Source: Rhizobiaceae bacterium (GTDB taxonomy: Bacteria; Pseudomonadota; Alphaproteobacteria; Rhizobiales; Rhizobiaceae). From it: a DNA stretch of 64,000 nt. Shown one piece after another: positions 1 to 64,000 of the stretch. The stretch is from the NCBI GenBank assembly GCA_014238155.1, contig JABABQ010000068.1, positions 62,001-126,000 on the forward strand, given 5' to 3'. The first letter of the stretch is position 1; each line of letters starts with the position of its first letter. The notes under the pieces were generated by a model, which was given only the letters and a program-made list of their open reading frames with translations, did no database searches and was not told the DNA's origin. Position numbers and translations under genes: made by a program.

Positions 1-1263
1 TCACCTGGTCGTTCGTGGTATGAAGACAGTTGTGGCCACCGACCTCGATATCATCAGCTTGAAGGCGACATTGATACTGACGTTGCCATTGTTGGTGGTG
101 GATTTTGCGGGCTGAGCGCGGCTCTGCATCTCAGCCAGTCGGGCACAAAAGTTGCGCTGATCGATGCTCACCGATTTGGCGATGGAGCTTCCGGTCGCAA
201 TGGTGGTCAGATGGGCTCCGGTCAACGCGGCGACCTGATCGACCTGGAAAAAGAGCTTGGCTTTGAAAGGTCAAAAGCTCTCTGGGACATGGCCGAAGAC
301 GCCAAGCGCTCATTGCTCGACACTGCCGCGCAACATGGATTTGAGGCCGACTACCAGGAAGGTCAGCTCACACCGATGCACAGGCAAAGGTATGAAAGGA
401 AAGCCCGTCACGAAGTCGATACTCTCACCACGCGCTATCAATATCCTCAAATCGAATATCTCGACCGCGGCCAGATGGCTTCTGCTCTTGGCAGCGATGC
501 CTATCATGGCGGAACGGTGGATTCAGGCACCGGCCACATTCACCCCATGAAATACGTCATTGGGCTGGCACAGGCTGCCAGCACATGCGGTGCGGAACTT
601 TTCGAAAACTCTGCCGCGACCTCCGTAAACAGTAACGGCCGATTTCAGGTAAAAACCGAAAACGGAACCATCACAGCCGACAGGGTATTGCTTGCGCTCA
701 ATGGTTATCACAATGACTTTCGCCCGGAACTGGCTTCACATGTTCTGCCAATCCAAAGTTTTATCGGAGCAACCACGCCTCTGGATAACAACTCCTCGGT
801 ATTGCCCGGACGGCAGGCAGTTGACGACAGCCGTTTTGTTGTTCGCTATTTCCGTAAATCGAAAGATGGGCGCCTGCTTTTTGGAGGGAGGGAAGCCTAT
901 GGCAAGACCGGCCCCGGCGATATTGAGCGCGCCATTCGTCGCCAGATCACCGAAATTTACCCCGACCTCGCCAATGTCGAGATCAGCCATGCTTGGGGTG
1001 GAAATGTCGCAATCACCATGCCGCGCCTGCCTTACATTCGAGAGCTGGAACCGGGCTTGTGGTCAGCTGGTGGATTTTCCGGACATGGAGTGATGATGTC
1101 AAACTATACGGGCCGGCTGATTGCAGAACATTTCATGGGTCGAAATGACCACATTAAACATCTGAAAGAATTGAATATTCCAGGGTTTCCAGGGGGAGCA
1201 CTATTCCGCAATCCGTTGAAGATCTTGGCCCTGACCTGGTTTGCAATGATGGATCGAATCTAA
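1..1263 (+). CDS. FAD-dependent amine oxidoreductase (gamma-glutamylputrescine oxidase-like), 5'-truncated by window edge
   Basis: The reading frame is open from base 1 to the TAA at 1261-1263, so the start lies just left of the window. The FAD-binding Rossmann motif VGGGFCGLSAAL falls at about residues 31-42 of the visible part, followed by a GASGRNGGQMGSGQR segment typical of the DAO (D-amino-acid oxidase) family. The C-terminus carries the second flavin-contact region (WSAGGFSGHGVMMSN). The family oxidises amines or N-substituted amino acids and releases an aldehyde and hydrogen peroxide. The closest type by pattern is PuuB, in which roughly 35 residues precede the GGG, so only a few residues should be missing. 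Substrate is not provable. An agmatinase-family gene and a polyamine-type transporter occur elsewhere in the window, which fits putrescine use. Confidence 0.85.
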   Translation, partial: SPGRSWYEDSCGHRPRYHQLEGDIDTDVAIVGGGFCGLSAALHLSQSGTKVALIDAHRFGDGASGRNGGQMGSGQRGDLIDLEKELGFERSKALWDMAEDAKRSLLDTAAQHGFEADYQEGQLTPMHRQRYERKARHEVDTLTTRYQYPQIEYLDRGQMASALGSDAYHGGTVDSGTGHIHPMKYVIGLAQAASTCGAELFENSAATSVNSNGRFQVKTENGTITADRVLLALNGYHNDFRPELASHVLPIQSFIGATTPLDNNSSVLPGRQAVDDSRFVVRYFRKSKDGRLLFGGREAYGKTGPGDIERAIRRQITEIYPDLANVEISHAWGGNVAITMPRLPYIRELEPGLWSAGGFSGHGVMMSNYTGRLIAEHFMGRNDHIKHLKELNIPGFPGGALFRNPLKILALTWFAMMDRI

Positions 1264-1303
1264 GATCTGGAGATAATTTTGTTATGCAATTTGCTGGTCA
1301 CCG

Positions 1304-1680
1304 TCACAATTTCCTGACGATGATATTGCCGTCCGAATAGCCCGCTCCGAAAGAACATATTATACCCAGATCGTCAGCGCCCAGACCGTCATGGTATTGT
1401 GAAAATGCAATTATCGAGCGGGCTGAACTGGTATTTGCATAGACTTGCAAAAAATTCGGCTGCTCCTGCGGTGTTGGTAACCTGCCTAATACCTTGCGCC
1501 CAATTAGAGCCGTTCTTCGTTTGAGTAGTCCAGGGCGTCACGCCCACCAGCTGAAATGGCATTCGCATGAAGTGCATTTTGATTATCAACGTAGCTGTTA
1601 AATACGATCACCAATTCTTCATTGGTGATGATTTCTTCTGGTGTGAACACACCTGTCCGGCTAATGACGACTTGTCGCAA
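1304..1680 (-). pseudogene. Remnant of a beta-ketoacyl-ACP synthase III (FabH-like), internally deleted
   Basis: Read on the minus strand, the frame beginning with a TTG at 1680 gives an N-terminal KAS III-like segment, ISRTGVFTPEEIITNEEL, continuing through FNSYVDNQNALHANAISAGG to a stop at 1506-1504. In a second minus frame, reading into 1304, is a KAS III-like C-terminus: RKVLGRLPTP, ANTSSARSIIAF, then ICSFGAGYSDGNIIVRKL and TGA. The two parts are adjacent in the same order as in the family, but the roughly 250 residues between them, which would hold the catalytic Cys and His, are missing and the frame is broken. This is a dead remnant rather than a gene. It also overlaps the spurious 5' extension of the downstream deacylase frame. 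Identification rests on recognised family sequence, not on a search. Confidence 0.75.
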
Positions 1681-1729
1681 ATTTTTGACAATCTCCCATT
1701 GTGCTCAAGCCATAACTAGATGCACAAAT

Positions 1730-2962
1730 ATGGCATACCAAGCACCTTCAACGCCAAAGCGAGTTTCGACCCCAATGCTGCACCCCGAACCCACCGCCCA
1801 AGACTGTATCGCCGCGCTGGCGGAACTAGTAAAATTTGACACCACTTCGCGCAATTCCAACTTGCAACTGATCGAGTTTGTACAGTCCGAACTCAACGCG
1901 ATCGGCATCAAGTCACGTCTGACTTTTGACGATGAAAAGACCAAGGCAAATCTGTGGGCTACAATCGGACCGGATATTGAAGGTGGCGTGGTTCTGTCAG
2001 GTCATACCGATGTGGTTCCGGTGGATGGTCAGGACTGGTCGAGCGATCCGTTTGAACTGACCGAACGCGACGGGCGTTTGTTTGCCCGCGGCACCTGCGA
2101 CATGAAAGGTTTTGTGGCCTGCGCCTTTGCTCACGCACAGGCTATGGCCAATGCGGATTTGAAAGTACCTGTCCATTTTGCATTTTCCTACGACGAGGAA
2201 GTTGGTTGCGTTGGCGTTCAGGGCCTGATCAAAGATATGGAGGAAAACCTGCCACAACCCCTGGCCGTCATTGTTGGCGAGCCCACCAGTATGCAGATTG
2301 TTGGAGCTCACAAGGGTGGGCATTCCTACGTCACCACCGTGCGTGGACTGGACGGACACTCCAGCGCACCGGATCTTGGTGCCAACGCAATTTTTTATGC
2401 CGCACGAATATTGACTTTCATTGAAAAACTGCGTGAGCGGATCAAAGCAGATGGGGACCCTACAAACGGCTTCAGCCCGCATTATACAACGGTGGATTGC
2501 GGCGTAATTCACGGTGGAACGGCGCGCAACATCATTCCTGCAGCTTGCGAATTTTCATGGGGTTTTCGCAACGTGCCCGGAGATGACACCCACGCTTTTG
2601 CCCAGGAAGTCTTCGATTACATCGAAAAGGAAATTGAACCTGAACTCAAAGCCATATCACCGCATTGCGGCGTGAGCCATGTGGAGCAGCACTATCTGCC
2701 AGCCATGATTCCCGACGAACAGTCACCGGCCGAAACCCTGTTGCGGCATTTAACAGGTCTCAATCAATCCGGGCGGGTGGCCTATGGAACCGAAGCCGCA
2801 CATTTTCAAAATGCAGGCGTTCCAGGCGTGATATTTGGACCTGGCAGCATCAAACAAGCACACCTTCCGGATGAGTATATCGACATTTCTCAAATGACGG
2901 CCTGCCACAATTTCATGCTGAAACTGACCGAATGGGCAGCTTCAAACGGACAGGTTGGCTGA
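1730..2962 (+). CDS. argE: M20-family deacylase, acetylornithine deacetylase (ArgE)-like
   Basis: A 410-residue zinc peptidase-fold deacylase. The metal-site motifs are SGHTDVVPVDGQDW (first His and Asp), GTCDMKGFVA (bridging Asp) and SYDEEVGCVG (catalytic Glu pair), with a later GGHSYVTTVRGLDGHSSAP dimerisation region. The N-terminus LVKFDTTSRNSNL is characteristic of alphaproteobacterial ArgE, which hydrolyses N-acetylornithine to ornithine and acetate. The frame is open further upstream, to 1622, but that stretch overlaps the KAS III remnant on the other strand, so I start at the ATG at 1730. The ATG at 1775 is an equally possible start, and neither has a strong ribosome-binding site. The stop overlaps the next start by one base, implying translational coupling. 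In organisms with ArgJ the enzyme may instead act on other N-acyl amino acids. Confidence 0.85.
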   Translation: MAYQAPSTPKRVSTPMLHPEPTAQDCIAALAELVKFDTTSRNSNLQLIEFVQSELNAIGIKSRLTFDDEKTKANLWATIGPDIEGGVVLSGHTDVVPVDGQDWSSDPFELTERDGRLFARGTCDMKGFVACAFAHAQAMANADLKVPVHFAFSYDEEVGCVGVQGLIKDMEENLPQPLAVIVGEPTSMQIVGAHKGGHSYVTTVRGLDGHSSAPDLGANAIFYAARILTFIEKLRERIKADGDPTNGFSPHYTTVDCGVIHGGTARNIIPAACEFSWGFRNVPGDDTHAFAQEVFDYIEKEIEPELKAISPHCGVSHVEQHYLPAMIPDEQSPAETLLRHLTGLNQSGRVAYGTEAAHFQNAGVPGVIFGPGSIKQAHLPDEYIDISQMTACHNFMLKLTEWAASNGQVG

Positions 2963-3972
2963 TGAATTACAGGCCGCTGCTCATCCTCTGCGCGTTGGTT
3001 TTTTTCTGCACCGGCTCGGCTACCTGGGCGCAACCAAATTTGATCTTTCCCGAAACCTGGCAGTCCGATCACAATAGGGATCATCCTCTCGTCGGCCAGA
3101 TTTTCACGGCCCAAGGCCAAGCCGTGCCCGAAAGCTTCATGATGCGGCAGGCGCGGCTAACGCGCTTTGTGTTGTTGGGCGAAAATCACGACAATCCTGA
3201 CCACCACATTATACAGGCCAATATTATCACTGCGCTCGCTGATGAGCATCACCGGCCTGCCGTGGTATTTGAAATGGTGCCAATGCGCTTGGCCGATCAA
3301 CTCAGCAAATTTGATCTTGTATCGGATCCCCAGCTCGATGACTTTGCCAAGCGCCTGGAATGGGAAAAGCGAGGTTGGTATTCTTGGAGTATTTATCGAC
3401 CGATTGCCCTGGCCGCAGCTAATAACAATTTGCCGATGATCGCGGGTAATCTGGACCGCATGACGACACGAGAGATATCCAGCAAGGGATTATCGGTCTT
3501 GGAAAGCTCAAAACAGCTGGCATTCGGTTTAAAAACACCATTTTCAAAAGATACAGAAGAAGAATTCATGGAGGAGCTGCGCCGCTCTCATTGCGATCTG
3601 TTGCCGCAAAAGGCCCTGCCAGCCATGGTCAATGTGCAAAGAGCCAGGGACGGTTCCATGGCAGATGCAATGATCCGGGCGAGCCAAAAATTCGGCGCCG
3701 TGCTGATTGCCGGCAACGGGCACATTCGCAAGGATCGCGGTGTCCCCTTTGTATTGCGACAAAACAAGGCTCGCATTCAAGAATCCCATAATCTTGCCAT
3801 TGCCCTGGTAGAAGTCAGCCCGGAGCAACCGTCGTTTGCAGACTACGAATTTATTAGCAAAAGCGGTGCAGCCCACTATGATTTCGTTGTCTTCACACCA
3901 AAATTCGACACCACAGATCATTGTGCCGCAATGCGAGAACAGTTCAAGAATATGAAAAAGATCAAACCATGA
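2962..3972 (+). CDS. ChaN-family protein (haem-/iron-associated lipoprotein family), exported
   Basis: 336 residues. A hydrophobic N-terminus (LLILCALVFFCTGSATWAQ) looks like a Sec signal peptide with cleavage near AWA/TWA-Q; I see no clear lipobox Cys. The family signature GENHDNPDHH sits about 60 residues in, and a second conserved piece, IAGNGHIRKDRGVP, is near the C-terminus. ChaN-domain proteins (DUF399, EreA/ChaN-like fold) are periplasmic. The Campylobacter ChaN binds haem, but the enzymatic role is unsettled. The start is the ATG overlapping the argE stop; a longer in-frame start at 2932 would disrupt the signal peptide. The 3' end overlaps the next gene by four bases (ATGA), so three genes form one translationally coupled operon with no obvious functional link. 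Confidence 0.8.
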   Translation: MNYRPLLILCALVFFCTGSATWAQPNLIFPETWQSDHNRDHPLVGQIFTAQGQAVPESFMMRQARLTRFVLLGENHDNPDHHIIQANIITALADEHHRPAVVFEMVPMRLADQLSKFDLVSDPQLDDFAKRLEWEKRGWYSWSIYRPIALAAANNNLPMIAGNLDRMTTREISSKGLSVLESSKQLAFGLKTPFSKDTEEEFMEELRRSHCDLLPQKALPAMVNVQRARDGSMADAMIRASQKFGAVLIAGNGHIRKDRGVPFVLRQNKARIQESHNLAIALVEVSPEQPSFADYEFISKSGAAHYDFVVFTPKFDTTDHCAAMREQFKNMKKIKP

Positions 3973-5111
3973 GCGACCACAAAAACACTCCATCTCTGGA
4001 CACCCTGTTTGCTCAGGCAAATGGTGCCATTGATCCACAGACCGGTGGGGTAGTTCCGCCAATTCAATCGGCCACGACATTTGTTCGCGATGAGGCAAAT
4101 GTCCCTCTGTCGGCAGATCACATCTATGCCCGTGACGACAATGATCTGGTGCGATTGGGGGAAAATCTGCTCAATCGGGCGGAGCATGCGGAGGCCGGTC
4201 TTCTGTTCCCGTCTGGTATGGCGGCAGTCGTTGCGGTGATGCGTACCGTCCCAAATGGTGGGCGGATCATTCAGCAAACGGGTATCTACTGGGGGGTCAC
4301 AAAATGGACGCGAGACTTCTGCGCCCGGCGCCAGATCGAACTGATCGAGGTGGACTGTGCTGATCTGGAAGAACTGCGAAAGGTAGCTACAACTGCTGAT
4401 GTGTTGTGGATTGAGACACCATCGAACCCCTATCTAAAAACGGTCGACGTAGCGGCGTGTGCAGATATGGCAAAGTCTGCTGGCGCCTTGCTCGTCGTTG
4501 ATTCAACCGCGGCAACGCCAATCCTTTCTCAACCGCTGGATCTTGGTGCAGACATCGTGATGCATTCTGCAACCAAGGCGATTAACGGCCATAGTGATGT
4601 ACTGGCGGGCTATCTCGGTTGCAGGGATGCGTCATCTCACATCTGGGAAATGATCGTGACAGACCGCCATGACGCCGGTGCCATTATGGGTCCATTTGAG
4701 GCCTGGCTGTTGATCCGCGGCATGAGAACCTTGCCATTGCGGGTCGAGAGAATGAGTTCAAGTGCTCTCAAAGTCGCAGAATTTTTGGTAGCCCACCCCA
4801 AGGTTAACACTGTGCTCTATCCAGGATTATCCACAGATCCGGGACACCAAATCGCCTTGCGGCAAATGAGCGGTGGCTTTGGCAGTCTGCTTTCCTTTCA
4901 GGTGGAGGGCAACAAGCAATCCGCGCTCACGGCTATTGGCCACCTCAAACTGTTTAAGCGGGCCACATCGCTGGGCGGTGTGGAAAGTCTGGTGGAACAT
5001 CGCCACACGATCGAAGAGGCCGTGCCTGGTAATCTGTTGAGATTGTCTGTCGGCATCGAAAACGCCACTGACCTGATCGCCGATCTCAATGACGCTCTGG
5101 CGCAAGTTTAG
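3969..5111 (+). CDS. Cys/Met metabolism PLP-dependent enzyme (cystathionine gamma-synthase / lyase family)
   Basis: 380 residues, the usual size for this fold-type I family. Visible signatures are VVPPIQSATTFVRD near the N-terminus, LLFPSGMAAVVAVM (cofactor phosphate region), IETPSNPYLKTVD, VVDSTAATPILSQPL (Asp that contacts the PLP nitrogen) and MHSATKAINGHSD, in which the Lys forms the Schiff base. The C-terminus has SLGGVESLVEHRHT, typical of the family. The aromatic Tyr usually found in the tetramer-contact YxR motif is present as YARDDND. Members include cystathionine gamma-synthase, gamma- and beta-lyases and methionine gamma-lyase; I cannot assign the reaction. Starts with ATG inside the 3' end of the ChaN-like gene and converges on the SDR gene with a four-base overlap of the coding ends. 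Confidence 0.85.
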   Translation: MSDHKNTPSLDTLFAQANGAIDPQTGGVVPPIQSATTFVRDEANVPLSADHIYARDDNDLVRLGENLLNRAEHAEAGLLFPSGMAAVVAVMRTVPNGGRIIQQTGIYWGVTKWTRDFCARRQIELIEVDCADLEELRKVATTADVLWIETPSNPYLKTVDVAACADMAKSAGALLVVDSTAATPILSQPLDLGADIVMHSATKAINGHSDVLAGYLGCRDASSHIWEMIVTDRHDAGAIMGPFEAWLLIRGMRTLPLRVERMSSSALKVAEFLVAHPKVNTVLYPGLSTDPGHQIALRQMSGGFGSLLSFQVEGNKQSALTAIGHLKLFKRATSLGGVESLVEHRHTIEEAVPGNLLRLSVGIENATDLIADLNDALAQV

Positions 5112-5854
5112 ACGCAGCGCCCTCCATCGACTTCAAGAGCCACACCAGTGATGAAATCTGCTTCATCCGAAACCAGATAAAGCGCTGCATTGGCCATGTC
5201 GCGAGGCTGGCTGAACCGCCCCAGCGGAATGACACTTTTGAATTTTTCACGGATTTCCGGCGTGTCCTCCCCCATGAAGTCGGCCAACATGCCGGTCTCG
5301 CCAGCCACGGGACAAAGGCTGTTTACCCGAATATTCTTCGGCGCCAGTTCCACCGCCATGCACTTGCAAGCATTTACCACCCAGGCTTTGGATGCATTGT
5401 ACCAGACAAGGCCCGGACGCGGACGCAGGCCAGCGGTCGATGCTGTTGCGAGAATTGAGCCGCCGCCCTGTTCTTCCATGATCGGAACAACGGCACGTGA
5501 TGCATGATAGAGCGCTTTCATATTCACATCGCCGATTCGGTCAAAGCTTTGCTCATCGACCTCGAGCATTGAAGTGTTTTTGTGGGTTACACCTGCATTG
5601 AGCACAAAAATATCCAGGCGTTTAAAGTGGCTCATCGCTGCAGCGGCCATCGCCTGATTGTCCTGGGCCCGGGCAACATCGACTTCCAACGCAACGGCCT
5701 GGGCACCAATTTCCCGGGCAACCCGCTCCGCCTTGTCGCCAATAAGGTCGGCAACCACGACATTGGCACCCTCTTCGGCAAATCGTTTGGCCATGCCCTC
5801 TCCAAAACCCGAACCAGCACCGGTGACAATCGCCGTTTTTCCTTCAAGTCGCAT
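5108..5854 (-). CDS. Short-chain dehydrogenase/reductase (SDR, classical)
   Basis: 248 residues, a classical SDR length. It has the TGAGSGFGEGMA nucleotide-binding glycine motif at about residues 12-23, an acidic-pocket VVVADL, the NAGVTH motif near residue 90, and the active-site YNASK. The C-terminal DGGRCV matches the usual DGG ending. The catalytic Ser is probably in ILATASTAG. The glycine motif followed by Asp in VVADL favours NAD over NADP, by inference. Substrates in this family cannot be read from sequence; 3-hydroxyacyl or sugar/polyol dehydrogenase are both possible. Transcribed opposite to the preceding operon, with its own promoter in the 91-bp gap before the GNAT gene. Confidence 0.85.
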   Translation of the reverse strand: MRLEGKTAIVTGAGSGFGEGMAKRFAEEGANVVVADLIGDKAERVAREIGAQAVALEVDVARAQDNQAMAAAAMSHFKRLDIFVLNAGVTHKNTSMLEVDEQSFDRIGDVNMKALYHASRAVVPIMEEQGGGSILATASTAGLRPRPGLVWYNASKAWVVNACKCMAVELAPKNIRVNSLCPVAGETGMLADFMGEDTPEIREKFKSVIPLGRFSQPRDMANAALYLVSDEADFITGVALEVDGGRCV

Positions 5855-5945
5855 ATTTTTCTCCCGATATTATGTCCGCACGCTATGATGATGCAGGAGC
5901 GTCTGCAAGTGTCGCCTTAAGATCAATTGCGCAAAAGAGTTTGCC

Positions 5946-6398
5946 ATGAAAAACATCTTGCTAAGACCTGCCCAAGCAGAAGATCTCGAGTTTGTTCGTC
6001 AATGCGCCAGCCTGGCTTATGAGATGTATGTAGAGCGCATCGGTAAACCACCAGCCCCAATGATCGCTGATTTTGACGCGTGTTTGGAATGCCAGGAACT
6101 GGACATCGTGTGCGTCAATGGGGAGCCCGCTGGCTTCCTGGTGAGTTCCAGTCGCACCGATCACCTGTTTGTGGAAAACGTCGCGATTCACCCCGGCCAT
6201 CAGGGTCAGGGGATTGGCAAAAAGCTTTTCGGTCTTCTGGAACAGAATTGCCGACAAAATGGATTATCGTCCATCGAACTCTACACCAACGAACAGATGA
6301 CCGAAAATCTGGTTTTTTACCCAAAACTGGGTTTCTTGGAAACCGCCCGTCGCAGCGAAGCTGGTTTTAACCGGGTCTACTTCAAAAAGGACCTATGA
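5946..6398 (+). CDS. GNAT-family N-acetyltransferase
   Basis: 150 residues with the order of GNAT secondary-structure motifs. The N-terminus LRPAQAEDLEFVRQC is motif C-like. VENVAIHPGHQGQGIGKKLF is the acetyl-CoA pyrophosphate-binding motif A (Q/R-x-x-G-x-G/A), at about residues 77-96. IELYTNEQMTENLVFYPKLGF is motif B, with the usual conserved Asn/Tyr pair. No fused domain. Acceptor substrate unknown; the family acetylates small amines, antibiotics or protein N-termini. Sits alone in a divergent gap, with about 90 bases to the SDR start on one side and 63 bases before zwf on the other; it could be read through into zwf. Confidence 0.85.
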   Translation: MKNILLRPAQAEDLEFVRQCASLAYEMYVERIGKPPAPMIADFDACLECQELDIVCVNGEPAGFLVSSSRTDHLFVENVAIHPGHQGQGIGKKLFGLLEQNCRQNGLSSIELYTNEQMTENLVFYPKLGFLETARRSEAGFNRVYFKKDL

Positions 6399-6461
6399 AC
6401 GCGCAACTAAAATTAAACTAAATCGATTGAAATTCATATCAGAGAGTGCCATATAGCCCCC

Positions 6462-7928
6462 ATGACCAGCAAGATTATTCCCGTTGAGCCTTTTGACTAT
6501 GTCATATTTGGTGGCACTGGCGACCTCGCCCAGCGCAAGCTTTTGCCTGCGCTGTATCACCGTGATCACGATGGTCAATTGCCTGATGGCGCACGTTTCA
6601 TTGGCGCATCACGTGGTGAGTACACCCAACAAGCCTATCAGAAATTTGCCCATGATGCCTTGCGCAAACACGTAGCTGAAGACCAGCGCAGTGACGACAG
6701 TCTGAAGCGATTTCTCGCGAGATTGGATTATGTCCAGATTGATGTTCAGTCAGATAAGGGCTGGGACGTTCTGAAGGCAAAACTTGATGACGGTACAGAA
6801 CAGAAAATTCGCGCCCACTACCTGGCCGTCGGCCCGGCTCTGTTTGGTCCCATCACCAGCCAGTTGGAAAAATTCGATCTGATCGACGACCGTACGCGGC
6901 TGGTCATTGAAAAACCCTTTGGACGGGATTTGCCAACCGCTGAAAAGCTCAATGGTGAAGTCGGGTTGCATTTTCGCGAGGATCAAGTTTTCCGCATAGA
7001 TCACTATCTGGGCAAGGAGACCGTCCAGAACCTATTAGCCTTACGCTTTGCCAATGCGCTGTTTGAGCCTTTGTGGAACTGTTCCCACATCGACCATGTC
7101 CAGATCACTGTGGCTGAAACTGTGGGAGTGGGCAGTCGCGCCGGATATTATGATCAATCGGGCGCCATGCGGGACATGGTTCAAAACCACCTGATGCAGC
7201 TGCTCTGCCTGGTCGCGATGGAAGCTCCGGCAACCGGTGATGCCGATTCAATTCGCGACGAAAAGCTCAAAGTACTTAAATCTCTTAAATCCATTCCAGC
7301 CGAAAACACTGTCCGGGCTCAATATATGGCCGGTGCCGGACCTGAGGGAAAAGTCGACGGCTATTTGGAAGAACTGGGGGAGGAAAGTGACACAGCAACA
7401 TTTGTGGCGTTGAAAGCCGAGGTGGAAAACTGGCGGTGGTCTGGTGTGCCGTTTTACCTGCGCACCGGCAAGCGCATGGCCATGCGCATGTCGGAAATCG
7501 TCATTCAGTTCAAGCCGGTTCCCCATTCGATTTTTGGTGAAGGTGCCGGATCACCGATCTCAAACCGGCTGGTGCTTCGCCTGCAACCTGATGAATCGGT
7601 AAAACAGTGGATCATGATCAAGGATCCGGGTCCAGGCGGCATGCGTTTGAAGCATGTGCCTTTGGACATGAGTTTTGCGGATAATTTCGATGGTCACAAT
7701 CCCGATGCCTACGAACGCCTATTGCTCGATGTTGTGCGCGGCAACCAGACCCTGTTCATGCGCCGTGATGAAGTCGAGGCTGCGTGGAAATGGATTGACC
7801 CGATATTTGAATCATGGAACGAAACCAATCAGCCGGTTCGCAGCTACACTGCTGGCACCTGGGGCCCGAGTCAGGCCATTGCGCTGATCGAACGTGACGG
7901 ACGCACATGGAATGACGGAGATGAATAA
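6462..7928 (+). CDS. zwf: Glucose-6-phosphate 1-dehydrogenase
   Basis: 488 residues, the standard bacterial length. The N-terminal Rossmann motif is IFGGTGDLAQRKLLPAL, followed by the substrate-binding, near-invariant RIDHYLGKETVQN (Asp-His catalytic pair) at about residues 175-190. VIEKPFGRD precedes it and FYLRTGKRM follows. It oxidises glucose 6-phosphate to 6-phosphogluconolactone with NAD(P) and is the entry to the Entner-Doudoroff and pentose-phosphate routes. The stop TAA overlaps the ATG of pgl, and edd follows 47 bases later, giving the classical zwf-pgl-edd operon. No HexR-type site is obvious to me in the 63-base upstream gap, which is AT-rich. Confidence 0.97.
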   Translation: MTSKIIPVEPFDYVIFGGTGDLAQRKLLPALYHRDHDGQLPDGARFIGASRGEYTQQAYQKFAHDALRKHVAEDQRSDDSLKRFLARLDYVQIDVQSDKGWDVLKAKLDDGTEQKIRAHYLAVGPALFGPITSQLEKFDLIDDRTRLVIEKPFGRDLPTAEKLNGEVGLHFREDQVFRIDHYLGKETVQNLLALRFANALFEPLWNCSHIDHVQITVAETVGVGSRAGYYDQSGAMRDMVQNHLMQLLCLVAMEAPATGDADSIRDEKLKVLKSLKSIPAENTVRAQYMAGAGPEGKVDGYLEELGEESDTATFVALKAEVENWRWSGVPFYLRTGKRMAMRMSEIVIQFKPVPHSIFGEGAGSPISNRLVLRLQPDESVKQWIMIKDPGPGGMRLKHVPLDMSFADNFDGHNPDAYERLLLDVVRGNQTLFMRRDEVEAAWKWIDPIFESWNETNQPVRSYTAGTWGPSQAIALIERDGRTWNDGDE

Positions 7929-8635
7929 TGCCGGTTGAGGCATTCAACAAATTTGAGTCCCGCGACCTACTCGCAGAGGCGTTGTCGGACCGCATCGCCG
8001 AACTTCTGGATCTGGATTTCGCATCTGGAGCTTTCGCCTCGATTGCCTTGTCCGGTGGATCGACTCCCAAAGGCGTGCTTGATCGCCTCGGCTCCAAACT
8101 CGGAGCCAATAGGGAAATGATCTATTTCGCAATGGTCGACGAGCGAAATGTGCCGCCTGATGATGATCGCAGCAATGAGAAGATGATCCGCAATCATCTG
8201 GGACTGCAGCAACATCCATCATCTGAATTTCTATCACTTTATGTGGACAAACAGGATGCGGCTGGTGCTGCAGAAATAGCCCATGAAAAATTGCTGGCCG
8301 ATGAGGAACTGCCGTTTGATGTGGTGACACTGGGCATGGGAACCGACGGTCACACGGCATCATTCTTTCCCGGCGGTGACAACCTGAAAGCCGCAACAGA
8401 TCCCGGTACTCAAAAACTGTTTATGCCGATGCTGGCACCGGGCGCAGAAGAGCCCCGCATTACATTGACATTGCCGCCGATTGCCACTGCCAAAAACCTG
8501 TTTCTACACATCGAAGGTGATCAGAAACTTGCCGTGTTCGAAGAAGCTCTTAAGGACGGGCCAGCCGACGACATGCCAATTCGCCACATATTACGTCATC
8601 CAGATGTCAAATTGCAGGTCTACTGGGCTGGCTGA
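7928..8635 (+). CDS. pgl: 6-phosphogluconolactonase
   Basis: 235 residues. The NagB/RpiA-like fold motifs are ALSGGSTPKGVLDRL near residue 40, FAMVDERNVPPDDDRSNEKM, and LGMGTDGHTASFFPG, which carries the conserved catalytic Asp/His of Pgl. ITLTLPPIATAKNLFLHI is the family's C-terminal strand region. It hydrolyses 6-phosphogluconolactone to 6-phosphogluconate, between Zwf and Edd. Starts at the ATG that shares its A with the zwf stop codon (TAATG), so translation is probably coupled. Cytoplasmic, no targeting signal. Confidence 0.96.
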   Translation: MPVEAFNKFESRDLLAEALSDRIAELLDLDFASGAFASIALSGGSTPKGVLDRLGSKLGANREMIYFAMVDERNVPPDDDRSNEKMIRNHLGLQQHPSSEFLSLYVDKQDAAGAAEIAHEKLLADEELPFDVVTLGMGTDGHTASFFPGGDNLKAATDPGTQKLFMPMLAPGAEEPRITLTLPPIATAKNLFLHIEGDQKLAVFEEALKDGPADDMPIRHILRHPDVKLQVYWAG

Positions 8636-8682
8636 CCGGTCGCCAGCCATCATAAATATTTCAACAACGCTGAAAGCCCATC

Positions 8683-10491
8683 ATGACGATTGCTGCTATC
8701 TCCGCCGTTACAAACCGCATCATCGAGCAAAGCAAACCCAAACGTGAGGCCTATCTGGATCGTGTCCGCTCGGCCGCAGATGGCGGGCCACACCGGTCTT
8801 CCTTGAGCTGCACCAATCTGGTCCACGGATTCGCTGCCTGCAATGTGGGCGACAAGTCGGCATTGGCCGCAGACGTCGTTCCCAATCTCGCGATCATCAC
8901 GTCATACAATGACATGTTGTCGGCTCATCAACCGTTCGGGAGTTACCCCGATCTGATCAAGCAAGCGGCTCGAGATGCTGGTGGAGTTGCCCAAATTGCC
9001 TCTGGCGTCCCCGCCATGTGCGATGGTGTAACCCAGGGCCAAAAAGGTATGGAATTGTCGCTGTTTTCACGTGATATCATTGCCATGGCGACAGCGGTTG
9101 GCCTGTCTCACAACATGTTTGATGCTGCAATGTATCTCGGCGTCTGCGACAAAATCGTTCCCGGCTTATTGATCGGCGCGTTGACTTTTGGCCACTTGCC
9201 AGCGGTTTTTGTTCCTGCTGGCCCAATGCCGTCAGGGCTTCCCAACAATGAAAAAGTTCGGATACGTCAGCTTTATGCAGAAGGCAAAGTCGGTCGAGAC
9301 GAGCTATTGAAGGCAGAAAGCGCTTCCTATCATTCTCCTGGCACTTGCACATTTTATGGCACGGCCAATTCCAATCAAATGCTGATGGAATTCATGGGGC
9401 TTCATTTGCCGGGCTCAAGTTTTGTCAATCCAGACACGCCTCTGCGCGATGCGTTGACAATAGCGGCAACCGAAAGAGCTTTGCAGATCACCTCGACCGG
9501 CAATCAATTTACGCCAGTCGGCGAAATGATCGACGAAAAAACCATCGTCAATGCTGTGATTGGTTTGCACACAACCGGGGGATCGACCAATCACGTGCTG
9601 CATCTGGTGGCCATCGCAAAAGCTGCCGGTATCACATTGACCCTGGAAGATATGTCCGAGCTCGCCGAGTGCACACCGCTGCTTGCGCGGGTTTATCCAA
9701 ACGGGTTGGCTGACGTTAATCATTTTCACGCCGCGGGCGGCCTGCCCTTTGTGATTGGCGAATTGCTGCGCGGCGGACATTTGCATGAAGATGTGATGAC
9801 GATTTCGGGGCGCGGATTAGGGCACCAGGTGAAAGAGCCCAAACTGGATGGGTCCAGGGCCGTCTGGGAAGACGCTCCAAGCATTCCCGGCAATGACAAA
9901 ATCGTGGCGACGGTTGAAAAGCCCTTCTCTAAGGACGGTGGATTAAAAATTCTGACCGGCAATATCGGTCGCGCCGTTATAAAAATTTCGGCTGTTAAGA
10001 AAGAACATCATGTGGTTGAAGCGCCGGTAAGGATTTTTGACACCCAGCACGGAATTCGCGAAGCATTTGAAGCTGGTGAACTTAACATGGACGTTATTGC
10101 GGTCTGTCGCTTTCAGGGACCACGCTCCAACGGCATGCCGGAACTCCACAAGCTGACGCCTCCTTTGGGGGTCTTGCAGGATCGCGGTTACAAAGTTGCA
10201 TTGGTCACTGACGGCCGTATGTCTGGCGCATCCGGCAAGGTTCCCGCCGCCATTCACCTGACACCCGAAGCCGCTGAGGGAGGAGCGATTGCAAAACTGC
10301 GTGATGGGGATGTGGTCAGACTGGACGCAACAACCGGCGAACTGAAGGTGCTGCTCGACGAAACCGACTGGCAGAGCCGTGAGGTAATCACAGCCGATCT
10401 GTCTGGCAATCAATTTGGAATGGGGGTGGAACTGCTGTCATCCTTGCGCACCAATGTCAGCTCCGCAGACACCGGAGCAAGTGTCTTATAG
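8683..10491 (+). CDS. edd: Phosphogluconate dehydratase (Entner-Doudoroff)
   Basis: 602 residues, matching Edd (about 600) rather than IlvD (about 560-615 with different motifs). Cysteines fit the IlvD/Edd iron-sulfur site: [39 protein letters not shown] and the later [36 protein letters not shown] near residue 75 is the Edd-specific N-terminal signature. It converts 6-phosphogluconate to 2-keto-3-deoxy-6-phosphogluconate (KDPG). The KDPG aldolase eda usually found next to edd is not here; the DgoA-type aldolase at 23401-24024 acts on the galactose epimer and might or might not cover KDPG. ATG start 47 bases after pgl, same operon. Confidence 0.96.
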
Positions 10492-10505
10492 GTTCAAATT
10501 GAACC
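10491..10505. promoter_or_regulatory. Perfect 15-bp palindrome at the edd stop codon
   Basis: GGTTCAAATTGAACC is a perfect inverted repeat (7-bp arms around one base) that begins on the last base of the edd stop codon. It has no T-run after it, so it is a poor intrinsic terminator. It sits 160 bases upstream of the SLC13-like gene and could be an operator for it, but no regulator is implicated. Confidence 0.3.
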
Positions 10506-10664
10506 CAACCAATCAGCAATTTTGACAGTGTCCGCAATTTAGCCTCCGAAATGGCATTGGTAAGGGTAATTTTACCGACTTTTACTTGCTTTTTTGCGGA
10601 TTGTGGCGTCAAAACGCATCGCGCCTAAAGCAATGACGCGTCTAGCCGGTTCGGTGGAGACTGA

Positions 10665-12545
10665 ATGGAAAGCCTGGGTCTAACAGTGGAAATGGTGGCA
10701 GTACTCAGCCTGCTCACTTTGACCGTGATTCTCTTCGTTACTGAGATCGTCCGCGTTGATGTTACCGCCATCATCATTCTGGTTGTATTGGGACTGCTTG
10801 GCTACACGCCGGGTCTGGAAAATATCGGCGATACCAGCACGCTATTCGATGGATTTTCCTCAAATGCGGTTATCTCAATTATTGCTGTGATGATCATCGG
10901 CGCCGGTCTCGACAAGACGGGAGTGATGTCTGCCGTTACTGCTGTAATCCTGCGTTTCGGGGGACAAACCGAAGAGAGAATCATTCCCATCATTGCTTCC
11001 ACAGTGGGGGTGATATCTTCGTTCATGCAAAATGTTGGTGCTGCGGCTTTGTTCTTGCCGGTGGTTTCGCGGATATCCTCACGTACGGAAATTCCCATGT
11101 CGCGCCTGCTGATGCCCATGGGCTTTTGCGCCATATTGGGCGGCACGATCACGATGGTCGGCTCGTCTCCCCTGATCTTGCTCAACGATCTGATGGCCAG
11201 TTCAAATGCCAGCTTGCCCGCTGACGCACAGATGCAGCCATTCGATTTGTTTTCAGTTACTCCAATCGGGCTCAGCCTGGTGGTTTCCGGCATATTGTAT
11301 TTCATCATATTTGGCAGATTTCTGCTTCCCGGATCCAAGGAAGACGGACCAACGGCTGCCGATATTCGCGCCGACTATCTGAGCCGGCTTTATGGTCTTG
11401 ATTCCGGTTATACCGAACTCAGCGTTCCTGAAGATTCTCCAATCGTCGGGCGTCCGCTTCTCGACATTCACTCCGAGTTCAACATTTATGTGATCGCCAT
11501 ACATGTGAACAACAAATCCCATCTGGCTCCGATTGTTCTTGATACATTGGAGGCGCCGTGCCGTTTGGCCGTGATGGGGCAACCCAGCGCCATCCGCCGG
11601 TTTGCGGTACAAAACGACCTCATCATTCATCCTCGCATCGATAAATTTGCTCATGACCTAGCCGCCCATCGTTGCGGTGTCGCAGAGATTGTTATCCCCC
11701 CCGACTCTTCCATGATCGGCAAGTCTGCTCGTGAAGTACGCGCCCGAGAACGCTATGGCTTTTCCCTGCTGGCCATCTATCGCGGAGAAGATGTTCTCAG
11801 CCACATCAGTACCGACGATCATGATCCGACAGTGATCGGTTTTGAGCCACTCAAGGCGGGCGACACCATATTGGTTCACACAGCCTGGAGGAGTTTGAGC
11901 GCTCTGAAACGCGATCGAGATTTCGTCATCGTCACAAGTGATTATCCGCAGGAAGAGCTCCGACCCAAAAAGCTCGGCTGGGCATTGCTGTTTTTTTCAA
12001 TTTCAATTGGCATGATTCTTTTGACAGATGTGTTGCTGTCTTTGTGCTTGTTGACGGGAGCGGCCGGAATGATTGTCAGCCGCGTATTGCGTATTGACGA
12101 AGCCTATGCGGCGGTTGGCTGGAATACAGTGTTTCTGCTCGCCAGTCTCATTCCGCTTGGCAGTGCGGTGCAGACAACCGGCACCGCAGAATGGATTGCG
12201 ACAGGAATTCTATCGGCACTGGACGGCGTGCCGATTTGGGGTCTGCAGATTGGTGTCGCAGTCCTGGCAACCGTATTTACGTTGATCATGTCCAATGTCG
12301 GCGCCACGGTACTTCTTGTCCCGCTGGCGGTTTCAATTGCCGTGGCCGCTGGCGGCGACCCGGCGATCTTTGCTTTGACCGTGGCAATATCCACATCAAA
12401 TTCGTTTTTGATTCCAACCCATCAGGTGAATGCCCTGATTATGGGTCCTGCAGGCTATGCAGTTCGCGATTTCATGCGGGCCGGTGTTGGTATGACCATC
12501 TTGTTTTTGATCGTCTCAATCACAATGATGAATGTGGTTTTTTAG
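10665..12545 (+). CDS. SLC13/DASS-type anion:sodium symporter with two RCK_C (TrkA-C) domains
   Basis: 626 residues. The N-terminal membrane half (about residues 1-215) has helices such as ISIIAVMIIGAGLDKTGVMS and the SSFMQNVGAAALFLPV and TITMVGSSPLILLNDL re-entrant motifs of the citrate/sulfate-type transporters. A cytoplasmic middle section (about 220-430) holds two TrkA-C-like repeats; LSVPEDSPIVGRPLLDI and IVIPPDSSMIGKSAREV mark the start of each. The C-terminal membrane half ends with SNVGATVLLVPLAV and NSFLIPTHQVNALIMGP. These proteins move sulfate, dicarboxylates or similar anions; RCK_C pairs inside the loop are known for this subfamily. ATG start has GGTGGAG just upstream. Converges on the GH42 gene with a four-base overlap of coding ends. 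Confidence 0.85.
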   Translation: MESLGLTVEMVAVLSLLTLTVILFVTEIVRVDVTAIIILVVLGLLGYTPGLENIGDTSTLFDGFSSNAVISIIAVMIIGAGLDKTGVMSAVTAVILRFGGQTEERIIPIIASTVGVISSFMQNVGAAALFLPVVSRISSRTEIPMSRLLMPMGFCAILGGTITMVGSSPLILLNDLMASSNASLPADAQMQPFDLFSVTPIGLSLVVSGILYFIIFGRFLLPGSKEDGPTAADIRADYLSRLYGLDSGYTELSVPEDSPIVGRPLLDIHSEFNIYVIAIHVNNKSHLAPIVLDTLEAPCRLAVMGQPSAIRRFAVQNDLIIHPRIDKFAHDLAAHRCGVAEIVIPPDSSMIGKSAREVRARERYGFSLLAIYRGEDVLSHISTDDHDPTVIGFEPLKAGDTILVHTAWRSLSALKRDRDFVIVTSDYPQEELRPKKLGWALLFFSISIGMILLTDVLLSLCLLTGAAGMIVSRVLRIDEAYAAVGWNTVFLLASLIPLGSAVQTTGTAEWIATGILSALDGVPIWGLQIGVAVLATVFTLIMSNVGATVLLVPLAVSIAVAAGGDPAIFALTVAISTSNSFLIPTHQVNALIMGPAGYAVRDFMRAGVGMTILFLIVSITMMNVVF

Positions 12546-14500
12546 GACCGGCGCAAAACCGTAACACCCGCAACGTCGAGCATCGCACTTCCCAACAGGA
12601 TTTCATCACTATCCTCAATCAAATGGCCAGCATCACGACTATCTGGTGCATAATTGACGATTGTGCGCAGATTACCGCGATCTCTTATGCGCAGATCATC
12701 TCCGGTATCCATCAGCTTCAAACCGGCGTTCTTGAGTTGATGATGCAGGACATGCCGGAGCAGGTTCTCATCTGGCCAGCCGGCAAGATAAGAAATGCCC
12801 TTCTGGCTTAAATAGGCTGGTGTACCGTCTACGTTTGACAGGTGCACAGTGATATCGTCAGTCGCCTCAATGGTTTCGGACCAGCGTATAAATGCGCCAT
12901 GACTTTCAACAGGCATGGTCGTTCCGGGGCGCAGACTTTCGGCGCGCAAAACCCGCAAGTTGATCAGTTTCTGCAATGCCCCAGGTGCGAGATTGTCGGG
13001 AATGGCATGATTTAAAGTCCGTGATCCGCAACGTGGGCCGAACACAAATCGCGCATTCGATTTTGCCACCCGCTGCGTAAATCTATCGTCCAGCATCACC
13101 AGATGCGGCACCACCACCAACTGATATCCATCGAAGTTTGCCAGCGACGGTACAATATCCACGCTCTGCCCGGCTTTTCTAAGTTCCGAATACCAGGCCA
13201 GGGTCAGTGCAAAACCGTCATAGTCCTCGCCCTGAGGTTGAGCTTGAGTTGCCCATTGCGACGGATAGTCAAACACCAACGCTACCGGTGATTGTGTGGT
13301 CTCGGTCTGGGGCAAAACAAGCAGATCCGAAGCAACCTGACTGGCCTCCGCATAGGCCACATCAGCGCTGCCATCAGGACGATTGAGTGCTGCATGGAAC
13401 TGTTCTTGCGCGAAGGGCGCCTGCCGCCATCGGAAGTAACTGACGACTTCAGCTCCATGGGCAAACGCCTCGTGGCTCCACAATCTCACCATGCCCGGAT
13501 GAGGTGCGGGGTTCCACGGCGCCCAATTGACCGGCCCCGGCTGCTGTTCCATCACCCACATGCGGCCGCGGCCGCAACCACGATACAAATCATGATGGAA
13601 GGCTTGAAAATCCGGATCACCAGCACGCAAATACCAGTTTTTCCAGGCATCATCGCGTCCAAACCGCTCCAGATTTCCCAGAGGATAAGAATCCCAGGAG
13701 GCAATATCGAGATCTTCGGCCACATCAAAGTGGTCGAATTCAAGAAACTTGCCCATGAAATTGTGGATCAAATCACGGCCCGGAGAATGTTGCCTTAAGA
13801 GATCGGTTTGAACTTTGTTGAAAGCTACCACCTGGTCGGAAGAAAATCGCTGGAAGTCAACAACATGTGACGGGTTGGGTTCCGTCACAGTCAGATTGGG
13901 CAGTTCAACCTCGCTGAAGTCGCTGACCTCCATGGACCAGAATACGTTGCCCCATGCCCGGTTGAGTGCATCCGGTGATTGATATTTTTGCGCAAGCCAG
14001 TTGCGAAAGCCAATCAGCGCATCGTTGGAATAGCTTAACGTCGTATCGTGACAGCCATATTCATTATCCACCTGCCAGGCTTCCACAGCCGGGTGACTGC
14101 CGTATCGCTTAGCGAGAATTTCAATAATCCGCGCAGCTTCGCGACGATATCCTGAATGTGAAAAATCATAGTGACGACGCGACCCCCATTTTCGAGGTTT
14201 GCCGCTGGCGTCAATCGCCACCATGTCCGGCCACTCATCAACCAGCCATTTTGGTGGCGTGGCTGTTGGGGTGCACATGACAATCTTCAACCCTGCACCC
14301 GCGAGGATTTCAATTACCTTGTCCAGCCAGTCAAAATCAAATTCATTACGGGTCAACTCAAGTCTCGACCAAGCAAATTCAGCAATCCGCACGTATTGAA
14401 TGCCGCACTCAACCATGCGCCGTGCGTCAGTTTCCCACATGTGTGAAGGCCAGTGCTCAGGATAGTAGCAAACACCAAGTGCCGGATTTATCTTACTCAT
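12542..14500 (-). CDS. Glycoside hydrolase family 42 beta-galactosidase
   Basis: 652 residues from the ATG at 14500. The start LGVCYYPEHWPSHMWETDAR and IQYVRIAEFAWSRLE are GH42 N-terminal motifs. EAWQVDNEYGCHDT carries the acid/base Glu (NE pair), and WVMEQQPGPVNWAPWN carries the nucleophile Glu. The later trimerisation and beta-sandwich domains follow in the expected order. An upstream in-frame ATG at 14554 would add 18 residues with no family match, so I prefer 14500. It hydrolyses terminal beta-galactosides, and no signal peptide is present, so it acts in the cytoplasm on imported galactosides. It lies 114 bases downstream of the ABC ATPase gene on the same strand, in the galactoside locus. 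Confidence 0.93.
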   Translation of the reverse strand: MSKINPALGVCYYPEHWPSHMWETDARRMVECGIQYVRIAEFAWSRLELTRNEFDFDWLDKVIEILAGAGLKIVMCTPTATPPKWLVDEWPDMVAIDASGKPRKWGSRRHYDFSHSGYRREAARIIEILAKRYGSHPAVEAWQVDNEYGCHDTTLSYSNDALIGFRNWLAQKYQSPDALNRAWGNVFWSMEVSDFSEVELPNLTVTEPNPSHVVDFQRFSSDQVVAFNKVQTDLLRQHSPGRDLIHNFMGKFLEFDHFDVAEDLDIASWDSYPLGNLERFGRDDAWKNWYLRAGDPDFQAFHHDLYRGCGRGRMWVMEQQPGPVNWAPWNPAPHPGMVRLWSHEAFAHGAEVVSYFRWRQAPFAQEQFHAALNRPDGSADVAYAEASQVASDLLVLPQTETTQSPVALVFDYPSQWATQAQPQGEDYDGFALTLAWYSELRKAGQSVDIVPSLANFDGYQLVVVPHLVMLDDRFTQRVAKSNARFVFGPRCGSRTLNHAIPDNLAPGALQKLINLRVLRAESLRPGTTMPVESHGAFIRWSETIEATDDITVHLSNVDGTPAYLSQKGISYLAGWPDENLLRHVLHHQLKNAGLKLMDTGDDLRIRDRGNLRTIVNYAPDSRDAGHLIEDSDEILLGSAMLDVAGVTVLRRS

Positions 14501-14614
14501 TGATGGACTACTCAAAGAAATGTCATGGCTAAAATGTCGGATCCCTGCAGACAAACACCTGCAAAAACCGCTCTTTCGTATCTTACTCCTCGAAAATCAA
14601 GCCCAGAGCAGCGA

Positions 14615-15700
14615 TTATATTCGCAGTCCGTCGTTTCCAAACATCATGGCTGTGGCGGGATCGACGCCCACCGAAGCAACTTGTCCATCCTGCACGGAAG
14701 CATGCCCCTTTTGTTCGACGGTCAATGGCAAACTGCCACCTATGTTGAGATATAGATAAGAATTCCCACCTAACTGCTCGACAACACTCGTTGGTGCTTT
14801 GAATTTGTGTTTCGCCCCTTCGGCCGGAATAAAATGCTCTGGCCGAATACCAACGAGAACGGATTCCCCCTTTTCCGGGGTCCGGTCGCGAGTGGCTACA
14901 TCAAACTTCAGATCGCCAAGCGAAGGAATATTAATTTTTGCCGTCCCCTGTTTGGAACTGGTGACTTCGGCATCCAGGAAGTTCATCCGGGGCGACCCGA
15001 TAAAACCAGCAACAAACTCATTGTCCGGGTTGTCATACAATTCCAACGGCGATCCATACTGTTCAACAATACCAGCACGCAGCACAACGATTTTGTCGGC
15101 CAATGTCATCGCTTCCGTCTGATCATGGGTGACATATATCATGGTTGTGTCGAGATCGTTGTGCAGCTTGGCTATTTCCAGACGCATCTGAACGCGCAAT
15201 TCTGCATCCAGATTGGAAAGCGGCTCATCAAACAAAAATACCTTCGGTTCGCGAACAATTGACCGGCCAATGGCCACACGTTGCCGCTGACCACCTGACA
15301 TGGCGGCGGGCTTGCGATTCAGCAGTGGTTCAAGTTCGAGGATTTTTGCAGCTTTTTGCACACGGTCGTCTATTTCCTTGGGATCGGCACCGTTCATTTT
15401 CAGACCGAAAGCCATATTCTCGTAAACGGTCATATGCGGATAAAGCGCATAGGATTGAAACACCATAGCGACGCCGCGTTCGGACGGCTCCACATTGGTG
15501 ACATCGATATCACCAATTGCGATCTGGCCAGACGACGTGTCCTCCAGCCCGGAGACGAGTCGCAGCAAAGTTGATTTACCACATCCCGACGGTCCGACAA
15601 AAACGATGAAATCTCCATCATCAATTTCAAGATCAACGCCATGAATGACGTGAATATCACCAAATGACTTTTTCACATTTGTGAGCTTTACACCGGCCAT
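14615..15700 (-). CDS. ABC transporter ATP-binding protein, sugar type (MsmK/UgpC/MalK family)
   Basis: 361 residues. Walker A GPSGCGKST at about residues 36-44, Q-loop in VFQSYALYPHMTVYENM, signature LSGGQRQRVAIGRS, Walker B VFLFDEPLSNLD and the switch His in YVTHDQTEA. The C-terminal about 130 residues form the OB-like MalK regulatory region (VLVGIRPEHF). Such ATPases energise carbohydrate importers of the CUT1 class. The matching binding protein and two permeases are encoded divergently at 16879-20298, so this is presumably their ATPase, transcribed with the GH42 gene downstream of it and separated from iclR by 71 bases. Confidence 0.95.
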   Translation of the reverse strand: MAGVKLTNVKKSFGDIHVIHGVDLEIDDGDFIVFVGPSGCGKSTLLRLVSGLEDTSSGQIAIGDIDVTNVEPSERGVAMVFQSYALYPHMTVYENMAFGLKMNGADPKEIDDRVQKAAKILELEPLLNRKPAAMSGGQRQRVAIGRSIVREPKVFLFDEPLSNLDAELRVQMRLEIAKLHNDLDTTMIYVTHDQTEAMTLADKIVVLRAGIVEQYGSPLELYDNPDNEFVAGFIGSPRMNFLDAEVTSSKQGTAKINIPSLGDLKFDVATRDRTPEKGESVLVGIRPEHFIPAEGAKHKFKAPTSVVEQLGGNSYLYLNIGGSLPLTVEQKGHASVQDGQVASVGVDPATAMMFGNDGLRI

Positions 15701-15771
15701 TAATTTCTCCCGATTTACCTTTCAATGGCACAGGGCTGCCGCCCAAGCCTGATTAACTCAATTACTTCAAT

Positions 15772-16602
15772 TTATTCCTGGGACCGCGGTCCCAATCTTG
15801 CTTCCATATCACTCTCAATTGCTCTGGCGGTTTCAAGCACCAGCGATTTCCAAGCAGTCATTTCATCCTGCGATATTCGGAAAGCCGGTCCAGTGACCGA
15901 AACTCCAGCAATAATTCCGCTCTCCAAACTACCCAGTCCGGCTGCAATACAGCGAATGCCGGGCTCATGTTCTTCACGGTCATAGGAAATGCCGCTGGAT
16001 CGAATCTCGGCCATTTCCCCCAAAAGCAGTTCAGGTGTGTATAATGTAGTCTCGGTGTGGCGAACGTAGTCGAACTCAGCAGCCCGCGCGGCACAGTCCT
16101 CCTCGGGCAATAATGCCAGCATCGCTTTGCCGACGCCTGTGCAGTAGAGGGGTGACGCATTACCCACCTGCGAGTGCATGCGAACGGTTTGTTTTGATTC
16201 AATCTTGTCGAGGTAAATCACTTCCAGTCCGTTCATCAGACCCAGATGAACCGTCTCTCCGGTCTCATCATGTAGCCTAGCAATATGGGGCTCGGCCAAC
16301 TGGCGAAATGAATTTCCAGACCATGACCGCGCGGCCAATTTCAGCAACCTCAGGCCGGGGACGTAAGAATGATCGGCGTTGACTGAAACCAGCCCTTCGG
16401 CAACCAGATTTGAAATTTGTCGGTGTAACGTTCCCCGGGGTTGATCGATCAGCCCCAATAAATCAGTAAATCGTGGCGGCTTTTCTGACAGAGCAATTAC
16501 GTCGAGAACTTCCAATGCCTTGCCAAGCGTTCCTGTTTTCGGCTTGCGACGCGAAATACGAAGTTCATCGGACGCAGAGGCGTGCGATGTATTGCGTTTC
16601 AT
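15772..16602 (-). CDS. IclR-family transcriptional regulator of the galactoside locus
   Basis: 276 residues. An N-terminal winged HTH (GKALEVLDVIALSEKPPRFTDLLGLI, then RGTLHRQISNLVAEGLV) is followed by the IclR effector domain, with GETVHLGLMNGLEVIYLDKI and LPLYCTGVGKAMLAL-like segments. The start at 16602 is chosen because AGAGGA lies seven bases upstream; an in-frame ATG at 16677 would add 25 residues and lacks such a site. IclR proteins bind as dimers to short inverted repeats and usually repress until a sugar or organic-acid effector binds. A perfect GAGTTCC/GGAACTC repeat sits between this gene and the divergent binding-protein gene. The neighbours suggest a galactose/galactonate-related effector (inference). 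Confidence 0.9.
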   Translation of the reverse strand: MKRNTSHASASDELRISRRKPKTGTLGKALEVLDVIALSEKPPRFTDLLGLIDQPRGTLHRQISNLVAEGLVSVNADHSYVPGLRLLKLAARSWSGNSFRQLAEPHIARLHDETGETVHLGLMNGLEVIYLDKIESKQTVRMHSQVGNASPLYCTGVGKAMLALLPEEDCAARAAEFDYVRHTETTLYTPELLLGEMAEIRSSGISYDREEHEPGIRCIAAGLGSLESGIIAGVSVTGPAFRISQDEMTAWKSLVLETARAIESDMEARLGPRSQE

Positions 16603-16715
16603 ATCATCCTCTTGGCTGTCCACTCGATCTACATCACATTCTGATTGGCGCACAGCCGGAAAACTGGCGCTTGACATTTGCGCAGTCTAGACAAATAATT
16701 CTAAATAGTCAAATC

Positions 16716-16736
16716 GAGTTCCAAATAACGGAACTC
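16716..16736. promoter_or_regulatory. Candidate IclR operator between iclR and the sugar ABC operon
   Basis: GAGTTCC and GGAACTC form a perfect 7-bp inverted repeat around a 7-base AT-rich spacer. IclR-family operators commonly have GTTCC/GGAAC-like arms with short spacers. It lies about 115 bases before the iclR ATG and 140 before the divergent ATG, where it could control both promoters. The assignment to this IclR is inferred from position. Confidence 0.5.
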
Positions 16737-16806
16737 TGAATTGCCGCTTTGTCGCGCCTGCCTTGCTTGCAAGGTTGGAGGCGATCATTGATTGTAATCG
16801 ACTTAA

Positions 16807-16870
16807 CCTGCCCCGCAGATTGGGACAGGCTCCCGTCTTTGACACGAAGACGGGTTACTCAACTGGGAGG
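16807..16870 (+). promoter_or_regulatory. Two-hairpin 5' leader of the binding-protein gene, with possible Shine-Dalgarno pairing
   Basis: Two adjacent stem-loops precede the binding-protein gene. The first is CCTGCCCC/GGGACAGG at 16807-16829, with one internal mismatch; the second is CCCGTCTT/AAGACGGG at 16832-16854, a perfect 8-bp stem. CTCCC at 16830-16834 is also complementary to GGGAG of the ribosome-binding site at 16865-16869, so the second stem and an SD-blocking helix are mutually exclusive. This may only stabilise the transcript; I recognise no known riboswitch class. Confidence 0.35.
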
Positions 16871-16878
16871 AATATTAT

Positions 16879-18117
16879 ATGTACAAGTCGCTCATCAGAG
16901 CTACCACTGCAGTAAGTGCTGCAGCGTTGTTGGCCACCTCGGCCTGGGCTAGTGATCTTGTCGTCACATTCGACGATTTGAATCCAGCCCCCAAGAAAGC
17001 ATTTGAAGCCGTTATTGACGCCTTCAAAAAAGCCAATCCTGACATCAATGTCACAACCAACATCACCGATCGTGAAGCGCACAAGAGCGCAATTCGTAAT
17101 GCATTGTTGAACGATGCACCCGATGTAATCACATGGTATCCCGGCAACCGCATGGGCCCATTTGTTGATGCTGGTCTGTTTTCGGATATTTCTGACCTTT
17201 GGGCCAGCGATCCGAACCTTTCCGACAAGTTCAATGCCATTAAGGCAACTATGACTCGTGACGGTAAGCAATGGGGTGTGCCCTACTCATTCTATCAATG
17301 GGGCGTATATTACCGCAAAGACATTTTTGACAAGTTGAGCCTGTCCGAACCAAAAACCTGGGGCGAAATGCTCGGCGCTTGTGACAAGATGACAGCCGCT
17401 GGTGTGACACCGTTCACAATCGGCACAAAATATCTTTGGACTGCTGCCGGCGTGTTCGACTATCTCAACCTGCGGACCAACGGTTATGATGTTCATAACG
17501 AGTTGACGGCCGGTAAAATCAAATACACCGACCCGCGCATTCGTGCGACATTCGCCAAATGGGGTGAATTGCTTGAGCGTTGTGCTCCTGTGAAAAACCA
17601 CGCAACCATGTCTTGGCAGGATGCAATTGCACCTTTCGCCAAAGGTGATGCTGCAATGTATGTGATGGGTAACTTCTCCGTTGCTGCCTACAAGGATGCA
17701 GGGTTGAAAGACGATCAGATCGATTTCTTCCAGTTCCCTGAAATTACTCCTGGCCTGGCACGGGCTGAAGAAGCGCCAGCTGATGCGTTCTTCATCCCCG
17801 CAAAAGCCAAGAATGTAGAAAACGCCAAAAAATTCATGGCGTTCATCGCAACACCTAAGATCCAGGGTGATTGGAACAAGGCCATCGGTCAGTTGCCGCC
17901 AAACTCGGCTGCTGAAGTCAACAAGGACGATAAGTTCATTGTTGAAGGCATGCAGACATTGTCTACCGCTTCCGGTCTGGCACAGTTCTACGACCGTGAT
18001 GCACCTGCAGCTATGGCCAAGGCCGGAATGGAAGGTTTCCAGAAATTCATGCTGGACCCCTCAACATTGGAAGAAGTTCTGACGAACCTGGATAAGGTTC
18101 AAGCCGAAGTCTACTAA
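16879..18117 (+). CDS. Extracellular solute-binding protein of a sugar ABC importer (CUT1)
   Basis: 412 residues, with GGGAGG ideally spaced before the ATG. The N-terminus is a Sec signal peptide: MYKSLIR, then a hydrophobic stretch ending at ATSAWA, with cleavage before SDLVVTF. The mature part has the family-1 binding-protein pattern (AFKKANPDINVTTNI, APDVITWYPGNRMGPF, WGVPYSFYQWGVYYRKDIF, GKAAMYVMGNF-like GDAAMYVMGNF). It delivers a sugar in the periplasm to the two permeases downstream. Neighbouring alpha- and beta-galactosidases suggest alpha/beta-galactosides such as melibiose or raffinose, which is inference. A stem-loop after the stop separates it from the permease genes and would allow higher expression of this subunit. 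Confidence 0.93.
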   Translation: MYKSLIRATTAVSAAALLATSAWASDLVVTFDDLNPAPKKAFEAVIDAFKKANPDINVTTNITDREAHKSAIRNALLNDAPDVITWYPGNRMGPFVDAGLFSDISDLWASDPNLSDKFNAIKATMTRDGKQWGVPYSFYQWGVYYRKDIFDKLSLSEPKTWGEMLGACDKMTAAGVTPFTIGTKYLWTAAGVFDYLNLRTNGYDVHNELTAGKIKYTDPRIRATFAKWGELLERCAPVKNHATMSWQDAIAPFAKGDAAMYVMGNFSVAAYKDAGLKDDQIDFFQFPEITPGLARAEEAPADAFFIPAKAKNVENAKKFMAFIATPKIQGDWNKAIGQLPPNSAAEVNKDDKFIVEGMQTLSTASGLAQFYDRDAPAAMAKAGMEGFQKFMLDPSTLEEVLTNLDKVQAEVY

Positions 18118-18127
18118 GACCGTCGGA

Positions 18128-18152
18128 GCGGGTGACCAGACAGGTCATCCGC
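18128..18152 (+). terminator. Intra-operon stem-loop after the binding-protein gene
   Basis: GCGGGTGACC and GGTCATCCGC form a 10-bp stem with one G-U pair and a 5-base loop, eleven bases after the stop. No T-run follows, so it is more likely an mRNA-stabilising or attenuating hairpin than a full terminator. Confidence 0.5.
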
Positions 18153-18260
18153 TTCAACTCTGCCGTCGCAGATCAATTAGAATAACGGTGCGGGCGGCAC
18201 TTCCAACACGACAGGCCCCTGCCCCGTCCAAATTTGCACTTGCCGAAGATCGGACCCTTA

Positions 18261-19445
18261 ATGACCGTATCCGGACAGCCAATTTCAAAATATGACACGT
18301 CGATGCCACGGGTTATCTCGGGAGCAGTTTTTTTCCTGGTGGCGTTATTGGTCATGCTGTCCATAGACGTATCCTGGGTGGCCGAGACCTTGGGTTATCA
18401 AAAAAGGGTTGATGCGCGCGTTCCCACATTCTTCATTCGCATAGTTTTTCTGATTGCAGTGCTGGCCGGTGCCTTGATCAGTTTCACCAGCCTGTCTTAC
18501 TATAAACGCAATCGCGTCAAGTTGGCTCCGTGGCTGTTTCTGTCCATCGGGCTGGCATTTTTCTTGATCTACGTGATCATTCCGATTTTTCAATCGATCT
18601 CCTATTCTTTCACCAAATGGAACGGCCTTTATGACGTCACCGGGACGTGGACCGGAGAATGGGTTGGCTTTTACAACTATCGGCTGTTGCTGGACGATCC
18701 CAACTTCTACACGTCGCTGGCCAACAATGTTCTGTGGCTCATATTGTTCATGCTGGCCATTCCCATCGGGCTTGGAATTGCACTGTTTTTAAACCAGACC
18801 GTCACCGGTATCCGCCTTTACAAGTCGATGTTCTTCTTTCCCTTCGTGATTTCTCAGGTAGTGGTCGGGTTGATATTTTCCTGGGCCTATAATCCGGAAT
18901 TCGGTCTGCTGAGCGAAATCTGGGGCTGGTTCTTCTGTGAGCAGAAACTCAACATTGTCGGCAATCTGACGACATCATGTTCCATTGATCCGCCTTCCAT
19001 TCTCGGCGAGGCCAAATATGCAACCTACGGCATCATTGCCGCGGGCCTGTGGCCGCAGATCGCCTATTGCATGATTCTCTATCTCACCGGCCTGAACAAT
19101 GTTTCGCCAGATCAGGTTGAAGCGGGGCGATTGGACGGTGCCAAGGGCTGGAAAATGCTGCGGCATGTCATTTTGCCTCAACTGCGCCCGGCGACATTCA
19201 TCGCAATCGTGGTGACGGTTATCGGTGCCCTGCGCTCCTTCGATATGATCGCGACCATGACTCAGGGGGGGCCCTTCGGCTCCACCAATGTGCTGGCTTA
19301 CTACATGTATGACCAAGCTGTTGGCGAAGGCGTTGGTCGCTATGGCTATGGATCGTCCATCGCAACGGTGCTGTTTTTCATCATGCTGATCTACATCAGC
19401 TACTTCTTATGGCGCATGTATCAAGACGAAAAGACGGAGCACTGA
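18261..19445 (+). CDS. Sugar ABC transporter permease (MalF/UgpA type)
   Basis: 394 residues from the ATG at 18261; a TTG at 18234 is in frame but less likely. The core has the binding-protein-dependent permease EAA loop (EAGRLDGAKGWKMLRHVILP) near the C-terminus, which contacts the ATPase. Compared with the usual roughly 300 residues there is an N-terminal extension of about 95 residues, with two extra membrane segments (ISGAVFFLVALLVML and IVFLIAVLAGALISF) ahead of the normal first helix (LFLSIGLAFFLIYVIIPIF). It forms the channel with the next gene product in the inner membrane. The next gene starts two bases after its stop codon. Confidence 0.93.
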   Translation: MTVSGQPISKYDTSMPRVISGAVFFLVALLVMLSIDVSWVAETLGYQKRVDARVPTFFIRIVFLIAVLAGALISFTSLSYYKRNRVKLAPWLFLSIGLAFFLIYVIIPIFQSISYSFTKWNGLYDVTGTWTGEWVGFYNYRLLLDDPNFYTSLANNVLWLILFMLAIPIGLGIALFLNQTVTGIRLYKSMFFFPFVISQVVVGLIFSWAYNPEFGLLSEIWGWFFCEQKLNIVGNLTTSCSIDPPSILGEAKYATYGIIAAGLWPQIAYCMILYLTGLNNVSPDQVEAGRLDGAKGWKMLRHVILPQLRPATFIAIVVTVIGALRSFDMIATMTQGGPFGSTNVLAYYMYDQAVGEGVGRYGYGSSIATVLFFIMLIYISYFLWRMYQDEKTEH

Positions 19446-19446
19446 T

Positions 19447-20298
19447 ATGTTTCCAGCACCGATCGAAAAGTCGACATCAGCTGTTCAGACAGCTTATAAA
19501 GTGGCCCTGCCAGTGGCCTTGCTGCTTTGGCTGCTACCGCTGATCGCAATCTTTTTGACGTCAATTCGTCCAGCGATAGACATCAACACAGGCAACGTCT
19601 TCGGCATTCCCAGCGAGTTCAATCTGATCGAGAATTATTCAGCTGTCTTTCAGCAGACCGATGCATTTCGCTATATGGTCAACACGTTGATCATCACCTT
19701 GCCGACCATGATCATATCAGTTGGTCTGGCCTGTCTGACTGGTTACGCGCTGGCGATTTACAAATTCAAATCGGCGCTGCCTATTTTCTTCATCTTTGTC
19801 GCCGGTAACTTCGTTCCTTTCCAGATCCTCATGCTTCCTGTTATCGACCTGTCCAACAGATTGGATATTTACAATACCGTTCCCGGTCTGGTGATGTTTC
19901 ACGCTGCCTTCCAGACAGGATTTTGCACGTTGTTCATGCGCAATTTCATGAAGGCCCTGCCGTTTGAATTGATTGAATCTGCCCGCATTGAGGGTGTCGG
20001 TGAATTCAGGATTTTCTGGCATCTGGTCTTACCGCTGGTTCGCCCGGCCATCGCCGCGCTGGCAGTGCTGATCTTCACCTTCATCTGGAACGATTTTTTC
20101 TGGGCCACCGTGATGATTCAGGATGATGCATCCCTGCCAATAACGGTTGGAGTTCGTTCGTTGAATGGAGAATTTGTTCAGCAATGGCAGCTCATTTCCG
20201 CCGCATCGCTTCTGGCTGCCGTACCACCAGTCATCATGTTCTTTCTTATGCAAAAACACTTCATCGCCGGGCTGACGCTTGGTGCGACGAAGGGATAG
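19447..20298 (+). CDS. Sugar ABC transporter permease (MalG/UgpE type)
   Basis: 283 residues with six predicted membrane helices. The EAA motif is ESARIEGVGEFRIFWHLVLPL, followed by PAIAALAVLIFTFIWNDFFW. It pairs with the upstream permease as the heterodimeric membrane channel of a carbohydrate importer. The ATG lies directly after the upstream stop (TGATATG). Nine bases separate its stop from the alpha-galactosidase start, indicating one transcript from binding protein through galactosidase. Confidence 0.95.
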   Translation: MFPAPIEKSTSAVQTAYKVALPVALLLWLLPLIAIFLTSIRPAIDINTGNVFGIPSEFNLIENYSAVFQQTDAFRYMVNTLIITLPTMIISVGLACLTGYALAIYKFKSALPIFFIFVAGNFVPFQILMLPVIDLSNRLDIYNTVPGLVMFHAAFQTGFCTLFMRNFMKALPFELIESARIEGVGEFRIFWHLVLPLVRPAIAALAVLIFTFIWNDFFWATVMIQDDASLPITVGVRSLNGEFVQQWQLISAASLLAAVPPVIMFFLMQKHFIAGLTLGATKG

Positions 20299-20306
20299 AG
20301 GCCCAA

Positions 20307-22472
20307 TTGGGCGCTTTACATACCCACCGTCTTGACACGTTGGCGACGACAATACTGTTTAGTTGGACCGATGGTGTTCCCGAAATCATATATTTCGGAT
20401 CACCAATCACCGCAGATATTGATGTCGAATTGTTTGCCCGTTCGCGCGCGCGCCCTCAGGGCCATGCAACGCTGGACGATAGTGCACCTGTTTCCATGCA
20501 ACCCGAATTGTCTCGCGGATTTATGGGACATCCCGGACTCATCGCCCATCGCAGCAATATCCACCCAGAAGACGGAGCGGGTGGGGCGGCATGGGCAGGA
20601 CTTTTCCTGTTTTCAGAGCAACGCGACATTCCCAATGGCGTTGTGTTTGTATGTCTCGACAAACACCGGGAGCTGGCGCTGGAAATTACCTGTACTCTGT
20701 GTCCGGTATCGAGTGTAGCGGTATTCAAGTCGCGCGTGACCAACCAAGGCAACAACCATTGCTTAATTGACTGGCTGAGCGCGCCCGTTTTGCCAGTTCC
20801 ACAAGCGCTATGTGAATATATGCATTTTCATGGCCGCTGGTGCGCGGAATTTGCAATCGACCGCCGCGCGATACCAACGGGTCTGGTGAAATCGGAAAAC
20901 CGGCGTGGAAGAACCAGCCACGAGGCATTCCCGGGAACCATCTTGCTCACCCCTACCACTGATGAAAGTGCCGGCAAGTGCCTGGGTGTACATTTGGGCT
21001 GGAGCGGCAATCACCGCATGGTTCTGGAGCGTCTGACAACCGGCGAGTGCCAGTTGCAAATGGGCGTGCTTCACTTTTCCCAGGAAGGCGATCTGCCGCC
21101 GGGAGAAAGTCTTGATACTCCCGAATTATTTATTGCTCAGTCCGATTTGGGATTGAACGCGATGAGTCAAAAATTCCACACCTATATACGGCACAATATT
21201 CTCAAGTTTCCTGCGCCACAAAAACCCAGGCCCGTAACGGTCAACACGTGGGAGGCCCTTTACTTTGACCACGATCTGGATCGGCTAAAGGCACTCGCTG
21301 GTGCTGCAGCTGACATTGGTACAGAACGCTATGTGCTCGACGACGGCTGGTTCAAGGGACGAAACGACGACACCACATCACTGGGTGACTGGTATCCGGA
21401 CGCAAAAAAATATCCAAACGGACTGCACCCGATTGTCGACTTTGTGATTGATGAAACGGGCATGGAATTTGGCCTTTGGGTTGAGCCTGAAATGATCAAT
21501 CCAGACAGCGATTTATACCGACAGCACCCGGACTGGGTATTGAAACTCGATCCTTACCCTGTGATGACCGGGCGCAATCAGCTGGTTTTGGATCTGACGA
21601 ATTCCGAAGTCCATGACTATCTGTTTGACCGCATCGGTAGCCTGCTGAATGAATATCGTATTTCCTATTTGAAATGGGACATGAATCGAGACCTTGTGCT
21701 GCCTGGCGACCGCTCTGGCAATGCGGCAGCACATCGGCAAACAATGGAATTGTACAGACTGATTGATCGCCTGCGCTCGAGTTTTCCAAAAGTAGAAATC
21801 GAAAGCTGCGCCTCGGGCGGGGGTCGCATCGATTATGAAATACTGAAGCGCACCCATCGATTCTGGACCAGCGATTCCAACGATGCTGTAGAAAGAACAC
21901 GCATCCAAACTGGTTTTTCCTACTTCTTTCCTCCTGAAGTCATGGGCTCGCATATCGGTCCTGCGTGGTGTCATACGTCCGGTCGTGGCTTCCATCCAAA
22001 CTTTCGAGCCCTGGTCGCCGGTTATGGTCACATGGGCTTTGAGCTTGATTTGACAAAAGTGGATGAGACCGACACCGCCATATTCAAGGACGCGGTCCAA
22101 CGCTACAAGGCCAGTCGGCAATTGTGGCACAGCGGAGAATTCCATCGCATCTTGACGGTCGACAACAATCTGACGGGCGCCGCCACAATCAGCCAGGATC
22201 AAGCCTCCGCCCGAATCGTGATGATGCAGATAGATCGTCCGCGTTCGATCGTCCCACCAACCATCGCGGTTCCAGGTCTTGATCCCGACAAACAATACCG
22301 TGTGATGCTGGAAAGTCCTGTCGATGCAGCGGGCCGGGCCAGCCGCTGGTTTGACAATCCGTTGATGGATGATGGATTTGTGATGCGTGGTTCGGTAATC
22401 GGATCAGCTGGTATTCAGTTGCCAGCCCTGTATGCGCAATCCGGCGTCGCGCTCGCGCTGGAGGCTGTGTGA
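20307..22472 (+). CDS. Glycoside hydrolase family 36 alpha-galactosidase
   Basis: 721 residues, the normal length of tetrameric GH36 enzymes. Motifs are YVLDDGWFKGRNDD, LKWDMNRD (nucleophile Asp), ESCASGGGRIDYEIL and WTSDSNDAVER (acid/base Asp), in the correct order, after a beta-sandwich N-terminal domain. I place the start at a TTG at 20307, preceded by AGAGG six to ten bases upstream and nine bases after the permease stop. The in-frame ATG at 20184 lies inside the permease gene and would add 41 residues unlike the family. It hydrolyses alpha-1,6-linked galactose from melibiose or raffinose-type sugars. No signal peptide is seen, so it acts after import. Confidence 0.93.
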   Translation: MGALHTHRLDTLATTILFSWTDGVPEIIYFGSPITADIDVELFARSRARPQGHATLDDSAPVSMQPELSRGFMGHPGLIAHRSNIHPEDGAGGAAWAGLFLFSEQRDIPNGVVFVCLDKHRELALEITCTLCPVSSVAVFKSRVTNQGNNHCLIDWLSAPVLPVPQALCEYMHFHGRWCAEFAIDRRAIPTGLVKSENRRGRTSHEAFPGTILLTPTTDESAGKCLGVHLGWSGNHRMVLERLTTGECQLQMGVLHFSQEGDLPPGESLDTPELFIAQSDLGLNAMSQKFHTYIRHNILKFPAPQKPRPVTVNTWEALYFDHDLDRLKALAGAAADIGTERYVLDDGWFKGRNDDTTSLGDWYPDAKKYPNGLHPIVDFVIDETGMEFGLWVEPEMINPDSDLYRQHPDWVLKLDPYPVMTGRNQLVLDLTNSEVHDYLFDRIGSLLNEYRISYLKWDMNRDLVLPGDRSGNAAAHRQTMELYRLIDRLRSSFPKVEIESCASGGGRIDYEILKRTHRFWTSDSNDAVERTRIQTGFSYFFPPEVMGSHIGPAWCHTSGRGFHPNFRALVAGYGHMGFELDLTKVDETDTAIFKDAVQRYKASRQLWHSGEFHRILTVDNNLTGAATISQDQASARIVMMQIDRPRSIVPPTIAVPGLDPDKQYRVMLESPVDAAGRASRWFDNPLMDDGFVMRGSVIGSAGIQLPALYAQSGVALALEAV

Positions 22473-23404
22473 TGGTGTCAACAAAGTGGACGACCGCTGG
22501 GCTAATCGCGCTTGACTGGGGCACGACAAATGTCCGACTGGCATTGCTCAGTTCAGATGGGTCGATTGTTGATGAACGCCGTGGCCAAAGTGGTGTCGGA
22601 ACCTTTTCGAGAGCTGAATTTGAAAATCATTTTGATGAACTCACCAAGGGCTGGCCGCTGGTCCCGGCAATCGCAGCAGGCATGGTGGGAAGCCGCCAGG
22701 GCTGGCGTGAAGCCCAATATCTGGCCTGCCCCGCCTCAACAGATGATCTGGTACAAAGTCTACATCATTTCTGCCACAACGGGCGCTCAGTCACCGTCGT
22801 ACCAGGATTGACCCTGGCTGACGGTCAGCGGTTGGATGTAATGCGCGGCGAAGAAAGCCAGATTGCCGGATTTCTTACTCAAAAGCCCAATTATTCCGGC
22901 ACCATATTAATGCCCGGCACCCACAGCAAATGGGTGCGCATCAGTGATGGCACCGTTGTCAATTTTCAGACTTACATGACGGGAGAAGTGTTTGAAGCAC
23001 TGAGTGAGCATACGATTTTGCGCCATTCAATGTCCAAACCAACTGGAGAAACAGGCCATTTCTTCGCAAAGGTTAAACAACTCGCCAACCAATCAACTTC
23101 TCTTGAGGGGACATTATTTGGATTGCGGGCGCGCCATTTACTCACCGACTGCAACACCGGCGAACTACATCAGGAACTGTCGGCGCTGCTGATTTTATCT
23201 GAGCTAAGCGCCGGGCAAAGAGATGGTTTTCACCTGGGCGACAATGTCATTCTCATCGGCAGCGAGGGACTGACCGATTTATACAAGGGCGCACTGAACG
23301 CCTTGAACAAAGATGCAACCTGCATCCGGGGGTCCGGCCTTGTCTGGCCGGCGCTGTTTGAACTGGCATGCAAATCCAAACTGATAACAGGAACAAAAGC
23401 ATGA
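22472..23404 (+). CDS. dgoK: 2-dehydro-3-deoxygalactonokinase
   Basis: 310 residues. The N-terminus IALDWGTTNVRLALLSSDG is the sugar-kinase ATPase phosphate-binding motif of DgoK, and the remainder (PAIAAGMVGSRQGWREA, PGTHSKWVRI, MTGEVFEALSEHTIL) matches this family. It phosphorylates 2-keto-3-deoxygalactonate to KDPGal in the DeLey-Doudoroff route. The ATG shares its A with the galactosidase stop (a GTG three bases earlier is also possible), and the 3' end overlaps dgoA by four bases. Galactose dehydrogenase and galactonate dehydratase (dgoD) are not in the window, so those steps must be encoded elsewhere. Confidence 0.93.
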   Translation: MVSTKWTTAGLIALDWGTTNVRLALLSSDGSIVDERRGQSGVGTFSRAEFENHFDELTKGWPLVPAIAAGMVGSRQGWREAQYLACPASTDDLVQSLHHFCHNGRSVTVVPGLTLADGQRLDVMRGEESQIAGFLTQKPNYSGTILMPGTHSKWVRISDGTVVNFQTYMTGEVFEALSEHTILRHSMSKPTGETGHFFAKVKQLANQSTSLEGTLFGLRARHLLTDCNTGELHQELSALLILSELSAGQRDGFHLGDNVILIGSEGLTDLYKGALNALNKDATCIRGSGLVWPALFELACKSKLITGTKA

Positions 23405-24024
23405 AACGCCAAATTGAAGGTCACCGCCCACTCGTCGCGATTTTGAGAGGTGTCCAACCATTTGAAGTTGAAGAAATCGGGCAAGCCCTGATTGATGCCG
23501 GATTCGGCATTATTGAAGTCCCTTTGAACTCTCCCGATCCCCTGCAAAGTATCGCGCTTCTGGCGCGCGAGTTTGGCGACGATGCAATCATCGGAGCCGG
23601 AACTGTCCTGACGCCTGATCAGGTCGATCAGGTTATGGACGCTGGCGGTCGCCTGATTGTTTCACCCAACATGGATATCAATGTCATTTCACAAACCAGA
23701 AAACGCAACGGATTATCATATCCTGGCGTCTTTACGGCGACCGAAGCCTTCGCCGCCATCAATGCTGGCGCTCATGCATTGAAATTCTTCCCCGCCAGCC
23801 TGCATGGCCCAGATGGCATCAAGGCAATAAAAGCTGTTCTCCCGGAAAATATGCCTGTGCTGGCTGTAGGAGGAGTTTCAATCCCGACAATTGGTGCGTG
23901 GTTGGAAGCTGGATGTGACGGATTTGGCATCGGTTCCAACGTCTATAAGGTTGGTTGGAACGCGCAAAAAATAGGCCAGCAAGCTGCCGCTTTTATCGAA
24001 GCGTATGATAAGGCTGACACCTGA
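23401..24024 (+). CDS. dgoA: 2-dehydro-3-deoxy-6-phosphogalactonate aldolase
   Basis: 207 residues, a class I aldolase of the KDPG/KDPGal family. Motifs are VAILRGVQPFEVEEIG (Glu/Arg near the active site), IEVPLNSPDP, IGAGTVLTPDQVDQV and HALKFFPAS, in which Lys forms the Schiff base. It cleaves KDPGal to pyruvate and glyceraldehyde 3-phosphate. The ATG overlaps the dgoK stop (ATGA), completing a binding protein-permease-permease-galactosidase-kinase-aldolase operon. The IEVPLNSP form is typical of DgoA rather than Eda; some members also act on KDPG, which would matter because no eda lies beside edd here. Confidence 0.93.
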   Translation: MKRQIEGHRPLVAILRGVQPFEVEEIGQALIDAGFGIIEVPLNSPDPLQSIALLAREFGDDAIIGAGTVLTPDQVDQVMDAGGRLIVSPNMDINVISQTRKRNGLSYPGVFTATEAFAAINAGAHALKFFPASLHGPDGIKAIKAVLPENMPVLAVGGVSIPTIGAWLEAGCDGFGIGSNVYKVGWNAQKIGQQAAAFIEAYDKADT

Positions 24025-24050
24025 GAAGACTGACCTGCCGTCCGGATTGA

Positions 24051-24590
24051 TCAGATCACGCTATAGCCGATTTCAGCACTGGCTTTCTCAATCCAATGCC
24101 AGAAACTGCGCACCAGGCTGGTGAATACATAAAGATCAAAACTGTTTTCACCAACGCGGTAAATGGTCAGCCCAATTTCATGGTGATGGCTCATCTGAGT
24201 CGTACCAATTGGAAAGGCCGTCACATCAAAATCCAGTGCAATACCAGAGGCCAAAACCCAAGTCGCCTTCTCGCCACTGATCGACACGACCACCCGAGCG
24301 TGTGTAAGGCCGGTCACCGCTCCAAGCTCTGCACCAATTTTCTTGCGGAGCTTTTCTTCAAGACCTTCGCTTTGATCATCAATCAACCAGCGTCCCGGGC
24401 CGGTGGGCATGACATTGCGCTTGCCACGAGTTTGCTTGATCTGTTTCTCAACCTCCCCAACACTGTCCGGCCAGGCCTGAACCTGCACCAGTGAATCGCA
24501 AAGTCGTTCCGACAGGATCACCTTATCGGATCCGCTGCGCGGCATTGCCAGCTCGTGCAAAGGCGAGAGTTTTTCTGCCAGATCAGCCAC
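24051..24590 (-). CDS. soxG: Sarcosine oxidase gamma subunit
   Basis: 179 residues, last gene of the soxB-soxD-soxA-soxG set. The sequence has the SoxG features RVSLSERLCDSLVQVQAWP-like (ILSERLCDSLVQVQAWP), TGPGRWLIDD, and THARVVVSISG followed by a C-terminal FDLYVFTSLVRSFWHWIEKA. Its start overlaps soxA by eight bases, so translation is coupled. In the tetrameric enzyme the gamma subunit packs against alpha and the GcvT-like part, with no catalytic residues known. Confidence 0.93.
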   Translation of the reverse strand: MADLAEKLSPLHELAMPRSGSDKVILSERLCDSLVQVQAWPDSVGEVEKQIKQTRGKRNVMPTGPGRWLIDDQSEGLEEKLRKKIGAELGAVTGLTHARVVVSISGEKATWVLASGIALDFDVTAFPIGTTQMSHHHEIGLTIYRVGENSFDLYVFTSLVRSFWHWIEKASAEIGYSVI

Positions 24591-27500
24591 GCATTCTTCC
24601 TCCTTCAGGGTCCACCATATGATGACTTATCACTTCAACAGCAACATGCGCATTGCGAACCGGGTTGGTTGCAAAAAGCTTTTCACCATGCCGTTTATAT
24701 CCTCCTTCAAGCAGGGCCAGCGATATATAACTGCCCAGTTCTGGAGAGAAACACGTGGAGGTTGTATGTCCTTGACTGCCTCCCGGCTGGACCTTTGATC
24801 CTGCAACCAGATGAGAGCCACCGCGAATCCGCTGACCATCCAATGACTTGACAGCCACTAATTGCAGGCGGTCTTCCTTGCCGAATGTTTCGCGCTGCAA
24901 TAGCACCGACCCGACGAAATTCTTCTTGCTGGAAACCATACCACTGAGACCCAGGTCATGAGGTGTCGTGCGGCCATTCAATTCCGGGCCCGCCACGTGG
25001 CCCTTTTCAATCCTCAGGGTGGACAGGGCTTCCAGACCATAGGGGACGACATTAAATTTCTCACCAGCGCTCATCAGCGCATGCCAAAGCGCCGACCCCC
25101 AATGGGCTCCACAATAAACTTCGAATGCAAGTTCGCCAGAAAACGACAAACGCGCAATCTTCACGGGAATATCACCGATAACACCGTCCACAATCCCCAT
25201 GAAGGGCAATCCCTTATCGGTGACTTCACACTTCTTCACGCAGGCCTTCAGCAAATCACGGGACTTCGGACCTGCTACCGCAACACCAGCCCATTCATCC
25301 GACACCGAAGCCAATGCAACCTTGAGGTCTGGCCAGACAAAATCGCGATAATATTCCAGATGTTCCATGACACGCCCGGCACCCGCCGTCGTGGTCGTCA
25401 TCAGGTAACGATGTTCGTCCAGCCGCCACGTGGTTCCGTCATCAAACAGGAATCCATCTTCACGCAGCATCAATCCATACCGCGCTTTGCCGACAGGAAG
25501 TTTGGCAAATCCGTTGGAATAAACACGATTGAGGAATTCAGCCGCATCCGGGCCTTGAACATCAATCTTGCCAAGCGTTGAAACATCCACCAGACCAGCT
25601 CCGGCACGAACTGCCCTGGTTTCACGAATGTAGGCCTGTTCCACGGTTTCGCCCGGCAAATTATACGTTTCCGGCCTCATCCAGGGTCCATTGGCGTACA
25701 TATTGGCGCCCAAATCGACATGAATATCATGCATTGGAGTCAGACGCTCAGCCGCCAGGTGCCCGTATTTCTCACCGGCAATAGCGCCCATGGCAACTGG
25801 TGTGTATGGCGGGCGAAAGCGTGTAGTTCCCGTATCAGCGATCGGTTTGTTGCTGGCCGCGGCCATGATCGCAAGACCCGTAACATTTGAGGTTTTACCC
25901 TGATCTGTTGCCATGCCCAAAGTGGTATACCGCTTCAGATGTTCAACAGAAACAAACCCCTCACGATGTGCCAAACGAACGTCTTCAGCCGTTACATCAT
26001 GTTGCAAATCAACGAAGGATTTGCCACCGCTGTTAATTTCAAACACCGGCGCCGGGGCATAGTCGATTTCGTCACCGTCAATATCGGGACCGGACCCAGC
26101 CTTGGCAGCCTGTTTAGGTATTGTAACCCCGATATCGGCCAAAGCCTTCAGCGCCGCTTCTTCACCTGACCGGAACGCCCGGGTCAAACCAAACTCGCCC
26201 GCCATGGCCCCTGCACCATGCCACTTTTGCAAAGGTTCTCCGGGGAGGAACGCCTGAAGCTCAGCATCCCAGGTCGGTTTGCCGCCCTGTTGAGATGTCA
26301 GGTGAAATGCCGGTGACCAGCCGCCGGATACAGCTACACAGTCACATGCAATGGATTTGCTGTCGTCACCAAGTTCACCGGTCAACTCGTTATAATTTGC
26401 AATAACGATCCCGCTGACGCCACGCATTCCTTTGACAGATTTAATCGCCGAACCGCTGTGAATGGTTGCCCGACACTCCTCGCCGATCGATCTGATGGAT
26501 GGCTCAATGTCGGCACGCACATCAACTATGGCGGTTACGATAACTCCCGCCTTTGCCATGTCCCGCGCAGCCAGCCAGCCGGTATCATTGTTTGTGAATA
26601 CTGCGACTGCTCTGCCCGGCGCAGTTCCAAACTCAATTGCATAACGTCTGGCAGAATCTGCCAGCATTATTCCGGGGCGATCGTTGCCTGCAAAGACCAT
26701 GGGGCGCTCAAGTGCTCCGGTCGCAATGACTGCAGATCTAGCCCGGATATTCCAGGCACGCTGACGCGGTGAAGTCTTATCCTTGTGGGACAGATGATCA
26801 GTGACCCGTTCGACGGCGAAGAAAGTGTTATCATCAAAATAGCTTTGGACCGTGGTGCGGGTAAGGACACAAACATTGTCCATTGCAGATAGTTCCGAAA
26901 TCTGATCAGCACTCCAGTCACGGGCAGGTTCCCCATCGATAAAATCTGGGGTGCTAACAAGCGCACCACCGGCCCTCGCCGATTCTTCGCAAACAATGAT
27001 GCGGGCGCCGGACGCGGCTGCACGGCGAGCAGCAGACAGACCGGCGGCGCCGGAACCAACCACCAAAACGTCGCAAAACGCATTCATCCGCGCATAATGA
27101 TCTGGATCGGGAATAGTCGTTCCCCGGCCAAGTCCGGCGGCTCGGCGGATTAATTGCTCACACAGCCACCAGAACCGGGTTGCCTTGTGACCCTGCAAGG
27201 CGGGGCCCATAAATGTCTTGTAGTAAAACCCGGCGCTGAACGCCTTGCCTGCCAGTTGGTTAACCGCCATCAAGTCAAAATTGACCGATGGCCACCGATT
27301 TTGAGAACGGGCCACCAGGCCTTCGTAAAGTTCCACTTCTGTGGCGCGTATGTTAGGCTCTGTTCGCCCGCCACTGTGCAGAGTTATCAGAGCATTTGGC
27401 TCTTCTGATCCAGCGGTGAATACGCCCCGCGGCCGATGATATTTGAAGGATCGTGCAATGATCGAAACACCATTGGCAAGCAATGCAGACGCCAGTGTGT

Positions 27501-27606
27501 CGCCCTCCAATCCTCGATAGTTCTTTCCGTCAAATGAGAATGAGATGGCGTTGTCTGACAGGTTTGCACCCACTCCGTCACGCAGATTTAATCGAAATCC
27601 GCTCAT
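24583..27606 (-). CDS. soxA: Sarcosine oxidase alpha subunit
   Basis: 1007 residues, the usual alpha subunit length. N-terminal part: a 2Fe-2S-ferredoxin-like fold segment (ISFSFDGKNYRGLEGDTLASAL) that lacks the iron-sulfur Cys set, as usual here, then the NAD(P)-binding motif VVGSGAAGLSAARRAAASG near residue 180. C-terminal about 400 residues: a GcvT-like tetrahydrofolate-binding domain (RVYSNGFAKLPVGKARYGLM, GLEALSTLRIEKGHV). With beta, gamma and delta it oxidises sarcosine to glycine, passing formaldehyde to tetrahydrofolate. The start overlaps soxD by four bases. It follows choline/betaine demethylation, consistent with the GbdR-like regulator beside the operon. Confidence 0.97.
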   Translation of the reverse strand: MSGFRLNLRDGVGANLSDNAISFSFDGKNYRGLEGDTLASALLANGVSIIARSFKYHRPRGVFTAGSEEPNALITLHSGGRTEPNIRATEVELYEGLVARSQNRWPSVNFDLMAVNQLAGKAFSAGFYYKTFMGPALQGHKATRFWWLCEQLIRRAAGLGRGTTIPDPDHYARMNAFCDVLVVGSGAAGLSAARRAAASGARIIVCEESARAGGALVSTPDFIDGEPARDWSADQISELSAMDNVCVLTRTTVQSYFDDNTFFAVERVTDHLSHKDKTSPRQRAWNIRARSAVIATGALERPMVFAGNDRPGIMLADSARRYAIEFGTAPGRAVAVFTNNDTGWLAARDMAKAGVIVTAIVDVRADIEPSIRSIGEECRATIHSGSAIKSVKGMRGVSGIVIANYNELTGELGDDSKSIACDCVAVSGGWSPAFHLTSQQGGKPTWDAELQAFLPGEPLQKWHGAGAMAGEFGLTRAFRSGEEAALKALADIGVTIPKQAAKAGSGPDIDGDEIDYAPAPVFEINSGGKSFVDLQHDVTAEDVRLAHREGFVSVEHLKRYTTLGMATDQGKTSNVTGLAIMAAASNKPIADTGTTRFRPPYTPVAMGAIAGEKYGHLAAERLTPMHDIHVDLGANMYANGPWMRPETYNLPGETVEQAYIRETRAVRAGAGLVDVSTLGKIDVQGPDAAEFLNRVYSNGFAKLPVGKARYGLMLREDGFLFDDGTTWRLDEHRYLMTTTTAGAGRVMEHLEYYRDFVWPDLKVALASVSDEWAGVAVAGPKSRDLLKACVKKCEVTDKGLPFMGIVDGVIGDIPVKIARLSFSGELAFEVYCGAHWGSALWHALMSAGEKFNVVPYGLEALSTLRIEKGHVAGPELNGRTTPHDLGLSGMVSSKKNFVGSVLLQRETFGKEDRLQLVAVKSLDGQRIRGGSHLVAGSKVQPGGSQGHTTSTCFSPELGSYISLALLEGGYKRHGEKLFATNPVRNAHVAVEVISHHMVDPEGGRMRG

Positions 27607-27875
27607 TTTAGCTGCTCCGCAAAGGGACCAACTGGTTCGCAGGAAACAACATCATGCGTAATTGTATTGCGTTCGACGATAATGTGGGTGCGACAGCCGG
27701 ACGTGTGGTTCCACAACTCGCGGTGCAGCCCGTCTGGATTGGTGCGATCATAAATATAAGCGTTGTGGTCGTCGATCGATGTGTTGTCCAGTACAGGACG
27801 AACCGCCGAGGCATCGCCACGATAGGTGAACTCCTGATGATCGCGGGGGCCACAATACGGGCAGGTTAATCTCAT
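27603..27875 (-). CDS. soxD: Sarcosine oxidase delta subunit (zinc-binding)
   Basis: 90 residues. CPYCGPRDHQEF at the N-terminus with a later His cluster gives the Cys-x-x-Cys/His zinc site of SoxD, and the C-terminal TRNTITHDVV-like segment (ERNTITHDVVSCEPVG) matches the family. It is a structural subunit of the heterotetramer. The ATG lies 11 bases after soxB and its end overlaps soxA. Confidence 0.96.
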   Translation of the reverse strand: MRLTCPYCGPRDHQEFTYRGDASAVRPVLDNTSIDDHNAYIYDRTNPDGLHRELWNHTSGCRTHIIVERNTITHDVVSCEPVGPFAEQLK

Positions 27876-27886
27876 CGTCTGCGCTC

Positions 27887-29155
27887 CTAATGATACCAGG
27901 GAGTTGGCCCGGCGCCCAACTCATCAATCGGGTTGCCATCCTTGAATCGTTCAAGGGTAAACGCTTCGTTCAATCGGTGGGCTTTGTCATTGGCAATTGT
28001 ATGGGCAAAGCACCAGCCGCTTGCGGGCGTTGCCTTGAATCCGCCATAACACCACCCTGCATTAAGATACATGCCCGGCAATGGTCCGGTTGTAATAATC
28101 GGAGAACCGTCCATCGACATATCCATAACCCCGCCCCAGCTCCGCAACAGGCGCAGCCGTGCAAAGGCCGGGAACATGGCAATTAACTCAGCAGTGACCT
28201 CTTCCCATACCGGCAGATTCCCCCGCTGAGCGTAGGAATTGTAGTAGTCAATATTACCACCAAAGACCAAACCACCCTTGTCCGACTGCGAAACATAGAG
28301 GTGTCCGGCCCCAAATGTGGTGACCGTTGGTATGATGGGTTTAATGCTTTCGCTAACAAAAGCCTGTAACACCGTGGTTTCAATAGGTAACTTGTCGACG
28401 CCGGCCATTTTCATGACCCGACCCGTATTTCCCGCAACTGCAACCGCCGTTTTCGCAGCGCGAATTTCCATAGGTTCACCATTGCGCATCACTTCCACAC
28501 CGGCAATGCGGTCGCCGTCCTTTAGAAATCCGACGACTTCGGTATTTTCAAGGATGTCGACGCCCAATTGATCGGCAGCACGAGCATAGCCCCAGGCGAC
28601 CGCGTCATGCCGGGCATTACCCGCATCCGGTTGCAACAATCCACCATGGACTGGAAAGCGGGCAGATCCTGAAACATCCAGACCTGGATTCAGCCGCGCA
28701 ACTTGATCACGATCCAGCAGTTCAGACTGCACACCCATCAGCCTCATCTGATTGCCGCGCTCAGCGTGGGTATCCATCTGTCCAGGAGTATGGGCCAGAT
28801 TGAGCACACCTCGGGGCGAGAACATCACATTATAGTTCAGCGAATGAGACAGTTCCCGCCACAAGTCCATCGACTTTTCGTAAAACCCGGTATTCGGGGT
28901 CAGGCGGTAGTTGGACCGGACAATCGTCGTGTTTCGCCCAACATTTCCTGATCCAAGATAGCCTTTTTCGATCACCGCAACATTGGTGATTCCATGAACG
29001 CTGGCCAGATAGAAGGCCGTCGACAACCCGTGTCCACCACCGCCAACAATAATGACATCATAGTTGTTTCGAGGTTCCGGTTTCCGCCACGCGGGGGTCC
29101 AATCCCGGTTTCCCCGAAGGGCATTTTTTAATATGGCAAAGGCGGAATACCGCAT
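27887..29155 (-). CDS. soxB: Sarcosine oxidase beta subunit (covalent flavin subunit)
   Basis: 422 residues from the ATG at 29155, where MRYSAFAILKNALRG matches the usual SoxB N-terminus; an ATG 12 codons upstream is spurious. The Rossmann motif is IIVGGGGHGLSTAFYL, followed by EKGYLGSGNVGRNTTIVRSNY. The segment contains the region that in heterotetrameric enzymes carries the covalent FMN His and the substrate-contact residues. C-terminal motifs YGGFKATPASGW and SWGGVMDMSMDGSPI also fit. It oxidises the N-methyl group of sarcosine. First gene of the sox operon, divergent from the GlxA/AraC regulator. Confidence 0.96.
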   Translation of the reverse strand: MRYSAFAILKNALRGNRDWTPAWRKPEPRNNYDVIIVGGGGHGLSTAFYLASVHGITNVAVIEKGYLGSGNVGRNTTIVRSNYRLTPNTGFYEKSMDLWRELSHSLNYNVMFSPRGVLNLAHTPGQMDTHAERGNQMRLMGVQSELLDRDQVARLNPGLDVSGSARFPVHGGLLQPDAGNARHDAVAWGYARAADQLGVDILENTEVVGFLKDGDRIAGVEVMRNGEPMEIRAAKTAVAVAGNTGRVMKMAGVDKLPIETTVLQAFVSESIKPIIPTVTTFGAGHLYVSQSDKGGLVFGGNIDYYNSYAQRGNLPVWEEVTAELIAMFPAFARLRLLRSWGGVMDMSMDGSPIITTGPLPGMYLNAGWCYGGFKATPASGWCFAHTIANDKAHRLNEAFTLERFKDGNPIDELGAGPTPWYH

Positions 29156-29507
29156 TGTTATTTCAACTTTCAACTGCCGGATATTGGGCAAAACTGCGCT
29201 TGTTCAAACTTTACCATACAAATTTAGTCTGATGATTCCAGTAGGGCATAATAATTGCGACAAACCAGTCACACCAAGCGACAATCTGACTGAAAAAAAG
29301 TCACTCAACAAGATGCTTGCGGTGACAGATTTTGCTTGCGCTGCTGTAAAATTTCTACACAGATACGAACAACAGAAACTCAAACTACTCTAAAGGGCTG
29401 TCGGGGCCATGACAGGGTCGAACCAACCATTACCATCAAATTTGGCCGCACTGAACCTACGCCTGCTTCGACAATGTGTCGGCCGCTCGCATTTATGAGG
29501 ACGTGAG
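29156..29507. promoter_or_regulatory. Divergent intergenic region between sox operon and GlxA-type regulator
   Basis: 352 bases without a gene. It must hold the sox promoter and that of the regulator. A short inverted arrangement CGACAATGTGTCG (29468-29480) is 28 bases before the regulator ATG. I see no consensus -35/-10 pair and no longer repeat. The AT-rich left part is the more likely sox promoter. Confidence 0.4.
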
Positions 29508-30482
29508 ATGATACGCAACGCGGTAGCTGGTGAAGATGAATCACGGCATTTGTCGTTTTTGATTCTCGACCAGTTTTCCATGCTGTGTCTGGCCGCGGCC
29601 ATGGATCCATTGCGTTCTGCAAATCGCATGGCTGCTTCCAATTATTACAAATGGAGCATTGTATCGCTGGACGGTAATCCGGTCACCGCATCCAACGGCA
29701 TGCAGGTATCTGTCCAGCATTCGATCGATGACATGGCCAAATGCGACATCCTGTTTGTCTGTGCGGGTTACAAACTGGAGGTCCAGGGCCAGTCTCACAT
29801 GCTGGCACGACTGCGCGAGAGAGTCCGACGCGGAGGGGCTATTGGCGGCCTATCGATAGGGTCACACATTCTTGGCCAGGCAGGGCTGTTAAACGGCTAT
29901 GACTGCACCATTCATTGGGAAAACCGAGCCTCATTTCAGGACGCGTTTCCAGAGGCCAATTGCACAGGACATGTGTTTGAAGTCGACCGAAATCGCTATA
30001 CATCAGCGGGTGGCACCACATCGATTGATCTGATGCTGCACATTATTAGCGAAGATTTTGGTGCGCAGGTGGCCAATGAAGTTGCCAATCAATTTCAGCA
30101 CGAACGAATCCGAACCAATATGGACCGACAGCGGGTAGGCCCGGAACGCGATCTCGCCGGCAAATCCGAGAAACTGCAACGGGCGGTTGAAATGATGTCG
30201 GAACACCTTGAAGAGCCGCTGTCTGCATTGGAAATTGCTCGCCGTGTTGGACTATCACTGCGTCAAGTCGAGCGTCTGTTCCTGCGACATTTAAGCTGCA
30301 CGCCGGGGCGCTATTACATGACAGTACGCCTGGAAAGAGCGCGCGAACTGCTGCGTCACACAAACGCGCCTATTCTTGATGTGGCTCTGTCGACCGGATT
30401 TACCTCCCATTCCTATTTTGCACAGAGCTATCGCAATCATTTTGGATGTTCCCCATCCGAAGAAAGACGCGCCAATGCCTGA
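29508..30482 (+). CDS. GlxA/GbdR-type AraC-family transcriptional regulator
   Basis: 324 residues. The N-terminal about 190 residues form a DJ-1/PfpI (class I amidotransferase-like) domain: FLILDQFSMLCLAAAMDPLR and GAIGGLSIGSHILGQAGLL, where the usual nucleophile Cys position reads Ser or Gly, as in regulatory members. The C-terminal 100 residues form two AraC HTH motifs, EPLSALEIARRVGLSLRQVERLF and APILDVALSTGFTSHSYF. GbdR and SouR of this family activate glycine-betaine, dimethylglycine and sarcosine catabolism, and the divergent sox operon makes that the likely role. The last eight bases overlap the CaiB-like gene. Confidence 0.92.
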   Translation: MIRNAVAGEDESRHLSFLILDQFSMLCLAAAMDPLRSANRMAASNYYKWSIVSLDGNPVTASNGMQVSVQHSIDDMAKCDILFVCAGYKLEVQGQSHMLARLRERVRRGGAIGGLSIGSHILGQAGLLNGYDCTIHWENRASFQDAFPEANCTGHVFEVDRNRYTSAGGTTSIDLMLHIISEDFGAQVANEVANQFQHERIRTNMDRQRVGPERDLAGKSEKLQRAVEMMSEHLEEPLSALEIARRVGLSLRQVERLFLRHLSCTPGRYYMTVRLERARELLRHTNAPILDVALSTGFTSHSYFAQSYRNHFGCSPSEERRANA

Positions 30483-31572
30483 ACCGGGGCCGCTCAGCGG
30501 AATCAAAGTTGTCGAACTGGCCTCAATTGGCCCAGGCCCGTTTGCGGCGATGATGCTGGCAGATCATGGAGCAGATGTTGTCCGCATCGATAAACCCGGC
30601 GGGAGAAACGTTGGCACGTCAAAATCAGACAGTGACCCAATGTTGCGTGGCCGGCGGAAAGTAGAGCTAAACCTAAAAGATCGCGACGACGTGGAAAAAG
30701 CCATGGCATTGATCGAAAAGGCGGACGTGCTGATTGAAGGATATCGACCAGGTGTTACCGAACGGCTGGGACTTGGGCCTGAACAATGTCATGGACGCAA
30801 TCCTGGGCTTGTTTACGGACGTATGACCGGCTGGGGCCAAGACGGCCCACTGGCACAGCGGGCCGGCCACGATATCGATTATATCGCCATAACCGGAGCG
30901 CTTGATGCGATCGGCACACCCAATTCCGGCCCAGTCCCTCCAATCAACCTTGTCGGAGATTTTGGTGGCGGCGGCATGTTGATCGCCTTTGGAATTTGCG
31001 CTGCACTGCTGCCTGCCAAACTGTCGGGAAAGGGCACGGTGGTCGATGCATCCATGGTTGAGGGAACTGCATTGCTGATGACCATGCCCTATTCGTTGAA
31101 AGCTCAGGGGCTCTGGCCCGCAGGTCGCGGTGAGAACCTGCTCGATGGAGGTGCGCCATTTTACGGAACCTATCCTACTTCGGATGGTAAGTGGGTCGCT
31201 TTGGGTGCCATTGAGGAACCATTCTGGCAACAATTGATCGATTGTCTTGAGTTGAATTCAGATTTTATGAACCGGCGCATGGATCGACAAAATTGGCCTG
31301 AAATTCGCCAGTTGATTGCCGAGAAGATCGCCCAACATTCAAGGCGGCATTGGGAATCGGTTTTTGAAGGCACTGACGCGTGTTTTGCACCAGTCCTGAC
31401 TATGGACGAGGCTCCCGGGCATCCTCACAACATCGCACGTGGTGTTTTTCAGTCGGTGAATGGTGTCATGCAACCAGCACCAGCCCCGCGTTTTGATGGA
31501 AAAGCGGCTGCCATCGCGGCCACCGATACCACGGCCATTGACTATGAGTCAGTCTTGGAGAGTTGGCGCTAA
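30475..31572 (+). CDS. CaiB/BaiF family III CoA-transferase / alpha-methylacyl-CoA racemase-like enzyme
   Basis: 365 residues from the ATG at 30475, which overlaps the regulator end. PLSGIKVVELASIGPGPFAAM is the characteristic N-terminus. GRMTGWGQDGPLAQRAGHDIDYIAITGAL holds the catalytic His and Asp region of AMACR-type enzymes, and MVEGTALL carries the conserved Glu. Length and motif spacing match alpha-methylacyl-CoA racemase better than formyl-CoA transferase. It is not an obvious part of sarcosine catabolism; overlap with the regulator suggests co-transcription only. The 3' end overlaps the convergent DUF1194 gene by four bases. Confidence 0.9.
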   Translation: MPEPGPLSGIKVVELASIGPGPFAAMMLADHGADVVRIDKPGGRNVGTSKSDSDPMLRGRRKVELNLKDRDDVEKAMALIEKADVLIEGYRPGVTERLGLGPEQCHGRNPGLVYGRMTGWGQDGPLAQRAGHDIDYIAITGALDAIGTPNSGPVPPINLVGDFGGGGMLIAFGICAALLPAKLSGKGTVVDASMVEGTALLMTMPYSLKAQGLWPAGRGENLLDGGAPFYGTYPTSDGKWVALGAIEEPFWQQLIDCLELNSDFMNRRMDRQNWPEIRQLIAEKIAQHSRRHWESVFEGTDACFAPVLTMDEAPGHPHNIARGVFQSVNGVMQPAPAPRFDGKAAAIAATDTTAIDYESVLESWR

Positions 31573-32294
31573 CCGTCTTGCATCTTCGTTGAACGTGTTG
31601 GATCAAACTTTTGGGTCACCAGATTGCCCTTGATTTCCCGTAACAGCTTTTTTTTGAAGGCTCGTTTGAAGTCGAAATAGTCTGCAGCCCTCTCAACGAA
31701 CGCACCAGGACCGCCGATGACACGGTTGCGCAGGTAATAGTGTAAATAACTCACCTCATTGATCACCGCCAGGGCGTTGATCGTGGTGCCTTCGCCCACC
31801 ACTGAATCCCGCGTGGTTTCAACTCTGTTGCCATCGTTGTTTTCGCCGTCCGCGATCACGTCTATGACCCGACGGTCTGCTCTGGTCGGGGCTGTTTCAA
31901 ACGAAAGCTGACTGAACTGAAGCGCCCCGGAAATTGAAGTTCCACCGTTTACAGTCTGACGTCCCATGCGAGCGGCTCGATTGGCAAACCTTATAGCATC
32001 CCCGGGATTGGCGATCGTGGTCCAGTCAATCGCTACTTTTTGTGTGCCGGATGTTGACCAATGTATGACCAGAACGGAAATCCGTCCGTGATAACCGTCA
32101 ACGATTGCCTTCAGAACTTCAGGGTCAGAAAACGCCGCGGCCACCCCACCTGCCTGCAGCGCATATTCGCTGCCATTGACGCTCCAGGAGCAATCCATTG
32201 CGATAACCAGATTGAGGTCCGCTCGCGTCGATTGCGCATGAGCAACGGAGAGCAACAGCAAATGCAAAAACAATGCTGTTGCCAGACGTTTCAT
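31569..32294 (-). CDS. DUF1194 family exported protein with vWA-like MIDAS motif
   Basis: 241 residues. The N-terminus MKRLATALFLHLLLLSVAHA is a signal peptide with predicted cleavage after AHA. LVIAMDCSWSVNGSEYALQ contains a D-x-S-x-S metal-ion-dependent adhesion site, and INALAVINEVSYLHYYLRN and GGPGAFVERAADYFDFKRAF match DUF1194 C-termini. These periplasmic proteins adopt a von Willebrand factor A fold; role unknown. The start ATG shares its first base(s) with the end of the upstream permease gene, so it is co-transcribed with the polyamine-type ABC operon, which is the only hint to its function. Confidence 0.85.
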   Translation of the reverse strand: MKRLATALFLHLLLLSVAHAQSTRADLNLVIAMDCSWSVNGSEYALQAGGVAAAFSDPEVLKAIVDGYHGRISVLVIHWSTSGTQKVAIDWTTIANPGDAIRFANRAARMGRQTVNGGTSISGALQFSQLSFETAPTRADRRVIDVIADGENNDGNRVETTRDSVVGEGTTINALAVINEVSYLHYYLRNRVIGGPGAFVERAADYFDFKRAFKKKLLREIKGNLVTQKFDPTRSTKMQDG

Positions 32295-33367
32295 CAGCCG
32301 GGAGACAAACCGCGCAGGCGTTCAGACCGGCGACGCAGCAATTCAACCGTAGTTAGCAGAAGGATCGACATCAAAACCAGAATTGTCGCAACTGCCAGAA
32401 TCGTTGGGCTGATCTGCTCTCGCAAACCAGAGAACATCTGGCGCGGAATAGTTCGTTGATCGACGTTTGCCAGGAATATAACTGCCACAACTTCATCGAG
32501 TGATGTGATGAATGCAAACAGGGCGCCCGATATCATGCCTGGCGTAATCAGTGGCATGATCACCTTGGTAAAGGTCGTCCAGCCATTGGCACCCAGTCCT
32601 TCGCTGGCGCGAATGAGCGAACGATCAAAACCCGACAGTGTTGCTGTCACGGTGATGATGACAAACGGCACACCCAGCGTCGCATGAGCCAGAGTCAATC
32701 CCAGATAGGTATTCGCCAATCCCTTTTCATAACCTGGGATAATGCCCTGCATGGTACCGCCGTAGAAAAAGAACATGCCGGTCGCGGTGATCACAAGCGG
32801 AACGATCATTGGCGAAATCAGCAAGCTGGTAATAGCCGATCGGAATGGCATCTCCGGACGCGACAGGCCCAATGCGGCCAATGTACCAAATCCGGTAGCA
32901 AGAATTGTCGATACAATCGCCAGGAAGAAAGAATTGCGCATGGCGCGAATCCATGTGGCGTTGTTCCACATGTCGCCCCACCAATTCTCGGTGCCATCCG
33001 GTGCGGTCATGCCAAAACGCCAGATATCCTCATACCAACGGGTGGAATAGGCCTCCGGATCCAGTGACATCATGCCTTCAGTAAACGTGAAATAGGGTTC
33101 GGCGTTGAACGACAGCGGGATGATGATCAAAATTGGCGTTATCAAAAAGATGAAGATCATCGTGCAGACGGCCAGGAAAATATATTTACCTATCTTGTCC
33201 TTGGTCGTGGCATAGAGCGGCAAATCATGCATCGCAAAATAGGGAATGCCAAAAATTATCAGGAATCCCACCATACCAACGAAAGACTGGGTATAGACGA
33301 GAAACAACAATGCTGCGCCGATCAGGGTATAAAAGCCGCGGGTTTTACATTTTTCTGTAAAAGTCAT
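32294..33367 (-). CDS. Polyamine/opine-type ABC transporter permease (PotC-like)
   Basis: 357 residues with an EAA loop (RASEGLGANGWTTFTKVIMPLITP) near the C-terminus and about seven hydrophobic helices. PotC is about 265 residues; here an N-terminal pair of helices (FYTLIGAALLFLVYTQSFVG and FGIPYFAMHDLP) and a periplasmic insertion after the next helix account for the excess. It forms the inner-membrane channel with the 33378-34661 product. Start ten bases after the PotB-like gene. Substrate class (spermidine/putrescine, 2-aminoethylphosphonate or similar) is family-based only. Confidence 0.88.
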   Translation of the reverse strand: MTFTEKCKTRGFYTLIGAALLFLVYTQSFVGMVGFLIIFGIPYFAMHDLPLYATTKDKIGKYIFLAVCTMIFIFLITPILIIIPLSFNAEPYFTFTEGMMSLDPEAYSTRWYEDIWRFGMTAPDGTENWWGDMWNNATWIRAMRNSFFLAIVSTILATGFGTLAALGLSRPEMPFRSAITSLLISPMIVPLVITATGMFFFYGGTMQGIIPGYEKGLANTYLGLTLAHATLGVPFVIITVTATLSGFDRSLIRASEGLGANGWTTFTKVIMPLITPGMISGALFAFITSLDEVVAVIFLANVDQRTIPRQMFSGLREQISPTILAVATILVLMSILLLTTVELLRRRSERLRGLSPG

Positions 33368-33377
33368 ATCAGCGCCC

Positions 33378-34661
33378 TCACCCGAACTTCAGATTGTCGA
33401 CGCCGACAAGCTTGTTGTAGATCCAGTAGAATACCATCACGACTACCAGCAAGATCGTTCCCAGAGCAGCGCCAAGTGACCAGTTCAAGGTCTTCTTGAT
33501 GTGATCAGCAATCAGATTTGAAATTAACAATCCGTCACTGCCACCGACCAGCGCCGGGGTAATATAATAACCAATGGCCAAAATGAATACCAACAGCGTT
33601 CCCGCAGCGATCCCTGGAATGGTTTGCGGGAAATATACCTTGGTGAACGCATAGGTGTTGCTGGCGCCCATCGATCTGGCGGCCCGCATGAAACTTGGCG
33701 GAATGGTCTTCATAACCGAATAAAGTGGCAGGATCATAAACGGTAGCAGAATATGCACCATCGCGATCACGGTACCGGTGATATTGTAGATCATCTGGAT
33801 TCTGCTTTCATCCGCAATGATCTGAAGATAGACCAGAACATTGTTGATGATACCGGACTTTTGCAGCATCGCGATCCAGGCACTGGTTCGCACCAACAGT
33901 GAGGTCCAGAACGGCAGCAGCACCAGGATCATCAACAAGTTTGATGTGCGCAGCGGCAGTGTCGAAAGCAGATAGGAAACCGGATAAGCGATGATGAAAC
34001 AAAGCGCCGTGATCAGCGCAGACATCCATATCGTCTTCCACAATATCGGCAAATAGATCCGATAGAGTTCATCGGCCAACACGATACTGCCTGTTTCATC
34101 ATATTTTCGATCGGTCGCCGCCAGATAGAATGACAGCGTATAATCCTCTGTCACCCGTTGCAGCGTACGCCACAAGTTCGGGTTGTCCCAGCGTTTGTCG
34201 ATCTTTACCAGGGCATCGAAATACGGGCCTTCGGTAATTTTTCCAGCTCGCCGCGCCGTTTTGGTAAACAGGCTTCGCGAGCCGGGGATTTCGTAATTTA
34301 CACGGGTTGCCAGATTACCAATGGTCTTTCCCACTTCCCGATTCTTCCTGGCCGCGGCCATATCGGTCACGAAAATTTTGATGATATCGTCGCCAGGCGT
34401 GCCTTGTTCGGCATCCCAACCCTTAATCGCCTTCGCAAAGTTGGGCATCACATTGGAGCCGGCAGGATTGTGGAAGGATCTGTAGAGCATCTGCCCGATC
34501 GGCAGAACAAAAGACAATATAAGAAACAGCACCAATGGCACCGTAAGAAGGAAAGCACGCATTTTCATGCGGCGGGTCGTGAGGGCCAGTTTTTCTTTCA
34601 GCGGCGTTCCATCGGCCGCCAGCAAAGGCGCGTCAGCGTTGCTTATCGTAGCATCGGTCAT
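33378..34661 (-). CDS. Polyamine/opine-type ABC transporter permease (PotB-like) with long periplasmic insertion
   Basis: 427 residues against about 285 in PotB. A first helix (FLLTVPLVLFLILSFVLPIGQM) is followed by roughly 150 residues of hydrophilic sequence (from FHNPAGSNV to DETGSIVLADELY) and then the remaining five helices. The EAA loop is AARSMGASNTYAFTKVYFPQTIPG. The insertion lies on the periplasmic side and might contact the binding protein (inference). It lies 31 bases downstream of a strong stem-loop that follows the binding-protein gene, so its expression may be attenuated relative to that gene. Confidence 0.88.
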   Translation of the reverse strand: MTDATISNADAPLLAADGTPLKEKLALTTRRMKMRAFLLTVPLVLFLILSFVLPIGQMLYRSFHNPAGSNVMPNFAKAIKGWDAEQGTPGDDIIKIFVTDMAAARKNREVGKTIGNLATRVNYEIPGSRSLFTKTARRAGKITEGPYFDALVKIDKRWDNPNLWRTLQRVTEDYTLSFYLAATDRKYDETGSIVLADELYRIYLPILWKTIWMSALITALCFIIAYPVSYLLSTLPLRTSNLLMILVLLPFWTSLLVRTSAWIAMLQKSGIINNVLVYLQIIADESRIQMIYNITGTVIAMVHILLPFMILPLYSVMKTIPPSFMRAARSMGASNTYAFTKVYFPQTIPGIAAGTLLVFILAIGYYITPALVGGSDGLLISNLIADHIKKTLNWSLGAALGTILLVVVMVFYWIYNKLVGVDNLKFG

Positions 34662-34691
34662 CCAGAGCTCCCCAGCCGTGTATTTAGTCTA

Positions 34692-34720
34692 AAAGGGCGC
34701 GGAATTATTCCGCGCCCTTT
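34692..34720 (-). terminator. Perfect 13-bp stem-loop between binding-protein and permease genes
   Basis: AAAGGGCGCGGAA and its exact complement flank a three-base loop. Read on the minus strand, the hairpin ends in CCCTTTT, lies 11 bases after the binding-protein stop and 31 before the permease ATG. It can act as a partial terminator or 3'-end stabiliser that raises the binding-protein level. Confidence 0.8.
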
Positions 34721-34731
34721 GTCGTTATGGA

Positions 34732-35817
34732 TTATTTAGCCAACCAAGCGTTGAAACGCTCGTTCAGCTGATCTGCATTATCTGCCCAGAACTCAAAATT
34801 GGACTGTACAGCATTTGCAAGGTTGGTCGGATTGGTCGGCATCTGCGGACCCATGTCGATATCTTTATTGTGATACTTGCCGACAAGTGGGCTGGAAGAC
34901 TTACGGGCTGGGCCGTAAGAAATGTAGGACGCCTGGGCTGCCAACTGCTCGGTCGCAGTCGAGAACTTCAGGAAGTCAAACGCAGTGTCCTTGTTGTTTG
35001 CACCTTTTGGGATAACCCAAAGGTCAAGATCCCAGATCTGACCGTCCCAGACGATTTCAAAGGGCTTACCTTCGCCAGCAACAGCATTGAAGATACGACC
35101 GTTATAAGCGGTGGTCATTGTCACTTCACCGTCAGCCAGCATCTGTGGAGGTTGCGCACCAGCTTCCCACCAGACAACTTCTGATTTGATGGTGGCCAGC
35201 TTGGCAAATGCGCGATCCACACCTTCGGGTGTCGACAGCACGTCGTACACGTCTGCAGCAGCAACGCCGTCGGCAATCAAAGCAAATTCCAGATTAACCT
35301 TGGCACCTTTACGCAGACCACGCTTGCCTGGAAATTTAGCCAGGTCAAAGAAATCACCCATGGTTTTTGGGCCGTCAGCGATCTTTGAGCCATCATAGGC
35401 AAAAATAGTTGACCAGACGATGTTGGCAACAGCGCAGTCATAAAGAGTTCCTTCCAGGAAATCTTCAGTGGCTGGAGTACCATCTGCACCAGCAGGCAAT
35501 GTTGAATGATCGATGGTTTCCAACAAGCCTTCGTCGCAGGCGCGGACCGCGTCGGAAAGTTCAACGTCCACGATATCCCAGGTTACATTACCAGCTTCAA
35601 CCTGAGCTTTGATCTCAGCGATGCCGCCGTTGTAATCCTCGGAACGGACATTTGTGCCGGTCTTGGCGATGTAAGGTTTGTGATAAGCTTCAACCTGGGA
35701 CTTGGTGTAAGCACCACCCCAGGACACGATTGTCAGATCGGCAGCTTGAGCCGCAACCGAACCAAGTGCAATTGCAGCGCCAACGGCGGTGCTTGCAAGC
35801 AGTTTTGTGAGTTTCAT
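34732..35817 (-). CDS. Extracellular solute-binding protein, polyamine type (PotD/PotF-like)
   Basis: 361 residues. Signal peptide MKLTKLLASTAVGAAIALGSVAAQA, mature start ADLTIVSWGGAYTKSQVEAYHKPY. The TIVSWGGAY opening, WDIVDVELSDAVRACDEGLL and VIPKGANNKDTAFDFLKF-like segments match spermidine/putrescine and related periplasmic binding proteins. It captures the solute for the permease pair downstream. First gene after a 98-base gap from the ATPase gene, followed by a strong stem-loop. The substrate could be polyamine or another small cationic or phosphonate compound; an agmatinase-family gene upstream favours polyamines. Confidence 0.9.
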   Translation of the reverse strand: MKLTKLLASTAVGAAIALGSVAAQAADLTIVSWGGAYTKSQVEAYHKPYIAKTGTNVRSEDYNGGIAEIKAQVEAGNVTWDIVDVELSDAVRACDEGLLETIDHSTLPAGADGTPATEDFLEGTLYDCAVANIVWSTIFAYDGSKIADGPKTMGDFFDLAKFPGKRGLRKGAKVNLEFALIADGVAAADVYDVLSTPEGVDRAFAKLATIKSEVVWWEAGAQPPQMLADGEVTMTTAYNGRIFNAVAGEGKPFEIVWDGQIWDLDLWVIPKGANNKDTAFDFLKFSTATEQLAAQASYISYGPARKSSSPLVGKYHNKDIDMGPQMPTNPTNLANAVQSNFEFWADNADQLNERFNAWLAK

Positions 35818-35915
35818 TAATATTCTCCCTTTTCGTTTGACCTGACCTCGCGGCCAGATTTATTTGCAGAAATACAACATCAAAGTGTTGCTGGTTCTGA
35901 ATTCGATATATGTTT

Positions 35916-37037
35916 TTAGGTTAAAGGATCCAGAGCGCGACAATCGGTGGCTTGCCACCCGACTTTAACCTTTGCACCTTCAGCCAATGGCTTGTTGCCC
36001 GCATTGTTGGGCACCTTGACGATGAATTCGGTATTACCGGAAACATTCATCCGGGTACGGATATGATCGCCGAGATAAATCAGCTCAAGTATCTCTCCGG
36101 TTATCGCGTTATCCGTTGCACCTTCGGCAGGCTCAATTTCGACCCGTTCGGGGCGCAATGACAAAGTCGTGCGATCACCGACACCACCGACATTGATCGC
36201 CGCAGCTCTCACCGATCCACCCCCATCAAGATCAACAGACGCTATGTCGCCGTCGATCTTTGACACTTTGCCATGCAGCTTGTTGTTTTCACCAATAAAC
36301 TGGGCAACGAATGAATTTTGCGGCCGTTCGTAAAGATCGTCAGGTGTCGATAATTGCTGAATAACGCCATCTTCAAACACAGCGATGCGGTCAGACATCG
36401 TCAGAGCTTCCGCCTGATCGTGGGTAACGTAAACAACGGTAACACCCAAATTTTCATGAATGTGCTTGATTTCATACTGCATCTGTTCACGCAGTTGCTT
36501 GTCCAGCGCTCCAAGCGGCTCATCCATCAATATGAGTTTCGGGTCAAACACCAATGCTCTTGCAACAGCAACGCGCTGCTGCTGTCCGCCTGACAATTGT
36601 GCCGGACGTCGGCCACCCATTGCCGGGAGCTCAACCATTTCGAGAGCACGCTGGACCTTGGCCTCAACTTCCGACTTGTTCATGTTGCGAACATGCAGCG
36701 GAAACGCGAGGTTCTCTGCCACCGTCATATGCGGAAACAGGGCGTAGTTTTGGAAAACCATACCGATGCCGCGCTTATTCGGCGGTACATTGTTGATTGA
36801 CTCACCTCCGAGATAAATCTCGCCATGGGTTGCCGGCTCAAAGCCAGCAAGCATCATGAGTGATGTCGTTTTTCCCGAACCGGATGGCCCCAACATGGTG
36901 AGAAATTCACCTTCTGGAATATCGAGGTTGAGATCTTTTACGACGAGAATTTCACCATCGTAACTCTTCTGGACCTTTTCGAAGCGAACAAACGCCTGCG
37001 TATCAAGATCTGCGGACTGCTGTGCGGCCAAACTCAA
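35916..37037 (-). CDS. ABC transporter ATP-binding protein, polyamine type (PotA-like)
   Basis: 373 residues. Walker A GPSGSGKTT, Q-loop VFQNYALFPHMTVAENLAF, signature LSGGQQQRVAVARA, Walker B LILMDEPLGALD, switch His in YVTHDQAEA. The C-terminal TOBE_2 domain (SLRPERVEIEPAEG, then TGEILELIYLGDHIRTRM) is typical of PotA/FbpC-type ATPases. Encoded first in a minus-strand operon ATPase - binding protein - two permeases - DUF1194. A 227-base non-coding gap, AT-rich with no clear terminator, separates it from the agmatinase-like gene. Confidence 0.95.
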   Translation of the reverse strand: MSLAAQQSADLDTQAFVRFEKVQKSYDGEILVVKDLNLDIPEGEFLTMLGPSGSGKTTSLMMLAGFEPATHGEIYLGGESINNVPPNKRGIGMVFQNYALFPHMTVAENLAFPLHVRNMNKSEVEAKVQRALEMVELPAMGGRRPAQLSGGQQQRVAVARALVFDPKLILMDEPLGALDKQLREQMQYEIKHIHENLGVTVVYVTHDQAEALTMSDRIAVFEDGVIQQLSTPDDLYERPQNSFVAQFIGENNKLHGKVSKIDGDIASVDLDGGGSVRAAAINVGGVGDRTTLSLRPERVEIEPAEGATDNAITGEILELIYLGDHIRTRMNVSGNTEFIVKVPNNAGNKPLAEGAKVKVGWQATDCRALDPLT

Positions 37038-37264
37038 ACTGGCGCTCCCATTTTATTAGTCAGATATTCTTTATCTGCCATTTTTTTGCGGATGCTTTTG
37101 CATCTCATTTTGAGACCATAAATCCCAGATTGCAATCAACAACGGTTCGTTTGCGACGTCAACAGTTGCAATGGTCGGTAAATTGAGATTTTTTGGCTTT
37201 TTTGCAACTTACCGATGAAATTTGTGCCAACAGCGCCTCAAATTATGGCAATTTCACGACAGAT

Positions 37265-38224
37265 TTAGCGCTGGCCGCTTTCATGAAAAATATAGCCGAG
37301 GAAGTTCAACAGAACCTGAGCGGCCAAGGTACTCGTTGAGCCACCATGATCATAGTCCGGAGCCACTTCAACCAGATCGATACCGACGACCCTGTGGCGT
37401 CGGGTCAGTTCCTGCAAAAACTCCATCACTTCATAATAAAGAAAACCGCCATGGCTCGGGGTTCCAGTTCCAGGCGCAACCGAGGGATCGAAACCATCAA
37501 TATCGATGGTCACGTACACCGGCACTCCCTCAGGGATACGTTTTGCCATTTCCGCGGCGCCAATTGCCCGGAATTGACGGACAGACTGAATATCAGATCC
37601 AACTTCTCGCGCATCATCATATCCGTCCTTCGCTGTCGATGAGACATTGCGGATACCAAATTGTGACAGGCCCGTAACATAGTCCTTTTCCGATGCTCTG
37701 CGCATCGGGTTACCATGCCCAAAGCGAACGCCATGGCGCACATCTACAAAATCGAGATGAGCGTCAATCTGAACAACATGGAACGGGGGCTGATCACTGA
37801 AAGCATTTATGCACGGTATATTGACCGAGTGATCCCCACCCAACACTACGGGCAGCGCCCCGGCGGCCAAAATCTTACGTACTCCAAATTCGATATTTGC
37901 ATGGCTTGTGGCGGTATCTGTATGCACGATATCGGCATCGCCCATATCCACAATCTTCACCGAACCGGGCAGATAGGTCACGTCGTCTTCGTGGTCATAA
38001 GCCCCGGCATGCCCAAAAGAAAAGAGCGTCGATGCCTCACGGATCGCGCGCGGTCCAAATCGAGCACCAGCACGAAATTGAGTACCGAAATCAAACGGAG
38101 CACCTAATATTGCACAATCTGCATCCAACGCATCCCAGTCCGTGCAGATCGGGCGTTTTCCAAAAGTCGAAATCCCAACGAAAGGCAGGTCCAGCCGACC
38201 CGAATCATATCCATGCTTGGCCAT
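37265..38224 (-). CDS. speB: Agmatinase / ureohydrolase (arginase superfamily)
   Basis: 319 residues. The binuclear manganese motifs are all present: VLGGDHSVNIP, QIDAHLDFVD and TIDIDGFDPSVAPGTGTP. The N-terminus ISTFGKRPICTD and the PGTGTPSHGG substrate loop match agmatinases, which release urea from agmatine to form putrescine; guanidinobutyrase and related hydrolases share these motifs, so the substrate is not certain. Cytoplasmic. It lies 227 bases upstream of the polyamine-type ABC operon on the same strand. Confidence 0.9.
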   Translation of the reverse strand: MAKHGYDSGRLDLPFVGISTFGKRPICTDWDALDADCAILGAPFDFGTQFRAGARFGPRAIREASTLFSFGHAGAYDHEDDVTYLPGSVKIVDMGDADIVHTDTATSHANIEFGVRKILAAGALPVVLGGDHSVNIPCINAFSDQPPFHVVQIDAHLDFVDVRHGVRFGHGNPMRRASEKDYVTGLSQFGIRNVSSTAKDGYDDAREVGSDIQSVRQFRAIGAAEMAKRIPEGVPVYVTIDIDGFDPSVAPGTGTPSHGGFLYYEVMEFLQELTRRHRVVGIDLVEVAPDYDHGGSTSTLAAQVLLNFLGYIFHESGQR

Positions 38225-38291
38225 TTAGTTCTTCGCTTTACCTGCTCAAGACACGGCAATCCTTGCAACAACTGGATTGAAATTGCACGAA

Positions 38292-39389
38292 CTAACGTAA
38301 AATCCACATCGACCGGCGTAGCTTCACTTTACCCATGCCAATGGTGCCACGGGGTTTCGCTCCTGCAAGTACGACAAGCGACGACCGACGCTGGCGTTTT
38401 CTGCTTCTGGTCTGGGAAGCAACCCTTGTAACACCTGTTGCTGGCCTGATCCGCTGTTTGCGAAGCGGTTTGGTTCGCCGCATTCCAGCATAAGAAGCTG
38501 CCTGATGTTCATCTCTGGAGAATACACCAGACCGAGTTGATGGCTTTTTTTCCACCGAAGCGACGAAATATGTTGAGCTGACTGACCGGCTGACCGAACT
38601 GGCAAGCGAAGCCACAACAACAGGTTTGGAGGCAGGAGTTTTGCGCAATTTGGGTACCATGTGCACAACCCGGTAACCCTCCGATTTCAGGCTGCGTAGC
38701 AAATCGGGCAACATTTTCGCGGTGCGCGACTGGATATCGTGCATCAGGATTATTCCCCTGCCCTCTTTGCGCAATCTTCGCATGATCCGGTTGTGGACCT
38801 GTTTGGGTGATTTCTGCTTCCAATCCAAAGAGTCAATATTGGCACCAAATGCAATCATCCCCTTTTTTGCGAGCATCCTGTCGGTGCGTTTGCTGCGGGC
38901 CAGGTATGGGTAGCGAAAAAAAGGTGTCCTCGGCGTGGTCGATGGGTCGCTGTAGGCGATCTTTTGAAGCCTGCTGACACCTTTATCAATCAGGCTGGAA
39001 GCCTTGGCAGATGAATAGTTCGGCAAACGATTATGACTGTGAGTGTGATGCGCCAAGGTATGTCCCTGATTGACCACTTTGCGGACCAGTTTCGGATAGG
39101 CCCTGGCCATGGTTCCGACGTAGAAAAATGTCGCCTTGACGCATTCTTTTTTCAGGGATTTCAGGATGCGGGATGTTTTTCCGGCAATCGGTCCGTCATC
39201 AAATGTCAAGATGACTTCCTTATGTCGCAGTCCCAGGCTGGCCTCTTTGCCGGTTAGAGCGCGATGCTTTTTGGGATCCAACATGATCGTGCGTGATGTA
39301 CCCAACGCCTCGGGACCGCATTTTGCGCTAACCAATCCGGGAAAAGATAAGACAAGGCCAATGCCAATCAGGCAAGACAAGATACGCAC
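38292..39389 (-). CDS. Exported polysaccharide deacetylase (NodB-like) with basic Ser/Arg-rich C-terminus
   Basis: 365 residues. A signal peptide (MRILSCLIGIGLVLSFPGLVSA) precedes a NodB homology domain: VILTFDDGP (catalytic Asp-Asp), LAHHTHSHNRLP (zinc His pair) and GIILMHDIQ near its end. The family removes N- or O-acetyl groups from cell-wall glycans or exopolysaccharide. From about residue 240 the protein changes to a low-complexity basic tail rich in Ser, Arg and Lys (KPLRKQRIRPATG, SQTRSRKRQRRSS). The tail's role is unknown; binding to acidic wall polymers is a possibility. No operon partner. Confidence 0.88.
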   Translation of the reverse strand: MRILSCLIGIGLVLSFPGLVSAKCGPEALGTSRTIMLDPKKHRALTGKEASLGLRHKEVILTFDDGPIAGKTSRILKSLKKECVKATFFYVGTMARAYPKLVRKVVNQGHTLAHHTHSHNRLPNYSSAKASSLIDKGVSRLQKIAYSDPSTTPRTPFFRYPYLARSKRTDRMLAKKGMIAFGANIDSLDWKQKSPKQVHNRIMRRLRKEGRGIILMHDIQSRTAKMLPDLLRSLKSEGYRVVHMVPKLRKTPASKPVVVASLASSVSRSVSSTYFVASVEKKPSTRSGVFSRDEHQAASYAGMRRTKPLRKQRIRPATGVTRVASQTRSRKRQRRSSLVVLAGAKPRGTIGMGKVKLRRSMWILR

Positions 39390-39566
39390 AACCAGAACCC
39401 ATACTCATTACACAAAGGGCTAGACCGAACGCTACTGCGTTATGGTCGATTCAGATTATGGTAAATAGCAATGGTTAATCTGCGATGAAGGCTGGTTGCA
39501 GAACTGATTTGACAAGGGGCCACCGTTTCCAGCAGCCCCTGATCGAATAGTCGTGTTATGCGTTGG
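39390..39566. other. Intergenic region upstream of the polysaccharide deacetylase gene
   Basis: 177 bases. It contains a weak 6-bp stem (AGGGGC/GCCCCT at 39515-39540) downstream of the permease gene read on the minus strand; no T-run follows. I see no other structure. Confidence 0.3.
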
Positions 39567-40898
39567 CTACCCGCGGCCTTTCCAAGGCACGAGCTTGCTT
39601 TCAGCAACACGCATCAAAACATCAATGCCAAAACCGATCACACCGATGATAATGATACCGATGATGACGATATCGGTCAGCTGAAACTTTGATGCAGCAA
39701 TAATCATCTTACCGGCACCCTTCTCAGCCGCCACCAGTTCAGCAGCAACAACTGTTCCCCAACAAACACCCATCGCAACACGAGCCGCGGTGAATATTTC
39801 GGGCAATGAATTGGGCAGGATTACCCTGCTCAACAGTTGCGACTTGGTCGCACCCAATGAATAGGCAGCGTGAACCTTGGAGATATTCACCCCCGACACG
39901 CCAGCACGGGCTCCGATGATCATAATCCATAGGGCTGCCAGAAACAGCAGACTGACCTTACCCTGCTCTCCAATACCAAACCAGATGATTACCAGCGGGA
40001 TCAGAGCAAGAGGCGGAACTGGGCGCATAAATTCGACGATTGGATCGAACCATCCGCGCAACCATGAATTGAGCCCCATGGCAAATCCCAGCGGAATACC
40101 AAACAGGCAGCCGAGAAAAAAGCCGAGCACGACACGGATCAGGGACCACAGGACGTTTTCCCACAGACCAACACCCTGATAGCCTTCAGCATTGAGCTGT
40201 AGAAACCGGCTCCAAACCTGCTCAGGAGGCGGCAGATAAAGCGCTTCCATCGTCGGTCCGGTATAAGGGCGAACCTGCAGACTTCCGGCGCCCGTCATCA
40301 AAACAGTGCCGTTTTGAATTTCGACAATTTGGTTTTTGTCGATCGCCTGCCCGTTAATCGCAGTTACCCGGTAACCCTTTTCTTTTCCACCGTCATCGTT
40401 GTTTTGCGCCCGCAGCAATTTGGCACGACGCTCCAGCACCGTCACAACATCGTCTTTGGCAAAACCGTCCGACGTTTCAGGTGCAACCAGCTTTTCAATA
40501 CTGGTATCGCCGAACTTGCCCACCCGCACTTTTACAGTGGCGTTATCGGTCTCACCGGCAGCATTGGTTGCGGTGTACTCAAATTGGGTATCCCCCACAA
40601 AAGCCACTGGCAGCACATTGAACGGCAACAGGTTTGAACCCGTTGCAATCATCCAGATCAGGAATACGGTTACCACACCAGCAATAGAAGCCGTCCGGTT
40701 TGCAGTCACAGAACTTTCATCACCGAAAGTAACTGTCTTGAGACTGGCATAGCCGCGCATTTGGTCTTTTTTGCTGTTCAGATAATTCCAAACTAAATAG
40801 ACCAGCCCGCTGATGGCGAGGAAGAGAGCGAAGATCGCTGTTATGCCGAGGACCATCCAGAAAGTTGTCATCAACACGTCGAATAATTCTTGAGCCAT
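39567..40898 (-). CDS. ABC transporter permease, taurine/nitrate/sulfonate type, with large periplasmic insert
   Basis: 443 residues against about 260-280 for SsuC/TauC. N-terminal two helices (GITAIFALFLAISGLVYLVW, GVVTVFLIWMIATGSNLLPF) are followed by about 150 residues of beta-rich hydrophilic sequence (FEYTATNAAGETDNATVKV, VTAINGQAIDKNQIVEIQNG), then the canonical permease core with EAA loop AAYSLGATKSQLLSRVILP. The insert is probably periplasmic and looks PDZ- or Ig-like in strand pattern, though I cannot assign a fold. It forms the channel driven by the adjacent ATPase. Confidence 0.88.
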   Translation of the reverse strand: MAQELFDVLMTTFWMVLGITAIFALFLAISGLVYLVWNYLNSKKDQMRGYASLKTVTFGDESSVTANRTASIAGVVTVFLIWMIATGSNLLPFNVLPVAFVGDTQFEYTATNAAGETDNATVKVRVGKFGDTSIEKLVAPETSDGFAKDDVVTVLERRAKLLRAQNNDDGGKEKGYRVTAINGQAIDKNQIVEIQNGTVLMTGAGSLQVRPYTGPTMEALYLPPPEQVWSRFLQLNAEGYQGVGLWENVLWSLIRVVLGFFLGCLFGIPLGFAMGLNSWLRGWFDPIVEFMRPVPPLALIPLVIIWFGIGEQGKVSLLFLAALWIMIIGARAGVSGVNISKVHAAYSLGATKSQLLSRVILPNSLPEIFTAARVAMGVCWGTVVAAELVAAEKGAGKMIIAASKFQLTDIVIIGIIIIGVIGFGIDVLMRVAESKLVPWKGRG

Positions 40899-40909
40899 TT
40901 TACCGCCCC

Positions 40910-41713
40910 CTAAGCTGTTTCAGTCCGGCCCATGATTTCCTCTTCCATGTCCCAGATCATGTTAAGGATTTCATCGCGCTTCGGACCAAAGTCTTCATGT
41001 TGTTTCACTTCACGCAGGTCAGCACCAACGCCGAGCTCTGCAAAAGGCAAATAGTATTGTTTGTGAATGCGCCCCGGACGAGGTGCCATCACAATCAAAC
41101 GCTCTCCAAGAAGCAAAGCTTCTTCCACCGAATGGGTAATCAAAATAATGGTCTTACCCGTCTTCTTCCAAATGTCGAGAACCAGACTCTGCATCTTTTC
41201 GCGGGTCAGAGCATCGAGCGCACCCAGCGGTTCGTCCATCAGGATTACGTCAGGATCGTTCGCCAGACAACGCGCCAGAGCAACACGCTGTTGCATGCCA
41301 CCAGAAAGTTCATAGATCATTTTCTGGCCAAATTCCTGGAGGCCTACAATGCCCAGCAATTCAGTGACACGGGCGTCGATTTCGCTTTGCGGCGTGCCCT
41401 TCATTTTCGGACCAAAACCAATGTTTTTGGAAACGTTCATCCATTCAAACAGGGCGCCCTGCTGAAACACCATACCTCGTTCGGAACTTGGCCCGGTGAC
41501 GACATCACCGCTCAAGGTTATCTGTCCACCGGTCGGAGCAAGAAACCCGGCCAATATATTGAGCAAAGTCGTCTTGCCACAGCCGGATGGGCCGAGCACC
41601 GAAATCAATTCGCCCTCGTTGATTTCTAATTCAATATTCTTGAGCGCTTCGACATTGCCGCCCCCCGGCAATTCAAAGGTCATTGAAACGTCGTCAATTA
41701 TGAGACCAGCCAT
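40910..41713 (-). CDS. ABC transporter ATP-binding protein, taurine/nitrate type (TauB/SsuB-like)
   Basis: 267 residues. Walker A GPSGCGKTT, signature LSGGMQQRVALARC, Walker B VILMDEPLGALD, switch His in LITHSVEEA. C-terminal MAPRPGRIHKQY is typical of the SsuB/TauB/NrtD group. It lies 11 bases upstream of the permease gene and 95 downstream of the binding-protein gene on the same strand. Energises the import of an oxyanion, sulfonate or related compound. Confidence 0.94.
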   Translation of the reverse strand: MAGLIIDDVSMTFELPGGGNVEALKNIELEINEGELISVLGPSGCGKTTLLNILAGFLAPTGGQITLSGDVVTGPSSERGMVFQQGALFEWMNVSKNIGFGPKMKGTPQSEIDARVTELLGIVGLQEFGQKMIYELSGGMQQRVALARCLANDPDVILMDEPLGALDALTREKMQSLVLDIWKKTGKTIILITHSVEEALLLGERLIVMAPRPGRIHKQYYLPFAELGVGADLREVKQHEDFGPKRDEILNMIWDMEEEIMGRTETA

Positions 41714-41749
41714 TTAAACACAACCCCCCTTGGATAGTGGACAATTGGG

Positions 41750-41786
41750 AAAAAAAAGGCGCAACGAAAACCGGTTTCGCTGCGCC
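41750..41786 (-). terminator. Rho-independent terminator-like hairpin after the binding-protein gene
   Basis: On the minus strand, GGCGCAGCGAAA and TTTCGTTGCGCC form a 12-bp stem with one G-U pair around a 5-base loop, directly followed by eight Ts. The pair at the G-U position would be a C-A mismatch on the plus strand, so it is built for the minus strand. It lies 22 bases after the binding-protein stop. Confidence 0.85.
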
Positions 41787-41808
41787 CGTTTTAACCGTAA
41801 TTCAGAAC

Positions 41809-42822
41809 CTACATTTTTGATGCAGCTTCCAAGTAGCTTGAGTTAACCACAGCGCTATAGTCTGACAAAGCTTTAATTTTGCCGTCAGATTCAAGGCTTG
41901 CTGCACCGTCGGCCAGATACTTGGCAACAAATCCACCCATCCAGTCAGCCGAAAGCTGTTCGGCAGCCGTTGGAAAAACGAAAGTACCGATTACGGCCTT
42001 TGTGCCCTCAAGATCCATACCTGCAGATTTTTGAATGTCGCCCATCATTGCATCTGCTTCTGATGTGTATTTGGCGTTCATGTCAGCTGTGACTTTAAGG
42101 AACTTGGCAAGCAGTTCTGGGTTCTCTTCACCGAATGAAGTCGGAATTGAAGTCACGTCAAACACCTTGCCGACCACGGCTTCTTTTTCGCTGCCTTCAA
42201 TGATTGGGTTGCCGTGTTCTTTCATTTTACGCAAAGAACCGCCCCAGCCACATACCATGGCAAGGTCGGTGTTCGGCTGTGAGAACGCAGCAGCAGAATC
42301 GGACGGAGACATGTCCACGATGGTCAGATCTGATTCAGCAATATTGAAGTGCTTAATCTGCTTCAGGAAGCCTGAATGAGCAGCCGTTCCCAACGGGACA
42401 GCTACTTTCTTGCCTTTCAAGACAGAAGCCGCATTTTCTTTATTTACTTCAAGCTCGGCGCGAACGACGCAGTTATCATTGTCTGAATAGGATACCGCAA
42501 TATCAACAACTTGCAGGTCCTGGCCAGCAGCGGTTGCAACGAGGAACGGTGTCACGCCCTGTGAGAACGAAATATGGACGTCTCCGGATGCCATGGCAGC
42601 GGACATGGCTGTTCCAGCATCAAATGACACCCAGTTGACTTTAACACCAAGTGCTTCTTCGTACATCTTATTGGTCTGCGCGAATTGGTTTGGTGTGGGC
42701 CATTCCAGAAAATATGCAACAGTAATTTCTTTCAGATGGCCATCAGCAAATGCCGCAGAACCAGTTGCGACGAGAGCAGATGCTCCCACCAATGCCGCAG
42801 TGAGTGACTTAAGAATTTTCAT
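41809..42822 (-). CDS. ABC transporter substrate-binding protein, taurine/nitrate type (TauA/NrtA-like)
   Basis: 337 residues from the ATG at 42822, preceded by GGGAGAA. Signal peptide MKILKSLTAALVGASALVATG with cleavage near AAFA. ITVAYFLEWPTPNQFAQ, then NWVSFDAGTAMSAAMASGDV and AVPLGTAAHSGFLKQIKHF, match TauA/SsuA/THI5-type binding proteins, as does NTDLAMVCGWGGSL. An in-frame start 19 codons upstream lacks a binding site. It captures a sulfonate, nitrate or thiamine-precursor-like ligand for the permease/ATPase below. Confidence 0.92.
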   Translation of the reverse strand: MKILKSLTAALVGASALVATGSAAFADGHLKEITVAYFLEWPTPNQFAQTNKMYEEALGVKVNWVSFDAGTAMSAAMASGDVHISFSQGVTPFLVATAAGQDLQVVDIAVSYSDNDNCVVRAELEVNKENAASVLKGKKVAVPLGTAAHSGFLKQIKHFNIAESDLTIVDMSPSDSAAAFSQPNTDLAMVCGWGGSLRKMKEHGNPIIEGSEKEAVVGKVFDVTSIPTSFGEENPELLAKFLKVTADMNAKYTSEADAMMGDIQKSAGMDLEGTKAVIGTFVFPTAAEQLSADWMGGFVAKYLADGAASLESDGKIKALSDYSAVVNSSYLEAASKM

Positions 42823-43223
42823 TTTTTTCTCCCATGTGGCAATGGCCACGACTTTTTTGATCTGAGTTTCGTCCAACAAAAGGACACCTCAAACCTGATT
42901 GATGTTAATCGACATCAGATTCCGACCAACGTCAAATGCAGACGACGGCAGTCGCGTTCAGACTACAGCAAGATGATCAAAATCACAGCAACCAAGAGGC
43001 ATTTTTTGGAGCCAGATTTTAAGTTGCATTGAATCCAGCAACAATCTGCAACCACTCTCCAGCGTCCAGAATTCAGACAGATCCGGCCAAAAATTCTATC
43101 GATCAAAAATTTTGGGATCCTTGGTAATCAATAATGCACACATTGCTTGCGCGAACTCTTCGATGGCATTACCTGTTCGACAACATCCGCTGACAACCCA
43201 TACGTGAAAGACAAAGCATAGCC
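42823..43223. promoter_or_regulatory. 401-bp divergent region with a TGATGT/ACATCA inverted repeat
   Basis: No gene. The inverted repeat TGATGT-6-ACATCA lies at 42900-42917, about 80 bases upstream of the binding-protein ATG, where it could be an operator for that operon. The rest is ordinary AT-moderate DNA that should contain the DUF2948 promoter. Confidence 0.4.
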
Positions 43224-43676
43224 ATGTCTGAAACTCTCAAACTGATGGCGCTGGATGCCGAAGACTTGCTGGTCATATCAGCCCATGTACAAGACAGCGT
43301 GTTGCGCAGCAGCGAAATTGAATATTCTCCGTCTAATGGTCAGCTGATTATTCCCATCAATCGGTTCGCGTGGGATGCCCCATCAGCGCGTCGCCTGTTG
43401 TTTAAGAAGTACCAAAGACGGCGCAGCGTCCTTCATTTCTCTCGGGTCACTTTGTTGAAATCCAACATGATCGATCGTCGCGATGACGCGGAAGTGAAAT
43501 CGCTGCTGTCGGTGACATTCCACGCTGCCGCCGATGAAAATGATCCCGGCGGCCAGATTATGTTGAATTTCGGAGGTGGAGGTGGATTGTTGTTGGAGGT
43601 AGAATGCATCGAAGCCCAGCTGACAGATTTGGGAGCCGCATGGCAGGCCAGCAGCAAACCGGAGCACCATTTGTGA
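43224..43676 (+). CDS. DUF2948 family protein
   Basis: 150 residues. [21 protein letters not shown] and [11 protein letters not shown] are the DUF2948 core, and [23 protein letters not shown] near the C-terminus matches. Function unknown. In many alphaproteobacteria it precedes hisD and UPF0262; here UPF0262 follows directly after seven bases, without hisD. No signal peptide or membrane helix. Confidence 0.88.
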
Positions 43677-43683
43677 TCGTGCA

Positions 43684-44178
43684 ATGAGTGACAACAGCAT
43701 CACATCGAGGTTGATAGATGTCGTTCTTGATGAAGCCACGATTGGGCGCGCCAACGCCGACGTAGAGCACGAGCGAGCTGTTGCCATATTCGACCTGATT
43801 GAAGAAAATGCGTTTCGTCCGGTGGGTCACGCCGTCGCCGATACCAATGGCGAATATCGGTTGAAACTTGGCTTGCTTGAACAGCGATTGGTGTTCTCGA
43901 TCTCAGACAGAGATGCACAGCCCGTCGCCACCCATATCTTGTCGCTGACCCCGTTTCGCAAGATCGTCAAGGAATATTACCAGATTTGCGAAAGCTATTA
44001 TGAAGCCATTCGATCCGCCACGCCAAGCCAGATCGAAGCCATCGATATGGCCCGGCGTGGATTGCACAATGAAGGGTCAGAAACCCTGAAAGATCGCCTC
44101 AACGGTAAAATCGAAATTGACTTCGATACGGCACGTCGACTTTTTACCCTGATCTGCGTCTTGCATTGGCGCGGTTAA
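43684..44178 (+). CDS. UPF0262 family protein
   Basis: 164 residues. [44 protein letters not shown] and [16 protein letters not shown] are hallmark UPF0262 segments. Conserved alphaproteobacterial protein of unknown function, always near infA-maf in this group. ATG begins seven bases after the DUF2948 stop and the next gene starts four bases after its own stop, so all three form one transcript. Confidence 0.9.
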
Positions 44179-44182
44179 TTCG

Positions 44183-44662
44183 ATGAGCATTGATCCCTCC
44201 AGCACTTCAAACCGACAACCCAGCTCGGTGCTGTATATTTGCAACCACAATGTTATTCGCTCACCAATGGCCGAAGCCATCACGCGGGCTCATTTTGGCA
44301 ATACAATATATACGGCCAGTGCAGGAATCCGGGCGGGCAATCCCGACCCGTTTGTGGAAGTGGTCATGGATGAACTGAATATAGACATCCACAATCGACA
44401 ACCCAAAACGCTTGAAGACCTCAACGAAGGCTTTTTTGATCTCGTCGTTACCCTGTCGCCGACAGCGCATCATGTTGCGCTCGAAATGGCTGGTGTCGAC
44501 GCCACCGAAATCGAATATTGGCCATCGGCCGACCCGACCGTTGTTCAAGGATCGCGGGAGCGAATGCTCGATGCTTATCGAGATGTTCGTGATCGGCTGC
44601 TTGAGCACATACTTTCGCGGTTGGGCCATTCAACCGACAAAGGATGGAAGGGGCCTGGTTGA
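44183..44662 (+). CDS. Low-molecular-weight protein-tyrosine phosphatase family protein
   Basis: 159 residues. The catalytic P-loop C-x5-R-S reads CNHNVIRSPMAEA near residue 20. The general-acid Asp late in the protein is probably in EYWPSADPTV. The family includes tyrosine phosphatases and arsenate reductases. The conserved position next to infA and UPF0262 suggests a housekeeping role. Confidence 0.88.
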   Translation: MSIDPSSTSNRQPSSVLYICNHNVIRSPMAEAITRAHFGNTIYTASAGIRAGNPDPFVEVVMDELNIDIHNRQPKTLEDLNEGFFDLVVTLSPTAHHVALEMAGVDATEIEYWPSADPTVVQGSRERMLDAYRDVRDRLLEHILSRLGHSTDKGWKGPG

Positions 44663-44889
44663 TCCGTTCCCTGTCGAAATTTGGGGCTACCAAACCGGTG
44701 ACGAAACCGATTTTTTGAAATCGCGGCTGCCAGATCGCTGTTGCTGTATTTGGTCAAATCAGCAAATCGAACAAACCGTGAGGCTTGTGGTTCACAAATG
44801 CAGCAATTGCGGTTAGGTTCGCGCCAAATTGACGGCTCCTCGAAGTTTGAGGGCACGGATAATCAGCTTACAAAGGAATTTGGATACGC

Positions 44890-45108
44890 ATGGCGAAAGA
44901 AGAAGTTCTGGAATTTCCAGGCACTGTGAGCGAACTGCTCCCCAATGCAACATTTCGAGTCAAACTGGAAAATGAACACGAAATCATTGCTCATACCGCG
45001 GGACGGATGCGCAAAAACAGGATTCGCGTTTTGGCAGGAGACAAGGTGTTAGTTGAAATGACACCTTACGACCTGACCAAAGGCCGCATTACATATCGTT
45101 TCAAATAG
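44890..45108 (+). CDS. infA: Translation initiation factor IF-1
   Basis: 72 residues, the exact length of IF-1. The OB-fold sequence ([48 protein letters not shown]) is essentially canonical. It binds the 30S A-site during initiation. AAGGAA lies upstream of the ATG. A 227-base gap separates it from the phosphatase gene, so it probably has its own promoter. Confidence 0.98.
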
Positions 45109-45155
45109 GTTCGCGGCAGCAGTCTTCGCTGCCAGGCAGGCATGAGGGTTGATTG

Positions 45156-45779
45156 ATGGCGTCACGCCCAAAACTTGTACTGGCTTCCGGTTCGCCCCGC
45201 CGTTTGGCGTTGTTGGAGCAAATCGGTGTCGAACCGGATTTACTTTCGCCAGTCGATGCAGACGAAACACCGCTAAAATCTGAAGCCCCCAGATCGCTGG
45301 CCAAACGGCTGTCCAAAACCAAAGCCAGCCTGGCTCTGGAAAACTTAAAGCGCAGCGGTGATGCCGAGCACAGTTTCATTCTGGCGGCCGACACTGTCGT
45401 CAGTGTTGGTCGCAGAATTCTTCCCAAGGCGGAATTATTGGATGAGGCTTCCAGCTGTTTGCGTTTGTTGTCGGGTCGTGCCCACCGCGTTTACACCGGG
45501 ATCACTTTGATGACACCCCACGGAGCGACCCGGCACCGCTTGGTCGAAACGCGGGTTCGGTTCAAAAAGCTGTCGAATGATGAATTTGAGAGTTACCTTG
45601 CGTCGGGCGAGTGGCGAGACAAAGCCGGGGGTTACGCGATTCAGGGAATTGCTGCGGCATTTGTTGTCAAACTCATTGGATCATACACCAATGTTGTCGG
45701 CCTTCCGCTGTATGAAACGTCGACGCTTTTGCAGGGAGAGGGATTTCCGGTACATTACAACTGGATCACCCGGGGTTAG
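45156..45779 (+). CDS. maf: Maf family nucleotide pyrophosphatase
   Basis: 207 residues. [17 protein letters not shown] at the N-terminus, [14 protein letters not shown] and the C-terminal [24 protein letters not shown] are Maf signatures. It hydrolyses modified or canonical NTPs (dTTP/UTP type) and was described as a septum inhibitor. The frame includes a TTG three bases upstream; I use the ATG at 45156. Six bases before yacG. Confidence 0.96.
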
Positions 45780-45785
45780 CGGCAG

Positions 45786-45989
45786 ATGGCAGATCCCAAG
45801 CTCTCCAGCGTCACACCGCTGCGGCCCCAGATACCTTGCCCTCAATGCAAAAAACCGAGCGATCGAACCGCATATCCATTTTGCAGCAAACGCTGTTCCG
45901 ACCTCGATCTTGGAGCCTGGCTCGGGGGAACTTATCGTCTGTCCGACGAAGATGATCAAGGGATTGATGTCCGGATCGACAAACCCTGA
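45786..45989 (+). CDS. yacG: DNA gyrase inhibitor YacG (zinc-binding)
   Basis: 67 residues. The four-Cys zinc site is CPQCKKPSDRTAYPFCSKRC, followed by LDLGAWLGGTYRL, characteristic of YacG. In Escherichia coli the protein binds gyrase GyrB and inhibits supercoiling. Six bases after maf and co-transcribed. A stem-loop overlaps its stop codon. Confidence 0.96.
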   Translation: MADPKLSSVTPLRPQIPCPQCKKPSDRTAYPFCSKRCSDLDLGAWLGGTYRLSDEDDQGIDVRIDKP

Positions 45990-46009
45990 ATTTTCATTCA
46001 CTTCAGGGT
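45983..46009 (+). terminator. Stem-loop at the yacG stop codon
   Basis: ACCCTGAA and TTCAGGGT make an 8-bp stem with an 11-base loop that overlaps the yacG stop. It has no T-run directly after it, so termination is possible but unproven. Confidence 0.45.
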
Positions 46010-46115
46010 CAAATTCATGTGGACAGGATGATCTTGGTTGACTATACCAGCCGAGCTTTCACGGCAGAATTGCTGTGAAATTACCCCCGGATCGGTTTTA
46101 TTGCCCGATCATGTT

Positions 46116-46190
<75 letters not shown>

Positions 46191-46276
46191 TCTCATAAAA
46201 CACAATGAAACCAATATATTACTGCCAAAACGAGAGGTGGTTTTATCAATTTTATGGCTTATTTGCGACCTTGTTT

Positions 46277-46360
46277 ATGTATCAAATGTATCGCTGAGAA
46301 CCGCCAGAAACCTTGGAGTCCCTCCGGCGTCCTACGAACGCTGATACATTTGTGATACAT
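46277..46360. repeat. Inverted repeats of ATGTATC...AATGTATC type near the tRNA end
   Basis: ATGTATCAAATGTATC at 46277-46292 and GATACATTTGTGATACAT at 46343-46360 are near-exact inverted copies (two extra bases in the second) and each contains GATACAT/ATGTATC half-sites. They lie between the tRNA-Phe end and the excisionase-like gene, a typical place for recombinase or excisionase arm sites, but could also be a terminator-like structure. Confidence 0.5.
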
Positions 46361-46372
46361 TTTTGGTGGTTT

Positions 46373-46723
46373 TTAGCTGCCGCCGCCGTAAAAATTGATT
46401 TCAGCCAGTTTAACGCCCTGAGATGCCAAAAACTCGGCGGCGCTGGTATTACACATCGAAGTCTTGATTGATATGTCGGGAGTGTTGGGGACTGTTGGCT
46501 TAGCTTTGGCTTCGGCTCCCGTGGGGGCAACTTCTCCCATCCAGTGCTCAATCATGGCCTCAATGACATCTGAGCGCACGCGGCGCTTTCTGGCGATTAC
46601 CTTTGCCGGGATGAGACCGCGATCAATCTGGTTCTGTATCCATTTCGGAGACAAGTCGACCAGTCCAGCATCATGAAAGAGTTGGGTCGCCTGTTCTGCT
46701 GTGAGGAGTTGAGGGCCTGTCAT
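46373..46723 (-). CDS. Excisionase/AlpA-like HTH DNA-binding protein
   Basis: 116 residues. LLTAEQATQLFHDAGLVDLS followed by IQNQIDRGLIPAKVIARKRRVRSD resembles the MerR-like winged HTH of excisionases and AlpA regulators, in which a short helix-turn-helix is followed by a recognition-helix Arg/Lys cluster. The C-terminal 45 residues are low-complexity, with no known domain. It would control excision or integration, consistent with its place right inside the attachment site, but no partner integrase is visible. Medium confidence because the family is short and divergent. Confidence 0.6.
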   Translation of the reverse strand: MTGPQLLTAEQATQLFHDAGLVDLSPKWIQNQIDRGLIPAKVIARKRRVRSDVIEAMIEHWMGEVAPTGAEAKAKPTVPNTPDISIKTSMCNTSAAEFLASQGVKLAEINFYGGGS

Positions 46724-46771
46724 GGCGCTGAGTGTAGGCTGCGGCGGTTAATTGCCGTTTAAGGAACCAAG

Positions 46772-47791
46772 TCAGTCACCTACAAGCGTCCAAACTCGCT
46801 TGAGCGGGATGTCTTTTTGAATGTCTTTAGGCAAATCGTCGTATGCAGCCACCAACTGACCAATAAGCTCATCGGGTCCCCAAAGTCTGATCTTGAAGAA
46901 GTTGCGCCGCGCCTCTTTGTCGGCTCCGCTGCTGAAACCACCCCAAGCCACAATGAGGCCGAGGTCAGCGCCGAATGAATTCAGGACGCCTTGCAACTCC
47001 CTCACGACTTTAACATCGATGGGTTTGTCCTGGGATTTGACTTGAACACATAGGCGAGGAGGTTCGAGTCCCAAGCGTCCTTTGCCGCACAGTATGTCAA
47101 CGCCGCCGTCTGCGCCTTCATCAGTTCGGTCTGTAATGAAACCTTGTGCGAGTAACACAGCTTCAACCAATCGCTCCAGTTCATGGCCACGAAACTTGCG
47201 GCTGATGTGGTCGCTGATTTGATCAAGAGCAAAACGTTCAATATCTGGGATAGGCGTGTCGGATGCATCGTCTCCATCGCCAGTCGCCTTGGTATCTTGC
47301 CCCAATGGAAGTGTTTTTCCATCTAACATGGCCCTGATTCGATCTTCGGCTCTGTTTCGGCTGACCTGAAATATGGTCATTGATGCACCCAATGAATGAC
47401 GCAGATCGATGTCGATGCTTTGGCGGGATAGGTCTCTTTCCTTCCACGTTACGGGTATTTGGTGGCGGCAACCCGAAACAGCCTTTGCGTCGTAGCGATA
47501 TTCTCCTTTAACAATCCCGATGGCCACCGTCGAAGTTCGCTTTCTAGGAAGTATCAATACGTCTCCCTTTTCGATGCGATTCGAAAATGCCCAAAGCTGG
47601 GTCTCCCAATTCTTCAGAGTGTTTTCTGCCTCCCCCGGATATTGCTTGTTGAGAATTGGCAGCAATTCTGAGCGCTCATTGAGGCTGCTGAGGTCGGGAA
47701 CATCATGCCACCCGGCAACAGCGATGCTGTTGTCCATGACGAATGCTTCGTTTTCTCCATTACGTCCCGCTCTCGCAACCCAAACTGGCAT
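46772..47791 (-). CDS. Mrr-like restriction endonuclease (type IV candidate)
   Basis: 339 residues. The C-terminal half is an Mrr_cat PD-(D/E)XK domain: HELERLVEAVLLAQGF (Glu), GADGGVDILCG (Asp) and CVQVKSQ (Gln-x-Lys), with an upstream about 150-residue N-domain of unknown fold (KGDVLILPRKRTSTVAIGIV). Mrr-type enzymes cut modified DNA. It is divergent from the type I system with a 141-base gap, making a two-system restriction cluster: type IV attacking methylated DNA and type I attacking unmethylated DNA. Target modification cannot be inferred. Confidence 0.8.
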   Translation of the reverse strand: MPVWVARAGRNGENEAFVMDNSIAVAGWHDVPDLSSLNERSELLPILNKQYPGEAENTLKNWETQLWAFSNRIEKGDVLILPRKRTSTVAIGIVKGEYRYDAKAVSGCRHQIPVTWKERDLSRQSIDIDLRHSLGASMTIFQVSRNRAEDRIRAMLDGKTLPLGQDTKATGDGDDASDTPIPDIERFALDQISDHISRKFRGHELERLVEAVLLAQGFITDRTDEGADGGVDILCGKGRLGLEPPRLCVQVKSQDKPIDVKVVRELQGVLNSFGADLGLIVAWGGFSSGADKEARRNFFKIRLWGPDELIGQLVAAYDDLPKDIQKDIPLKRVWTLVGD

Positions 47792-47932
47792 CGTGATCTT
47801 TCAATTTAGTTTTGTGTTGGCCGTAAGAATACTTGAAATTACTAGACACGGAACCGCAATTCTGAACAAATTGCGTCACCGCCGATATTTCAAATTTGGC
47901 GTGGAAATCATTGATCTAGGGGAACAATTAAG

Positions 47933-50104
47933 TTGAACGTTCAGGCGCACGAAGACCTCAAAGGGGATATTTGGGAAATAGCCAACCGCCTTCGCGGACC
48001 TTACCGACCTCCCCAATATCGCCTTGTCATGCTGCCGATGATTGTTCTTCGCCGTTTGGACAGTGTGCTCGAAGAGACAAAAGATGCGGTGTTGGAAGAG
48101 CACAAGCGCTTGATAGCCAACAACACGCCTGAAGGAGCTGTGGCCAAAATTCTCGGTAAGACCGCGCGCCCCAAACGTCAGTACCCTTTGTACAACACCA
48201 GCCCATTCACATTTAAGCGGCTACTCGACGACCCTGAGAACATCGCCCCCAACCTCGTGGCCTACATCAACGGGTTCTCGACAACAGCGCGGGAGATATT
48301 CGAGCGCTTCAAGTTCAGTGACCAAATTGAGAAGTTGGATGCCAGCAACCGGCTGTTCACCATTGTCAGCTCAATGGCGCAGGTCGACCTTCATCCCGAC
48401 CGAGTCGACAACATTCAGATGGGGTATCTGTTCGAACATCTCGTGATGCGATTCAACGAACAGGCAAATGAAGAAGCCGGTGACCACTTCACTCCCCGCG
48501 AAGTCATCAAGCTGATGGCAAACCTCATCTATACCGGCGAGAAGGACGTTTATAAGCCAGGTATTTATCGCACGATTTACGACCCGGCATGTGGCACTGG
48601 CGGGATGTTGTCGGAGTCTGAAAACTTCATCCTCGCTCAAAATGACGCGGCAAATCTCGCGCTGTTCGGTCAGGAATACAACGACGAATCCTGGGCCATC
48701 TGTTGTTCAGATATGTTGATCAAAGACGAAGACACCAGCAGCATTGTCCTCGGCGACACATTAGGTGATGGCAAAACGAGCGACGGCTTCGAAGACAAGA
48801 AGTTTCACTATCTAATGGCCAATCCTCCCTTCGGTGTGGAGTGGAAAGACCAGAAGACAACCGTCGAGAATGAACACCGCATCCACGGGTTTGATGGACG
48901 TTTCGGCGCTGGTGTGCCTGCAATCAATGACGGGTCGTTGTTGTTCCTACAGCACATGATTTCCAAGATGCATCCCTCGCCAGAAAAGGGTGGTGAAGGC
49001 TCGAAGATTGCAGTCGTATTTAACGGGTCGCCATTGTTTTCAGGAGACGCCGGTTCCGGCCCTTCGAACATCAGGCGGTGGATTATCGAGAATGACTGGC
49101 TCGATGCAATCGTCGCGATGCCAGACCAGCTTTTCTACAACACCGGCATTTTCACGTACATCTGGCTTGTGACAAACCGCAAGCCCGAAGAGCGGCGCGG
49201 TAAGGTGCAATTGATTGACGGCACGCGGTTCTCCCAGAAGATGAAGAAGAGCCTGAACAATAAGCGCAATGAGATCAGCGAAGATCAAATCAGCGATCTG
49301 ACAAAGCTCTATGGTAAATATCAAGACGGCGAGACCGCTGAAGTCAAAATCGACAGTAAGCCTGAAGAGCGCGTCGTGTCGCGCATCTTCGAGAACCGCG
49401 AATTTGGGTTTCTGAAAGTCACCGTAGAGCGCCCATTGCGTATGAACTTCGAAGCGACACCAGAGCGGATTGCTAAATTGGATGAGCAGAAAGCTTTCAT
49501 CAATTTAGCCGTATCGAAGAAGCACAAGGATGCCGCAGCAGTGGCGGCAGAAATTGCTGCTGGTAAGGAGCTTCAAGATACCATTCGCGACTTAGTGGCA
49601 GTTCTAACCCCTAAAGGGCGCTACATGGACCGCGACATCTTTGAACGCGACTTAAAAGCCGCTGCCAATGGCATGGACATCAAGCTGACGGCTGCCATCA
49701 AGAAGATGGTATTCGCGGCATTGGGTGAGCGAGATCAGGACGCCGAAATCTGCCGAAATAGCAAAGACGAACCAGAAGCTGACGGCGAACTGCGCGACAC
49801 TGAGAACATCCCCTTGCCACAAGGAACGAAATTGCCGTTGCCGATGGCATTCGGCCCAGATCAATCAAACGACGATTTGGTTGATCAATTCCGGGGGGAT
49901 ATTGACGACTACATTGCTCGCGAAGTCCTGCCTCACGTACCTGATGCGTGGGTTGATTATGGGAAGACAAAAGTTGGCTATGAGATACCCGTAAACCGCC
50001 ATTTCTACGTCTACAAACCACCTCGTCCACTTGATGAAATTGAGGCTGAGATTGGTGGTTTGGAAAATGAGATAGCCGAATTATTGAAGGGGCTGACAAA
50101 GTGA
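47933..50104 (+). CDS. hsdM: Type I restriction-modification methyltransferase subunit
   Basis: 723 residues from a TTG start with AGGGG about ten bases upstream; I see no better ATG. The N-terminal HsdM helical domain (LRGPYRPPQYRLVMLPMIVL) leads to the S-adenosylmethionine motif I DPACGTGGMLSES and the catalytic motif IV NPPF (LMANPPFGVEW), both of the N6-adenine class. The C-terminal about 200 residues exceed the E. coli HsdM length (529) and resemble the longer type I forms. It modifies adenine in the site chosen by HsdS. Overlaps hsdS by four bases (GTGA). Confidence 0.93.
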   Translation: MNVQAHEDLKGDIWEIANRLRGPYRPPQYRLVMLPMIVLRRLDSVLEETKDAVLEEHKRLIANNTPEGAVAKILGKTARPKRQYPLYNTSPFTFKRLLDDPENIAPNLVAYINGFSTTAREIFERFKFSDQIEKLDASNRLFTIVSSMAQVDLHPDRVDNIQMGYLFEHLVMRFNEQANEEAGDHFTPREVIKLMANLIYTGEKDVYKPGIYRTIYDPACGTGGMLSESENFILAQNDAANLALFGQEYNDESWAICCSDMLIKDEDTSSIVLGDTLGDGKTSDGFEDKKFHYLMANPPFGVEWKDQKTTVENEHRIHGFDGRFGAGVPAINDGSLLFLQHMISKMHPSPEKGGEGSKIAVVFNGSPLFSGDAGSGPSNIRRWIIENDWLDAIVAMPDQLFYNTGIFTYIWLVTNRKPEERRGKVQLIDGTRFSQKMKKSLNNKRNEISEDQISDLTKLYGKYQDGETAEVKIDSKPEERVVSRIFENREFGFLKVTVERPLRMNFEATPERIAKLDEQKAFINLAVSKKHKDAAAVAAEIAAGKELQDTIRDLVAVLTPKGRYMDRDIFERDLKAAANGMDIKLTAAIKKMVFAALGERDQDAEICRNSKDEPEADGELRDTENIPLPQGTKLPLPMAFGPDQSNDDLVDQFRGDIDDYIAREVLPHVPDAWVDYGKTKVGYEIPVNRHFYVYKPPRPLDEIEAEIGGLENEIAELLKGLTK

Positions 50105-51396
50105 CCGATGGTGTCGACTGGCTGGACGGTCTTCCTGCTGGGTGGGAGATCAAGAATCTCCGTCATCTAGGTAAAGTTCTTTTGGGGTTAACGTACTCAC
50201 CGGAGGATGTTTGTGAGGAGAATGAAGGGACTCTGGTAATTCGAGCGTCAAATATTCAGAACGGGCAGCTCGTTCACGCTGATGACGTATTCGTAGATCG
50301 AGCCATCCCAGCAAACATAATAAATCGCAAGGGCGATCTGGTTATTTGTTCCAGAAATGGGAGCCGTCGCCTTATCGGGAAGAGCGCCATAGTCGACGAT
50401 GATTGGGAAGGTGTGACATTTGGCGCATTCATGACGACCGTTCGGACCGAATATGCTCAGTGGATGCGCTGGGTTCTTGCCTCATCATTATTCGAATTTC
50501 AATCAGGTCGCTTTATGACCTCTACGATCAATCAACTTACGATTTCAACGCTCAAAAGTTTCCCCGTACCGTTCCCTCCCATCGAAACCCAAAATCGCAT
50601 CGCGCAGTTTTTGGATGAGAAGACGGCGCAAATTGATGGGCTGATCGAGAAGAAGCAGGCTCTGTTGGATAGGCTGGCTGAAAAGCGTCAAGCACTCATC
50701 ACTCGTGCAGTCACCAAAGGCTTGAACACAGATGCACCGATGAAGGACTCAGGGATTGATTGGCTGGGAGAGATACCGGCGCATTGGGAAGTGAAACAAA
50801 TGCGCCGATTGCGGGATTACATGACCAGTGGCTCTCGTGGATGGGCAGCATATTATGCCGATGAAGGGGAGCCTTTCTTAAGAATGACTAACGTCACGGG
50901 TTGGGGTACTGAACTCGACTTGCGTGAATTACGCTTTGTCGATCTTCTAGGTGTTACCGAAGGCACCCGAACGGCAGTTCAGGAGGGAGACGTTTTAATT
51001 ACAATAACGGCTGAACTTGGGACGGTTGCAATCGTTCGAAAGGAAGCAGAAGGGGCTTACATAAACCAACATCTTGCGTTGTTCAGAGCTAATAAGGCCT
51101 CCTGCTCACCTGAATTCCTGGTGAATTATCTTACAACCAAAGTTGCTCAAGTTCAGTTTCAATTAAGCGGACAAGGTGGGACCAAACAAGGTCTTGGATT
51201 TGAACAAATAAATAGCATGATCGTGGGTGTGCCACCTGTAGAGGAACAGATTTTGATTGGAGCATATTGCAAGGACATTTGGATCAATTTTTTGGAGTTG
51301 GAACGCAAGTTGAAACTGTCGATTGAGCAACTCGCCAAATATCGCTCTGCGATAATATCGTCTGCGGTTACTGGTCAACTCGAAGGCCTACAATGA
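50101..51396 (+). CDS. hsdS: Type I restriction-modification specificity subunit
   Basis: 431 residues from a GTG that overlaps the hsdM stop. Two target-recognition domains are separated by a coiled-coil spacer (IAQFLDEKTAQIDGLIEKKQALLDRLAEKRQALITRAV at about residues 168-205, quoted in parts here: LDEKTAQIDGLIEKKQ and LAEKRQALI). A second, similar spacer-like helix follows the second domain (LKLSIEQLAKYRSAI). Each domain recognises half of a bipartite DNA site. The next ORF overlaps it by four bases. Confidence 0.93.
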   Translation: MTDGVDWLDGLPAGWEIKNLRHLGKVLLGLTYSPEDVCEENEGTLVIRASNIQNGQLVHADDVFVDRAIPANIINRKGDLVICSRNGSRRLIGKSAIVDDDWEGVTFGAFMTTVRTEYAQWMRWVLASSLFEFQSGRFMTSTINQLTISTLKSFPVPFPPIETQNRIAQFLDEKTAQIDGLIEKKQALLDRLAEKRQALITRAVTKGLNTDAPMKDSGIDWLGEIPAHWEVKQMRRLRDYMTSGSRGWAAYYADEGEPFLRMTNVTGWGTELDLRELRFVDLLGVTEGTRTAVQEGDVLITITAELGTVAIVRKEAEGAYINQHLALFRANKASCSPEFLVNYLTTKVAQVQFQLSGQGGTKQGLGFEQINSMIVGVPPVEEQILIGAYCKDIWINFLELERKLKLSIEQLAKYRSAIISSAVTGQLEGLQ

Positions 51397-51980
51397 CGCT
51401 TGATGCAACCAGCTATTTCGATCACATCCAAGCCTATATTAGCGACGAGTACATCGTCAGCGATGGTGGTGGTGGAGAGATAGTGCTGAAAGAAAAGTAT
51501 TTTCGGGAGGGCGAAACAAAGAAGACAACTCGAACCGTCGAACTGCCGTTCAAAGGCAAGGCATTCGCGATAAAGTTAGATGGGATGAACCATCCTTTAT
51601 TTCATTTCTTGGATGACAACGGCAAAGAATGGTCAAAGCGATGCGATTTCGTCGTGTTCCAATGCTACAACCGACGGGTTTCCGGTTACCTTATTGAGTT
51701 CAAGACCAAAAGCCTCGATGCAACCTCGATTATTTCACAGTTGAAATCTGGACTTCATTGGTGTGCTTGTTTGAGGAAGGTGGTTCAACAGTACACAGGA
51801 GACAGTAAGCCGTTAAAATTGAAGAAATTCGTGTTCACTGAAAACAACAAACCTGATGCGTATTTGGACGCCGACAACAAATATCTGGCTCGCGACCCGT
51901 CTGTTCGGCATTATCACTACGACGACCTTGTCGGGATTGGGTTGGATGATCTGGAAAACGCTTCGGTAAACACTGTCTAG
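51393..51980 (+). CDS. Unknown gene in the type I operon, possible PD-(D/E)XK nuclease-like protein
   Basis: 195 residues. I do not recognise the family. RCDFVVFQCYNRRVSGYLIEFKTKSL (read in parts: RCDFVVFQ then GYLIEFKTKSL) has Asp, then about 12 residues later Glu-x-Lys, as in PD-(D/E)XK folds. No Walker, HTH or membrane signal. The ATG overlaps hsdS by four bases and hsdR begins eight bases after its stop, so it is an embedded member of the operon. It could be an accessory nuclease, an inhibitor or a modulator. Confidence 0.6.
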   Translation: MTLDATSYFDHIQAYISDEYIVSDGGGGEIVLKEKYFREGETKKTTRTVELPFKGKAFAIKLDGMNHPLFHFLDDNGKEWSKRCDFVVFQCYNRRVSGYLIEFKTKSLDATSIISQLKSGLHWCACLRKVVQQYTGDSKPLKLKKFVFTENNKPDAYLDADNKYLARDPSVRHYHYDDLVGIGLDDLENASVNTV

Positions 51981-51987
51981 GATCGAT

Positions 51988-54900
51988 ATGGCTGGCCACA
52001 CAGAACTAGATTTCGAGAAAGCGATTGAAAGCGACCTTGTAACCAAGGGCGGCTATGAAACGCGGGACCCAGCCTCTTACGACGAAGAGCGTGCGCTGTT
52101 TCCAGATGATGTTACGGAATTCTTGAAGTCCAGCCAGCCCACTAAGTGGGGGCAACTTGAGCAACTGCTCGGAGAGAGTACAGAGAAAACGGCGCTCGAA
52201 AGTTTGGTCAAAGAACTCGACGTCAAAGGTGCGCTCCATGTTTTGCGCTATGGGTTCAAGTGTTACGGCAAGACGTTTCAAATGGCGTTCTTTCAACCGA
52301 ACACCAGCCTGAACATCGAAGCAGCGGAGCGCTACGCTACAAACATTCTGACCATCACTCGGCAAGTAGCCTTCACATCAGTGTTGAAGAAGGCCGATGG
52401 CAAGAACCGCAGATGCATCATTGATGTCACCCTCGCGGTAAACGGCATCCCTGTCGTCACTTCAGAACTGAAGAACCAACTTACAGGCCAGCGAGCTGCG
52501 GATGCCATCAAGCAATATATGACAGACCGGGATGGGCGTGACCTCCTGTTTGATTTCAAAAAACGTGCGCTGGTTCACTTTGCTGTCGATCCCGATGAGG
52601 TCTGGATGGCGACGCGCTTGCGAGGCAAAGAAACGTTCTTCTTGCCGTTCAACCGGGGCCACAACTACGGCGCTGGTAACCCGCCAGTCGAAGGCAATTG
52701 GAAATCACACTACCTTTGGGATGAAGTCCTTCAAGCAGATAGCTTGCTCGATATTCTCCAGCGCTTCATGCATCTGGAAGTGAAGGAGACACAGGTCAAA
52801 TCCGGCAAGGGCATCCGCACCATCCGCAAGGAAACGATGATATTCCCGCGATATCACCAGTTGGATGTTGTTAGGAAACTGGTGGGCCATGCACATGACA
52901 ACGGCTCTGGACGTAATTACCTCATTCAGCATTCCGCCGGTTCCGGTAAGTCAAACTCAATCGCTTGGTTGGCTCACCGTCTATCCAGTCTTCACGATGC
53001 CGACGACGAGAAGATTTTTCACTCTGTCGTCGTCGTGACCGATAGGACCGTTCTCGATCAACAGTTGCAGGACACCATTTATCAATTCGAACACAAAACC
53101 GGCGTCGTCGAAAAGATTGATGAAAATACTCAGCAATTGGCAACGGCCTTATCCAAAGGCACGCCGATTATCATCACGACAATTCAGAAATTTCCGTTCA
53201 TATCTCGTGCTCTGTCTACGATGGAGAAACGCGGCGACGGCATTTCCATCGACACCAAAAACAAGCGCTTTGCCGTGATCGTCGACGAGGCGCATTCGTC
53301 GCAAAGTGGGGAAACCGCGACTGAGTTGCGTGGGATGCTGAACAAAGATGGGATCGAGGCAGCCATTGCCTCACAGATGAGCGAAGAAGAGGACAACGAC
53401 CTCTCAGATGCCGCTAAAGAAGCAATTCTCAGGGACACACTGAAACGCGCGCGACAACCTAATTTGAGTTTCTTTGCATTTACTGCAACGCCGAAATTCA
53501 AGACGAAAGCCCTGTTCGATGAACCTGGGCCTTCAGGGACCTCGCCATTCCACGAGTACACCATGCGGCAAGCCATTGAAGAAGGCTTCATCATGGATGT
53601 GTTGCAGAACTATACGACCTACAAGCGCTATTTCGGCTTGATAAAAGAGACTGAGAACGACCCCGAAGTTCCCCGCAAGAAAGCCGCAAAGGCCTTGGCG
53701 CAGTTTTTAGAATTGCACCCGGTGAACATCGATCAGGTTGTTTCGGTCATCATTGAACACTTCCGAAATAACGTGATGAGCGAGTTAGGTGGGCGAGCAA
53801 AGGCCATGCTGGTGACCAGTTCCCGGCTTTCGGCTGTGAAGTACAAGTTGGCCTTCGATCAATACATCAAAGACAAGGGATACAGCGGTATCCGTTCGTT
53901 GGTGGCATTCTCTGGTACCGTCGAGGACCCTGACAACCCAGGTCCTACCTACACCGAAGTTGCGATGAATGACGGATTGTCAGAAAGCGCATTGCCTAAG
54001 ACTTTTGAGCGCGATGACTATCGAGTTCTGATAGTGGCCGAGAAATACCAAACTGGCTTCGACCAACCGCTGTTACAGACAATGTATGTAGTGAAACGCT
54101 TGGCCGGTGTTCAAGCCGTTCAAACATTGTCACGCCTCAATAGGATGGCTCCGGGTAAGTCGCGGACCTTCGTTTTGGATTTCGTGAATGAAGAAGATGA
54201 CATCTACGAAGCCTTCAAGCCGTATTACGAGACTACACCAGTGGGTGAGAATGCAGACCCCCATAAGCTCTCGGAACTGCAACACAAGCTGCTTGAATGG
54301 GCGATATTTGACCCCACTGAGGTCATTCGCTTTTCTGAAATTTGGTATCGCCGCAAGCGCGATCACTCTGCAACAGACCATCGCGAAATGAATGCAGTGC
54401 TGGATGTCGTGGTGGAGCGTTTTGGCGAGAGGGAAGAGCCAGAACAAGAAGAATTTCGTGGGCAACTCACGGCCTATCGCAACCTGTATTCATTCCTATC
54501 GCAGATCATTCCATATCAAGACAGTGACCTCGAACGGTTCTATGCCTTTGTCCGCAGTCTGATTTCGAAGTTGCCACCACCGGGAGATGGCAAGGGCTTT
54601 ACACTCGATGACGAAGTCGCCCTGCGCTTTTTCCGCCTTCAACAAATGAGCGATGGATCAATTGACCTCTCAGATGGGGAGGCTGACCCTCTCAAAGGGC
54701 CAACTGATGTTGGTACCGCTGGCAGCAAAGATGAGGACGTTGTTCTTTCCACTCTTGTGGGGAAGTTGAATGAACGCTTTGGCACCGATTTTACAGAAGC
54801 CGACCAACTGTTTTTCGATCAAATCCAAAGGACAGCCGAGGAGGACGAAAAAGTCGTTGAAGCGGCAATCGCCAACGAGTTTTCAAACTTCTCGTCATAT

Positions 54901-55056
54901 TTGGACAGGACACTCGATGAACTCTTCATTGATCGAATGGAAGGCAATGAAGAGATTTTTTCTCGCGTGATGTCGGATAAACAATTCAGGTCATCGGCCC
55001 ACGCACACCTTGCTAAAGAAATCTTCGAGCGCATTCGCCAGAAACACTCTCATTGA
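51988..55056 (+). CDS. hsdR: Type I restriction endonuclease subunit
   Basis: 1022 residues. N-terminal nuclease domain with IDVTLAVNGIPVVTSELKNQ (Asp ... Glu-x-Lys), then SF2 translocase motifs: Walker A HSAGSGKSNSIAWLAHRL, DEAD-type VDEAHSSQSGE, FTATPKFK and YQTGFDQPLLQTMYVVKRL, followed by a helical C-terminal domain. It translocates and cuts unmethylated DNA together with HsdM/HsdS. Starts eight bases after the previous ORF. A T-rich hairpin after the stop would end the operon. Confidence 0.95.
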   Translation: MAGHTELDFEKAIESDLVTKGGYETRDPASYDEERALFPDDVTEFLKSSQPTKWGQLEQLLGESTEKTALESLVKELDVKGALHVLRYGFKCYGKTFQMAFFQPNTSLNIEAAERYATNILTITRQVAFTSVLKKADGKNRRCIIDVTLAVNGIPVVTSELKNQLTGQRAADAIKQYMTDRDGRDLLFDFKKRALVHFAVDPDEVWMATRLRGKETFFLPFNRGHNYGAGNPPVEGNWKSHYLWDEVLQADSLLDILQRFMHLEVKETQVKSGKGIRTIRKETMIFPRYHQLDVVRKLVGHAHDNGSGRNYLIQHSAGSGKSNSIAWLAHRLSSLHDADDEKIFHSVVVVTDRTVLDQQLQDTIYQFEHKTGVVEKIDENTQQLATALSKGTPIIITTIQKFPFISRALSTMEKRGDGISIDTKNKRFAVIVDEAHSSQSGETATELRGMLNKDGIEAAIASQMSEEEDNDLSDAAKEAILRDTLKRARQPNLSFFAFTATPKFKTKALFDEPGPSGTSPFHEYTMRQAIEEGFIMDVLQNYTTYKRYFGLIKETENDPEVPRKKAAKALAQFLELHPVNIDQVVSVIIEHFRNNVMSELGGRAKAMLVTSSRLSAVKYKLAFDQYIKDKGYSGIRSLVAFSGTVEDPDNPGPTYTEVAMNDGLSESALPKTFERDDYRVLIVAEKYQTGFDQPLLQTMYVVKRLAGVQAVQTLSRLNRMAPGKSRTFVLDFVNEEDDIYEAFKPYYETTPVGENADPHKLSELQHKLLEWAIFDPTEVIRFSEIWYRRKRDHSATDHREMNAVLDVVVERFGEREEPEQEEFRGQLTAYRNLYSFLSQIIPYQDSDLERFYAFVRSLISKLPPPGDGKGFTLDDEVALRFFRLQQMSDGSIDLSDGEADPLKGPTDVGTAGSKDEDVVLSTLVGKLNERFGTDFTEADQLFFDQIQRTAEEDEKVVEAAIANEFSNFSSYLDRTLDELFIDRMEGNEEIFSRVMSDKQFRSSAHAHLAKEIFERIRQKHSH

Positions 55057-55076
55057 TGCGTGGGTAGCGCAATTTG

Positions 55077-55103
55077 GCCAACATTTTTAAATTGGCTTTT
55101 TTT
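55077..55103 (+). terminator. Rho-independent terminator of the type I operon
   Basis: GCCAA and TTGGC form a short stem around a ten-base AT loop, followed by seven Ts, 21 bases after the hsdR stop. It overlaps the 3' end of the minus-strand ORF at 55087. Confidence 0.6.
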
Positions 55104-55626
55104 CCAAAGTATATTGGTAAAATGCTGGCACAGAGTGTGAAATATGTAGCTTCACAAAATACTCTCCTCGCAATGAATATTTCTTATCTGATCTGTGTTT
55201 ATAAAAATTAGACACATTATCTTTTTTTGTAATAATGCTTGTCTGAACAAGGCACATTTCTGCGTTTACATCAACAAATAGCGGAATTGTTGTATTTTTT
55301 TCATCTGATATTACATTAAAAAACTGGCTGCATCCAAAATTCTGATCATCAATTTCATTTTGACTAAATGTTACATCTATTTTGACAAAGTTTCCGACAT
55401 TATTTGAAATAAAATCAAGTAAAGATGTATTTCCCTCTTTGCATTTATCTCCCAAATTAATGCAAATATTCTCATTTTTATAAGTTTTAGCGGACAGTGT
55501 TATTGCATCATACACTTTGTCATAAAAACTGTATATTGTGACCAGAGAGCCAAATAGAGCTGCGATGAATAACAGAATTGCAATTGGGGGCCACTTTTCT
55601 AATCTTTCCTTTAACGGCGTGGACAT
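55087..55626 (-). CDS. Small membrane-anchored protein of unknown function, AT-rich
   Basis: 179 residues with one N-terminal membrane segment (WPPIAILLFIAALFGSLVTIY) and a predicted periplasmic/extracytoplasmic remainder. No recognisable domain. Its A+T content is clearly higher than that of flanking genes (long runs of A and T), indicating separate origin. Located between the type I operon and the phage tail fragment; an anti-phage or toxin-antitoxin role is only possible, not shown. Confidence 0.55.
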   Translation of the reverse strand: MSTPLKERLEKWPPIAILLFIAALFGSLVTIYSFYDKVYDAITLSAKTYKNENICINLGDKCKEGNTSLLDFISNNVGNFVKIDVTFSQNEIDDQNFGCSQFFNVISDEKNTTIPLFVDVNAEMCLVQTSIITKKDNVSNFYKHRSDKKYSLRGEYFVKLHISHSVPAFYQYTLEKKPI

Positions 55627-55957
55627 TTGTGTTTGTGGCTCCCCATTAATGCAAGATCGCTGGTTGCATATTGACTCAGCTTAGCATTGGTAGACCCAAT
55701 TCGATGTGCGCAAAAGTGCTTTGAGAGCTTGTACCCTTCAGTTTGCGCTCTTGAGATTGATGTTGGCTGCTTCAATCGCTCTTTGCATATGCGGCGCTTA
55801 CGCCAAGTAACTTGCCACAACCCAAATTCGAGATGCTCTGGTCAGGTTAGTATGCGGTTATGACGAGCACAAGCCGCCAGAGAGCCGCCAGAGAGGGGAT
55901 TGGGACCCTTCCAGCGTCAATTGGCGTCAAACCCTTCTGAGGGGCTTAATTTAGGGA
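55627..55957. other. 331-bp non-coding junction between defence module and tail module
   Basis: No convincing gene; a 69-residue minus frame at 55611-55820 looks like a shadow. It contains an 11-bp tandem duplication GCCGCCAGAGA at 55873-55894 directly before the tape-measure 3' end. Here a phage tail operon would normally continue with distal tail genes, so this looks like a recombination scar. Confidence 0.45.
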
Positions 55958-58900
55958 TTAGTAGTTGTCGCGGCGCTTCGTGCGTTCAAGCTGGCGACCA
56001 ATTTCACGCGTGATGTGAGATTGCTTCTGTCTGAAGCTATTCGCGTCAGTTGCGTTGATGGTCATATTGACATTCTGGGTGACGTTGGCCCCACCAGCAC
56101 CACGACCGCCATTAATCTCAACAGGGATAGCGCCGCCTTTAAGTGGCACGACCGATTCATTGCGGTGGAGGATGGCGGGGATGGGACCGCCGCCCATGCC
56201 CTGAGTTGTTCCACCGTTTGCGAAGTGAGGTGTTCCCGGTCTTGAGAATTCTGACATTTTGGCATTCAGCATCTGAGTTGGATTGTGCGAAATTCCGCCA
56301 TTGCGGAACCCGCCGAAGATCGACGAAAACATCGAGCCAATACCGCCGCCGCCACCGGAGCCGCCAAAGAGGCCACCACCACCGGAGAACAATTGCTTGA
56401 ATGTGTTTTGAGCTGCGAGCTTGATGAGATCGCTGATCCAGCTCCTCACCATCGAGCCGAAATCAATTTTCCCCTTCATTACGAAATCGCTGAGCGCCGT
56501 GCTCAAGTCACCGCTGATTTTGCTGCCAAGGCCTTCGAGACCCTTCTGCATTTCGCCGATGCCTGACTTGAAACCTTCAATGCCGGATTTGTCTTTGAGG
56601 ACGTCATTCAGCTTTGTTTGATTTTCGATAGCTGCAAGGGTTCCCGCGTTCGCCGTATTCTGAAGGTCGACACCTTGCTGAATGAGACCGTGCCGCGACT
56701 TGCGAAGTGTCTCTTCAACCCGGCGCTCTTCATTCGACATCGACAACAGGATGCGCTCTTCAGCGAGTTTTGCTTGTTGGCGAGCCAATGGGTCAGATGC
56801 ATTCTTGATGGCTGCGTTGAGGCGCTGGCGAAGCGTGATGGCTTCTTCAGCCGTGATCTTACCGGCAGTCTGTTGCTGGTGTAGCAGCTCCAGCGCACGG
56901 CGGAAATCAGATACAGCCATAGCAGCTTCTCGGTGAGCTGAAGCGGTTTCGCGCGCTGCGTTCGTGGCTGCCGTTGCATCTCTGCCAGTAGTTTTCTTCT
57001 TCTTTTTCTTGACGACTGGGTCACCCAGCTCGACCAAACCGTCAAATTGGTTTGTTGATGCTTCAACCGCAACAACTGCCGTTGATTCTTTTTTCGCAGC
57101 TTTGACTACGGCTTCTTTGCGCTTCTCGATTTTGACAACTTGCTTTTCGAATTCATCGCCGACTGCTTTCGTTGCAGATGCAGCGACGTCTTGAGCACTC
57201 TTTACAGCAGTGTCGAGACCGCCCCGAATGGTGTCGGTGAATGCCGATGCGCTATCAGTAACTTTCTTGGCGAGTTTGTCAGCACCGCCTTCAAAGTTTG
57301 CGCCGAGATCGGTGTTACTCTTTTCATAGGCATCCATCATGTCGCCGGGAACCTTCATGAGTTCACGACCAGCGGCTTTAACACCTTCAGCCCTAAATTT
57401 ATCCCATGCCGAACCAACGCGGCTAAACATCGCGTCGAATGCCCCTGCCATTTGGTCAGCAATATCTTTGGCAGATGCAACCAATCCATAGAGGACATCG
57501 ACAACGCGTTTGACCCCGCTCTTTGCTGAGGCAACCATACTGTCGAACGAAGTGTCGAAATGAGCGAGAAAACCGTCAATGCCTGCTTCCGTGTCAGTCC
57601 AAGCTTGAGAGAAGGAGTCGCCAATACCGCCAGCAACTTCTTTGGTTTTCTCCCAGACGTTATTGAGTGAAGTCTTCGCAGCATCCCAGACTTTGCCGAA
57701 GATGGCAGTGACGGTATTCCATGAAGCCTCAAGAATTTCGGCAGTCGATAGACCACGCGCTTTGAGTTCTTTGAACTTGGCGATTGCTGAGTCGAGGACC
57801 CCCGTCAATTTCAGGAAGCCAGTAACGAGACCAGCGACAACCAAACCCTTCAAGCCAATCTTGAGGAGAGCACCAGCGGCAGCAGCGCCTGCCGTGGCAG
57901 TGCGCAAACCGACCATCGCCCCAGCCAGTCTGCCAACGTTGGCGATGACTGAGCCAGCGGTTGCCAGCGCAATTCGTGTCCCCATGAGTGTGGCTTTAGC
58001 CGCGACAGTTGCAAAAGCGATCCCCATCTTGCCGAGTTCAACTACAACTCCCAGGGTCCATCGTGTCATGCCCAGCGCGATAATACCGGCGATGCCTGCG
58101 CTCAGCGGTGCGATGTTCTGAGAGGCGAATAGGATGGCTTGAGCGAACCTAGCAGTTGCGCTGGTGGCATCAGATGACGAGCCAATCATATCGGTGAATG
58201 AAGTTCTGAAGACAGCCGCCGCCGACGAGATAGTCGGGGCGAGCCTTGCGAATTCCGCGTTTAGTTTTGGTGCTTGGTTGAGGAAGGAGTCGGTCAAGAC
58301 TTTACCCGTCAGTTGACCCGCCGTACCCAGCGCTTTCAACGAGCCTATAGGAACACCCAGAGCGTCCGCGAATACCTGCATAACGCGCGGCGCGTTCTCG
58401 GCGAGTGATCTGAATTCGTCGCCGTTCAAGCCCTTGATGAGCGACTGGCTAAACTGTGTGGCAGCCGATGCGGCCTCCTGAGCAGTTGCACCGCCGAGCT
58501 GCATAGCTTGCGCAAATGACTTCACGATTTTGACGTTGTCTTGCTGGGTCAGGCCCAATGACTTCGAGCGCTGGGTCAATCGCTGGAAGAGACTGACATT
58601 GCCTTCGAGCGAAGACCGCGTTTCTTTCGAGACCCGAACCATCGCAGCCCATGCATCATTTAGTTGGTCGACGCCGCTGGTAACGATTTTCAATTTATTA
58701 CGCATATTATCGTACGCGTCAGCCGTGCGGATGACGGCGCTGAGGCCGAGCAAGCCGACGAAACCGCCAAGCGAACTTTTGAGGAAGGCGAGTGCACCAC
58801 TGGTGCGCGTCATAGATGCGGAGAGGGTAGCAAAACCAGCCGTGGCAGTGCCGAGACGTAGTTGCTGGATGGATGCGTTGTACGTGAGCTGAGCGCGCGC

Positions 58901-59287
58901 CAAATCGCCGGTAGTCTTCGACGTCGTGAGCATCTGGGTCTTGAGGGTCGCCAGCGCCCCATTAAGGCGGGTGATGCCGCGAGTATCCCCGACGAGCGCC
59001 AATTTGGCTCGAAGTGAGGCGGCAGAGCGTTCAACTGATAGGAAGCGAGATTGTGCAGTCGTGGCAAAACGGTCGAAGGCCCCCGTATTGAGACCCTTGC
59101 CAATGTTTTTCGATTGGGTTGAGACGGCTGCCATCTTCGTGCTGAGTTTGCTGAATGAAGAGCTGGCTCGCTTATCAAACCTCTCGGCTGAGCGGCCTGC
59201 TGCATCAACGGCAGCTTGAAATTGTTTGGAACCTTTGACGGCTTTGGTGGTGTCAATTGCCCAGATGAGGGTTTGGGTATTTGCCAT
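55958..59287 (-). CDS. Phage tail length tape-measure protein (lambda gpH type)
   Basis: 1109 residues from the ATG at 59287, which has AGGGAG upstream; a further ATG eight codons upstream lacks a site. Near residues 175-330 is the tape-measure N-terminal domain (TADAYDNMRNKLKIV, AQAMQLGGATAQEAASAA, LNGDEFRSLAENAPRVM), then a hydrophobic helical stretch near 390-480 (LSAGIAGIIALGM), long helical coiled coil (about 530-760), and the lambda-tail-tape C-terminal domain (WISDLIKLAAQNTFKQLFSG and GGIS). It sets tail length and is cleaved or ejected during infection. No tail genes follow, so the module is truncated. Confidence 0.92.
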   Translation of the reverse strand: MANTQTLIWAIDTTKAVKGSKQFQAAVDAAGRSAERFDKRASSSFSKLSTKMAAVSTQSKNIGKGLNTGAFDRFATTAQSRFLSVERSAASLRAKLALVGDTRGITRLNGALATLKTQMLTTSKTTGDLARAQLTYNASIQQLRLGTATAGFATLSASMTRTSGALAFLKSSLGGFVGLLGLSAVIRTADAYDNMRNKLKIVTSGVDQLNDAWAAMVRVSKETRSSLEGNVSLFQRLTQRSKSLGLTQQDNVKIVKSFAQAMQLGGATAQEAASAATQFSQSLIKGLNGDEFRSLAENAPRVMQVFADALGVPIGSLKALGTAGQLTGKVLTDSFLNQAPKLNAEFARLAPTISSAAAVFRTSFTDMIGSSSDATSATARFAQAILFASQNIAPLSAGIAGIIALGMTRWTLGVVVELGKMGIAFATVAAKATLMGTRIALATAGSVIANVGRLAGAMVGLRTATAGAAAAGALLKIGLKGLVVAGLVTGFLKLTGVLDSAIAKFKELKARGLSTAEILEASWNTVTAIFGKVWDAAKTSLNNVWEKTKEVAGGIGDSFSQAWTDTEAGIDGFLAHFDTSFDSMVASAKSGVKRVVDVLYGLVASAKDIADQMAGAFDAMFSRVGSAWDKFRAEGVKAAGRELMKVPGDMMDAYEKSNTDLGANFEGGADKLAKKVTDSASAFTDTIRGGLDTAVKSAQDVAASATKAVGDEFEKQVVKIEKRKEAVVKAAKKESTAVVAVEASTNQFDGLVELGDPVVKKKKKKTTGRDATAATNAARETASAHREAAMAVSDFRRALELLHQQQTAGKITAEEAITLRQRLNAAIKNASDPLARQQAKLAEERILLSMSNEERRVEETLRKSRHGLIQQGVDLQNTANAGTLAAIENQTKLNDVLKDKSGIEGFKSGIGEMQKGLEGLGSKISGDLSTALSDFVMKGKIDFGSMVRSWISDLIKLAAQNTFKQLFSGGGGLFGGSGGGGGIGSMFSSIFGGFRNGGISHNPTQMLNAKMSEFSRPGTPHFANGGTTQGMGGGPIPAILHRNESVVPLKGGAIPVEINGGRGAGGANVTQNVNMTINATDANSFRQKQSHITREIGRQLERTKRRDNY

Positions 59288-59340
59288 AATATTATTACTC
59301 CCTGACCTCATTTAGCGGGTCAGTTTTTTGGTCACTCAGG

Positions 59341-59661
59341 CTAGTTCAACCTAGCCTCTTGTTCTTCGAAGTGCGCGTTCATCCAGTCGCGGATTTCTGC
59401 TTGAGTTGCTTTCTTGGGGAATGCCTTGTTCACCAGACCTGAAAGCTCGATGAGCTTCGCAGGGTCAATCGAGCGCGTTGAGGTTTCGAAGACTTTGGCG
59501 AATTTCTTCTCGATAGCCGTTTGAGGCTCGATGATTTCGGCGATCTTGACGGCGCGTTTCTTGTAGTGGCTCACGCTTTGAGCGCGACGGCGCATCTTGT
59601 CGAGATCGGCGGTAATGATACCACCCAGCGCCGGTAATGGTTGTGAAGAAGTTTGGAGCAA
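59341..59661 (-). CDS. Small phage-type protein, unknown; position of a tail assembly chaperone
   Basis: 106 residues from a TTG at 59661, five bases after the preceding stop; an ATG at 59595 is an alternative. Helical, charged (KMRRRAQSVSHYKKRAVKIAEI, in parts: RRRAQSVSHYKKRAVKIAEI). No domain recognised. Genes just upstream of a tape-measure gene are commonly tail assembly chaperones (gpG/GT), so that is a possibility; I see no classical slippery site. Confidence 0.5.
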   Translation of the reverse strand: MLQTSSQPLPALGGIITADLDKMRRRAQSVSHYKKRAVKIAEIIEPQTAIEKKFAKVFETSTRSIDPAKLIELSGLVNKAFPKKATQAEIRDWMNAHFEEQEARLN

Positions 59662-59666
59662 ATCAG

Positions 59667-59939
59667 TTACCCCGTTCTCAAAGCGTGTTCGCGGCCTGCA
59701 AGGGTGAACTTGGCTCTCGCGCTCATGCCGTCATAAACGTCTCGGGGGACGCCAGCGACGCTTGAAAGTTGATCATCCAGCCAATTGGCGACAGGACCGC
59801 CGTTAGGGGTCGTGATGCGGTTCTCGCGGCAAACGAGTTGCGTCAGAGCAGATGAGAGAATGGTTTGAGCTTTTGCGCCGCCGATGTTCCGTTCTTTCAG
59901 GGCATCCTTCACGACTGAATGAATGAGGGTGTCAGTCAT
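59667..59939 (-). CDS. Small phage-type protein with a C-terminal AGVxRxxYDxM motif
   Basis: 90 residues. C-terminal AGVPRDVYDGMSARAKFTLA resembles the C-terminus of the preceding gene product (AGVSRSEFDTLPAKDRLKLA), so the two share a motif or are paralogues. Such endings are common in phage capsid and tail minor proteins. The ATG overlaps the upstream stop by one base, so the two are co-translated. No catalytic residues seen. Confidence 0.55.
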   Translation of the reverse strand: MTDTLIHSVVKDALKERNIGGAKAQTILSSALTQLVCRENRITTPNGGPVANWLDDQLSSVAGVPRDVYDGMSARAKFTLAGREHALRTG

Positions 59940-60364
59940 TACAGGCCAGCCTGACGAGCCAGCTTGAGGCGATCTTTTGCAGGGAGTGTATCGAACTCTG
60001 AGCGCGAGACCCCGGCGATTGAACCCGGCGCTGGTTTACCCAGAAGATGAGGCGCTGTTGATTTCAATTCAGTGAGCCACTGAGAGGCCGTCTGAGCGCC
60101 TTCGCCAAACAGGACCGTCGAACCGTCAGCCGAGAGCTTAGAAGCCTTCAGGGCGCGTCTCTTGATGTCAGAGAGGGCAGTCGGCGGTGGTGTGAGGGTT
60201 GCGTCTAAAGCAAGGGCAACTGAAATGGCGTCTTCGGTCCCCATCGTGCGGATTTTGTCGTTGGCAACCGCTTCGCGTTCGGCGGTTCCGGCAACCTCGG
60301 CTCGTTTAGCAGCGAGGGCAGCGTCGTTTGAATTTTTGAGGTCAGTGATTCTTGTATCAGGCAT
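59939..60364 (-). CDS. First gene of the tail fragment, helical protein with AGVxRxxFDxL motif
   Basis: 141 residues from the ATG at 60364 with GGAGAA upstream; an ATG/other start at 60412 is less likely. Sequence is helical and rich in Ala and Lys (ALAAKRAEVAGTAEREAVAN) and ends in the motif described for the next gene. It is the first gene after a strong promoter at 60541-60569 with a 170-base leader. Function unknown. Confidence 0.6.
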   Translation of the reverse strand: MPDTRITDLKNSNDAALAAKRAEVAGTAEREAVANDKIRTMGTEDAISVALALDATLTPPPTALSDIKRRALKASKLSADGSTVLFGEGAQTASQWLTELKSTAPHLLGKPAPGSIAGVSRSEFDTLPAKDRLKLARQAGL

Positions 60365-60428
60365 GATGTGTTCTCCAGAACGATTAGGTGCGGGGTGATG
60401 CAAACGCTCCAAAGGTGAGTGAGGAAAG

Positions 60429-60472
60429 TGCCGCCGAATTCAAAGGACCAATAAAAATTCGACGGCAGCACT
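60429..60472 (-). promoter_or_regulatory. Imperfect hairpin in the leader of the tail-fragment operon
   Basis: GTGCCGCCGAATT and AATTCGACGGCAGCAC pair with one mismatch and a two-base bulge around a 15-base loop. It lies in the 170-base 5' leader between the promoter and the first ATG and may affect RNA stability or attenuation. Confidence 0.35.
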
Positions 60473-60540
60473 ATGTCTGGAGGGACATGCATAATTGGCA
60501 AGGGTGGAAGTAAAAAGGAAAACACCCCTGTCAAAGCGCA

Positions 60541-60569
60541 TTATAGCAGAAACCATTAACCATGTCAAT
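60541..60569 (-). promoter_or_regulatory. Perfect sigma-70 consensus promoter for the tail-fragment operon
   Basis: On the minus strand TTGACA (60569-60564) is followed by 17 bases and TATAAT (60546-60541), exactly the consensus hexamers and spacing. The predicted start point is near 60534, giving a leader of about 170 bases. Such full consensus promoters are rare in alphaproteobacterial chromosomes and point to a phage promoter. Confidence 0.85.
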
Positions 60570-60870
60570 CATTATGTGCACGAAAGTCAATAATAATGAT
60601 GATTTCTTGCAATAAACTCCAGAATAACGCTCAAATCATGCACACCGCAACAATCCGTACATAAAACCGGCAATTTTGAAAATTTTCTGAAGCCGTTTCT
60701 ATTCTGGATTCTTGAATCGCCGTTTCCGTTGGGTCCCCTATCGACTGTTTTAGGAAGTTGGAACGCATCACCCCCGCCTTAATGAAACTGGATGTGATTG
60801 CGTAAAATGATAACCACCCAGCGCAACCGGCATTAAACGGCAGGCGTTACGATGAGAGCTGAGGAGCTAG

Positions 60871-61221
60871 ATGAATATGTTGAAAATGATCAAGATAGCC
60901 GCCGTCGTAATGATGACGACAACCAGCGCCGAGGCTTTAGACCTCACCAAACACCCGCGCCTAGTTGTGGCGATAGAAAGTGTTTGGACCACCGCCAATG
61001 ATTGCGCGGAGTTTGGCGAGCCATACGCCGGGACCGCTGAGGGCTTCAGGAAGATTTTGGTGATGATGGGTTATGATCAGCGCTTCTTCGATTTTCGAGA
61101 TGGAGGAGCCGAACGATTTCGCGAATACCTCAGAGAAGCCAGATGTGTGAGTGATTATAATCGCCGCCTTGAGCGCATGCTTTACTTACGGGGCGAGGCG
61201 AAGAAGCGCGAAGAGGGGTGA
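60871..61221 (+). CDS. Small exported protein of unknown function
   Basis: 116 residues. Signal peptide MNMLKMIKIAAVVMMTTTSAEA followed by a mature part starting LDLTKHPRLVVAIES, with two Cys (NDCAEFGE and REARCVSDY) that could form a disulfide. GAGGAGC lies upstream of the ATG. I recognise no family. It is in the middle of the island, transcribed away from the tail fragment, with a candidate terminator downstream at 61463-61525. Confidence 0.6.
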   Translation: MNMLKMIKIAAVVMMTTTSAEALDLTKHPRLVVAIESVWTTANDCAEFGEPYAGTAEGFRKILVMMGYDQRFFDFRDGGAERFREYLREARCVSDYNRRLERMLYLRGEAKKREEG

Positions 61222-61462
61222 ATCATTCGAAGCGGTAAGGGCCAGATGGAAGTGGTGAAGTGGCGAAGGCCTCAGGCGGTCTGGCTATGGGTCCCCGGCG
61301 TGATGTTTGACGAGGTGACTGGGTGACGGTGACGGTTACGCCGGTTGGAGGGTGCGACGGTTGCGTTTCAATGTACCGAGGCGGGTAACGTTAATTATTC
61401 AGGTTGCCGAACTCGGTGACAATTACGTACAATTTTAACCAGTTTTTTGATCATGCGTCTCG

Positions 61463-61525
61463 CAGGGACTAGCACCGATATCTCTCTCTTGGTAATGCTA
61501 CCGATTGGGTCCCTGAGGACTTTTT
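61463..61525 (+). terminator. Candidate terminator with long loop
   Basis: CAGGGAC at 61463-61469 pairs with GTCCCTG at 61509-61515, with an inner GGTA/TACC stem, followed five bases later by TTTTT. The loop is nearly 40 bases, so a structured RNA is equally possible. Confidence 0.3.
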
Positions 61526-61653
61526 ATTTGGCAATTATGTCGAGATGATTGAGTGATATTGATTGATCATTTGTGCTGGCGACCATGTCCCTATCAATCC
61601 TGGGAGTCGCGATCTTATCGAGGCGTGGGCTGCCGGGTGGGGGCTATGTGCCT

Positions 61654-61670
61654 ACCGTCGTAACCGTCAA
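61654..61670 (+). repeat. 17-bp direct repeat, left copy
   Basis: ACCGTCGTAACCGTCAA is exactly repeated at 63805-63821. The two copies flank the serine recombinase gene and the iteron array. Confidence 0.7.
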
Positions 61671-61992
61671 TTTGTATCGCGATGTTGTCGAGATATTGTT
61701 GATCATTGAGCGAGATGATGTTCGGAATATTCATTCAATGTTCGTCGAGGCGCTGGGTCATGGCGATCTGCATTGCGATTTGTTATTGCGTTGATGTGGG
61801 TGGGGTGACCCCTCCTATTTGTAAATGATCGCATGCATAGAAGGGTACCCCCTTTCAAGAAAATGACCGAGGCCCCGGGCTTAGATATGTCGTTGATGTT
61901 TGGGATTTGGAATCGGATACCCCAACCACCTCCCATTTCCCCAGCCCCCACCAGACCCCAAAGCTGTAGCCAAAGGCGGGGTATATGTTCGC

Positions 61993-62715
61993 TCATACGT
62001 GGGGTGTTGGGTGCGCTGGGTGTGGCGTGGTAGGTGGTGGGGTGAGTGGCGAAGGGTGGCGCTTCTCAAATTTGTACAGCGTGTTCTCTGATACAACGAT
62101 ACCATGCTGGTATTTCAATACGTTCGACTGCACCCTCTTCGAAACGCCCAGCCCCCTGACCTCAGTCAATGCCTTCATGATGACAGGGTCGCGTTCAATG
62201 TACTCTTTGCCAGCTCGCTCGGCGATCTGATAGCCGAAGGGGATAGTGCCGCCTAGATAGCGCCCTTCAGCCGCCTGTTCACGTTTGATAGTGCGCACGC
62301 GCTCGGCGATCTGATCACGCTCGAACTCGGCAACTGAACTGAGAAGGTTGAACACCAAGCTGCTGACACCGTCACTTGTTACATCGCCACCCAGTGCTTT
62401 GATGTAAAGGATGACGCCCTTCTTCTTCAAGGCCTTCAATGTGGCAACAGCATCGCCAATATCACGAAACAGCCTGTCGAGCTTCAGTGTCACGATGATG
62501 TCGCCTTCTTCGACGATATCAAGCAACTGTTGCCCTTGCGGCCTTTTCTTCAATGGGGTCGAAGCCGAGACGCCTTCTTCAGTATAGATGTGGCCCAGCT
62601 CATAACCCTCAAGCTCACAGATCAACCGAACCTGCTTTTGCTGGTGAGGAAGCGAGTTGCCTTTATCGACCTGATTAGAAGTCGAGACCCTGCAATATCC
62701 GTAAGCTTTAGCCAT
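61993..62715 (-). CDS. Serine site-specific recombinase (resolvase/invertase family)
   Basis: 240 residues from the ATG at 62715 with GGAGAA upstream; a start at 62760 lacks one. The N-terminal resolvase domain has the catalytic Ser in YCRVSTSNQ, plus LKLDRLFRDIGDAVATL and EFERDQIAERVR. A short GRYLGGTIPFGYQ segment and a helical DNA-binding region (GVSKRVQSNVLKYQHG, ENTLYKFEKR) follow. The last about 20 residues are low-complexity Pro/Thr/His encoded by G-rich DNA (SPLTPPPTTPHPAHPTPHV), suggesting a drifted or frameshifted 3' end. It could mediate inversion, resolution or transposition of the element. Confidence 0.88.
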   Translation of the reverse strand: MAKAYGYCRVSTSNQVDKGNSLPHQQKQVRLICELEGYELGHIYTEEGVSASTPLKKRPQGQQLLDIVEEGDIIVTLKLDRLFRDIGDAVATLKALKKKGVILYIKALGGDVTSDGVSSLVFNLLSSVAEFERDQIAERVRTIKREQAAEGRYLGGTIPFGYQIAERAGKEYIERDPVIMKALTEVRGLGVSKRVQSNVLKYQHGIVVSENTLYKFEKRHPSPLTPPPTTPHPAHPTPHV

Positions 62716-63194
62716 TTTCTGTTCTCCATTTCTTGCCCAGATTGTAGCATTTTCTCCCATCCGTTTCCACGCCTGCTAGAGCAGTTTGTGAAGCTATAGT
62801 TAACGTGAACTTGAGATATGGTGAATCATTCCTTAATATCGGGGTCGGCAATTAATTAAAATTGTATTGATCCGTGCCATTCGCCTCTAAACAAGGCTGC
62901 CGGGGCTAAAGTGTGATATATTTGCAACAGCTTTGCTCTGGTCGCCGGAAACTAGGGGTTTTCGAGCATTTACGTACAAACGGGGCATAAATAATACAGC
63001 TTCAAGTTGTATTGCAATCAGTTGCAACCTAAGGTAAAAAAGTGTCCCATTTTGGCACATTTCGTACCAGACGAGCATTTGACAAATCATTCGCCTGAGG
63101 GCCACCGGGAGAGGTCATTCAGGATGATGTCATAGAAAAAAAACCACTCGAAATGAAAAAGGGTCTTGATGAGGTCGGATAATGCGAAAAATCC

Positions 63195-63765
63195 TTCACC
63201 AAGGCCATGGTGAAATTGGTGAAGGTATTACCCTTTTATTTCAGTGGCTTAAAAATCCAAAACCCCGATTCACCATGATCACCATGGCTGGGAGTAGATA
63301 AACCCCTAAATGAATGAGACGTAAAAAAAGGGGGCCGGGAGTTATCTATTCTGAGGCTTGGTGATCATGGTGAAAGAATGACTATAACTATATACTAACT
63401 ATGTGATATAATTGAGAAAAGGCGTTCTTTAAGCAAGGTGATTCTATGGTGAAAGCAAAAAGTGCGAAAAGGAGTTATCTTATTGAAAACAAAGGAAAAA
63501 AGCTTCACCAAGGCTTCACCATGGCTTTGGTGAAGGCTGGTGAATCGGGATAAATATCTTGTAAGCCATTGAAAACATTGAATAAAGGGAGTATTACAAA
63601 AAGACCATTTTGAACGGCTAAATTACTAACCTATTGTTATTATAGGGTTATTTCTTTCACCATGGCTTTGGTGAAACGCTCAATCCCTTTTTTTTTCTGA
63701 CGGGAAATTCTAAAAACACACTTCATCTAGAATATCCGCTAAAATGGTCTGGTGAAGCTGGTGAA
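63195..63765. repeat. Iteron array of TTCACCA/TGGTGAA, candidate replication origin
   Basis: TTCACCA at 63195, 63269, 63504, 63515, 63656 and TGGTGAA at 63208, 63217, 63368, 63447, 63528, 63538, 63669, 63750, 63759: fourteen exact copies in 571 bp, against well under one expected by chance. They are arranged as three 20-bp palindromes TTCACCATGGCYTTGGTGAA (63195-63214 reversed, 63515-63534, 63656-63675) and one inverted pair TTCACCATGATCACCA (63269-63284 with 63359-63374). GGAGTTATCT occurs twice (63338, 63471). The iterons of satellite phage P4, bound by its alpha replication protein, share the TTCACC core. Confidence 0.85.
63378..63420. other. AT-rich tract inside the iteron array
   Basis: A 43-base stretch with very low G+C (ATGACTATAACTATATACTA-type sequence) lies between iteron pairs. 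In iteron origins such a tract is the usual duplex-unwinding element; here the role is inferred from position. Confidence 0.4.
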
Positions 63766-63804
63766 TCCATTTTCATCATCTGCGCATTCATCTCGACCGC
63801 CGCA

Positions 63805-63821
63805 ACCGTCGTAACCGTCAA
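63805..63821 (+). repeat. 17-bp direct repeat, right copy
   Basis: ACCGTCGTAACCGTCAA, identical to 61654-61670, lies 40 bases after the last iteron. Together they bracket the recombinase gene and the array. Confidence 0.7.
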
Positions 63822-63861
63822 GTCGACGCCCTGTCAGCTCCGGTACCTCTACAAACAAAAA

Positions 63862-63895
63862 GACCCGCAAACGACGGTTAGGTCATCGACGGGTC
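63862..63895 (-). terminator. Candidate terminator for a gene entering from the right
   Basis: On the minus strand GACCCG and CGGGTC make a 6-bp stem with a 22-base loop followed by TTTTTG. It lies 32 bases past the possible end of a minus-strand frame at 63928. Confidence 0.4.
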
Positions 63896-63927
63896 ATAAA
63901 TGCGCTGGTGAGGCTCGCTGAGGGCTT

Positions 63928-63999
63928 TTAATGCCTTGTGGCGTGTTCTGGGTGCGCTGGTGTCGAACGCTGGCTGACGAACCTCTTAGGCTTCTTCTT
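63928..63999 (-). CDS. Possible C-terminus of a minus-strand gene continuing beyond the window
   Basis: The minus frame ending in TAA at 63930-63928 encodes KKKPKRFVSQRSTPAHPEHA and three more residues, a basic ending with a candidate terminator after it. Only 23 residues are visible; reading frame choice is uncertain. If real, it is the best place for the replication gene expected next to the iterons. Confidence 0.3.
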   Translation of the reverse strand, partial: KKKPKRFVSQRSTPAHPEHATRH

Positions 64000-64000
64000 T

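Follow-up and report, generated by a model that had tools for sequence, protein, structure and literature searches.

The closest described systems are the replication modules of SaPI, PICI and SCC elements. In the excerpts of the literature on which we draw, the Rep protein of SaPIs recognizes, through its C-terminal domain, iterons that lie directly downstream of its own gene; a kinship between the DUF927 protein Cch and SaPIbov1 Rep is described, and in SCC the Cch2 origin sits between the helicase and recombinase genes (PMC7581432). PICI origins are described, again in excerpt, as following directly 3′ of the initiation gene and as having an AT-rich region flanked by two sets of iterons (PMC6092414). 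An origin of this kind, with a Rep helicase gene and iterons directly 3′ of it, is already known as the rule in SaPI, PICI and SCC elements. We did not find a survey-level form of that rule for DUF927 genes outside staphylococci in the portions of the open literature that we consulted.

Here we describe a repeat array in a 64,000-nt window (the whole stretch of DNA that was analyzed, bases 62001-126000 of a 141,995-base contig), together with the right-hand continuation of the contig, examined as L005. Comparison of sequences leads us to regard this array as very probably the replication origin of a 26.6-kb integrative element at a tRNA-Phe gene, used by the DUF927 protein that the element encodes.

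Results

The array and its neighbors

The array holds 14 exact TTCACCA/TGGTGAA sites, counted on both strands, and allowing at most one mismatch raises the number to 17 in 63150-63800 (coordinates of all features are collected in Table 1). The preliminary description had counted the same 14 copies in 571 bp, in both orientations, and its palindromic 20-mers and inverted 16-mer pair are present as it described them: three 20-mers start at 63195, 63515 and 63656, and the 16-mer pair (63269-63284 and 63359-63374) falls in a larger 38-nt inverted repeat that is 82% complementary. Neighboring sites on the same strand are spaced 9-11 bp apart, about one helical turn, and the facing sites within the 20-mers 13 bp. 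The iteron groups flank AT-richer tracts on both sides. Such tracts had been called very AT-rich, which overstates a feature that does exist: among overlapping 50-bp windows, five (63375, 63450, 63550, 63575 and 63600) reach 70-74% AT, with 74% as the maximum, and the rest have 46-66%, so that the tracts are only mildly AT-richer than the remainder. The array had also been taken to be free of genes, as it appears to be, with no ORF of at least 80 aa inside 62800-63927; an Rfam search of 61000-64000 gave no match.

The earlier claim that the repeat is not a product of chance was borne out by shuffling. In the 928 bases downstream of the DUF927 gene, the top 7-mer has 14 copies per 600 bp, a count that none of 100 dinucleotide shuffles reached (mean 3.1, maximum 5). 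The window as a whole has 34 TTCACCA sites, 20 of them outside the array, and its shuffles have a mean of 10.5. Beyond the array, the 26.6-kb element has 10 more lone sites, each more than 300 bp apart, where uniform base usage predicts about 3; there is no second TTCACCA cluster elsewhere in the element.

A replication gene had been proposed to lie right of the window, and one was found there. The stop codon of a DUF927 helicase gene (729 aa) is 162 bp from the last repeat, and 20 bases upstream of this gene is a primase-like gene (594 aa; phrog_16950, 3.4e-17). The DUF927 protein matches the Pfam DUF927 model above its cut-off (3.6e-24), the primase/helicase family phrog_8841 (6.7e-17) and the NCBIfam SCC Cch1 helicase model (4.6e-10, though far under that model's naming cut-off). 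A phmmer search of the PDB with the single protein gave no match, and the structural match requires a profile: one built from 19 DUF927 proteins, this one among them, matched 8tch ("Pathogenicity island protein," 1.9e-39) and 5dgk ("Active helicase," 1.6e-34), which we take to be SaPI Rep and SCC Cch, respectively. The C-terminal profile alone found nothing significant in the PDB (5dgk at E 1.8). The genome has one DUF927 gene, and protein scans of genome contigs and viral contigs confirmed no close relatives of it. A search of the plasmid collection with the primase-like protein gave no match, and among 61 genomes the protein matched only in its own. Between the DUF927 gene and the array, on the strand of the gene, is a hairpin followed by a U run (-19.8 kcal/mol, z -5.28), and none of 200 shuffles was as stable. 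A gene for a serine recombinase of 255 aa stands on the opposite side of the array, 434 bp off, and points away from it.

Table 1. Features of the array, its neighbors and the ends of the element. Coordinates are those of the window, continued along the contig where they exceed 64000, or of L005 where so marked
Feature	Position	Strand	Basis
attL, left element end = last 46 bases of tRNA-Phe gene 46116-46190	46145..46190	+	exact repeat
Serine recombinase gene, 255 aa; might resolve circles after replication	61993..62760	-	ORF and profile match
Iteron array, proposed replication origin	63195..63765	.	14 exact TTCACCA/TGGTGAA sites
AT-richer tract between iteron groups, possible melting site	63375..63424	.	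72% AT
Second AT-richer tract, possible melting site	63550..63649	.	70-74% AT in 50-bp windows
Terminator-like hairpin then U run, between DUF927 gene and array	63858..63895	-	folding vs shuffles
3′ end (73 bases) of DUF927 helicase gene, proposed initiator	63928..64000; whole gene L005:929-3118	-	Pfam, PHROGs, NCBIfam
Primase-like gene	L005:3139-4923	-	phrog_16950
Tyrosine integrase gene of element	L005:8522-9673	+	profile match
Right element end, 46-bp repeat	L005:9729-9774 (72728-72773)		exact repeat

The integrated element

The final 46 bases of the tRNA-Phe gene are repeated exactly 55 bp past a tyrosine integrase gene, and the element between the two copies measures 26,629 bp. In a congener, G1113, the left-hand flank matches at 86% identity as far as 46190, the last base of the tRNA, where the similarity ends. 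The stretch right of the element gave short matches of 66-73% in three of six congeners, none of them beside tRNA-Phe, and no joined empty site was found. A second tyrosine integrase gene (L005:9961-11133, minus strand) lies directly right of the element's right end; it is possibly a remnant or belongs to a second element in tandem, and the stretch examined near it has no third copy of the 46-bp repeat. Because of this second integrase gene, and because the right-hand stretch is not beside tRNA-Phe in the six congeners, the locus looks composite. On contig C60 of the same genome, a 55-bp stretch (31932-31986) is 95% identical to the 3′ end of tRNA-Phe and may mark a further insertion or a tRNA remnant.

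The cargo of the element includes a defense region (46772-55056) in which an Mrr-like nuclease (PADLOC PDC-S02, 2.6e-128) adjoins a type I restriction system, the latter carrying a further gene, of 195 aa, between hsdS and hsdR. It also includes a full-length tape measure gene (55958-59311, minus strand; 1117 aa; Pfam TMP_3, 1.8e-46), upstream of which, to 60412, are three small ORFs with no Pfam match. The best-covered phage matches of the tape measure protein include Rhodobacter phages, at 32-34% identity, and a distant second tape measure protein (26%) is encoded on contig C77 of the same genome. No capsid gene was recognized among the element proteins scanned with Pfam or PHROGs, a scan that covered the small ORFs in part; at the far left end there is a weak HTH_17 match, under its cut-off. 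By gene content, the element is a candidate satellite.

Arrays behind other DUF927 genes

A first set of loci came from an order-level search (DUF927 matches in 15 of 397 genomes) and a class-level search (22 of 385), the present genome being in both. Together with our own locus, the 43 others made 44, of which five with less than 300 bp downstream were dropped; 39 remained, 36 of them with enough upstream sequence. As the measure we used the best 7-mer count per 600 bp, with a line at 7 or more copies that was drawn after the first set had been seen. On this measure 18 of the 39 genes have an array downstream (17 of 38 without our own locus) and none of 36 has one upstream; among windows behind other ORFs 1 in 330 reached the line, with an A-rich word. 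Counts that no shuffle of 100 reached were found downstream in 20 of 39 cases and upstream in 0 of 36.

For a second set, drawn from a phylum-level search (matches in 48 of 398 genomes), the 7-copy threshold was fixed beforehand. It gave 56 rows, 6 of them already in the first set; 40 of the 50 new ones were taken, and ten that were partial, split, extra-copy or low-scoring were left out (one of those kept, L181, was scored from what is apparently a C-terminal piece of the gene). Seven or more copies were present downstream in 15 of 40, upstream in 0 of 37, and in 3 of 234 control windows behind other ORFs; one of these three, that of L186, shares its core with the weak downstream repeat of its own element, and the other two are from L162 and L180. 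All 50 shuffles were beaten downstream in 24 of 40 and upstream in 3 of 37. Both sets together thus place an array behind 33 of 79 DUF927 genes, about four in ten, and leave over half with none by the 7-copy measure (21 of 39 and 25 of 40); the counts are not fully independent, for L067/L081, L189/L190 and L154/L155 are close relatives or have an iteron in common.

In 32 of the 33 arrays the first copy lies within 200 bp of the stop codon. The next ORF past the array, found with a crude caller, has the same direction as the DUF927 gene in 18 cases, is convergent in 13 and was not found in 2. Since the copies begin near the stop codon whatever the direction of the next ORF, the position of the arrays points to sites bound by the product of that same DUF927 gene and not to promoter operators. 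The 7-mers differ among most elements (TGACCAA, CGGGACC, GGGCAAC, AGACAAC, GGCCACA and others), and a few recur (GTAGCAC, GGGGACA, GGCAACA). Six control windows of the first set have at least 6 copies, and in five of these the word is the iteron of that same element, which forms a second cluster in L080 (from position 896 or so) and in L081 (from 9803 or so), roughly 3 kb upstream of the DUF927 gene, which is split. The other 19 arrays checked, including the present one, have no second cluster within the stretch examined.

A third group of 15 comprised 13 of 33 matching phage and plasmid records and two family-level genomes. All 100 shuffles were beaten downstream in 5 of 15 and upstream in 1 of 15, and P4 alpha, the positive control, passes the downstream-array test. 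The ten lacking a shuffle-beating array are seven circular plasmids, the 6.4-kb pTAO100, a faecal phage record and the satellite-like phage vB_Pae_U10. The seven plasmids are larger ones (36-372 kb; L115-L117, L122-L125) and have no clear array behind the DUF927 gene, unlike several smaller or phage-like elements.

The relation between protein and iteron was examined in 26 loci at which at most 2 of 100 shuffles reached the count, L071 and L078 having been dropped as doubtful seeds. Iteron similarity correlates with identity in the C-terminal part of the DUF927 protein (rho 0.20, 12 of 1000 permutations), and the partial correlation is about 0 (523 of 1000 permutations) when core identity is held constant. 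Iteron similarity therefore tracks protein relatedness in general, and the C-terminal part adds nothing beyond the helicase core.

Discussion

We read the array as an origin used by the DUF927 protein because of the published precedent of SaPI and PICI elements and the profile match to 8tch and 5dgk. The preliminary description had proposed an initiator-binding array and hence a candidate origin, a proposal that gains support from the adjoining DUF927 and primase-like genes and from the same layout behind many distant DUF927 genes. Several points count against it: more than half of the DUF927 genes surveyed lack an array by the 7-copy measure, the seven larger plasmids and vB_Pae_U10 have none that beats every shuffle, the C-terminal part adds nothing to the helicase core in relation to the iterons, the AT-richer tracts are mild, and the single protein has no phmmer match in the PDB.

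Other explanations must be weighed. The repeats could be operator sites through which a transcription regulator acts on the serine recombinase gene or on the replication operon, given that many regulators bind short inverted repeats, that origin iterons can double as regulatory sites, and that the recombinase gene, facing away, has the array on its upstream side. We nevertheless consider this improbable: elsewhere the array stays behind the DUF927 gene whatever follows, arrays of this sort are absent upstream of DUF927 genes in both sets, and the stretch has one promoter-like site where 1.8 are expected. Still less probable is a role as the res site of the serine recombinase, as arm sites of the integrase, or as a centromere-like partition site. 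Sites for a resolvase or for integrase arms come in small numbers, well short of 14. Some 9 kb separate the array from the right end of the element and 17 kb from the left, the proteins that were scanned included no partition protein, and next to the recombinase gene, the expected place for a res site, the repeats are few, short and weak. In favor of such a role are the recombinase gene itself, so near the array, and the SCC Cch2 origin, which likewise lies between helicase and recombinase genes (PMC7581432, in excerpt).

That chance alone clustered the repeats, or that they are a degenerate MITE, as the palindromic 20-mers might suggest, we regard as scarcely credible. The shuffles never approached the count, and the spaced iteron pattern occurs at just 4 places in the genome, 3 of them in the array and 1 inside an ORF on another, phage-like contig. 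The preliminary description had proposed searching genomes for the 20-mer beside initiator genes; a degenerate form of it occurs on 13 contigs, none of which has more than 3 sites per 600 bp or a DUF927 gene, and this too speaks against a chance cluster or MITE.

If the array is an origin, we envisage that the integrase would excise the element as a circle before replication and that the DUF927 helicase would bind the TTCACCA iterons beside its own gene, probably through its C-terminal part. The helicase would assemble on the array, melt one of the AT-richer tracts and load itself as the replicative helicase, whereupon the neighboring primase-like protein could begin synthesis. Because the C-terminal part explained the choice of iteron no better than the core did, the putative binding domain is assigned on the precedent of SaPI.

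A broader proposal, which we offer as speculation and think unlikely to be right, is that DUF927 helicases are widespread "private key" replicons, each with its own iteron repeated some 7-15 times behind the initiator gene and sometimes again kilobases off, in which initiator and iteron change together; the present element would be one of them, housed in a phage satellite with its own tape measure gene. Were this so, the initiator-iteron pairs could disclose a recognition code, and the satellite might, through its own tape measure gene, determine the tail of a helper phage.

Under the origin reading itself, an unannotated noncoding stretch becomes a testable replicon. A search just behind the DUF927 gene yields a candidate origin for about four in ten of the distant genes, mostly with different iterons, and about thirty initiator-iteron pairs can now be used to work out how DUF927 helicases recognize DNA. 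The layout also gives a clue to islands in which no role is known for the DUF927 gene, such as those of the MGIVchHai6 type, where, in the excerpted account, the gene is dispensable for mobilization and its conservation was called surprising (PMC7449626).

Among known systems, satellite phage P4 follows the same plan with an initiator of another type. The preliminary description had equated the TTCACC core with that of the P4 type I iterons, and this is literally true: TTCACC is present in 14 of 16 annotated type 1 repeats of P4, several direct neighbors are 9-11 bp apart, and the crr array lies directly 3′ of alpha with an annotated terminator between. P4 has two clusters, crr and ori, which the double clusters of L080 and L081 recall, whereas the present element has one. 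We rejected assignment to the P4-like satellites, whose initiator is the alpha primase-helicase fusion; here that type is absent, and a DUF927 protein is accompanied by a separate primase-like gene. Since other DUF927 elements mostly use other 7-mers, and since the initiator matches DUF927 and SCC Cch models and not P4 alpha, the shared core is probably coincidence or convergence.

Two mobile elements offer parallels in layout. The satellite-like Pseudomonas phage phiAH14b has 10 copies of GGGGAAC, and a 25.7-kb phage-like plasmid of Vibrio harveyi has 12 copies of CTGTTAC, in each case beginning no more than about 50 bp from the stop codon of the DUF927 gene; their DUF927 proteins are 27% and 22% identical to ours, and their iterons differ from TTCACCA. 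With SCC the element shares a DUF927 helicase akin to Cch and a noncoding stretch between the helicase and serine recombinase genes, like that of the Cch2 origin (PMC7581432, in excerpt). It is not an SCC element, for the large Ccr recombinases are absent (the 255-aa recombinase scores 80.6 bits against a CcrB cut-off of 900, far below the Ccr models), and it has tRNA-Phe ends and a tyrosine integrase.

The element differs from SaPI and PICI in its iteron sequence, its large size of 26.6 kb, and its cargo of type I restriction and tape measure genes; neither a known PICI regulator nor a known PICI packaging gene was recognized in it, and the PICI-like parts matched are the int, primase-like and DUF927 genes and the array. 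The likeness to the SaPI/PICI Rep-ori module, drawn from excerpts of the published descriptions (PMC7581432, PMC6092414), lies in a helicase gene of the self-loading type with iterons directly 3′ of it, an adjoining primase gene, and an integrase with att ends.
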